A stretch of 33,298 nucleotides of DNA from an uncultured Spartobacteria bacterium (GTDB lineage Bacteria > Verrucomicrobiota > Verrucomicrobiia > Chthoniobacterales > Chthoniobacteraceae): positions 1 through 33,298 of the forward strand of contig CAIYUV010000059.1 of assembly GCA_903929475.1 (NCBI GenBank), read 5' to 3'. The notes under the pieces are model-generated. The model had not been told where the DNA came from, did no database searches, and worked only from the letters and a program-made list of their open reading frames with translations. Positions 1 through 33,298 of the stretch are shown here, piece after piece (within the stretch, counting starts at the first letter, position 1; each line of letters opens with the position of its first letter). The position numbers and the translations under genes are program-made.

Positions 1-344
1 GGAGCCTTGCTGCCGTCCTTGTAGGCGGCGGGCACATAGACCGTAATCTTGCGCTCGACCCGCACGGGCTTCTTGTCGGGCTGAAGCGTCTTGTCGGTGC
101 CGGGGAAAATCTTGCTCGCCGCCAGCGGCATCGAAAACACGAACGACTTCCCCTTGGGATTCCCGCGATCGGTGAGGTCGGGATCCATTTTGTATTCGGG
201 GCCGACGGTGAAACTACCATCGCCATCGCTCGCAGGATTCTCGTCCAACTTTTCCGCCGCCAGCGCAGCGAAACAAAACAGACCGGACGTGACGATGATG
301 GCGAGGGTGCGTGCGAAAAATCGCTGACAGAGTTTGATGAGCAT
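1..344 (-). CDS. Secreted esterase-like protein, N-terminal part (runs off the window)
   Basis: The leftward reading frame starts at an ATG at 344 and is open to the window edge, giving 114 N-terminal residues. It begins with a basic stretch and a hydrophobic segment (about residues 10-29, ending FAALAA), a typical Sec signal peptide. The mature start is acidic (EKLDENPASDGDG). It then reads GPEYKMDPDL, NPKGKSFVFSM, and a strand-like VERKITVYVPAAYKDG. That order (a 'GPxY' start, an 'xPKGxxxxFxM' strand, then an 'RxITVYVPxxY' strand) resembles the beginning of enterochelin-esterase-like alpha/beta hydrolases common in Planctomycetes and Verrucomicrobia. The catalytic part lies outside the window, so activity cannot be judged. 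The rightward open frame over 91-327 is its antisense shadow. Confidence 0.6.
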   Translation of the reverse strand, partial: MLIKLCQRFFARTLAIIVTSGLFCFAALAAEKLDENPASDGDGSFTVGPEYKMDPDLTDRGNPKGKSFVFSMPLAASKIFPGTDKTLQPDKKPVRVERKITVYVPAAYKDGSKA

Positions 345-416
345 GGCGGATCGTCGCCGTGCGACGGATGAAGTCAATGCTGCGAGATGCTTCGCTCTGC
401 GTGAATACGCAGCAGG

Positions 417-695
417 CTAGGCGACTTCCGCTGTTGACGGGTCAATAATCGCCTTCACCTCCGAGATGCGATTAGCGGGGAAGCCGCCCTGCTTCGCGTG
501 CTCGCGGACGAGTTCTTCGTTGGGCGCCATGTAAACGCAATAAACCTTGTCGTCCGTCACGTAGCTCGCGACCCACTTGATTTGCGGCCCGAGTTTGTCG
601 AGAACGCTGCACGATTTTTGTGAAATCCCCTGCAACTCCGTGGGCGTGAGTTTTCCTGCTCCGGGGATTTCGCGTTCGATGATATATTTTGGCAT
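417..695 (-). CDS. DUF4242 family small protein
   Basis: A 92-residue protein that opens MPKYIIEREIPGAGKLT and continues with a helix (LQGISQKSCSVLDKLGP), WVASYVTDDKVYCVYMAPNEE, and HAKQGGFP around residues 66-73. This is the layout of DUF4242, a ferredoxin-like alpha/beta fold that includes the nickel-binding protein SCO4226 of Streptomyces. There is no signal peptide, so it should be cytoplasmic. The start is unambiguous because family members begin with an immediate 'M-x-x-[YF]-[LI]-[IV]-E-R' strand. It is divergent from yaeQ, with 66 bp between the two starts. Metal binding is inferred from the family only; its physiological role here is unknown. Confidence 0.8.
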   Translation of the reverse strand: MPKYIIEREIPGAGKLTPTELQGISQKSCSVLDKLGPQIKWVASYVTDDKVYCVYMAPNEELVREHAKQGGFPANRISEVKAIIDPSTAEVA

Positions 696-761
696 AGGCG
701 CTCAAAGGAGTTGGTTTTCTTTCCGCCTGCAATGACAAAGGCTCCAGCGCACCCATTCTCC

Positions 762-1322
762 ATGGCTCTCAAAGCAATCATCTACAAAGCCCTCATCCAA
801 ATATCGGACATAGACCGCGGCATCTACGGCGACCACGCACTCACCATCGCGCGCCATCCTTCCGAGACGGACGAGCGCATGATCATCCGCCTGCTCGCCT
901 TCGCGCTGAACGTCCCGCCCAACCACGACCACGGCGCGCTCGAATTCGCAAAGGACATGTGGGACGCCGACGAACCCGCGCTTTGCCAAAAAGACCTCAC
1001 CGGTCAAATCGAACACTGGATCGAAGTCGGCCAGCCCGACGAAAAGCGCCTCCTCCGTGTCTCGGCGCGTGCGGGCCGCGTCAGCGTCTACAGCTTCGCC
1101 TCCAGCACGCCCGTTTGGTGGAAAGCCATCGAGACAAAACTCACGCGCCTGCAAAATCTCACCGTGTGGCAGATTCCCGCCGAACAAAGCCGCGCACTCT
1201 CCGCGCTCGCGCAACGCAGCATGGAATTGCAAGTCACCATGCAGGACGGGGCCATCTGGATTGGCGACGGCACCCGCTCCATCGAAGTCGCCCCGCAGCG
1301 CCTTTACGGCAGCGGGCAATAG
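762..1322 (+). CDS. yaeQ: YaeQ family protein
   Basis: A 186-residue protein matching YaeQ over its whole length (family members are about 180 residues). It starts MALKAIIYKALIQISDIDRG, then has a conserved core HPSETDERMIIRLLAF at residues 32-47, a GxIxxWIEVGQPDEKRL stretch around 81-97, and a C-terminal RSIEVAPQRLY. YaeQ proteins adopt a variant of the PD-(D/E)XK nuclease fold; their cellular function is not settled. The ATG at 762 is chosen because it places the family N-terminus at residue 1. The frame is open upstream, and ATG 732 would add ten unconserved residues. The upstream neighbour on the other strand is the DUF4242 gene. Downstream lies about 1 kb of repeat-rich non-coding DNA. 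Confidence 0.92.
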   Translation: MALKAIIYKALIQISDIDRGIYGDHALTIARHPSETDERMIIRLLAFALNVPPNHDHGALEFAKDMWDADEPALCQKDLTGQIEHWIEVGQPDEKRLLRVSARAGRVSVYSFASSTPVWWKAIETKLTRLQNLTVWQIPAEQSRALSALAQRSMELQVTMQDGAIWIGDGTRSIEVAPQRLYGSGQ

Positions 1323-1421
1323 TTGCAGGCTATCAGCATGAGGTTGGATATTACCTAGAGAAAGAAATAGTCCGCCCTGTGACCGGGAAAGCAATGGAGT
1401 GGGCTGGGATAACTTGCTCTA

Positions 1422-1925
1422 AGGCTCACCAATATTGGCCTGCCTCTCCGCAATACTGCCCGGCGTCTCCGCAAGGTTGTTTTAAGGCTCCGCAAGGTTG
1501 TTTTAAGGCTCCGCAAGGTTGTTTTAAAGCTCCGCAAGGTTGTTTTAAAGCTCCGCAAGGTTGTTTTAAAGCTCCGCAAGGTTGTTTTAAGGCTCCGTAA
1601 GATTGTTTTAAGGCTCCGCAATACTGGTTTACGTCATCCCAATACTGGTTTACGTCATCCCAATACTGGTTTGCGTCATTCCAAGGTTGTTTCAGAGCAT
1701 TCCAAGGTTGGTTTGGAGCATTCCAAGGTTGTTTCAGAGCATTCCAAGGTTGGTTTGGAGCATTCCAAGGTTGTTTCAGAGCATTCCAAGGTTGTTTCAG
1801 AGCATTCCAAGGTTGTTTTAGAGCATTCCAAGGTTGCTTTAAGGCATTCCTTCCTAGGGTTGCGGCTTCCCTTTCTAGGGTTACGGCTCTCCACCATTGC
1901 TCTGAGCCTGCCCAACATTGCTCTA
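1422..1925. repeat. 21-bp tandem array 1, 24 units in strict phase
   Basis: Reading from 1422, the DNA divides into 24 consecutive 21-bp blocks with no length change. Three unit families follow one another: about seven CTCCGCAAGGTTGTTTTA-type units (1464-1610), two or three units with CATCCCAATACTGG (around 1611-1678), then eight or so CATTCCAAGGTTGTTTCA-type units, and finally degenerate units containing CTAGGGTT. Some units alternate in pairs (TGTTTCA then TGGTTTG), giving a 42-bp higher-order period. Because 21 is a multiple of three, several frames on both strands stay open and give false heptapeptide proteins. No spacers are present, so it is not a CRISPR. Each unit carries a T-run in the same position, so the runs are phased at two helical turns. 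Confidence 0.9.
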
Positions 1926-1995
1926 TGGATGAAATGCCCTTTTTCTCCCTGGAATCAAATCATCAGACTGGCACTCCCCCCAAGCGCCGGCGCTC

Positions 1996-2215
1996 ATCCC
2001 AACGGGATGAAATCATTCAGCCCAGGGTTGCGAGGTAGGAGCTATTCTGAGTGGCTTCCCGATCCATCCATCAACCCTGAATGGGTTGCATCCGAACGAA
2101 CGGGGGTATGTCACAACTCTTTCAGAGTGGATGGATGTTTGGGGGACGTGGACCCAGCGTAGCCCCGAAAGCATCCGGGGCAACACTGGGCTGAATGATT
2201 CCATCCCCTTGGGAT
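1996..2215. repeat. Nested inverted-repeat element (MITE-like), about 220 bp
   Basis: The arms at 1996-2031 and 2180-2215 are inverted copies of each other, matching at 33 of 36 positions. Inside them a second pair, 2065-2088 and 2114-2137, matches at 20 of 24. The whole segment could fold into a long interrupted hairpin. The left terminus itself contains a perfect short dyad, CATCCC-AAC-GGGATG. A T-run (from about 2233) lies just outside the right end. No transposase or credible reading frame lies within it; the open frames covering it on both strands follow the palindrome rather than any codon pattern. It fits a non-autonomous palindromic repeat. I recall similar sequences from verrucomicrobial intergenic DNA but cannot verify that here. 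Confidence 0.75.
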
Positions 2216-2367
2216 TGCCCACGGCTGCGGGTTTTTTTTGAGGGGAAGTAGGGACAGTCAGATTCTTTGCACTTCGGCGGCATCTGCGAAAAAAAACTCC
2301 GCAGCATGATGAGTCATTGAACTCCTCAGCGACGCCTGCTACTCGTGCGATCCGAAATTTCCACACC

Positions 2368-2916
2368 ATGAAAACCACACTGCTCGCCGCCGCCCTCGCT
2401 TTCACCGCCACTGCTTTGCACGCGGAGGATGCAAAACTTCAATCCATCCCGCTCAAGGACATTGATGGGAAGGAGACTTCGCTGAAGGCGTTTGCGGGCA
2501 AGGTGGTGCTGGCGGTGAATGTGGCGTCGCGCTGCGGGAACACGCCGCAATACTCGGGCTTGCAGGCGCTGTTCGACAAATACAAGGAGCAGGGCCTCGT
2601 GGTGGTCGGCTTTCCGTGCAATGACTTCGGCGCGCAGGAGCCGGGCTCGAATGCGGAGGTGAAGGAGTTTTGCTCGACGAAATACAAGGTGACTTTCCCG
2701 ATGATGGACAAGCTGCACGTGAAAGGCCCCGAGCAGCACCCGCTGTATAAGGCGCTCTCGGGCGAGGGCGCGGCGTTCCCCGGCGATGTGAAGTGGAATT
2801 TCGGGAAATTCCTCATCGCGCGCGATGGGAGCGTGGCGGCGCGCTTCGAGCCGGGCGTGAAGCCGGACGACGCGAAGGTGACCAAGGCCATCGAGGACGC
2901 GCTGGCGAAGAAGTGA
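2368..2916 (+). CDS. gpx: Exported glutathione peroxidase family protein (probably thioredoxin-dependent)
   Basis: A 182-residue protein. Residues 1-19 form a signal peptide (MKTTLLAAALAFTATALHA), suggesting periplasmic location. The thioredoxin-fold peroxidase follows: NVASRCGNTPQYS with peroxidatic Cys56, GFPCNDFGAQEPGS with Gln90, and KWNFGKFLI with Trp143 and Asn144, which complete the usual catalytic tetrad. Cys102, in FCSTKYKVTFP, sits where thioredoxin-type (2-Cys) members carry the resolving cysteine, so thioredoxin rather than glutathione is the likelier reductant. The enzyme would reduce hydrogen peroxide and organic hydroperoxides. The start at 2368 gives the signal peptide; an in-frame start at 2317 would add 17 residues that hide it. 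The stop overlaps the sufE start by 4 bp. Confidence 0.93.
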   Translation: MKTTLLAAALAFTATALHAEDAKLQSIPLKDIDGKETSLKAFAGKVVLAVNVASRCGNTPQYSGLQALFDKYKEQGLVVVGFPCNDFGAQEPGSNAEVKEFCSTKYKVTFPMMDKLHVKGPEQHPLYKALSGEGAAFPGDVKWNFGKFLIARDGSVAARFEPGVKPDDAKVTKAIEDALAKK

Positions 2917-3323
2917 GCGTCGCTGAAAAGCAAAGCCAGCTCGTCGCGAAGCTGCGCATCATCGAAGACCCGCAGGAGCGTCTCGCCGCGCTCATGTCGC
3001 GCGCAAAGAAATGGCCCGCACCGCCCGCCGATCAACTCACCGACGCCAACCGCGTCCTAGGCTGCCAGTCGCGCGTGTGGGTGACAGGCACGATGGAGGA
3101 AGGTGTTTTGCGCCTGCGCATGGAATGTGACGCGCCGATGGTGAAGGGCCTCGTCGCCCTCCTCTGCGAAGTCTATGACGGTGCCACACCCACCGACGCT
3201 CTCGCGGTGGAGCCGACCATTTTCGACGACCTGGGCTTCACAAGAATGGTGACGCCCACGCGACTCAACGGCCTCGCCGCCGTCCACGCCCGCATCCGCG
3301 AAATGGCCGTTGCGTTCTCTTAA
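2913..3323 (+). CDS. sufE: SufE-like sulfur acceptor protein
   Basis: A 136-residue cytoplasmic protein of normal SufE length. The core reads ANRVLGCQSRVWV, with the sulfur-accepting cysteine at residue 51. It is followed by LRMECDAPMVKGLVALLCEVYDG and FDDLGFTRMVTPTRLNGLAAV, the usual SufE C-terminal helix region. SufE takes persulfide sulfur from the cysteine desulfurase SufS (or CsdA) and passes it to the Fe-S scaffold. The start is the GTG at 2913, which overlaps the gpx stop in the sequence GTGA, so translation is probably coupled. The frame is open further upstream inside gpx, but that extension is an out-of-frame shadow. No other suf gene is present in the window. It converges with the histidine kinase gene with zero spacing. 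Confidence 0.93.
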   Translation: MSVAEKQSQLVAKLRIIEDPQERLAALMSRAKKWPAPPADQLTDANRVLGCQSRVWVTGTMEEGVLRLRMECDAPMVKGLVALLCEVYDGATPTDALAVEPTIFDDLGFTRMVTPTRLNGLAAVHARIREMAVAFS

Positions 3324-4460
3324 TTACACTCCGTCGTCTTTGATGAGCGGAAGCACCACCTCGAACGCCGTGCCGTGGCCCGGCACGCTCTCGACGGTGA
3401 TGCGGCCCTTGTGCGCTTCGACCACGCTTTTCACGATGGCGAGACCGAGGCCGGTGCCGCCGGATTTTCCCTGCGTGACGAACGGCTCGAAGATGCGCGG
3501 CAGCAATTCGGGTGGGATGCCGGTGCCGGTGTCCGAGATGCGAAACACCGCACCGCCATCGCGCTCGAAGGCGCTGATGCTGAGGATGCCTTTATCCTGC
3601 ATCGCCTGCACCGCGTTCTTTGCGAGGTTGAGCAGCGCGCGGACGAAACGATTGAGATCCACGGTGACGGTGCCGTTGCACTGGAAATCCTCGACGACGT
3701 GGATGCGTTCGCGGACGAGCGGGCGCACTTGCGCAAGAAGCTCCTGGAGTATGGTGTCCACCGTCTCCACTTTGAGATGGATGCTGCTTTTCCCACGGGA
3801 AAAATCGAGCAGCTCCTGAATCATGCTCATCATATTCTCGGCGGAACGGCGAATGAGTTCCGTGCATTCGAGCGTGCGGAGATCGTCCGTCCTCGCCGCG
3901 ATGAGGTCGGTGCCGCAGAGGATCGCGGAGACGGGATTGTTCAAGTCGTGGATGATGCTGTTTGCCATTCCGCCGATGGCGCTGAGGCGCTCGGTGCGCC
4001 GAAGTTCGGCGATGAAGTGACCGTTGAGCCCGCGCAGCCGCTCCACATCCGTGTGCAGGAAATTCATGTAGAGGCTGCCGGGAGCGATTTCGAGAATGTG
4101 CTCGAACATTGTCCTGCTCAGCCGCGCGAGAATGGTGCCGTCGGTCGCCGCCGTTGCGGTGGCGCTGCGTGGTTGCCCGTCAATGAGCGCCATTTCGCCG
4201 AAGTAGTGATTTTCCTGCAAAAAGCCGAGCGTTTCCTGCTGATCATTGCGGCCCTTCTTCGAGATACGCACGCTGCCTTTGCCGATGAGATAGAGGCAAT
4301 TCCCCTCGTCACCTTCTTGAAACACTTCGTCGCCGCTTTCGAAGTGAATGAGTTCGATGTCGCGGACAATTTCCGCCACTAGCTCGGCGGGAACGTCCGT
4401 GAAAAGCTGATTGCCTGCTATCAGCGCGCGATCCGGGTGCTCTTTCATCGGTGTAATCAT
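3324..4460 (-). CDS. Cyclic nucleotide-binding domain sensor histidine kinase
   Basis: A 378-residue soluble protein without membrane segments. Residues 17-130 are a CNB (CAP-family effector) domain, with FESGDEVFQEGDEGNCLYLI and the phosphate-binding cassette FGEMALIDGQPRSATA (87-102), in which the arginine typical of nucleotide binders is kept. A linker helix leads to the kinase. The H-box has His171 in SIIHDLNNP, the N-box is LLNLAKNAVQAM (277-288), G1 is DTGTGIP, the F-box is IFEPF, and G2 is GTGLGLAIVKS (335-345). It should autophosphorylate in response to a cyclic nucleotide or similar ligand. There is no receiver domain in it and no response regulator next to it, so its partner lies elsewhere. 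An alternative start at 4448 would remove four residues. Confidence 0.93.
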   Translation of the reverse strand: MITPMKEHPDRALIAGNQLFTDVPAELVAEIVRDIELIHFESGDEVFQEGDEGNCLYLIGKGSVRISKKGRNDQQETLGFLQENHYFGEMALIDGQPRSATATAATDGTILARLSRTMFEHILEIAPGSLYMNFLHTDVERLRGLNGHFIAELRRTERLSAIGGMANSIIHDLNNPVSAILCGTDLIAARTDDLRTLECTELIRRSAENMMSMIQELLDFSRGKSSIHLKVETVDTILQELLAQVRPLVRERIHVVEDFQCNGTVTVDLNRFVRALLNLAKNAVQAMQDKGILSISAFERDGGAVFRISDTGTGIPPELLPRIFEPFVTQGKSGGTGLGLAIVKSVVEAHKGRITVESVPGHGTAFEVVLPLIKDDGV

Positions 4461-4655
4461 GGCAAAATCTCGGGAGTCGCCGTCACTTTACGCATTTCAT
4501 GCGTTGCGCAAGCCAGCGCCATGGCTGGTGAAAAATACAGAAGCAAAGTCGCCTTTCATCCATAGCGCTAAAGCTGGGGACATGCCACTGGGGACGCTAG
4601 CAGACAGCCGGAGCACTTGCACCCGTTGCGGCGGGCGGTTAAGGACGCGGTGATT

Positions 4656-5180
4656 ATGAAACGTTTCGCCATTCTTTTCTGCTCGCTTGCCACTGCCGCC
4701 ACTCTCTTCGCGGAGGATGCGGCGACGTTTGCGGTGAGCGCGTTCACTTTTACGCGCCCGGCGGCGTGGAAGCAGGCGCAGCCGAAGTCGCCGATGCGCA
4801 AGGCGCAACTCGAAGTGCCTGCGAAGGACGGCGGGAAGCCGGCGGAGGTGGTGTTTTTCTTTTTCGGCAGCGGGCAGGGCGGCGATGTGCAGGCGAATGT
4901 GCAGCGGTGGCTGGGGCAGTTCACTTCGGCGGAGGGTGCGCAGAAGGTGGAGCCGCAGGATTTCGGCGGGGTGAAAGTGACGCTGGTCTCGACGGAGGGG
5001 ACGATGAAGGCGAGCCCGATTTCGGGTGTGACGGAGGAGCAGCCGGGGTTCGGGCTGCTCGGTGCGATTCTGGAGCACGCGGACGGGCCGGTTTTCGCGA
5101 AGATGACGGGGCCCACGGCGCTGGTGAAGGAGAGTCGCGAGGCGTTCATCGCGATGGTGAAGAGCGCGACGAAGAAGTAG
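4656..5180 (+). CDS. Uncharacterised secreted protein
   Basis: A 174-residue protein with a clear signal peptide (MKRFAILFCSLATAATLFA, cut before EDAATF). The mature part starts FAVSAFTFTRPAAWKQAQP, continues with a KAQLEVPAKDG / AEVVFFFFGSGQGG strand pair, a QANVQRWLGQF helix, GGVKVTLVSTEGTM, and ends GPVFAKMTGPTALVKESREAFIAMV. The order (an 'F..P..W' start, a 'YFG.GQGG....N..RW..QF' centre and a 'kltGP...V......F...V.S' end) is seen in a family of small exported proteins in Planctomycetes and Verrucomicrobia. I do not know a function for it. It lies 18 bp upstream of the next small gene and is probably co-transcribed with it. The start is set by the signal peptide. Confidence 0.8.
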   Translation: MKRFAILFCSLATAATLFAEDAATFAVSAFTFTRPAAWKQAQPKSPMRKAQLEVPAKDGGKPAEVVFFFFGSGQGGDVQANVQRWLGQFTSAEGAQKVEPQDFGGVKVTLVSTEGTMKASPISGVTEEQPGFGLLGAILEHADGPVFAKMTGPTALVKESREAFIAMVKSATKK

Positions 5181-5198
5181 GGCGAAACTTTCACTGCG

Positions 5199-5567
5199 AT
5201 GTCCGCGAGTTTTTACGTCAGCGCACTCATTGAAATCCTCCACTACGTCAGCGATGACCTGCTGCACTGTGATTCGGGGACGACGATTGCGGAGTTGTTC
5301 AATGATGAGTTCGATGATCTGGATTTCGAGCTGGCGCTGACGTGTCTGGAGGCGACGCATCGGGTGGCGTTCAAGGAAGCGTTTTGGAAAACGCCGCTGG
5401 AGGAGCATGAGGAATTGACGCTGGAGGAACTCATCGAGAAATACCTCGATCAACGCGAGCAGAAGGACCCGCTCTTTGTCACGAAGCGCTTTATGTTCTT
5501 CGAGGGTAGCCTGAGTGCGGCGCTGCGTGAGGAATACGAGGGGCCACCGCCACCGGATGAATACTAA
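5199..5567 (+). CDS. Uncharacterised small acidic protein
   Basis: A 122-residue protein without signal peptide or membrane segment. It is strongly acidic: helical stretches LFNDEFDDLDFELALTC and PLEEHEELTLEELIEKYLDQ are dominated by Glu and Asp, and it ends EYEGPPPPDEY. I recognise no domain. It begins 18 bp after the preceding secreted-protein gene, in the same direction, so the two are probably one transcript. About 87 bp separate it from purF. Base composition resembles the neighbours. It is a credible gene because codon use follows the local pattern and the frame ends without stop interruption, but the function is unknown. Confidence 0.7.
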   Translation: MSASFYVSALIEILHYVSDDLLHCDSGTTIAELFNDEFDDLDFELALTCLEATHRVAFKEAFWKTPLEEHEELTLEELIEKYLDQREQKDPLFVTKRFMFFEGSLSAALREEYEGPPPPDEY

Positions 5568-5654
5568 AATGAAATTATTTTGGAATGAACCAGTGCGATT
5601 TTCGCGGCATCGCTTGACGCTCGCTCGCGCGCCACGTATCTCCGCTTTCCTCGC

Positions 5655-7106
5655 GTGAATCAACACCATCGCCCGAAAGACGAGTGCGGCGTTTTCGCCG
5701 TCCACGGACATCCAAACGCTGCGTTACTGACCTACTACGGTCTGTTCGCTTTGCAGCATCGCGGTCAGGAGAGCGCGGGCATCGTGACTGCTAACGGGCC
5801 GGGCACGGCTTTTCAAAAACACGTGGACATGGGCCTCGTTTCGCAGGCCATCAAGCCGGACGACTTGGAGAAATTGAAAGGGACGCGCGCCATCGGCCAC
5901 GTTCGCTACTCGACGACGGGCAGCAGCGTGCTGGGAAATGCGCAGCCGCTCATGGTGGATTGTTCGCGCGGCCAAATCGCCATCGGCCACAACGGCAATC
6001 TCGTGAATGCGGGCCTGCTCCGTGCGGAGTTGGAGGCGAGGGGTTCCATTTTCGCCACGACGGTGGACAGCGAGATCATCCTCCACTTGCTCGCTCAGCC
6101 CAACGAAGCTGGCAGCGTGCTCTCGGCGCTCCGCCGCGTGCATGGCGCGTTTTCACTCGTGATCATGACTGAGTCGGAAATCATCGGCGTGCGCGACCCG
6201 AACGGCTTCCGCCCGCTTTCGCTCGGGATGCTCGACGGAGCCTACGTGCTTGCGAGCGAGACCTGCGCATTCGATCTCATCGGCGCAAAATTTATCCGCG
6301 ATATCGAGCCCGGCGAAGTCGTCATCATCAACAACGACGGCATCCGCTCCGAGCACCCCTTCAACGAAACGCGCCGCTCGTTCTGTGTTTTTGAATACGT
6401 CTATTTCGCGCGCCCGGATTCGATGCTCAACGACATCAATGTCGCCCGCGTCCGCACAGAAATGGGCCGCCAGCTCGCTCGCGAAACCGGCGTCGAAGCC
6501 GACCTCGTCATTCCCGTGCCGGACAGCGGCATCTACGCAGCCATGGGGTTTGGTGAAGAACTGAACATCCCCTACGTGCAGGCCTTCGTCCGCAATCACT
6601 ACATCGGGCGCACATTTCTCCAGCCCTCGCAGCTCATCCGCGACTTCAACGTGCGCGTGAAGCTCAACCTCATCCGAGAACTCGTCGAAGGAAAGCGCGT
6701 CGTCGTCGTGGACGACAGCATCGTGCGCGGCACCACAGCGCTCGCACGCGTCAATCACCTCCGCGAAGCCGGCGCGACCGAAGTTCACGTCCGCGTAAGC
6801 TGCCCGCCGCACAAGCACGCCTGCCACTACGGCATTGATTTTCCAGACCCGAAAAAACTCCTCGCGAACCAGCACACACCGAAGGAAATCGCCGGCTACC
6901 TCGGTGCGGACAGCGTCGGCTACCTGAGCATTGATGGCATGGTGAAAGCCACGCAGCAGGCGCTCGGCTCACTTTGCCTCGCTTGCTTTAATGGCGAGTA
7001 TCCGGTGCCCGTTCCCGATGGCGCAGGTAAATACGTCATGGGCAAGCAGCGCGGCCTCGTGCCCGATAGCAGCCCGCAGACAGACATGTTCGGCAAACTC
7101 AAATAG
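5655..7106 (+). CDS. purF: Amidophosphoribosyltransferase
   Basis: A 483-residue enzyme that makes 5-phosphoribosylamine from PRPP and glutamine, the first committed step of purine synthesis. It has an N-terminal Ntn glutaminase domain: after a ten-residue propeptide (from GTG at 5655) the catalytic Cys11 lies in PKDECGVF, and RYSTTG (85-90) and GHNGNLVN (111-118) are the expected substrate loops. The C-terminal phosphoribosyltransferase domain has the PRPP loop VVVVDDSIVRGTT (349-361). Four cysteines (244, 390, 441 and 444, the last two in CLAC) match the 4Fe-4S ligands of the Bacillus-type enzyme, so this is the oxygen-sensitive, propeptide-processed class. It is followed after 18 bp by purM. 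Confidence 0.97.
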   Translation: MNQHHRPKDECGVFAVHGHPNAALLTYYGLFALQHRGQESAGIVTANGPGTAFQKHVDMGLVSQAIKPDDLEKLKGTRAIGHVRYSTTGSSVLGNAQPLMVDCSRGQIAIGHNGNLVNAGLLRAELEARGSIFATTVDSEIILHLLAQPNEAGSVLSALRRVHGAFSLVIMTESEIIGVRDPNGFRPLSLGMLDGAYVLASETCAFDLIGAKFIRDIEPGEVVIINNDGIRSEHPFNETRRSFCVFEYVYFARPDSMLNDINVARVRTEMGRQLARETGVEADLVIPVPDSGIYAAMGFGEELNIPYVQAFVRNHYIGRTFLQPSQLIRDFNVRVKLNLIRELVEGKRVVVVDDSIVRGTTALARVNHLREAGATEVHVRVSCPPHKHACHYGIDFPDPKKLLANQHTPKEIAGYLGADSVGYLSIDGMVKATQQALGSLCLACFNGEYPVPVPDGAGKYVMGKQRGLVPDSSPQTDMFGKLK

Positions 7107-7124
7107 CACCCAACGATTTTCCAA

Positions 7125-8153
7125 ATGGCAGCAAATCCAAAATCCAAAAAAGCCTACGCCTCCGCTGGCGTGGATGTGGACCTCGGCAACCGCGTCAAGA
7201 GCGGCATTCAGGCGCTCGTAAAAGGAACGCACGGCCCCGAAGTGCTCGGCAAAATCGGCGGCTTCGGCGGACTTTTTCGCCCGAACTTTCGCGGCATGAA
7301 AGACCCCGTGCTCGTCTCCAGCGTGGACGGAGTCGGCACAAAGCTGAAACTCGCATTCATGACCGGTCGCCACGACACCGTCGGCCAGTGCCTCGTCAAC
7401 CACTGCATCAACGACATCGCCGTCATCGGAGCAAAGCCGCTCTTCTTTCTCGACTACATCGGTGCGGAAAAACTTGAACCCAAAGTTTTCCAACAGCTCC
7501 TCAAAGGATTCTCCAAAGCCTGCAAAGCCGCGAAGTGCGCCATCATCGGCGGCGAAACAGCGCAGATGCCCGGCATGTATCAGCCCGGCGAGTATGACCT
7601 CGTCGGCACCATCGTCGGCGTCGTGGATCGCCCGCGCATGATTGACGGCTCGGGCATCCGCCCCGGCGACATCATCCTCGGCCTCGCATCGAACGGTCTC
7701 CACACCAACGGCTACACACTCGCCCGCAAAGTCCTCTTCGAGCAGATGGGCCTCAAACTTTCCGCCAAACTCGAAGGCGTCACAGGCACACTCGGCGACG
7801 AGTTGCTGCGCGTTCACAAAAACTACCAACCCTTACTCTCCACGCTGCCCGCTGGCGTCGTGAAAGGTCTCGCACACATCACCGGCGGCGGCCTCGTGGA
7901 TAACTTCCCGCGCGTGCTCCCGAAAAACTGCGACGCCATCGTGGACACCGCGAGCTGGAAAATCCCCGCCATCTACAAACACATCGAACGCGGCGGCGGC
8001 GTAGATCACGCCGAGATGTTCCAGGTTTTCAACATGGGCATCGGCATGACCATCGTAGTCGCCCCTCGCGACGCCAAGGCCGTGCAGGCCAAACTCAAAG
8101 CCCGCGTGATCGGAAAAATCGAAAAAGGCACCGGCATCGTGCGTTTAAAATAA
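7125..8153 (+). CDS. purM: Phosphoribosylformylglycinamidine cyclo-ligase (AIR synthetase)
   Basis: A 342-residue cytoplasmic enzyme that closes FGAM to aminoimidazole ribotide with ATP, the fifth step of purine synthesis. The usual motifs appear in order: AYASAGVDVDLGN at the start, FGGLF, SSVDGVGTKLKLA (65-76), VNHCINDIAVIGAKPLFFLDY (from 91), GGETAQMPGMY, the second-domain GLASNGLHTNGYTLARK, and ITGGGLVDNFPRVLP. Length is normal for the family. It begins 18 bp after purF in the same direction, without a visible Shine-Dalgarno sequence, and is almost certainly in the same operon. The next gene, a cytochrome, starts 57 bp later and has no purine-related role, so the operon may end here. Confidence 0.97.
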   Translation: MAANPKSKKAYASAGVDVDLGNRVKSGIQALVKGTHGPEVLGKIGGFGGLFRPNFRGMKDPVLVSSVDGVGTKLKLAFMTGRHDTVGQCLVNHCINDIAVIGAKPLFFLDYIGAEKLEPKVFQQLLKGFSKACKAAKCAIIGGETAQMPGMYQPGEYDLVGTIVGVVDRPRMIDGSGIRPGDIILGLASNGLHTNGYTLARKVLFEQMGLKLSAKLEGVTGTLGDELLRVHKNYQPLLSTLPAGVVKGLAHITGGGLVDNFPRVLPKNCDAIVDTASWKIPAIYKHIERGGGVDHAEMFQVFNMGIGMTIVVAPRDAKAVQAKLKARVIGKIEKGTGIVRLK

Positions 8154-8210
8154 CGGCTGAAATTCTTCTCCCCGAACAGCGCGGATATGCGGTAGAAGCA
8201 CGCGTTGCCT

Positions 8211-11200
8211 ATGCCAAAGATTCTCCGCCAGCGTGCGTATTCGTGGTTAATGTGGATCGCGCTCTATCTCGCGTTTGCGTATCCACTCGCGTGGTTGCTT
8301 GGCGAACCAACTCCTGTTCCTCCAGCGAAAACCGAGGCTTTGCCAGCGGTGCCGGACTCGGGAACCGGCCCGGAGATTTCCGTGCCGCCGATGGTGCCCG
8401 GAAATGTGATGCGTCCGCCGCGCAATCGAATTGACCAGAGCGATGCGGAAGTCGCGCGGAAGTCCGCTGGCTGCATTGAGTGCCACAAGACGACGGACGC
8501 ACACTCGATGCACGCTTCGCCAAACGTCGTGCTCGGCTGCACGGATTGCCACACGGGAAATCCCAAGCGCGGACTGAAAATCGAGGAGGCGCATCCAAAA
8601 CCGTTGAATCCCGAATACTGGCCCAGTTCCGCAAACCCGCCGAACTCCACCGTGCTGCTCAATCACGAGTCGCCGGAGTGGATTCAATTTGTGAACCCAG
8701 GCGATCTGCGCGTGGCGGAAAAAAGCTGCGGACTATGCCACGGCGACATTACGAAACGCGTCGGCCACTCGATGATGAATCACGGCGCGATGCTGTGGAA
8801 TGCGGCGGGCTACAACAACGGCGCGATTCCTTTAAAAAATCCGTTCGTCGGTCAGGCATACGGCGCGGACGGCATCCCGCTGAAACTCGAAGCGCCCTTT
8901 GCACCGACTGCGGAGGAGACGCGCAAGTATGGCTGGCTCGCCGCGATTTATCCCCTGCCGCGCTTCAATCTTTCGCAGCCGGGAAATCTTTTCCGCATCT
9001 TTGAAAAAGGCACCGAGCCGCCGCTCACGCTCGGCACACCCACGCTCGACGAACCTCCGGGCAAGCCGGGCCGTCGCCTCAGCGAACGCGGACTCGGCAC
9101 GCTGAACCGCACTGACCCCGTCGTGCTCGGTGCACAAAAAACACGTCTTCACGATCCGATGCTCGGTTTCTTCGGCAGCAACGATCGCCCCGGCGACTAC
9201 CGCAGCAGCGGCTGCTCCGCGTGCCACGTCGTCTATGCCAACGACCGCTCGCCCACGAACTCCGGCTGGTGGAGCAAATACGGACACCAAGGTCTTTCCT
9301 TTTCCAAAGACCCAACAATCCCGAAGGACGAACGCGGACACCCAATCAAACACGTATTCTCCCGCTCCATCCCGAGCGCGATGTGCATGAACTGCCATAT
9401 GCATCAGGGGAATCTTTTCGTGAATCCCTACCTCGGCTTCGTGTGGTGGGATCAGGAAACCGATGGCGAACACATGTGGCCGAAGGAACAGCACGATCCC
9501 ACGGATGAAGAAATGGTTCAGTCGGCACGTCACAAGCCCGAGGCGGCGGCGGTGCGCGGACTGTGGGGTAAATTGGATTTTCTCGAAAAAGTGAGCGAGT
9601 TGAACCCGAAGCTGAAGCACACGCAATTCGCCGATTATCACGGACACGGCTGGGTGTTCCGCGCGATTTTCAAGCGAGATAAAAAGGGCAACATGCTCGA
9701 CATCGAAGGAAATAAGCTGCCCGAGGGCGACTTCAAACACGGCGTGCACTTGAACGACGTGCATTTGAAAAAAGGGATGCAATGCGTGGATTGCCACTTC
9801 GACGTGGATGTTCACGGCAACGGCCTGCTCTACGGCGAGCCCCGCAATATCACGACGATCATGTGCATAGACTGCCACGGCACGATCAACACACGCCCGA
9901 CGCTCAAGACGACCGGCGCAGGCGGAACTTGGGACGGAAAATCACGCAAGACGGAACCTGTGGATTTGTCGAAATCGGTCACGTCGTGGAAGCCGCGCTT
10001 CCAGTGGGAGGGCCTCGACACGCCGCAACCGCGTCTTTTCCAAAACTCATCCATGTCGCCCGACGTGCGATGGGAAATCCCGCAGACGAAAGACGTGATC
10101 GATCCCACGCATCCGCGCTACAACGCGAAGGCCGCCTACGCAAAAACGATGCACCGTGATGGAGAAACTTGGGGCACCGTGCCGGAGACGAAGGACTGCC
10201 CGGAAAAACTCGCGCACTCGAACGAGAAATTCGACTGCCAGATTTGCCACACGAGCTGGGCGACCTCGTGCTTCGGCTGCCACCTGCCGATGAAGGCGAA
10301 CCAGCGCGTGCCGCAGAATAAATTCGAGGGCGTGCTGGATCGCAATTTCACCACCTACAACCCGCAGGTCGTGCGCGACGACGTGTTCCAGCTCGGCTTG
10401 GATTCGACTGTGAAAAATCACCGCCTTGCCGTGCTGCGTTCGTCGTCCGCTGTCGTCGTCAGCTCGCAAAACGCGAACCGCGAGTGGGTGTATTCACAGC
10501 AGCAGACTGTCAGCGCCGAAGGCTACGCGGGGCAGGCTTACAACCCGCACTTCGCACACACCACAAGCGGCGTCGGCACCACAAAGAACTGCACCGAATG
10601 CCACCTCAGCAAAACAAACGACAACAACGCTTGGATCGCCTCCCTGCTCGGCTTCGGCACAGGCAGCGTGAATTTCTTTGGCCGCTATGCATGGATCGGA
10701 GCTGAGGGCAGCGTCCACGCGGCTGTGTGGACGGAAGACGAGGAGCCGCAATCGCCCATCGGCTCTTCATTCCAAAAACTCGCCTACCCACGCAATTTCG
10801 CGAATCACGAAAAGGCCGGACGCGAACTCAAGACCGGCTACGAGCATCACTCCGGCGAAGTCCACGACCTCACGCTGCGTCAGGAATATCTCTACGCCGC
10901 GTGCGGCAAGGAGGGCTTGCAGGTGTATGACGTGGCGAACATTGACAACAAAGGCTTCAGCGAACGCTTCCTCACCTCGCCTGTCTCGCCGCTCGGTCAG
11001 AATACCCACATCGCGCTCGCAGACTGCACGAGCGTCGCGCTGCCGAGCACGCTGCTCAACGATCCCAAGCGCGTGCATCTACCGGAGAACGACGAGCAAC
11101 CCATCCACGCCGTCTATGGCTACATCTTCGCCACGGATCGAAAAGAGGGCCTCGTCATCGTGGATGTCACGTGCCTCTTCGATGGAGATCCCGACAACAA

Positions 11201-12182
11201 CTTCCTGAAAAAGGACGCCGTCTTTAATCCCGACGGCAAACTCACCGGCGCGGAATACGCCGTGTGTGCAGGTTCACGGGTCTATGTCTGCACGCCGCGC
11301 GGCCTCGCCGTTGTGGATGTTCACGACCCGCTGAAACCACGCCTCGCCGGCGAATACACCGGCGACTTCCTGCGCGAGCCGCGCTCCGTCGCCATCCAGT
11401 TCCGCTACGCATTCGTCACCGATGCAGACGGTCTGAAAGTCCTCGACATCTCGGAGCCGACAAAACCCCGCCCCGTTCGCGGCGCGACCGTGAAACTCCG
11501 CCACGCTACCAAGCTCTACGTGGCCCGCACCTACGCCTACATCGCCAACGGTGCCGACGGCCTCGCCATCGTGGACGTGGAAAATCCCGAGCGCCCGAAA
11601 CTCGACCAACACTTCACCGCCAACGGCGCGCTCAACGACGTGCGTGCCGTGCAAATCGGCAGCGTCGCCGCCAGCATGTATGCGCTCGTCGCCGATGGGA
11701 AAAACGGCCTGCGCGTGTTGCAGATGATCTCCCCAGACACCGTGCCCACCGCCTACGGTTTCACCCCGCGCCCGGCCCCGCGCCTCATCGCCACCTATCG
11801 CACCAAAGACCCCGCGCTCTCGGTCAGCCGCGGCTTGGATCGCGACCGCGTCGTGGACGAAACCGGCGGACAAACCGTCGTCTTTGGCCGACGCGGCAGC
11901 CGCCCCTTCCACGTGGATGAAATGCAAAAGTTTCTCCGCCACAAAGAAGGCGACATCTTCAAAGTCGAAGACGTCCGCTCCCGCCTCACCGAGGAAGAAC
12001 GCACCGTCGGCCCCGTGAAAGTGAAAGTCCCCGTCATCAAATTGGAAACCCTCAGCGGAAAGGAAATCCCCCGCCCCCAACCCGCACCCAAGCCCGAGCC
12101 GGTAAAAACTCCGCCGCAGCCAGCGCCAGCCGCCACGCCCGTAGAGCCAGCAACACCAACGACCGGTTCGCCGCTGAAATAA
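8211..12182 (+). CDS. Decaheme cytochrome c fused to LVIVD-repeat propeller
   Basis: A 1,323-residue membrane-anchored or exported protein. Residues 10-30 are one hydrophobic segment (WLMWIALYLAFAYPLAWLL), acting as anchor or signal. Ten CXXCH haem-binding motifs have their first Cys at about residues 88, 110, 173, 335, 392, 525, 552, 676, 687 and 794. From about 885 to 1175 there are six LVIVD-type beta-propeller repeats (EGLQVYDVANI, EGLVIVDVTCL, RGLAVVDVHDP, DGLKVLDISEP, DGLAIVDVENP, NGLRVLQMISP). The C-terminus is a Pro/Ala-rich tail. It should carry electrons in the periplasm or at the cell surface; no redox partner gene adjoins it. ATG 8211 is preferred over an in-frame TTG six bases earlier. 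LVIVD function is not established. Confidence 0.9.
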   Translation: MPKILRQRAYSWLMWIALYLAFAYPLAWLLGEPTPVPPAKTEALPAVPDSGTGPEISVPPMVPGNVMRPPRNRIDQSDAEVARKSAGCIECHKTTDAHSMHASPNVVLGCTDCHTGNPKRGLKIEEAHPKPLNPEYWPSSANPPNSTVLLNHESPEWIQFVNPGDLRVAEKSCGLCHGDITKRVGHSMMNHGAMLWNAAGYNNGAIPLKNPFVGQAYGADGIPLKLEAPFAPTAEETRKYGWLAAIYPLPRFNLSQPGNLFRIFEKGTEPPLTLGTPTLDEPPGKPGRRLSERGLGTLNRTDPVVLGAQKTRLHDPMLGFFGSNDRPGDYRSSGCSACHVVYANDRSPTNSGWWSKYGHQGLSFSKDPTIPKDERGHPIKHVFSRSIPSAMCMNCHMHQGNLFVNPYLGFVWWDQETDGEHMWPKEQHDPTDEEMVQSARHKPEAAAVRGLWGKLDFLEKVSELNPKLKHTQFADYHGHGWVFRAIFKRDKKGNMLDIEGNKLPEGDFKHGVHLNDVHLKKGMQCVDCHFDVDVHGNGLLYGEPRNITTIMCIDCHGTINTRPTLKTTGAGGTWDGKSRKTEPVDLSKSVTSWKPRFQWEGLDTPQPRLFQNSSMSPDVRWEIPQTKDVIDPTHPRYNAKAAYAKTMHRDGETWGTVPETKDCPEKLAHSNEKFDCQICHTSWATSCFGCHLPMKANQRVPQNKFEGVLDRNFTTYNPQVVRDDVFQLGLDSTVKNHRLAVLRSSSAVVVSSQNANREWVYSQQQTVSAEGYAGQAYNPHFAHTTSGVGTTKNCTECHLSKTNDNNAWIASLLGFGTGSVNFFGRYAWIGAEGSVHAAVWTEDEEPQSPIGSSFQKLAYPRNFANHEKAGRELKTGYEHHSGEVHDLTLRQEYLYAACGKEGLQVYDVANIDNKGFSERFLTSPVSPLGQNTHIALADCTSVALPSTLLNDPKRVHLPENDEQPIHAVYGYIFATDRKEGLVIVDVTCLFDGDPDNNFLKKDAVFNPDGKLTGAEYAVCAGSRVYVCTPRGLAVVDVHDPLKPRLAGEYTGDFLREPRSVAIQFRYAFVTDADGLKVLDISEPTKPRPVRGATVKLRHATKLYVARTYAYIANGADGLAIVDVENPERPKLDQHFTANGALNDVRAVQIGSVAASMYALVADGKNGLRVLQMISPDTVPTAYGFTPRPAPRLIATYRTKDPALSVSRGLDRDRVVDETGGQTVVFGRRGSRPFHVDEMQKFLRHKEGDIFKVEDVRSRLTEEERTVGPVKVKVPVIKLETLSGKEIPRPQPAPKPEPVKTPPQPAPAATPVEPATPTTGSPLK

Positions 12183-12215
12183 TCCGCCCGCTGATCCCAA
12201 AGCGGAACCAAACGC

Positions 12216-13019
12216 ATGAAAACCTTCGCCGCCCTTTTTCTCGCCCTCGTGCTGTCGCTGCGCGCTGAAGAGCGCCACTTCATCGAGTTTGAGGGCACCG
12301 CTTCGCCAGACGGGCGCTACGCGGTGGCGTGGAGTTTTCCCGCCAATAAAAAGGTGGACTGGCTGAAACTCACGAGAGGAGAATCTCACTGGGAAATGAC
12401 AGAAGAGCAGCAGAAGTATTTCTACGCTCTGCTCGGCGATACTTTGCGCAAAGTGGAAAACTACATCATCGACACAAAGACAGAGCAACCAGTGCTCACG
12501 TTGCCCAATTTTGACCATTGGGCTTTTCGTGACACCGAGCTACCGCGTTCTGACATCCATGCCGCATGGACGCCTAAGGGGGATATGGTTGTCGTCACAC
12601 AGAAGAATTCGCACTGGGGGCTGGCTGCTGTCACTATTGTAAGGCTACCGAAGGAAGCGAAGCCGACCGGGCAGGATATCCTCAAAAACTTGGAACGACT
12701 GATTGAGCAAGCCGTCTCCAAAAAATTCTCCAAGGACCGCGTTTTTCAGCAGGATCGTGAAAAACTCGTTTTTAGTTTTTCTGAATTCCAATTCCTCGAC
12801 GCCAGCCGACTTGGATTGCATATGGAGGTATACGCACACAAAGATGCTGACGATGGTTTCGAATACGAGGCAGACGCCGTGTTCAGCCTGCGCACCACAA
12901 AAACGAAAAATGGCACATCGCTTACATGTGAGCTTGTCTCCCTCTCTTCCAAACAGCCCGCGTCAGCAAATACCAAAACGGAGCCGCTCAAACCTGCAAT
13001 AAAAGCACCCGCACGCTGA
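12216..13019 (+). CDS. Uncharacterised secreted protein
   Basis: A 267-residue protein with a short signal peptide (MKTFAALFLALVLSLRA, cut before EERHF). The mature part begins with a beta-strand pattern resembling a WD/TolB-like blade (EGTASPDGRYAVAWSFP), then IDTKTEQPVLTLPNFDHW, and AAWTPKGDMVVVTQKNSHWG, where the 'SPDGRYAVAWS' and 'AWTPKGDMVVV' phrases look like two blades. A helix around LKNLERLIEQAVSKKF follows, and the tail is Lys/Pro-rich. I recognise no defined family. It starts 34 bp after the cytochrome gene in the same direction, so co-transcription is likely and a role in the same envelope compartment is possible. AT content rises in its second half compared with its neighbours. 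Confidence 0.75.
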   Translation: MKTFAALFLALVLSLRAEERHFIEFEGTASPDGRYAVAWSFPANKKVDWLKLTRGESHWEMTEEQQKYFYALLGDTLRKVENYIIDTKTEQPVLTLPNFDHWAFRDTELPRSDIHAAWTPKGDMVVVTQKNSHWGLAAVTIVRLPKEAKPTGQDILKNLERLIEQAVSKKFSKDRVFQQDREKLVFSFSEFQFLDASRLGLHMEVYAHKDADDGFEYEADAVFSLRTTKTKNGTSLTCELVSLSSKQPASANTKTEPLKPAIKAPAR

Positions 13020-13087
13020 AAATATACCCATCCCTGAAACGCCAGCTTGTTATTGGAACGCAGCGAATTTCGAGTGGCAGCGGTGCC

Positions 13088-15568
13088 TCAGTTGAATTTT
13101 AGAGGCTCGGGTGTATCCAGTTTGGTTTCAGCGTTTGGCGATGGAGGGACAAGGATGGGTTTGGGTGCGGGAGCGTTGGGGTTCACGGGTTGCGGAGGTT
13201 CGGGAAGTGGCACGGTGTCGGTGCTGATGAGCGGGGCCTGGGCGTTGCCGACTCCGGCGATTTGTTTCATTTTCTCGACAGCGAGTTCGGAACCGTAAGG
13301 GTCAGTTCCGAGGACAGCTTTTTCTTTCAAGACGATTGCGACAACGGTCTGCGGTTCGCGGCGGATGGCGCGTTTGGCGTTGGGGTCTCCACCGGCGACG
13401 ACATTCTCAGCGATGACTCCGCTGTGGACGGGGCACGGGTCTTTGGGGGCTTGTTCCTCGGTGGCGATTTCCTGGTAGGTGGTGCGGACTCCGTTTTCGA
13501 GGCACTTGTCGGTCGCGAGGCCGCCGCTGTTGCGACAGATTTCGACGCGGATGATTCCCTTCGGCATGGTGAATTCATGCGGCTTGTAGTCGGCGAAGCT
13601 CGCTTTCATCAGCTCGGCCCACATGGGGAGTGTGATATCTTTGCTGAATGCGCCGCGGTAGATGCTGCGCTTGGGTCTGCCGCGCTGCTGATCAAAGCCC
13701 ATCCACACGCTGCACGTGATTTCGCTGCTGTAGCCGACGAACCAGAGGTCGGTAAAATTGTAGGCGGTGCCGGTTTTTCCACCGAGCGGGATTTTGCGAA
13801 GGCCAAGCTCGGTGGTGGCGCGCTCGGCGGTGCCGTCGGGTTCGAGGACTTGGGCGAGGCAGTCGTGGACTTCGTAGGCGGTGGTGGGCTTGATGACGGC
13901 GACGATGTCGGGCTTTTCCTCGAAGATGATGTGGCCGAGTTTGTCTTCGATGCGGGAGATGATGAAGGGTTTCGCGGGGCGCGAGCCGCCATTCGGGAAC
14001 ATCGTGTAGGCGAGCGTGAGTTCCATCGGGGAGACTTCGCTGCCACCCAGGTAGGTTTTTGGATAAGCGGCGAGTTGAGAGGTGATGCCGGCGTCTTCGA
14101 CGAGGCTGAGCACGTCCTCGATGCCGGTCATCATGCCGAGGCGTGCGGTGGCGGCGTTCTTGGATTTCACGAGGGCGGTGCGCGCGGAGATGGTGCCCTC
14201 GAAGTGGTTGTCCGCTCGCTCGGGGCCCCATTCGCCGAGGATGCCAGTCATGCCGCCGATCATCACTTTCGTGTTGTCCATCACCGCGTCCTGCACGGCG
14301 GTGCCGGGGAAGAATCCCTTTTCAAAAGCCGCTGCGTAGACGAGCGGCTTGAACGCGGTGCCCGGCAGCACCTGCACTTGCGTGGCGCGGTTCAGTTCGC
14401 TGTGTGCGAAGTCGCGTCCGCCGACGAGCGCGAGGATCGCGCCGCTGTGATTGTCGAGCATCACAGCGGTGCCTTGGAGATACTCCGGTTGCATCCGTTT
14501 TCCATCGGGGCCGGTCGGCTGCTTGTTCGCGGCTTTGTAAATCGCGTCGTATTTTGCGTAGGTCTGGTGGTCGTAGCCTTCGTGGCGCTCGACGGTCGCG
14601 AGTTGCGAGCGGATGGTCTCCTCGGCTTTCTTCTGCAGCGCCGCATCCACGGTCGTATAAATGCGCAGCCCCTCGCCGAGCGCGGTGTCCTTGCCGAATT
14701 TCCGCAGCACCTGCTGGTAGACCATGTCGGCAGCATAGTTTTCCTGGTGAAGTGGACGTTTGTTTTTCAACACCGGCTCCTCTTTGAAAGCTGCGTCGTA
14801 TTCCTCACGGGTGATTCTTTGCTGCATGAGCATGTTGTTGAGCACCACGTTCCGCTCGGTGATGCACGCCTGATAGCTGCCCCACGGCGAAAGCTTGTCC
14901 GGGCTGCGCAAGAGCCCCGCGAGGATCGCCGACTCGCAAATCGTCATGTCCTTCGCGCGCTTGCCGAAGTAGCCCTTCGCCGCCGCCTCCGCGCCGTAGA
15001 AACCGTTCCCGAAATAAACGCGGTTCATATACAGTTCGAGAATCTTGGTTTTGCTGAACTGCTTCTCAATCTCCAGCGCGACGAACATCTCGCGCAATTT
15101 GCGATCCCGCGTCTTGTCGTTCGGCGGAAGCTGCTCCGGGAAAGTATTGCGCGCGAGTTGCTGCGTGAGCGTGCTTGCTCCCTGCTTCGTGTAGCCCGCG
15201 CGCCAGTTTTCATACACGGCGCGCACCACACCTTTGTAGTCCACACCCTTGTGTTCGTAAAAACGCGCGTCCTCACGCGCGATGACGGCGTCGATCAGAT
15301 TTTTTGGCAGATCATCAAAGCGCACCTGATCGCGATTCTGCGTGAACATGCGCCCGATGATTGTCCCCTTTCGATCAAAGATAAGGCTCGCCGACTCCAT
15401 CGCCTCCATCCGCGAGTAATCAAACAGCTTCGCCTTCGCCTCATACTCCGCCTTCACCTTGAAATAAACGACCGCCCCCGCGATGCCGACCAACAGCAAC
15501 GTGAAGAACGGAATGGTGAACCACCAACGGCGATACCAGCGTTTTTTAGGTTTGGGCAAATCCCACAT
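13088..15568 (-). CDS. Class A penicillin-binding protein (PBP1A-like), with Thr at the nucleophile site
   Basis: An 826-residue inner-membrane protein that polymerises and would cross-link peptidoglycan. A basic N-terminus (KPKKRWYRRWW) precedes one membrane segment (about 17-36). The GT51 glycosyltransferase domain shows EDARFYEHKGVD (99-110, catalytic Glu99) and GASTLTQQLARN (130-141). The transpeptidase domain has SKN at 469-471 and KTGT at 598-601, but the S-x-x-K position reads Thr404-Ala-Phe-Lys407 (codon ACC), not Ser. The C-terminal tail is Pro-rich. The start at 15568 (MWDLPKPKK) is chosen because the upstream open extension of 35 residues has no hydrophobic or conserved feature. 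A degenerate copy of the 5' end lies at 16505-16690. Confidence 0.95.
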   Translation of the reverse strand: MWDLPKPKKRWYRRWWFTIPFFTLLLVGIAGAVVYFKVKAEYEAKAKLFDYSRMEAMESASLIFDRKGTIIGRMFTQNRDQVRFDDLPKNLIDAVIAREDARFYEHKGVDYKGVVRAVYENWRAGYTKQGASTLTQQLARNTFPEQLPPNDKTRDRKLREMFVALEIEKQFSKTKILELYMNRVYFGNGFYGAEAAAKGYFGKRAKDMTICESAILAGLLRSPDKLSPWGSYQACITERNVVLNNMLMQQRITREEYDAAFKEEPVLKNKRPLHQENYAADMVYQQVLRKFGKDTALGEGLRIYTTVDAALQKKAEETIRSQLATVERHEGYDHQTYAKYDAIYKAANKQPTGPDGKRMQPEYLQGTAVMLDNHSGAILALVGGRDFAHSELNRATQVQVLPGTAFKPLVYAAAFEKGFFPGTAVQDAVMDNTKVMIGGMTGILGEWGPERADNHFEGTISARTALVKSKNAATARLGMMTGIEDVLSLVEDAGITSQLAAYPKTYLGGSEVSPMELTLAYTMFPNGGSRPAKPFIISRIEDKLGHIIFEEKPDIVAVIKPTTAYEVHDCLAQVLEPDGTAERATTELGLRKIPLGGKTGTAYNFTDLWFVGYSSEITCSVWMGFDQQRGRPKRSIYRGAFSKDITLPMWAELMKASFADYKPHEFTMPKGIIRVEICRNSGGLATDKCLENGVRTTYQEIATEEQAPKDPCPVHSGVIAENVVAGGDPNAKRAIRREPQTVVAIVLKEKAVLGTDPYGSELAVEKMKQIAGVGNAQAPLISTDTVPLPEPPQPVNPNAPAPKPILVPPSPNAETKLDTPEPLKFN

Positions 15569-15865
15569 GAAGCGCCGTAGAATGTCCAAACCCCACGCAG
15601 AAGCAAGCCCGGTCAAGCCGCGTAGAAACGCAAAGCTTTTGGCTCGCACGGGCGGGCAGGAAATGAACGTCACAATGACTGTCGCTCACGACAAAGCCTC
15701 GCGGCACTTGCCTGCTTCCGTGAACGCCGTGCGAGACCCTTCCAGTGAATCCTGATTATCCTGTTTCGAAAGAGCGGCTGGATATTTGAGATTGGATGGA
15801 AAACGGGAATCCGTATCGCCGCATCCATGGCGAGCAGTGCGGCGTGTGAGTGAAGCCGTGAATCA

Positions 15866-16327
15866 AGCAGGATGAAACCCGTGAGCAAAGGGATTGATAC
15901 CGTGAGGAAAGGTATCCATCCCGGCAGAAAAGGGATGAAGCCCTGCGCAAAAGGTATCAATCCCCTGCGGAAAGGTATCCATCCCATTTGAAAAGGTATC
16001 CATCCCGCGCGGAAAGGTATCCATACCGCCGCAAAAGGTATGGCTACCATTTGGAAAGGGATGCATCCCCCGCGAAAAGGGATGAATCCCCGAGGAAAAG
16101 GGATGCATCCCGGAAGCGGTGGGATAAATCCCAAATGAAAAGGGATGAATCCCGGAGGAAAAGGGATGCATCCCGCCGCAAAAGGTATCCATCCCGCGAG
16201 AAAAGGTATCCATACCGCCGCAAATGGTATCGCTACCTTTTGAAATGGGATGAATCCCTTTTCAAATGGGATAGCCCCCTCCGGCAAAGGGAACGCCCCT
16301 CCAACAGAGAAGAACGCCCCTTTTCCA
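15866..16327. repeat. 21-bp tandem array 2, about 22 hairpin-like units
   Basis: Units of exactly 21 bp run from 15866 (first and last units degenerate; clear units start at 15887). The consensus is AAAGG(G/T)AT-NN-AT(C/A)CC followed by six variable bases. The conserved part is a dyad: some units are perfect palindromes (GGGATGCATCCC at units starting 16055, 16097, 16160), others have GGTAT-CC-ATACC (16013, 16202), so both arms change together in several units. Units at 15992-16054 recur at 16181-16243 with 57 of 63 matches, a nine-unit higher-order step. Open frames on both strands give false heptapeptide proteins. From 15622 to 15865 nothing recognisable was seen. Confidence 0.92.
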
Positions 16328-16504
16328 GAAAACAGCATTGCCCGCTGCCGCCGCAGCGTCCCTTCGGGCTGCCTGCGGCAGGCTGTCTCGCTCCGCTCGG
16401 CTCCCAAACCCGCGTCCGCCCCCAATCCGCAATCCCAAATCTTCCGCCCGCCCTCCCCGCTCCCTTCGTGTCCTTCGCGACTTTGTGGTTCAACGCCGCG
16501 TCCT
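16328..16504. other. Non-coding stretch between array 2 and the PBP fragment
   Basis: No gene is supported. It contains a perfect short dyad, GCCTGC-G-GCAGGC, at 16371-16383. It also holds two low-complexity phrases: AATCCGCAATCCCAAATC near 16424, and a stretch near 16465-16498 reading like 'cttcgtgtccttcgcgac' followed by 'tttgtggttcaacgcc'. I recall phrases of both types recurring in intergenic DNA of planctomycetes and verrucomicrobia; that is memory, not a search. The open frames crossing it are extensions of the array frames. Confidence 0.45.
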
Positions 16505-16690
16505 CGCCTTCGCCGCATACTCCGCCTTCACCTTGAAATAATCGCCCGCCACCGCACTACCGACCAACAGCAGTGTGAAGAGCGGAATGGTGAACCACCA
16601 ACGGCGATACCAGCATTTGTTTGGGCAAATCCCACATGAGGCACCGTAGGATGTCCAAACCCCACACAGACGCAATCCCGCTCAAAGCGA
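16505..16690 (-). pseudogene. Degenerate duplicate of the PBP1A gene 5' end
   Basis: This segment aligns in the same orientation with 15431-15621, the upstream region and first codons of the PBP gene. Over the first 105 bases about ten positions differ. After the shared start codon context (ATGTGGGATTTGCCCAAA on the minus strand) the copy lacks 5 bases relative to the intact gene, which shifts the frame. The peptide phrase CWYRRWWFTIPLFTLLLVG is therefore read in a frame that no longer begins at the original ATG, and it stops soon after AEYAAKARTRR. It stops matching exactly where the intact protein continues KLFDYSRM. It is a dead fragment, not a gene. Confidence 0.85.
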
Positions 16691-16880
16691 ACGTATCAAA
16701 CTCACAGCATCGAAGCTAAAGTGCTCGCAGAATTGGAAATCGGTGCTGGACAGCGGGTGCTCCGCATCTAACGTCGGCGCGCACCGAATCCTGACGGTGT
16801 GCTTTGATTTTGAGAAGGCGACGTATTTCGCCCATACACTTCAAAGGCAGCCACTTCAACTCAACGCAACCAACGCTACC

Positions 16881-19800
16881 ATGAAAGCCATCTCACTCAC
16901 CCACACCACCGGCACGCTCGTAAAATACACCCGCTGGCTCACGCGACTTTTCACGTTGATGGTGCTCGTTATCTGCGGCTTCTCGCTCACAGCTCCTTCG
17001 GCAAAAGCGGCATCACTGACCGGCAAGACCGTAAACCTCAATGTCCGGTATCAGGTGACAACGCAGGAAGGTGTTTCCATTGATCAATCCCTCTACACAG
17101 GGAATTTCGTGGTAAACGGCACGCAGGAGGTGAGCACACCGTTCACTTTCACCTATGTCAGCGGCGGGTTTAACCAGACGTTCAGCGGGACGCTCACCGC
17201 CACTGTCAGCGGCAACGCGATGACGGTTGGATTTTCAGGGCAGGAACAGCCGGGGGGGGCTTGTATTCATCCTGTCCAACGTCAATCAGGGCACATCCGT
17301 CGCTTCGACCGCGCAGACCGGCTATTCGGACAACAACAACTTCGGCAACCAGGCAACAGCACCGTCTTTCGACAACTCTGGCAACGGCTCCATCACATCG
17401 GGTTTCTTTATGGCCGGCTTTCAGCCGGGTGAGGTTCTTTCCCAGTCCATTTCTTTTTCTCTGATCACCGCGCCCACCGTCACCACCAACGCCGCGACGA
17501 ATGTCACCACCTCCGGCGCGACACTGAACGGCATCATCAACGGCAACGGCGAAACCGGCGTGGCCACGAAGTTCAGCTATGGCCTGACGACCAACTACGG
17601 GAGCACTGCGGCAGCCTCGCCGTCCTCGGTCTCCGGCAGCACGGACACGGCGATCAACGCCACGATCAGCGGATTGATTCCCGGCGTCACTTACCACTAC
17701 CGTGCGGAGGGAGTGATTGGGGGCACAACGACCGGGGGAGCCGATCAGACGTTCACCATCCCTGCGGCATCCACCGTCAGCGTGCTGGGCACTCCGGCAT
17801 GGACGAATTCCGGTGCTACGCTTTCCAACTTCACCGTCCCGGCAGGGAATAACCGTGTGCTCGTCGTGGCGGCCTCTGCGGAGAATGTCAGCGGGGCGAC
17901 GAGCGCGCTGGACATCACGAGCGTGACCTTCAACGGCAGTGCCATGACGCTCGGTGCAAAAAAGAATGATTTCGTGCTCAACAGCAGCATCGGCTACACG
18001 GTAGATGGCCTTTATTATGTGGCGCTCGGCACCAGCGCCTCGCCGACCACGGCGAACATCGTAGTGACACCGGGGAGCAGCGCGACGGTAAGTGCCATCG
18101 GGGCGGTGGCGTTCCAGAATGTGGACCAGACGACTCCGCTCAATGGCTTTCAGACCGCAAACAGTTTGACCTCCGCGTCCACCCTGACTGCCACCAGCAC
18201 GGCAGGCGACATGGTGATTGACTTGATGGACAACTATAACGCCATACCCGTCGCTGGCACTGGCCAAACCGTTGCTGTGGCAGGCCCCGACACCCTTGGT
18301 GGAGCCTTGAATTATGCGGTCTCGCTCAAACTCGGTGCCGCCAGCGTGCCGATGGCATGGACCTCAACCGGCGGCGGCGAAACCCAGCAAGTGCTGGCCA
18401 ATATCAAGCAGGCGAGCGCGGCGATCGCCCCGGCGGTGACGTCGAATCCCTCGAACCAGACGGTGACTGCGGGTGGCACCGCGACATTCACTGCAGCGGC
18501 GAGCGGCACGCCGACGCCGACGGTGCAGTGGCAGGTGAGCACCGATGGTGGGGCGAACTTCAGCGATGTGAGTGGTGCGACGAGCACGACGCTGAGTTTC
18601 ACGGCGGCGGGCAGCGACGGGGGTAAGAAATTCAGGGCGGTGTTCACCAACACGTCCGGCAGTGCGACGACTACGGCAGCGACGCTGACGGTGAATCCGC
18701 TGCCGATCGGCGGGGCGACTCATGTGGCAGTGGGCAACACTGCGACTGCCACCGATGCGACTGCTGGGGGCACTTGGACGAGTTCGAATCCCTCCATCGG
18801 CACCGTGGGAGCTGCCAGCGGCATTGTCAGCGGGATTTCAGCAGGCACTTTCACGCTGACCTACACGCTGCCCAGCGGCGGATTTGCGAGCGAGACATTC
18901 ACCGTGGATCCGCTGCCGACGGCGTTCACCGTCACGGGCGGTGGAAGCTACACAATGGGCGGAGCCGGGGTTGCCGTGGGACTCAACGGCTCGCAGGCCG
19001 GGGTGAACTACCAGTTGTTCAACGGTGCCGCGCCGAGCGGTTCTGCCGTGGCCGGCACGGGCGCTGCGATTTCCTTTGGCAACCAGACTGCGGCGGGGAC
19101 TTACACCGTGGTGGCCACGAATGCGACGACCAACGCCACGAGGTCCATGGTGGGTAGCGCGACGGTGACGATCATCCCGGTGGCGGATCTCGCAATTAGC
19201 GTGACCGACGGGGTGACGACGGCGACGCCCGGCGGTTCGGTGACCTACACGATCACGGCGAGCAATGCCGGACCGAGCAATGTGACCGGCGCGACGGTGG
19301 CGGACACTTTCCCTGCATCGCTCACGGCGACATGGACGGCGGTGGGCGCGGGCGGCGGCACAGCTACGGCGTCGGGCTCGGGGAATATCAATGACACGGT
19401 GAATCTGCCCGCAGGTGGCTCGGTGACTTACACGGTTACTGCCGCGATTTCCGCGGGTGCGACGGGAACGCTGAGCAACACGGCGACCGTGAGCGCACCC
19501 GGAGGTGTGACTGATCCGACACCCGGCAACAACAGCGCGACGGACAGCGACACGCTCGCACCGAGGGCCGATCTCGCGATCACCAAAACCGATGGTGTGA
19601 CAGTGGTGAACGCGGGCGGGACGGTGACTTATACGATCACCGCATCAAACGCAGGCCCGAGCAATGCGCCGGGCACTACGGTGGCAGATACGCTGCCAGC
19701 TTCGCTCTCGAACGCGACGTGGACGGCTGTGGGCGCTGGCGGCGGCACGGCGACGGCATCCGGCTCGGGGAATATCAACGACACGGTGAATCTCCCGGCG

Positions 19801-22335
19801 GGTGGCTCGGTGACCTACACCGTCACGGCCAATATTTCCGGCTCCGCATCAGGCACGCTGAGCAACACCGCCACAGTCAGCGCGCCAAGCGGCGTGACGG
19901 ATCCAACACCCGGCAACAACAGCGCGACCGACAGCGATTCGGTGAACACAGCACCCATCGTGGCGAACCCAACGAGTGCGAACATCGCCGCGACCAAAGT
20001 GACGTTAGGCGGTGAAGTGACGAGTGACGGCGGACTGCCAGTCACCGTGCGAGGCGTGGTGTATTCGCTGACGGCGAGCAATGCAGATCCCGTTATCGGC
20101 GGCAACGGTGTCACGAATCTGACAAGCAGCGGAACCACCGGCGTCTTCACCGTGAATGTGACCGGGCTGGTTCCCAACAGCGGTTATTCCTTCAAGGCGT
20201 ATGCGACCAACAGCATTGGCACGACCTACACCGGCCCGGCGTCCACATTCACCACGCTGACCGCGCCCGAAATCGCCATTGAGCAACCAGCGGGGACGGA
20301 TTTGACCGCAGGCACAGCGAGCATCGGCTTCGGCACGGTGAATCTCGGCAGCAATGTGCCGAAGACATTCACCATCAAGAACAGCGGCAGTGCGGTGCTC
20401 AACATCACCAGCGTGAGCACGACTGGCGGTCAGGCGGGTGACTTTATCGTGAATACCGGAGGGATGCTCAACAACGTCCCAATCACCAATGGTCAGACGA
20501 CTTTCACCGTCACCTTCACACCGGGCACAGCCGCTGCGAAGCAGACGACCTTGCGCGTAGTCACCGATGACGAAGACGAAGGCACCTTTGACATCGCGCT
20601 CACCGGCACGGGCAATGCCCTGCCGACGCTCACGCTACCGACCTCACCCGTGCTTGCGGAGACCACGGTTTTGAGCGGCACAACGGTGAACTTTACCGTC
20701 ACCGCGAACGACACCGAGGATGGCGCGCTGACACCGGTCGTGACTCCGGCAAGCGGCTCGAATTTCCCGCGTGGGGACACGACGGTGAATGTGAGCGCGA
20801 CCGACAGCAACGGCGCTGTTGTGAACGGCAGCTTCGTCGTGCATGTGCAACTTACCAAGCCGGTGAATACACCGACGCTCGCCAAAGGCGACGCGGCACC
20901 CGGCGCAGGCACAAACGGGCTGCCTCCGGATGCGAAACTCTCGACGTTTGGGATGCCTGCAATTGATGACGTGGGGAACGTCGCATTCACCGCAGCATGG
21001 ACGAGCGCCACCGGCGGCAAGGGCAGCGGGCTTTTCACTAACACAGCCTGCATCTCCCTCGTCGGCGCGCCGGTGCCCGGAGTGAGCGGTGCAAAATACA
21101 AAGGCTTCAGCGATCCGGTCATTGATGGCGGGCGCATCGCCTCGATCATCACGATGATGGGAGTGCCTGCGATCAGCAGCAGCGCCGTGCTCACTGCGAC
21201 CACGAGTGACGACGTAGAAATCGTCGCCCGCGCAGGCGATGTCGCGACCACCGACGGCGCGAAGTTCAAGAGCTTCAAATCCGTGGAAGTGCGCGGCCTC
21301 ACCATAGCCTTCGCCGCCAAACTCATCACCGGCACCGGCACGCCCAAGGCCACAACCGCCAGCGACGAAGGCGTGTGGGTCAAAGACCTCACCAGTTCGC
21401 TCGTGCTCGCATTGCGCAAAGGACAATCCGTCGGCCCGCGTAAAATCAAAACGCTGACCTCGTTCGATTCCAGCACTGGCTCGCGCGGTCAGGGGCGTGG
21501 CTGGCTCGAACTCACCGGCAGTGCCGCCACCGTGCAGGCGCGCGTGCTTTACACCGACAGCACACAAGCCGCGCTCAGCGTGCGCGTCTCGGGCGGCAAT
21601 GCGACCGTGAACACCCTCCTGCACAGCGACGACGTTCTGCCCGACGGCTTCCAATTGTCCGGCCCCTTCGGCCTCCCAGCAGAGAATGCCAGCGGCCAAA
21701 GCGCACTTCTCACCTCCACCGTATCCGACCGCGGAGCACGCCCCGGCATCGAAACGAATCTCGACGGGAAAGGATACATCCGCATCGTTGCGCGCGACGA
21801 AGGCACGCCCGGCAGCAGTAACTACTTCTCCACACTGCAAGACCCCGTGCTCGCCGAGGACGGTGGCGTCGCCTTCCCCGCAAAAATCCGCGGCACCGGC
21901 ATCAATGGCATAGCGGCCAACACACTCTGGTGGCAGCCCGTGGGCGGTTCGCTCACACTGCTCGCCCGTGGCGGAGCCATCAACGGCGGCGCACAAAACG
22001 ACCTTCCCGTCGGCGCACAATGGAGCGCCTTCAACTCCCTCGCCATCGCAGCGGATCGCGGTCCGCTCTTCTCCGCCTCGCTCGTCGTCGGCAAAGGCGG
22101 CGTGACCACCGCCAACTCAAAAGGCGTCTGGGCAGTGGACTACCAAGGCAAACTTCAGCACCTCTTCCGCACCGGCGAAACCGTCAACGGCAAAACGCTC
22201 AAGAGCTTCACCCTGCTTAACGCCACCGTCGGCAACTCCGGCGTCACACGCAGCTTCAACGACAACGCCCAGGTCGCCTGGCTCGCCACTTTCACCGACG
22301 CCTCACAGGCCATCATCACCACTAACGTGCCGTAA
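16881..22335 (+). CDS. Giant secreted multi-domain surface protein, frameshifted at an 8-G run
   Basis: Two overlapping frames make one gene. The 5' frame starts at ATG 16881 with a long signal peptide (hydrophobic LFTLMVLVICGFSLTA, cleavage near AKA-A) and runs to GFSGQEQPGG. Removing one G from the run at 17252-17259 joins it to the frame ending at 22335, for about 1,817 residues. Domains by position: fibronectin-III-like (about 17470-17750), an Ig-like domain (SNPSNQTVTAGGTATF, 18430-18700), two DUF11 repeats (19183-19560, 19567-19940), another FN3-like domain (19950-20262), a HYDIN/ASH-like domain (20265-20620), an HYR-like domain (20620-20860), and a C-terminal repeat region typical of planctomycete surface proteins (20870-22335). 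No PEP-CTERM or LPXTG anchor is seen. Probable role: adhesion or matrix. Confidence 0.85.
17252..17259 (+). repeat. Homopolymer run of 8 G at the frameshift point
   Basis: The run CGGGGGGGGC separates the signal-peptide frame from the long downstream frame. With seven G the reading is continuous (PGGLVFILSNV); with eight it enters a frame ending at 17432. This is a classic site for slipped-strand change and also for sequencing error, and the sequence alone cannot decide between them. Confidence 0.85.
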
Positions 22336-22352
22336 AGCTGCGGCATGTGCGC

Positions 22353-22367
22353 GGCGATAAAATCGCC
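22353..22367 (+). terminator. Short perfect hairpin after the surface-protein gene
   Basis: GGCGAT-AAA-ATCGCC forms a six-pair stem with a three-base loop, beginning 18 bases after the stop at 22335. It is followed by TCGCTGTTTCC, which has no real U-tract, so an intrinsic terminator is possible but weak. Confidence 0.3.
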
Positions 22368-22424
22368 TCGCTGTTTCCGTATTTGTCATTTGCCACATGC
22401 GGGTGCGCTGTTTATTCCGAGTCC

Positions 22425-22940
22425 ATGCCAAAGCTCCACATCACACTCCATGACGGCTCGCAAATGGATCACGAACTCACCGACGAAACGGTGACAGTCG
22501 GTCGCGCGCCGGACAACACGTTTCACCTCGATGATGCGAGCGTCTCCAGCCACCACGCACAGCTCTCTCCGAAGGACGACGGCTTCGTATTAAAAGACCT
22601 CGGCTCCACCAACGGCACAAAGCTGAACGGCACGTCGCTGAAAGCGAACGAAGAGCACATCCTGAACGCCGGGGATAAAATCCAATTTGGTAAAGTCGAG
22701 TCCGTCTTCGACCCGGACAACGCCGGCGAGGAGACACAAGAACTGCCCGAGGTGGAAGACCATGTGCTGCCCGTGGCCAAGAGCAGCACCAAGCCGTCGA
22801 ACTTCATGAACGCATCGCCGTTTCAAAGAAAGACGGCCAGAAAAGATCCAATCGGTGTCGCCCTCTACGTTCTCGCCGCCCTGAGCATCATCGCCTCGCT
22901 GCTCGTCACGGTGATGGTTTTTGCGATGGAGAAGCCGTAA
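22425..22940 (+). CDS. FHA-domain membrane protein
   Basis: A 171-residue protein. Residues 1-97 form a forkhead-associated domain: VTVGRAPDN (23-31) with Arg27, SVSSHHAQL (39-47), LKDLGSTNGTKLNG (56-69) and ILNAGDKIQFG (79-89). These are the loops that bind phosphothreonine peptides. An acidic linker (EETQELPEVEDH) and a basic patch (RKTARK) lead to one C-terminal membrane helix (about 143-168), leaving only MEKP after it, so the FHA domain should face the cytoplasm. The start at 22425 (MPKLHITLHDG) is chosen because the domain begins immediately; the 26 upstream in-frame residues resemble nothing. No Ser/Thr kinase gene adjoins it. It is convergent with the Spy-like gene. Confidence 0.92.
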   Translation: MPKLHITLHDGSQMDHELTDETVTVGRAPDNTFHLDDASVSSHHAQLSPKDDGFVLKDLGSTNGTKLNGTSLKANEEHILNAGDKIQFGKVESVFDPDNAGEETQELPEVEDHVLPVAKSSTKPSNFMNASPFQRKTARKDPIGVALYVLAALSIIASLLVTVMVFAMEKP

Positions 22941-22952
22941 TTGATCCGTCGC

Positions 22953-22972
22953 CTCGCGCAAAAAAGCGCGAG
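22953..22972. terminator. Hairpin between convergent genes
   Basis: CTCGCGC-A6-GCGCGAG is a perfect seven-pair, GC-rich stem. It begins 13 bases after the FHA gene stop and lies 56 bases beyond the end of the Spy-like gene on the other strand, so it could serve either. Neither side is followed by a clear U-tract, which lowers confidence in a terminator reading. Confidence 0.4.
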
Positions 22973-23027
22973 CTTGAAAAACGGAACGACCCGAGTTGCG
23001 AACAACTCAAAGCGAAAATGCTGCGGT

Positions 23028-23738
23028 TCATTTCCCCGCACGTCGCGGACTGTGACTGTTTTCCGCACCGGCCTTTGGTGCTTCACCAATTCCAATTTCT
23101 GACATCGCATGATCGAGCACAGCCTCGGCCTCTCCGGGCTTGCCCTGCTTCATCAATGGCTCGAATCCCTGCATGATTTCAGCCACCGCCGATGGATCGC
23201 GCCCGCTCTCCTGCCATTGCTGAACCGCGGCCTGGATGCGTTTAATCTTTCCCTCCAGCCTCGCCCTCAACTCAGCGTGCTGCGGAGAACCCTCACCGCC
23301 CGGCTCCGCGTGCTGGTTTCGCAACGTGCGCAGCCGTGCCTGCTGTTCTGTCGTGAGCTGGTTCTTGATGGAGGCCAGCGTTGTGAGATGGAGGTGTTTC
23401 ATGGCGCGCTCCGCATCAAGCACCTTGTCGAGCTGGGCCAGCAGTTTTGCCTCGTCCACGTGATCGGCCTTGGCGATTTCAGCCAGCGCCTCCACCTCGC
23501 TCCGGAGCCGCCTTTGTAATTCTGGCGCGCGCGCACTGACATCCTCGACCTTCTGCCGCAGCCAATTTTGTTGAGCGTCGGTCAAACCAATTTCCTGACG
23601 GGCCTGCAGCAACATCTCCGGCGGGAAGAACTGTGCGCCCAGAGGATCGGATTGCGGCGGCTCCGCCAGTGTTTGAAACGTGGTGAATGCGATCACTAAA
23701 AGTGAGGCGAACGATATTTTTGCGGTGGTGGTTTTCAT
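23028..23738 (-). CDS. Spy/CpxP-like periplasmic protein
   Basis: A 236-residue protein with a signal peptide (about residues 1-25, ending QTLA). The mature part is nearly all helix, rich in Gln, Glu, Arg and Ala. It shows LTDAQQNWLRQKVEDV and LTTEQQARLRTL, which correspond to the two 'LT.eQ...l' turns of LTXXQ (Spy/CpxP/CnrX-type) periplasmic proteins. Those act as chaperones or as sensors that restrain envelope stress or metal-response regulators. Here it is the third gene of a leftward cluster after a sigma factor and a membrane protein, 53 bp from the latter, so it may be a periplasmic arm or a target of that regulatory unit. That role is inferred from gene order only. Confidence 0.75.
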   Translation of the reverse strand: MKTTTAKISFASLLVIAFTTFQTLAEPPQSDPLGAQFFPPEMLLQARQEIGLTDAQQNWLRQKVEDVSARAPELQRRLRSEVEALAEIAKADHVDEAKLLAQLDKVLDAERAMKHLHLTTLASIKNQLTTEQQARLRTLRNQHAEPGGEGSPQHAELRARLEGKIKRIQAAVQQWQESGRDPSAVAEIMQGFEPLMKQGKPGEAEAVLDHAMSEIGIGEAPKAGAENSHSPRRAGK

Positions 23739-23791
23739 GTTCGTGATGGTGTTGATGTTTGGGTTTCTGTTTTTGTTGACTGTGCGAAAAG

Positions 23792-24169
23792 CTAGTTGCT
23801 ACCTGAATTTTCCGGCGCACGACCGTCCGTCAGCGGTGCGAGCAAAAATGCAGTCGGCGAATCCCACCTGAGGGGCGGAGTTGATTCGCCGGGCCACGTC
23901 GAGACGATCCTCATCGCCGACGCAGCGAGCGCCGACGCGTCGGGTTGCATTGCAGCCGGAGGCGTGTTCGGACTTTTGAAAAATATCGTGCCCGCGAAAA
24001 ACAACACCACCGCGGCGAGCGCTGTTCCCGCCACATACCGCCATGAAATCTGTGTCCGCGCCGGTGACTTCCGGCTCATTCGTTCAAACGACGGTGTTCG
24101 CTTCGCCTCGTCCCGCCGCAAAGCGCGAAAGAGCACCTTTAGTTCCTGATCATCGTTCCCGTTACTCAT
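23792..24169 (-). CDS. Putative single-pass membrane anti-sigma-like protein
   Basis: A 125-residue protein with a polar, charged N-terminus (LKVLFRALRRDEAKRTPSFERM), one membrane helix at about 46-64, and a C-terminal part that would lie outside the cytoplasm. The N-terminal phrase 'LF..LR..D....PSF' is common in small membrane proteins encoded with ECF sigma factors in this group. The zinc-type HxxxCxxC anti-sigma motif is absent, so the assignment rests on topology and context. Its start codon lies inside the end of the sigma-factor gene, with an 8-bp overlap (ATGAGTAA), which suggests translational coupling and a partnership. A different inner-membrane role is possible. Confidence 0.65.
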   Translation of the reverse strand: MSNGNDDQELKVLFRALRRDEAKRTPSFERMSRKSPARTQISWRYVAGTALAAVVLFFAGTIFFKSPNTPPAAMQPDASALAASAMRIVSTWPGESTPPLRWDSPTAFLLAPLTDGRAPENSGSN

Positions 24170-24725
24170 TGTTCGATTGTTTTTGTTTCAACAAAAGCCT
24201 CAGCCGCGCCTTGCCTCGCTCGTAATGCCGGCGCGCCGTTCCAACGCTGACGCCCATCAGCGATGCCGCCTCGGAAAGGCTCAGTTCCTGGTAAAAAACG
24301 AGGTGCAACACTTCGCGTTGACGGGGTGCCAGTGCAGTCATGGCGCGCGAAAGCTCCGCAAGGGTTTCAACAGCCTCGTCATCCGCTTCACATTCCGCCT
24401 CCGGCGCGTGCTGCTCCTCCGCACCGGCCAGCGGCACCAGCCGCCGCAAGCGCCGCCACGCACGACGACGCCAGTCGTATGCTGTGTTCCTGATGACGCC
24501 GAACATCCACGTCTTGAAAGCCGATTTCCCATCGTAACGCGCCCTCCCTTCGAGCACCTTGAGGTAGGCCGCCTGAAGCACATCCTCCGCCTCCGTTCGA
24601 TCGTGCCCGCAGCAACACATCGCCCAGCCAAAGCTATCGGGATGGAAACGTTCCAGTTCACCAAGGTGTCCGCGGTCTTCGTTGGGGTCGTCATTGTTCA
24701 AGTGTTGCGTCATTGAGTCGTTCAT
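24162..24725 (-). CDS. ECF-type sigma-70 family RNA polymerase sigma factor
   Basis: A 187-residue protein with two of the sigma-70 regions. Region 2 spans about 30-90: TEAEDVLQAAYLKVLEGRARYDGKSAFKTWMFGVIRNTAYDWRR in shortened terms, with the conserved 'AEDVLQ', 'F.tWMfgV.rN.a.D' and following basic residues. Region 4 spans about 125-180, with LAPRQREVLHLVFYQELSLSE-type and ASLMGVSVGTARRHYERGKARLR-type segments forming the helix-turn-helix. Regions 1 and 3 are missing, as in ECF factors. The start at 24725 (MNDSMTQHL) is preferred; upstream starts would add 32 unconserved residues. It overlaps the membrane-protein gene by 8 bp. UbiD lies upstream in the same direction, 106 bp away. Confidence 0.92.
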   Translation of the reverse strand: MNDSMTQHLNNDDPNEDRGHLGELERFHPDSFGWAMCCCGHDRTEAEDVLQAAYLKVLEGRARYDGKSAFKTWMFGVIRNTAYDWRRRAWRRLRRLVPLAGAEEQHAPEAECEADDEAVETLAELSRAMTALAPRQREVLHLVFYQELSLSEAASLMGVSVGTARRHYERGKARLRLLLKQKQSNNE

Positions 24726-24831
24726 CCGCTGCGATTGTATGACAAAAATATTCCGCATATTTTCAGTCCACATTGGAACATGTAGATGCTGCGCATCCAC
24801 AAAAGCCCTGACCACACACAAAATCAGAAGC

Positions 24832-26373
24832 TCAGCGCCCCGTGAAAAATCTCTCCACCTTCGCCTTCACGGCGGCATCCATCGCGATGAGCGGTGGCCA
24901 GGGGCGCTTGAAGCCTTCGCCGGGGATTTTCTTCGTCGCGTCTATGCCGAGTTTGCTGCCGCTGGCTATTTCGCTGGTGGCGTGGTCGAGCACGTCGGAC
25001 GGGCCTTTGGTGAAGATGCTGTCGCGCTGCGGGTCGGTGTTGGCGCAGAGATGGAAGAGGACTTCGCTGGTGTTGTGGACGTTCACGTCGGCGTCCACGA
25101 CGACGATGTATTTGCTAAACATCATCTGCCCCATGCCCCAGAGGCCGTGCATGATTTTGTAGGCCTGCATCGGGTAGGTCTTCTTGATGCTGACGAAGAC
25201 GAGGTTATGGAACACGCCTTCCGCCGGCAACGCGATGTCCACGATCTCGGGGAAGTTCATCTTGAAAATTGGAAGGAAAAGTTTCACGGACGCGCCACCG
25301 ATGTAGAAGTCTTCCATCGGCGGCATGCCGACGATGGTGGCCGGATAGACGGCGTCTTTGCGATGCGTGATGGCGGTGACGTGGAAAACGGGATACGGCT
25401 CGGGCAACGTGTAATAGCCGGTATGGTCGCCGAACGGGCCTTCGTCGCGGAGCGGCTCGGTCGGGTCAACGTAGCCTTCGATGACGAAGTCGGCGTTGGC
25501 GGGGACTTCGAGGTCGTTGGTCTCGCACTTCACGAGTTCGACGGATTTCTTGCGGAGGTATCCGGCGAGGAGAAATTCATCCAAGCCATCGGGCAACGGC
25601 GCAGTGGCGGCGAAGGTGAACACGGGATCGCCGCCGAGAAAAATGGCGACGGGCATGCGCGTGCCGGTTTCGTAGTAGCGGCGTCCGTGTCGTGCGCCGA
25701 CTTTCTGGAGCTGCCAGTGCATGCCGGTGGTGCGGTCGTCGTAAATCTGGATGCGATACATGCCGACGTTGCGTTCGCCGGTGTCCGGGTCGCGCGTCAC
25801 CACACACGGGAGGGTGAGGAATCTGCCACCGTCCAAGGGCCACGATTTGAGGATTGGGAGGTCAAGGAGTGACGGTAACGCGATTTCGGATTTCGGATTT
25901 CGGATTTCGGATTGGATGTCAGTGGCCTTCGGCCACGGCTCTTTTCGCGATGGGGGTGCGTCGAATTTTTGGATCACATCCTTGCACGGGCCAGTGCTGA
26001 CGATCTTCGGGCGGGCGTGGCGGAGTTCGAGCGCCTGGCCGAGCAGCTTCATTGTCTGGCGGAGTCCGACGGGCGGTTTGGCGTGAAGTAGCGCGCCGAG
26101 TTCGGCGGCGACTTCGTCCACGGAGTTTGCGTCCATGCTCATCGCCATGCGCTTGTGCGAACCCATCGTGTTGATCGCCACGGGGAATGGCGACACCACG
26201 CCGTTGACCGTCGGCTTTTCGATGAGCAGTGCCTTGCCGCCATCGGGCGATTTCATTTCGCGGTCGGCGAGTTCGGTGATTTCCAGTTCCGTCGCGACGG
26301 GCGTGGAAATGCGTTTCAACTCCCCTGCCCTGTCGAGTGCGTTGACGAAATCGCGAAATGAGCCGAATGCCAT
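24832..26373 (-). CDS. UbiD-family decarboxylase (probable menaquinone biosynthesis)
   Basis: A 513-residue cytoplasmic enzyme of normal UbiD length. It starts MAFGSFRDFVNALDRAGELK, contains VGMYRIQIYDDRTTGMHW (prenylated-FMN-side arginine region) and EGPFGDHTGYYT, the segment with the catalytic acidic residues, then HRKDAVYPATIVGMPPMED, and ends with DVLDHATSEIASGSKLGIDATKK. UbiD enzymes need prenylated FMN made by a UbiX-type partner, which is not in the window. The subgroup with this N-terminus is usually assigned to decarboxylation in menaquinone or ubiquinone synthesis; menaquinone is likelier for this lineage. A low-complexity phrase, QSEIRNPKSEIALPS, interrupts the protein around residue 155 and is encoded by a 7-bp repeat. 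Confidence 0.9.
   Translation of the reverse strand: MAFGSFRDFVNALDRAGELKRISTPVATELEITELADREMKSPDGGKALLIEKPTVNGVVSPFPVAINTMGSHKRMAMSMDANSVDEVAAELGALLHAKPPVGLRQTMKLLGQALELRHARPKIVSTGPCKDVIQKFDAPPSRKEPWPKATDIQSEIRNPKSEIALPSLLDLPILKSWPLDGGRFLTLPCVVTRDPDTGERNVGMYRIQIYDDRTTGMHWQLQKVGARHGRRYYETGTRMPVAIFLGGDPVFTFAATAPLPDGLDEFLLAGYLRKKSVELVKCETNDLEVPANADFVIEGYVDPTEPLRDEGPFGDHTGYYTLPEPYPVFHVTAITHRKDAVYPATIVGMPPMEDFYIGGASVKLFLPIFKMNFPEIVDIALPAEGVFHNLVFVSIKKTYPMQAYKIMHGLWGMGQMMFSKYIVVVDADVNVHNTSEVLFHLCANTDPQRDSIFTKGPSDVLDHATSEIASGSKLGIDATKKIPGEGFKRPWPPLIAMDAAVKAKVERFFTGR
25882..25909. repeat. Heptanucleotide repeat GATTTCG x4 inside the UbiD gene
   Basis: Four perfect head-to-tail copies of GATTTCG are followed by a partial GATT. 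They lie in the UbiD coding frame (minus strand CGAAATC) and encode SEIRNPKSE. The unit is not a multiple of three, so gain or loss of one copy would break the gene. Confidence 0.9.
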
Positions 26374-26411
26374 AGGCCGCGACGCTAAACAGGAACAGCG
26401 CGCAGGTCACA

Positions 26412-26435
26412 CTTTTCTCACGCGGGCTTGCCACG
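26412..26435 (+). repeat. Left copy of a perfect 24-bp direct repeat
   Basis: The 24 bases starting CTTTTCTCACGCGGG and ending GCCACG recur without mismatch at 27237-27260. The two copies bracket one orphan gene. Weak similarity continues to the right of both copies (GCATTTTCTCTGCA against CACTTTCCCCGTGCA). Confidence 0.9.
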
Positions 26436-26470
26436 CAGGGAGGTGCTGCGCATTTTCTCTGCACAAACGT

Positions 26471-27178
26471 ATGTCTGGTTTTTCGCATCCACCACTCGGC
26501 CCACAATTCGCCTCAAATACAAAGATTTGCCGTGTGCTTGCTCGGATACTTATTTTTACAATGTTCGTATCTGCATCAGTAAATGCACAAGCTGACGAGA
26601 ATCCGCAGCAACAAGCTGCCTCCCAAAAAGGAATCGGGACGCCGGTGCAGGCAACAGGTGCAAGATCACTTCAAGTCCCTGTGAATTCACAAAAATCATT
26701 GATTGACGCGGTCGGGGATGGTTTCGCGGACGAAACATGGGAGTATCCTTCCGATCTAATGCCCCGCAAAATTCCCGACTTCAATTTTGTCAACGGGCCT
26801 CAATATCTCGGACTGAGTCCAAAGGGGGCCTGGCGCAAACCGGTCCTCTTCAAACACGCAACTACGGGAGTGAAAATTTCACTCAATTGCTATAATCGCG
26901 CCAAGAAGGATGAAGCTCCTGCCATCGCCCCAAAAAAGAAACTCTCTGGAACCCCGTTTATGCCTCTTCTGGAGCCTGACTTTCACTACCAACCTCAAGC
27001 ATTCCACGAACTCAAAGCAGCGGCAGCGTCCGAAAAGGATCGGGATGTCTTCGTATTCCGAGACGGCGATCTGTTGTTCAAAATAGAGACAAATGAAGGT
27101 GATGCCCGGATGAGGCAACGCGTGGCTACCACATTTGCCGAGGAGATTTGGAAATTCCGGCTCAAACTGCCGCGGTGA
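26471..27178 (+). CDS. Uncharacterised secreted protein, AT-richer than its neighbours
   Basis: A 235-residue protein. Residues 20-40 (CRVLARILIFTMFVSASVNA) form a signal peptide if the ATG at 26471 is used; the ATG at 26561 would cut it off, so the earlier start is better. The mature part has a Gln-rich start (ENPQQQAASQ), a central IPDFNFVNGPQYLGLSPKGAW, KHATTGVKISLNCYNRAKKD, and ends with FRDGDLLFKIETNEGDARM and a basic tail. I recognise no family. Sampled G+C is about 40-47 per cent, against 55-68 per cent in the next gene. It is flanked by perfect 24-bp direct repeats. A small dyad, CCAAC-ATCT-GTTGG, lies 23 bases after the stop. The upstream extension of the frame is antisense to UbiD. 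Confidence 0.7.
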   Translation: MSGFSHPPLGPQFASNTKICRVLARILIFTMFVSASVNAQADENPQQQAASQKGIGTPVQATGARSLQVPVNSQKSLIDAVGDGFADETWEYPSDLMPRKIPDFNFVNGPQYLGLSPKGAWRKPVLFKHATTGVKISLNCYNRAKKDEAPAIAPKKKLSGTPFMPLLEPDFHYQPQAFHELKAAAASEKDRDVFVFRDGDLLFKIETNEGDARMRQRVATTFAEEIWKFRLKLPR

Positions 27179-27236
27179 TTTTTCACCTCAAAAATATACT
27201 CCAACATCTGTTGGTCTCTGCCAGCCAACGACAGCT

Positions 27237-27260
27237 CTTTTCTCACGCGGGCTTGCCACG
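27237..27260 (+). repeat. Right copy of the 24-bp direct repeat
   Basis: Identical to 26412-26435 over all 24 bases. It lies 29 bases upstream of the ThuA-like gene start. Confidence 0.9.
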
Positions 27261-27289
27261 AAGCAAAGCACCACACACTTTCCCCGTGC

Positions 27290-28144
27290 ATGAAACTCCT
27301 CACCCTACTCTCACTCGTCACACTCACCGCAGGCGCTGCGGACAAAATCAAAGTGCTCATCGTGGATGGGCAAAATAACCACGACTGGCGTCACACCACA
27401 CCGGTGCTGAAACAAATCCTCGAAGAACCCGGCATCTTCAGCGTGGACGTGGATACGGCACCGGGCGGTGGTGCGGTGGCGACATGGTCGCCGAAATTTT
27501 CCGGATACTCAGTCGTCGTCTCAAACTACAACGGCGCGCCGTGGTCACCGCAGACGAAGGAGAATTTCGAGAAATTCGTGAGCGAGGGCGGCGGGTTCGT
27601 GAGCGTCCACGCGGCGGATAACTCATTCCCCGAATGGAAGGCTTACAACGAAATGATCGGCCTCGGCGGCTGGGGCGGGCGCAATGAAAAGAGCGGCCCG
27701 TATATGCGCCTTCGCGATGGTAAATGGACGATGGACACAACGCCCGGAGCCGGCGGCAGTCACGGCGCGCAGCATGAATTCGTGATGGCCACCCGCTCGC
27801 CCGAACATCCCATCATGGCCGGACTCCCCGCAGCGTGGATGCACCGTCAGGACGAACTCTACAACCGCCTGCGCGGCCCCGCAAAAAACGTGACCGTGCT
27901 CGCGAGCGCCATGTCGCCGAAGGAAAAAGGCGGTTCGGGCGAGGAAGAGCCGCTGCTCATGGCTATCTCCTACGGCAAAGGACGCGTCTTTCACGACGCA
28001 CTCGGACACGGGATGGAAGCGGTGCATTGCCAGGGCTTCGCAGTGACGCTGCAACGCGGCGTCGAGTGGGCCGCGACCGGCAAGGTGACACAAAAAGTTC
28101 CCGCCGATTTTCCCGACGACAAAGCAAGCAAGTCGCGCCCTTGA
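27290..28144 (+). CDS. ThuA-like domain secreted protein
   Basis: A 284-residue protein with a signal peptide (MKLLTLLSLVTLTAGAA). The ThuA (class I glutamine amidotransferase-like, trehalose-utilisation type) fold follows: KIKVLIVDGQNNHDWRHT (strand and loop near residue 18-36), LKQILEEPGIFSVDV, YSVVVSNYNGAPW, FVSEGGGFVSVHAADNSFP, a HEFVMATRSPEHPIMAGLP segment, and a final GKGRVFHDALGHG. ThuA-like proteins are numerous in Planctomycetes and Verrucomicrobia and are usually linked to carbohydrate metabolism, but the substrate is not known. No glutaminase cysteine is evident at the nucleophile elbow, where the sequence reads VHAAD. It is convergent with ribBA with 12 bp between stops. Confidence 0.9.
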   Translation: MKLLTLLSLVTLTAGAADKIKVLIVDGQNNHDWRHTTPVLKQILEEPGIFSVDVDTAPGGGAVATWSPKFSGYSVVVSNYNGAPWSPQTKENFEKFVSEGGGFVSVHAADNSFPEWKAYNEMIGLGGWGGRNEKSGPYMRLRDGKWTMDTTPGAGGSHGAQHEFVMATRSPEHPIMAGLPAAWMHRQDELYNRLRGPAKNVTVLASAMSPKEKGGSGEEEPLLMAISYGKGRVFHDALGHGMEAVHCQGFAVTLQRGVEWAATGKVTQKVPADFPDDKASKSRP

Positions 28145-28156
28145 GCGCAAATTTTC

Positions 28157-29365
28157 CTACAGCAGATGCCCCATCTTGGTCCGCTTGGTTTCAAGATACT
28201 TTGCGTTGTGTTTGTTCGGCGTTGATTTGATGGGGACAACCTCAACGATCTTCAGGCCGTAGCCTTCGAGGCCGATGACTTTCTTCGGATTATTTGTGAG
28301 GAAGCGCATTTTTCGCACGCCGAGATCGTGGAGGATTTGTGCGCCGACGCCGTAGTCGCGCAGTTCGGCTGGGAAGCCGAGTTTGATGTTCGCCTCCACG
28401 GTATCGAGCCCCTCTTGCTGGAGTTTGTAGGCGTGGATTTTTGCTGCGAGGCCGATGCCGCGTCCCTCGTGCTGCCTCATGTATAAAAGGACGCCGTGTC
28501 CCGCGCGGTCGATCTGCCGCAGCGCGGAGTGGAGTTGGTTGCCGCAATCGCAGCGCATCGAGCCGAAGATGTCACCCGTCAGGCACTCGCTGTGAACGCG
28601 CACGAGCGTGGCTTTTGCGGACGTGAGTTTTCCACGCACGAGAGCGATGTGATGCGCGCCATCCACGAGTGAGCGGTAGAGATGCAGATCAAATTCTCCG
28701 TATTGCGTGGGCATCTTCACCACTTGCTCGCAGACGACGAGCTTCTCGCTCTTGCGCCGGTGCGCGATGAGCGCGGCGATGCTCACCATGCGGAGCTTGT
28801 GTTTCTTTTTGAAAGCGAGGAGCTGCGGCAGTCGCGCCATCGTGCCGTCGGCGTTCATGATTTCGCAGATGACCGCCGCCGGTTGCATCCCCGCAAGCCG
28901 CGCCAGATCCACGCCGGCCTCGGTGTGTCCGGCGCGTCGCAGCACGCCTCCGTCCTTGGCGCGAAGCGGAAAGACGTGGCCGGGCTGCACGAGGTCGCGC
29001 GGTTGCGATTTTACATCGGCGAGCACGGCGATGGTGCGCGCACGGTCGGCGGCGCTGATGCCCGTGCTGATGCCGCGCGCGGCATCCACCGCGACGGTGA
29101 AATCGGTTTTGTGCGATTCGCGGTTTTCGCGCGCCATGCGTTCGAGGCCGAGTGCAGTGGCCCGTTCCCCTGCGAGCGGCACGCAAATGAGGCCGCGCGC
29201 GTGCGTGGCCATGAAATTCACCGCGGCGGGCGTGATTTTTTCCGCTGCCATGATGAGATCGCCTTCGTTCTCGCGACCTTCGTCGTCGGTCACGATGACC
29301 ATTTTCCCCGCGCGCAAATCGCGGAGGACATCTTCGATGGAATCAAACTGAACAGCTTTCGGCAT
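28157..29365 (-). CDS. ribBA: Bifunctional DHBP synthase / GTP cyclohydrolase II
   Basis: A 402-residue cytoplasmic enzyme for the two entry reactions of riboflavin synthesis. Residues 1-200 are 3,4-dihydroxy-2-butanone 4-phosphate synthase, with the acidic DDEGRENEGD at 27-36 and a GHVFPLRAKDGGVLRRAGHTEA stretch. The rest is GTP cyclohydrolase II: HSECLTGDIFGSMRCDCGNQ holds all three zinc cysteines, RQHEGRGIGL binds substrate, and the end reads LEGYGLKIVEVVPI. Length is normal. ATG 29365 (MPKAVQFDSIED) is chosen; 25 upstream in-frame residues are unrelated. No FMN riboswitch consensus was seen in the 75 bp leader, but a strong short hairpin lies at 29377-29393. The OmpA-like gene is upstream in the same direction. 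Confidence 0.96.
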   Translation of the reverse strand: MPKAVQFDSIEDVLRDLRAGKMVIVTDDEGRENEGDLIMAAEKITPAAVNFMATHARGLICVPLAGERATALGLERMARENRESHKTDFTVAVDAARGISTGISAADRARTIAVLADVKSQPRDLVQPGHVFPLRAKDGGVLRRAGHTEAGVDLARLAGMQPAAVICEIMNADGTMARLPQLLAFKKKHKLRMVSIAALIAHRRKSEKLVVCEQVVKMPTQYGEFDLHLYRSLVDGAHHIALVRGKLTSAKATLVRVHSECLTGDIFGSMRCDCGNQLHSALRQIDRAGHGVLLYMRQHEGRGIGLAAKIHAYKLQQEGLDTVEANIKLGFPAELRDYGVGAQILHDLGVRKMRFLTNNPKKVIGLEGYGLKIVEVVPIKSTPNKHNAKYLETKRTKMGHLL

Positions 29366-29376
29366 GGAACAGACGA

Positions 29377-29393
29377 TGCCGGATAGACCGGCA
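29377..29393 (-). terminator. Hairpin in the ribBA leader
   Basis: TGCCGG-TCTAT-CCGGCA on the minus strand is a perfect six-pair GC-rich stem with a five-base loop. It lies 48 bases after the OmpA-like gene stop and only 11 bases before the ribBA start. No U-tract follows, so it may be a weak terminator or a stem that affects ribBA translation. Confidence 0.35.
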
Positions 29394-29440
29394 GGTTGCA
29401 AAGAGTGAATCCGCTTCGTTCGGGAAGACGCAGCCACCAA

Positions 29441-30412
29441 TTAGTGCTTCGCACGTCGCACGATGATCTCCGTGCGGCGATGCCCTTGAAGTTGCTCGAC
29501 TGTTCCGTCCAACGGCACGCCCTCGGCGGGGTGCGTGGAGCCGTAGCCCTTCGTCTGCACGTTTTCCGGCGGCAGGCCGAGATGGGTGATGAACCAATCG
29601 CGCACGGACGCCGCGCGTTGCTCGCTGAGTTTCTGGTTGTATTCGGCAGTGCCGGTGGGGTCGGTGTGGCCCTCGATGATGAAGGTCGCCTTTTTCAAAT
29701 CCGCGCCGAGAAATTTGCGGAATGCCTCGGCGATTTTCGCCATCTCGGCCTGGCCCTCGGCGCTGAGTTCGAAGCTGTCGTAGGCGAAAGTAAGATTGCC
29801 CGGCAGCGAGAGGCGGCGTGCGTTTCCGGTGCCAGCTGAGAGGCCGTTGAGGATTTGTTCAGCGTCCTGCCCCGCGATATGCAGCGCCTTCGAGTAACCA
29901 TCGCCATCCGGCCCGTAGTCGGTGGCCTTGCGCGCCGTCACCTTCGGCCCCGTGCGTTCGGTGAACATATCGTCCGGCAGCTTCGGCAGCAGCTCGTCGG
30001 GGTTCGTCTTCAACTGCGTATCGAGCTTCGTCATCTCGATGGGTGGCTTTTCGTTGGCGAAGAGCTTGTCCGTATCCACCGACTTGTGCTGCGGTGCGAC
30101 GCTGATTTCGTCGGGCCTCGGCAACTCCGTCGGCAAAGTGAGATCCTTTTTCGGCGACTTCTTCGTCTCCGGCAACGTGGCCTTCAACTCATCGGGCTTC
30201 TTGATTTTCTCCTCGTAAATCTTCACGCGCTGCAGCGTCTCCTGCTTCACAACAGGCTGCTCTGTCGGGCCGAAATTCTCGATCTGCTTTTCGTAAAACC
30301 AAAGGAATAGACCAAGGTGAACGACCAGAGATCCCGTGAGTGCGGAGATGAACCAGCCCTTCGTCGGCGAAACGTTTGGCGTCTGCGCAGTGTAAGCGTC
30401 GTAGCGCGGCAT
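29441..30412 (-). CDS. OmpA-domain protein with N-terminal membrane anchor
   Basis: A 323-residue protein. A short cytoplasmic start precedes one membrane helix (about 19-40, WFISALTGSLVVHLGLFLWF). A long Lys/Pro/Glu-rich periplasmic linker follows (KPDELKATLPETKKSP and similar), of the kind found in TonB-like proteins. The C-terminal OmpA domain (about 210-320) contains LTFAYDSFELSAEGQAEM, IIEGHTDPTGTAEYNQKLS, RAASVRDWFITHLGLP and GHRRTEIIV, the peptidoglycan-binding fold. It should tie the inner membrane to the cell wall. The 'WF.S...SL..HL.L' helix is also typical of TonB-type starts in this phylum, so a role near an energised transporter is possible. The start at 30412 is chosen because it directly precedes the anchor. 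Confidence 0.87.
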   Translation of the reverse strand: MPRYDAYTAQTPNVSPTKGWFISALTGSLVVHLGLFLWFYEKQIENFGPTEQPVVKQETLQRVKIYEEKIKKPDELKATLPETKKSPKKDLTLPTELPRPDEISVAPQHKSVDTDKLFANEKPPIEMTKLDTQLKTNPDELLPKLPDDMFTERTGPKVTARKATDYGPDGDGYSKALHIAGQDAEQILNGLSAGTGNARRLSLPGNLTFAYDSFELSAEGQAEMAKIAEAFRKFLGADLKKATFIIEGHTDPTGTAEYNQKLSEQRAASVRDWFITHLGLPPENVQTKGYGSTHPAEGVPLDGTVEQLQGHRRTEIIVRRAKH

Positions 30413-30531
30413 GGGCGGGAAGTTAGCGCGGCGGGCGATAAGCGCAAGCATCCGCATCGAATCAAAACAACACCCTTGCACTTGCACTTCACTCTCTCTC
30501 CGCCCATCTTCCGCGCCCTTTTCACACTACT

Positions 30532-32442
30532 ATGAGCCAGACCAAAGAAATCCCGTTGATGGAAAAAATCGTGAGCCTGTGCAAACGGCGCGGCTTCATC
30601 TTCCAATCGTCTGAAATCTACGGCGGCATCAACGGCTTCTGGGACTACGGCCCGCTCGGCGCGGAGCTGAAGCGCAACCTACGCGACACGTGGTGGCGCG
30701 CGATGACTCGCGACCGCGAGGATGTCGTCGGCCTCGACGCCACGATCATCATGCACCCGGCGATTTGGAAGGCGTCGGGCCACGTGGATACGTTCAGCGA
30801 TCCGATGGCGGACTGCATGGTGACGAAGAAGCGCTTCCGTGCAGACCACGTCGAATCCCAATCTGGGACTGTTTACAGCTATTTGGGAGCGATAGCGAAG
30901 GAGGGACGAGAAGCTGCAGAACCGTTGCTAGCGGGTGAGAAACTCGGAGACGTTGTTCGGCATCTCGATTTCGATCAGCAAAAGCTGAACGAGGGCTTCT
31001 ATGTCGCTCACGATGCTCTCAAGAAGAAATTAGAGCCTGCGGTTTATGACGCTGTGGAAAGCAAGGCTCATGGTGTGCGGTTTTCTGTTCTATTGCCCCC
31101 AGGAAAGCCGCCGGAATCTGCACGGAAAGTAGCGGTTCAATTTTATGAAGGCCGTGGCCTGAAAGAACCTACTCTTTTTGGCGAGACCACCGCGAAGATC
31201 GAAAACTCCCGCGCCTTCAACCCCGAGAACGGCGCGCAGCTCACGGAGCCGAAGCCGTTCAACCTAATGTTTCACACCTTCGTCGGCGCGACGGCTTCCG
31301 ACGACGACAAGGCGTATCTCCGCCCCGAGACGGCGCAGGCGATCTTCGCGCAGTTCAAGAACGTCGTGGATTCCACGCGGCAGAAAGTCCCGTTCGGCAT
31401 CTGCCAAATCGGCAAGGCGTTTCGCAACGAGGTCACGCCGCGCAATTTCACTTTCCGCTCGCGCGAGTTCGAGCAGATGGAGCTGGAGTTTTTCATCAAG
31501 CCCGACGAGGCCATCGAGGCCGTGTGCGGAAGCGTCGTGCAATGGAGCGAAAGCGCCGATCTTTCCACGCCGCAGCCAAACTGGGGTTGGGAAATGTGGC
31601 ACCGCTACTGGGTCGCGCAGCGCACGGCCTACTACGCGGGCATCGGCCTCGGCGCCGATGTGCTCGATTACTATTGGCAGGGCAAGGCAGACCTCGCGCA
31701 CTACGCGCGTGCCTGTGTGGACATCCTGTTTAAATTCCCGTTCGGCACCGAGGAGCTGGAAGGCATCGCCGCACGTGGCGACTTCGATCTCACCGCGCAC
31801 CAAAACGCCAGCGGCAAACCGCAGGAGTTCTTCGATGACGAAGTGAAGCAAGCCTTCGCCAAGTGGAACGATGAGCAGCGCGCCGCGCTCGTCGCTCGCA
31901 AACAGGCCGAAAACGCCGCGAAGGAAAAAGGCGCACTACCCGCCGAGAAAGTCGCCGAGTGGTGCGAGCGTCTCTTCAAAGGCTTCTACGTCCCGCATGT
32001 CATCGAACCGTCCGCCGGTCTCGATCGTCTCGCACTCGCCGTCCTCGCGCTCGCCTACACCGAAGTCGAAAAGACCGATGCGAAGGGCGCGAAGGAAACT
32101 GTGACCGTCATGCGCTTTCACCCGCGCATCGCGCCGAAGAAAGTCGCCGTCTTCCCGCTGCTGAAAAACAAGCCCGAACTCGTCGCCAAAGCACGCAGTG
32201 TTTACGATCTGCTCAAGAAGCATCTCGCCGCCGACTACGACGAAGGCGGCAGCATCGGCAAACGCTACGCCCGTCAGGACGAAGCTGGCACGCCGTTCTG
32301 CGTCACCGTGGACTTCGACACGCTCGGCGAACGCGGCCCCGAACTGCTCGACACCGTCACCCTCCGCCACCGCGACGACGGCTCACAGGAGCGCGTGAAA
32401 ATCAGCGACCTGCTCGGCAGGCTGCTGCCGCTGGTATCGTAG
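30532..32442 (+). CDS. glyQS: Glycyl-tRNA synthetase, single-chain class II type
   Basis: A 636-residue enzyme that charges tRNA-Gly. Motif 1 is GFWDYGPLGAELKRN (35-49), motif 2 FRNEVTPRNFTFRSREFEQM (from about 297), and motif 3 VIEPSAGLDRLALA (about 490-503). The C-terminal anticodon-binding domain starts at about HPRIAPKKVAVFPLL. Bacterial members are usually near 460-510 residues. The excess lies mainly in residues 108-222, between motifs 1 and 2. That segment is unlike the rest in composition (about 51 per cent G+C against 67-70 per cent on both sides). The CPxCG pair seen in many homologues before the 'LTEPRxFNLMF' strand is absent; here it reads NPENGAQLTEPKPFNLMF. Convergent with the hydrolase gene, 15 bp apart. 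Confidence 0.95.
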   Translation: MSQTKEIPLMEKIVSLCKRRGFIFQSSEIYGGINGFWDYGPLGAELKRNLRDTWWRAMTRDREDVVGLDATIIMHPAIWKASGHVDTFSDPMADCMVTKKRFRADHVESQSGTVYSYLGAIAKEGREAAEPLLAGEKLGDVVRHLDFDQQKLNEGFYVAHDALKKKLEPAVYDAVESKAHGVRFSVLLPPGKPPESARKVAVQFYEGRGLKEPTLFGETTAKIENSRAFNPENGAQLTEPKPFNLMFHTFVGATASDDDKAYLRPETAQAIFAQFKNVVDSTRQKVPFGICQIGKAFRNEVTPRNFTFRSREFEQMELEFFIKPDEAIEAVCGSVVQWSESADLSTPQPNWGWEMWHRYWVAQRTAYYAGIGLGADVLDYYWQGKADLAHYARACVDILFKFPFGTEELEGIAARGDFDLTAHQNASGKPQEFFDDEVKQAFAKWNDEQRAALVARKQAENAAKEKGALPAEKVAEWCERLFKGFYVPHVIEPSAGLDRLALAVLALAYTEVEKTDAKGAKETVTVMRFHPRIAPKKVAVFPLLKNKPELVAKARSVYDLLKKHLAADYDEGGSIGKRYARQDEAGTPFCVTVDFDTLGERGPELLDTVTLRHRDDGSQERVKISDLLGRLLPLVS

Positions 32443-32457
32443 AAATGATTCCAAAAT

Positions 32458-33099
32458 TTATCTGAGCGCGTCCGCCACGGCGCGGATGCATCGCTTTTCC
32501 ATAATGAACGAAGGGTGCATCGCGGCCCAAATACGGATGTTGCGGGCTTGCGGCATCTCGGCACTGCGGGCGGGGACGACTACGGCGTCGAGCGGCGTGT
32601 AGAAACTTGTGAAATTGACGCGCCGCAGCGTGTCGGCGTCGGTCGCGAGGTCGCGAAGAAATTCGCTACCGGGGCGCATCTGCAAGTAGCCGGGAGCGCG
32701 ATGCACATGCGCGAACAGAGTGCCGTTGTGCGGCGCGGCCATCGTGACGAAATTTCTGACACGCTCGACGCCACCGAGCCGCTGAACGTAATAGCGAGAG
32801 ACAAGGCCGCCCATGCTGAAACCGACGAGATCAAAGCGACCGTCGGGAATGTTTTGCGCAACGTAATCGGCAAGCTTGGCTGCGAGGTCTTCGAGTTTTG
32901 CAGCGCCGCCAGCGGGTGTAAACGTAGGCGTAAAAACTACACGTCCATTGGCGCGAAGATGCCTGGCGAGTCGAGCCATGTCGGCTCCGCTCGAAAAAAT
33001 ACCGTGGACGAGAATGACGGGCGGGTGCGCAGGATTGGGCGGAACTGGCGGCGCATCGAAGTGCGCAAGTGCGGCTACAAGCCATGCGACAATTTGCAT
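32458..33099 (-). CDS. Small lipase-like alpha/beta hydrolase
   Basis: A 213-residue protein. A hydrophobic start (MQIVAWLVAALA) may be a signal or anchor. The core shows PPVILVHGIFSSG (oxyanion strand, 27-39), a GFSMGGLVSRYYV nucleophile elbow with Ser95, Asp171 in PLDAVVVP, and His195 in AAMHPSFI, together a complete Ser-Asp-His triad in the right order. It resembles triacylglycerol lipase / PGAP1-like esterases, in the short form common in bacteria. The substrate is unknown. The rightward frame across it is its antisense shadow. From 33100 to the window end (about 200 bp) I see no gene or structure that I can name. Confidence 0.88.
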   Translation of the reverse strand: MQIVAWLVAALAHFDAPPVPPNPAHPPVILVHGIFSSGADMARLARHLRANGRVVFTPTFTPAGGAAKLEDLAAKLADYVAQNIPDGRFDLVGFSMGGLVSRYYVQRLGGVERVRNFVTMAAPHNGTLFAHVHRAPGYLQMRPGSEFLRDLATDADTLRRVNFTSFYTPLDAVVVPARSAEMPQARNIRIWAAMHPSFIMEKRCIRAVADALR

Positions 33100-33298
33100 A
33101 GCGGGATGATTGAGGTGGACCCCGTTCTTCGGCCAGAGATGATAGAAATTAAGCTAGGGCGGAAAAGCGTGTGAGTGAGTGATGACGGGATGCTTTATTG
33201 TGGTCAAGGCGGAAGGGTGTGATTTGCGGAGGTGGCTCCGATAGTTTGGCTCTGGAACGGAGGGGTGACTGTGCTTTGGAGCGTAGCGGAAAAGCGCA

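Follow-up and report, generated by a model that had tools for sequence, protein, structure and literature searches.

The window analysed here, a stretch of 33,298 nucleotides, contains two intergenic blocks of tandem 21-bp units, array 1 and array 2 (Table 1). These blocks raise the question of why a repeat without spacers should hold its period so strictly, and what such a repeat serves. Array 1 consists of exactly 24 units of 21 bp without any indel, as the sequence-only reading had claimed, and this is far above chance. Its lag-21 identity was 0.82, compared to 0.26 in shuffled sequences (sd 0.02; maximum 0.33, n = 2000), and a wrap-around alignment covered 515 bp with 140 mismatches and 0 indels. 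TRF resolved successive unit families at 1467–1621, 1619–1684, 1677–1850 and 1849–1888 and reproduced the described 42-bp alternation. Thus, the succession of families was upheld, while their number, given earlier as three, becomes four when the last one is included. The period was also said to recur in an unrelated sequence, and this was borne out by array 2, which has a period of 21 and a unit unrelated to that of array 1.

Table 1. Features at the two arrays of the window; orphan status is as judged from leader and trailer identity.
Feature	Position	Strand	Remark
Gene-proximal leader of array 1	1347..1426	.	Sequence identity to the C90 leader and to C123
Orphan array 1	1422..1925	.	24 x 21-bp units, four successive unit families
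Non-array repetitive DNA	1926..2239	.	Between array 1 and start of G007 colinearity (2240)
PBP1A gene	13088..15568	-	279 bp downstream of array 2
PBP1A 5' region, first copy of 187-bp segment	15430..15616	-	Flanks array 2
Orphan array 2	15866..16327	.	22 x 21-bp units, dyad GGKAT-NN-ATMCC
Conserved distal end (trailer, CCAACAGAGAAGAACGCCCCTTTTCCAGAAAAC...) of array 2	16296..16345	+	Identity to X cassettes
PBP1A 5' segment, second diverged copy	16504..16685	-	Opposite side of array 2

The source genome is a 4.5-Mb draft, and its relatives by PurF belong to the Chthoniobacteraceae and Spartobacteria, most of them assembled from metagenomes. The genome and its relatives were searched for further arrays of this period, as had been proposed, and many were found; their unit sequences differed, and the period was nearly always 21. 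In a 559-kb sample of the genome, 47 of the 116 TRF rows had a period of 21, with further rows of 42 and 63. An autocorrelation scan of the same sample gave about 18 such arrays, and period 21 outnumbered every other; overall, the sample is put at about 20 arrays. The units differed from locus to locus, and several arrays were GC-rich. Arrays of 21 bp were also present in the relatives G007, G001, G003 and G016 and in a subdivision-3 Verrucomicrobium (L149). They were not found in samples of several other relatives, and a PurF-anchored survey of GTDB contigs showed few arrays near the PurF locus; the genomes compared are draft assemblies in which repeats leave gaps. The Rfam search gave no match at the arrays. 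Elsewhere in the window, at 29157–29256 inside a coding region, a marginal Rfam match to the Vibrio AS9 antisense RNA was recorded (51.7 bits, cut-off 50), which is probably due to chance.

Several arrays were adjoined by a conserved block, and following this block led to a protein family, here called X (about 233 aa). A second family, Y, is about 205 aa long, and both are multi-copy (range about 205–235 aa). Searches of X and Y against Pfam, NCBIfam, PHROG and PADLOC returned no family above cut-off. Each carries an N-terminal segment and, at its C-terminus, a fibronectin-III-like domain assigned by profile match, which is weak for X. Of 288 genomes sampled across the phylum, 6 have X, and often more than one copy of it. 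No member of X or Y was found in phage, plasmid and IMG/VR collections, where the plasmid and IMG/VR queries were one protein per family. The dN/dS values of X, about 0.12–0.29, indicate purifying selection, and on this basis the X gene is judged to be kept.

The arrays sit 0–350 bp in front of X or Y genes, with a median of about 125 bp, and array ends and gap lengths vary with the threshold chosen. Upstream periodicity was counted for the 43 X/Y genes with enough flank. A lag-21 identity of at least 0.56 was reached in 36 of these 43, compared to 13 of 676 control genes (odds ratio 262, p about 1e-42). Among lags 12–40, the best lag was 21 for 39 of the 43 genes (35/39 X and 4/4 Y); three of the exceptions showed no significant periodicity and one had a best lag of 40. 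Most X genes were picked by protein similarity with array presence ignored. The X count is cleaner than that of Y, because both the seeds and the small number of Y genes came to light through their arrays.

This distribution bears on the proposals of the sequence-only reading, in which T-runs phased on one face of the helix would give intrinsic curvature, or the array would act as a nucleoid, centromere-like or iteron platform. The two-turn phasing fits such a role, and T-runs do occur in array 1. However, a run of four T was present in only 8 of its 24 units, rather than in each as had been stated. An A4/T4 run was found in only 16 of 47 unit consensuses, and several arrays are GC-rich, so that curvature as the reason for the period is not supported. 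The iteron, centromere or nucleoid site is likewise unsupported, because the arrays are dispersed over many places and tied to two gene families rather than to one locus. Iterons and parS-like or centromere arrays likewise repeat a unit about every two helical turns, but the present arrays differ from them in their many dispersed copies and unrelated units, and no replication or partition gene was seen next to them. We regard a curved or platform DNA as highly improbable.

The constraint on spacing claimed earlier was supported by the 39 of 43 genes with lag 21 as best lag, and also by the orthologous arrays. These differed by whole units, 21 bp between L299 and L308/L324 and 84 bp between L282 and L283, with no odd lengths. 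A neutral or selfish minisatellite could also be considered, in which whole units are gained and lost by slippage, the repeat spreads with its cassettes, and 21 bp is a by-product with no function. Indels of whole units, the fast turnover of unit sequences, orphan arrays missing in close relatives, and the patchy multi-copy distribution of X over the phylum are all in accord with this. However, neutral repeats would vary in period, while lag 21 prevails before X/Y genes, and even among the 676 control genes lags 17–20 and 22–25 together reached the threshold in 7 cases, compared to 13 for lag 21 alone. The placement before two gene families and a period kept at 55–65% unit likeness also call for constraint. 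Intergenic VNTRs and minisatellites share the whole-unit length changes; unlike them, these arrays have a period nearly constant across loci and genera, dyad symmetry and strict gene linkage. A functionless minisatellite is thus considered unlikely.

An intact cassette starts on its 5' side with a conserved distal end, continues with roughly 5–25 phased 21-bp units and a CA-rich stretch, and then reaches the ATG of an X or Y gene. In the orthologous cassettes L299, L308 and L324, array and gene are common over about 1.1 kb at 81–93% DNA identity. The homology begins just past the array and stops at the X stop codon, and within the flanking DNA compared the three species have nothing in common. 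Because the flanks differ, array and gene are judged, on this one orthologue set, to move jointly as a cassette of this length. The ends of a few orthologous cassettes showed no clear terminal repeats, and no recombinase or transposase was found as a constant neighbour of the cassettes. A small gene moving together with a structured DNA element recalls integron gene cassettes, but here the array lies 5' of the gene, and neither an attC site nor an integrase has been demonstrated. CRISPR loci also have repeats beside a conserved flank that resembles a leader; in contrast, the 21-bp units abut without spacers and are not conserved between loci.

Both window arrays were assigned to this cassette class by their ends. 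The leader of array 1 matched the leader of the C90 array with 84% identity over 80 bp, and that array precedes a frameshifted Y gene. It also matched C123 with 83% over 65 bp. The link of array 1 to Y cassettes passes through a single intermediate, C90, by this 80-bp leader. The trailer of array 2 was 100% identical over 50 nt to that of the C195 X cassette and 88–100% identical over 16–49 nt to six further X cassettes. Neither window array is directly followed by an X or Y gene, and the window showed no remnant of X, Y or HTH genes. By leader and trailer identity, therefore, both are classed as orphans of array-gene cassettes, in which the gene is lost and the array is probably a relic. We hold both the 21-bp array class and the orphan status of the window arrays with high confidence.

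Array DNA, used as a query against 37 relatives, gave matches only within its own genome. Both window arrays were absent from the orthologous sites of the close relative G007, which is explained by their being orphans of moving cassettes. The sequence-only reading had taken the strict phase as a sign of selection on spacing, a view that free variation in unit length or random absence among close relatives would overturn. The outcome was mixed: the unit length showed no drift, in agreement with it, but both arrays are missing from the G007 sites. At the junction matching window position 2240, G007 carries a different 21-bp array (L081:16860-17030; L101:7082-7225) upstream of a glutathione peroxidase gene.

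Array 2 is flanked on either side by a copy of a PBP1A 5' segment, and the two copies form a direct duplication with 87.7% identity. This arrangement is relevant to the proposal that cassette movement uses the array as its site or substrate, for example in recombination or replication, with the phased palindromes recognised through their structure. Array and gene forming one block with sharp ends in L299/L308/L324, and a conserved distal end common to many copies, are also what such a site would give. However, a typical target-site duplication would be shorter and less diverged than the 187-bp one, no recombinase or transposase accompanies the cassettes constantly, and neither clear terminal repeats nor target duplications are evident. 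We therefore rate a movement site as quite improbable. The PBP1A homologue of G016, a member of the same family, likewise has an upstream 21-bp array (L190:19473-19732). Thus, arrays stand upstream of PBP1A in two genera (52% protein identity), yet they are absent in the closer relative G007. Further repeats lie beside array 2, at 16336–16403 and 16423–16500. They are a REP-like palindrome and a CCTTCGTGTCCTTCGCG motif, and dozens of copies are dispersed over G000 and G007.

The sequence of the units was hardly conserved among cassettes. Units were shared (16–19 of 21 positions) only for X pairs of at least 86% identity, and the units of other X pairs matched at 9–10 of 21 positions on average, which equals the random mean of 9.4. 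Many units are short palindromes that differ per cassette, such as the clearly palindromic unit of array 2, AAAGGKATNNATMCCNNNNNN. The combined dyad test gave p about 1e-19, with p < 0.05 singly in only 17 of 39 arrays; array 1 was not significant on its own (p 0.2). Dyad pairing peaked 3–6 nt from the centre and was lower in the middle four. Complementary double changes numbered 165 compared to 126 expected (z 4.7), a modest excess that is inflated since the counts ignore the kinship of units. On folding, the mean MFE z was -4.1 for the sense strand, with 28 of 39 arrays below -2, and -3.7 for the antisense strand. Sense G.U exceeded A.C in the dyads by a small margin (187 vs 154). Because the antisense strand folds nearly as well and the G.U excess is small, these values do not separate RNA hairpins from dyads in double-stranded DNA, and DNA-level dyads are possible for the first of these reasons.

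The period of 21 is also divisible by three, so the arrays might encode heptapeptide repeats of seven codons. At least one of the six frames was open in 33 of 37 arrays, and 21 of 37 were open in register with the gene. However, column-permuted units gave open frames at nearly the same rate (30.3 of 37), only about 7 of 37 were open through to the ATG, and the variability had no codon-position pattern. No single ORF spanned array 1. A coding array was rejected for want of a signal, and we give this explanation next to no weight.

The dyads, with arms of roughly 4 bp around a weaker 4-bp centre, would also suit an operator array. Each unit would then be a palindrome to which a DNA-binding protein attaches as a dimer, and the dimers would be stacked on one face of the DNA, given that 21 bp is two helical turns, and would control X or Y. 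The candidate regulator is an XRE-type HTH protein (HTH_3/HTH_31), whose gene follows immediately past the array, in the same orientation, in 9 X cassettes and is strongly enriched there. However, HTH proteins of 91–92% identity with the same recognition region stand beside unrelated units (L010/L229, 10/21; L318/L221, 9/21), most cassettes have no HTH gene in the examined flanks, and the unit sequence is random between paralogues. Since near-identical HTHs adjoin unrelated units, the neighbouring HTH does not appear to read the unit, and it is unlikely that one protein reads the sequence of all arrays, because the palindromes differ between cassettes. We therefore consider the operator array rather unlikely. 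The adjacent XRE HTH as array reader was rejected on two informative pairs, in which the units did not track the recognition helix. The HTH-bearing X subclade includes the loci L231:2814-3197, L233:465-778, L221, L229, L282, L283, L295 and L318. HTH and array appear to have been reassorted, as near-identical HTHs occur beside unrelated arrays.

The explanation we favour is that the array acts in a transcript as a leader of mini-hairpins. In several cassettes the array ends only 20–50 bp before the gene, so it would probably be transcribed as the 5' leader of the X or Y gene. A search for a promoter-like site found none in the two cassettes tested. The transcript of the array would most likely form a string of mini-hairpins with stems of about 4 bp and loops of 4 nt, one per 21 nt. 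This string would control the expression or stability of the X or Y message, in which case pairing and spacing matter and sequence does not. The leader-hairpin mechanism by itself is offered tentatively. The array class and orphan status combined with this mechanism, jointly as worded, constitute our main reading, at a probability of roughly 0.55. Somewhat short of even odds, we would describe a mobile multi-copy element whose array is selected for its period of 21 and dyad symmetry rather than sequence and is tied to fibronectin-III-like proteins, that is, a structure-coded and sequence-free cis-element.

The nearest published element is BrickBuilt of Porphyromonas gingivalis, which has a like anatomy. 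It is a minisatellite-MITE of one species, with a 23-nt unit of one sequence family and inverted-repeat ends; its parts can act as promoters, stem-loops are predicted, and whole units are gained or lost between strains (PMC4596501). The present arrays share the dispersed intergenic leader, spacer-less tandem units and tail, the whole-unit gain and loss, and the predicted stem-loops. In contrast to the single 23-nt unit family of BrickBuilt with no linked genes, here the period is 21, the unit differs per cassette, and X or Y genes stand behind the arrays. The open-access literature yielded no account of 21-bp arrays in Verrucomicrobia. Judged from that literature and the libraries searched, the element class appears new, and a prior description may exist. 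If the proposal is true, the arrays would be a bacterial cis-element on mobile genes whose conserved information is spacing and symmetry, not sequence. The X/Y protein family is unnamed in the libraries searched, and the array gives a handle on these unexplained fibronectin-III-like proteins. Intergenic minisatellites in such genomes can be cassette relics, and the array class explains repeats at which this assembly often breaks. Arrays with a period of 69 bp were also observed in the same genus, at L193:694-1155, L226:1058-1386 and L251:2071-2812.

Follow-up and report, generated by a model that had tools for sequence, protein, structure and literature searches.

The array examined here raises the question of why tandem 21-bp units, each carrying a short dyad whose two arms seem to change together, should have accumulated between two bacterial genes. 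The window analyzed, 33,298 nucleotides in length, is the whole of contig C59 of the 4.5-Mb draft genome (G000) of an uncultured Spartobacteria bacterium (Verrucomicrobiota, Chthoniobacterales, Chthoniobacteraceae). An earlier note, made from the letters alone, had described an array of dyad units at 15866-16327, and a row alignment of the window placed this entire interval in phase on 21-bp rows. Nineteen clean tandem units of the form AAA-GG[GT]AT-NN-AT[AC]CC-N6 were found at 15887-16285 on the forward strand with decayed units on both sides, and an independent TRF run reported period 21 and 15.4 copies at 15908-16231. The 5′ edge unit AGCAGGATGAAACCCGTGAGC (15866-15886, forward) is in phase with the array and has a decayed dyad; at the opposite edge, degenerate units, AAAGGGAACGCCCCT (16286-16300, forward), run into a conserved 3′ end module, CCAACAGAGAAGAACGCCCCTTTTCCAG (16301-16328, forward), which is common to other 21-bp arrays of the same genome and of a sister species. 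The unit consists of a 12-bp dyad, GG[GT]AT-NN-AT[AC]CC, as had been proposed; the six free bases proposed beside it gave way to a 9-bp linker, usually NNNNNN plus AAA, which fits better. Exact GGGAT..ATCCC arms occur in 7 of the 19 units, exact GGTAT..ATACC arms in 2, GGTAT..CTACC in 2 more and mixed arms in 6, in agreement with the three kinds of unit listed earlier. The unit count also bore out the three occurrences of the perfect core palindrome GGGATGCATCCC, at 16058-16069, 16100-16111 and 16163-16174 (no strand assigned), and the dyad was above chance by column permutation (p=0.0005).

The array is intergenic, with pbp1A on one side and a surface-protein gene on the other. Two direct duplicates of the pbp1A 5′ end, each of about 200 bp and about 1.07 kb apart, bracket it: copy A (15430-15636, reverse strand) holds the 5′ end with upstream DNA, and copy B (16504-16708, reverse strand) is a degenerate duplicate. 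Immediately beyond the end module, alignment revealed a downstream module shared with other loci (16329-16500, forward), made of CAATCCG-type heptamers and CTTCGTGnCCTTCG..TTYGTGGTT repeats, and 16296-16500 matched contig C195 of the same genome at 72.7% identity. At the orthologous pbp1A site of G007, the closest relative with upstream sequence, neither an array nor the ~200-bp duplication was observed, the 5′ end being present in one copy only; this same-genus sister species is the freshwater MAG Chthoniobacteraceae bacterium RH-23may17-247, "freshwater" being read from the isolate name. Another genome, G005, matches the window only as far as the gene start, on a short contig. Elsewhere in the window, an 8-G run at 17252-17259 separates a signal-peptide ORF (16743-17432) from a 1702-aa repeat-rich surface-protein ORF (17227-22335) and is either a phase-variable tract or an assembly error. 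A marginal Rfam match to V_AS9 (51.7 bits, cut-off 50) at 29157-29256, within a ribBA-like coding region and on its opposite strand, probably reflects coding conservation.

The claim that both arms change together was not borne out by the window alone, where the association of the G/T with the C/A arm position was not significant (Fisher p=0.14), and more data were therefore needed. When all five arm pairs of the 14 distinct cores in the window were considered, a within-array shuffle gave p=0.007, a value from which shared ancestry is not removed. The larger unit collection that the earlier note had proposed as a check was clear: paired arm changes were in excess, distinct cores being matched at the G/T pair in 168 cases and mixed in 20, and matched cores formed the majority in 19 of 20 genomes (p=4e-5). 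This count is free of ascertainment because the search pattern allowed mixed arms. After exclusion of the units ascertained by the pattern, pairs 3 and 4 covaried clearly and pairs 1 and 2 weakly, and the innermost pair showed no covariation, as would be expected from a 4-bp stem with a 4-nt loop. For pair 3 the within-array shuffle gave z=7.1 within units, against 4.3 and 5.0 in the neighboring-unit controls; these controls are not zero, and part of the covariation therefore comes from blocks of related units. With the dyad as the conserved part of the unit and paired changes in excess, the suggestion that the dyad itself matters was upheld.

Single strands of the array were predicted to fold far more stably than their shuffles (z of -8.1 for the plus-strand RNA, -9.5 for the minus-strand RNA and -9.2 for the plus-strand DNA), and the predicted folds mainly paired neighboring cores across the 9-nt linker. 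Such strong predicted folding on both strands would suit a transcribed array of small RNA hairpins, the RNA stem of the earlier note. However, a single core would need a loop of 2-4 nt, and the mixed units of the window array carry T.C or G.A mismatches and not wobble pairs. Among the arm mismatches of the collection, in which array orientation is not resolved, G.T was not much commoner than A.C (39 vs 28), and no clear bias toward wobble pairs was seen. No Rfam family or covariance model reached its gathering score over the array, and the loci inspected showed no clear preference of orientation relative to genes. Taken together, these data make the RNA reading quite improbable.

In order to see the array in its genomic setting, a lag scan that used no sequence pattern was run over 457 kb of the own genome, sampled as stretches from contigs chosen by contig number. 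Eighteen period-21 segments were detected, whereas lags 19, 20 and 23 gave none, lag 22 gave one and the others at most 6 except for the harmonic at 42. About 16 of the arrays in this sample were independent and not heptameric, which extrapolates to ~155 arrays per genome, and all arrays that were inspected are intergenic. The exact double-dyad pattern occurs in the own genome only at the window array; a looser three-unit pattern was found at three more of its loci (C145, C246 and C258), at five loci in G007 and at one in another genus. The single special element suspected in the earlier note thus turned out to be one of many. The window itself holds another array (1430-1900) with 21-bp units CAAGGTTGTTTTAAGGCTCCG / CATTCCAAGGTTGTTTCAGAG and a 42-bp higher order, whose dyad is not significant. 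Many 21-bp arrays, this one included, are without a significant dyad, and palindromy is therefore not required for an array to exist. Among the 30 arrays found by lag only, 6 had a significant dyad vs 1.5 expected (p=0.003); 21-bp arrays are therefore general, and the dyad is frequent but not obligatory. The linkers of the Verrucomicrobia set held no excess of a second dyad. Heptamer tandem repeats (CACTGAG, CAGTGCT, ACCAGTC, TCCGCAA) are also frequent in the same intergenic regions, for example at L073 5449-5550 and 8505-8585, L103 1-153 and L077 5792-5843, and CAATCCG heptamers adjoin the array end modules. No 7-bp periodicity was detected in the 21-bp arrays, though 3 x 7 = 21.

Arrays of very different units were found to terminate in the common 3′ end module CCAACAGAGAAGARCGCCCCTTTTCC, which the own genome carries at 13 places and the sister species has as well. 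As a phylum-wide signature the module was rejected, since a search of 388 phylum genomes gave a single chance-like match outside the genus. In 10 of the 13 end-module arrays the best dyad lay at one register, its center -10.5 bp (mod 21) from CAGAGAAG, and the arms at this shared register were GGGA/TCCC in the window array and GGGG/CCCC, AGTC/GACT, TGGA/TCCA or AGGA/TCCT in others. The mean z of this register test was 2.40, and none of 20,000 random register draws was as high. The arrays on C41, C236 and C126 are near-copies of one another (85-91% over 390-440 bp), so that the 13 are not all independent and the independent cases are nearer ten. Dyads with unrelated arms at a shared register are the strongest evidence that it is complementarity and not sequence that persists.

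These arms bear directly on the proposal of one dimeric protein's site, which the earlier note had offered and which they make awkward. Operator-like sites (GGTATNNATACC arrays) for a sequence-specific dimeric DNA-binding protein with the half-site GGKA would account for the clean GG[GT]A..T[AC]CC dyad in the window, at three other loci of the own genome, in G007 and in more than 24 arrays elsewhere. However, arrays that share end module and register carry the unrelated half-sites GGGG, AGTC, TGGA and AGGA, the GGKA consensus in other genomes is produced in part by the pattern used in the search, and independent half-sites give no reason to expect the arm changes of one array to be paired. The arms change in pairs without conservation of their sequence, and a single sequence-specific dimer fails on this point; we consider the operator reading unlikely. 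Complementarity that is conserved while the sequence is free to change favors a property of DNA structure over the site of one protein.

Copying of array and end module between intergenic sites, as a dispersed mobile or REP-like element moved by a transposase such as RAYT, is suggested by the near-copies on C41, C236 and C126, by a longer homology between C236 and C195 and by the 13 places that share the end module. The ends of the homology between array copies vary, however, and Y1/RAYT counts are unlinked to arrays (4 in G000, 2 in G007 and 3-11 in other members of the genus); RAYT mobilization was rejected on the latter ground, and the mobile-element reading as a whole is very unlikely. A viral origin was also rejected: in the four IMG/VR contigs that match the pattern, the match covers just two units, three of these contigs belong to one sequence family, and none holds an array. 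The plasmids searched gave no meaningful match to the array.

Comparison of sister species showed how such arrays change with time. The place and the pitch were kept at orthologous loci, and copy number or the whole unit was changed. The arrays on C258 of G000 and C44 of G007 share both edges and differ in many units; those on C145 and C2, respectively, share edges and have different interiors; and C5 and C70 hold other units in the same gap (ACGGCGCGGGCCCTTGGTTGC vs ACGGCGGAGTCCCTTGACTGA). Between L160 and L173, units were lost and T..A was changed to G..C on both arms. Arrays are thus present in relatives, some of them orthologous, and the part of the earlier expectation that concerned relatives held to this extent and failed at the pbp1A site of G007. 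At another orthologous locus, genes for leucine-rich-repeat proteins have 21-bp arrays upstream of them in two species (L041 8140-8819 and L045 7092-7330; also L043). A protein-coding heptapeptide repeat might be read from the unit length, since 21 bp make seven codons, and from the open frames that span the array. Orthologous arrays, however, are open in other frames and strands (252 aa on the plus strand in L041 vs 270 aa on the minus strand in L045), the conserved positions are dyadic and not codon-like, and the array is intergenic. This turnover of frame and strand led us to reject the coding reading, which we regard as extremely improbable.

The occurrence of the dyad beyond the phylum was determined by a scan of 84,980 genomes in which two GGKATNNATMCC units had to follow one another at a pitch of 21 bp. 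Of the 49 stretches obtained, well over half were true arrays, and the hosts included Flavobacteriaceae, Prevotellaceae, Odoribacteraceae, Cytophagales, Chitinophagaceae, several groundwater Verrucomicrobia and an acidobacterium. The GGTAT dyad was found in only 1 of 246 other, random Bacteroidota genomes, and there at a spacing other than 21; the dyad class is therefore rare and sporadic in Bacteroidota. Some other genomes carry 21-bp arrays of other sequence in pattern-free stretches (11 segments in 200 kb of G531), such genomes having themselves been reached via the dyad pattern. In G531, a member of the Flavobacteriaceae, the arrays on contigs C139, C147, C172 and C185 combine a perfect 12-bp palindrome, GGTAGTACTACC, and the linker GGAAGTCTT; some G531 arrays sit at contig ends, which suggests that arrays break assemblies.

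Among known systems, the family to which the window array belongs is a bacterial minisatellite (VNTR) by both defining features tested. Its units of the ~10-100 bp class are in tandem and head to tail, as TRF and lag analysis established, and copy number varies between close relatives at orthologous places, a feature seen for the family (C258/C44, L160/L173) and not at the window locus. Like minisatellites, the arrays are intergenic and differ in unit content between related genomes; unlike them, the ~155 arrays keep to a unit of 21 bp though their sequences differ, in many of them the unit forms a palindrome at a constant register whose arms change in pairs, and an end module is shared. No CRISPR was recognized, the unit being a 12-bp core with a 9-bp linker, in place of a repeat of at least 21 bp and a unique spacer of like length, and the Rfam CRISPR match (E 0.25) falling below gathering. 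Plasmid iterons and centromere repeats are ~20-22-bp direct repeats in helical phase that form sequence-specific sites at a single locus. Here, by contrast, ~155 arrays of unrelated sequence lie by unrelated genes and not at one locus beside rep or par, the flanking proteins being read by eye.

REP/BIME elements comprise GTAG- and CGTC-tagged units of 20-40 bp, single or in inverted pairs and of conserved sequence, and the GTAG types are linked to RAYTs (PMC3733652). They resemble the present arrays as high-copy extragenic palindromes of many phyla with unsettled function (PMC3733652). The units here, in contrast, are direct and tandem with arms that vary from array to array, no conserved tagged palindrome was found, and the array-rich genomes hold few RAYT genes, though all 10 genomes of the genus have some. 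Direct repeats of the heptamer TAACTGA in Beggiatoaceae, Cyanobacteria and Bacteroidetes, up to ~170 sets per genome, are likewise sporadic intergenic tandem repeats of distant phyla, but they have a fixed 7-bp sequence, lie mostly just upstream of start codons and are not palindromic (PMC4679880). The available part of the account of Borg tandem repeats describes genome-wide, rapidly evolving and recently formed arrays, which differ in their A-rich units, in lying about half within genes and in belonging to archaeal extrachromosomal elements, and it reports no dyad (PMC9879509). 21-bp arrays that keep self-complementarity while the letters change completely exist also in unrelated bacteria; no description of 21-bp palindromic arrays was found in the open-access literature, to which the search was confined.

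We thus favor, with a probability of roughly 0.45, the view that the array belongs to a genome-wide, dispersed family of hypervariable minisatellites that do not code for protein, and that its palindromy would be kept by hairpin- or template-switch-driven turnover. Beyond the observed structure, turnover and covariation, we infer a replication mechanism in which the repeat would act as single-stranded DNA during replication or repair. A hairpin, formed by one unit's short palindrome or by two neighboring cores paired over the 9-nt linker, would lead to unit-length slippage, with expansion and contraction, and to arm-to-arm template switching (quasipalindrome correction). Palindromic units would be copied preferentially and arm changes would thereby become paired, and the pitch of two helical turns would be preserved because change proceeds by whole units. 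No sequence-specific reader would be necessary, and any part played in compacting DNA or absorbing supercoils would be secondary. The strands outfold their shuffles by pairing neighboring cores, and slippage with template switching is therefore favored. Quasipalindrome correction via template switching is described in E. coli (PMC7202029) and the homogenization of quasipalindrome arms in yeast, with arms of 7 bp and more documented for the switching (PMC8604942). Against this explanation, the arms of the array, at 4-5 bp, are below these lengths; inverted spacers, an expected side product of template switching, were not in excess (16 observed vs 16.6 expected); many 21-bp arrays lack a significant dyad, and part of the covariation reflects blocks of related units; and slippage alone leaves the 21-bp pitch in several phyla unexplained.

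The main rival to hairpin-driven turnover is an architectural protein that would read symmetry and pitch. A selected DNA-structure or nucleoid element would present a dyad every two turns on the same helix face, either to a symmetric architectural protein or as supercoil-absorbing cruciforms, in a role like that of REP/BIME clusters. The strict 21-bp pitch of two turns, a dyad register that stays fixed though the arms change, a geometry that recurs sporadically in Verrucomicrobia, Bacteroidetes and Acidobacteria and the intergenic siting without clear gene-orientation preference are all consistent with it. A detectable dyad, however, is present only in a minority of the lag-only arrays, arrays may be missing from an orthologous place (pbp1A in G007) or have their unit replaced wholesale, and no candidate protein was identified, so that we hold such an element to be possible and on balance doubtful. 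Rather doubtful, too, is the broader proposition that 21-bp two-turn arrays, sporadic across bacterial phyla, have their self-complementarity, and not their sequence, maintained by dedicated machinery, be it an enzyme that copies arrays or a protein that binds specifically to their structure.

If that proposition were true, the arrays would make up a widespread class of DNA arrays conserved in structure. Arrays with a fixed pitch and symmetry and without a fixed sequence are a natural record of compensatory DNA change outside known RNA genes, and they would permit a direct test of whether palindromy is spread by mutation, through template switching, or by selection, through structure-reading proteins. 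At ~155 per genome they matter for assembly and annotation, in which they create spurious ORFs, and they provide rapidly changing markers of the VNTR type for freshwater Verrucomicrobia that are uncultured.
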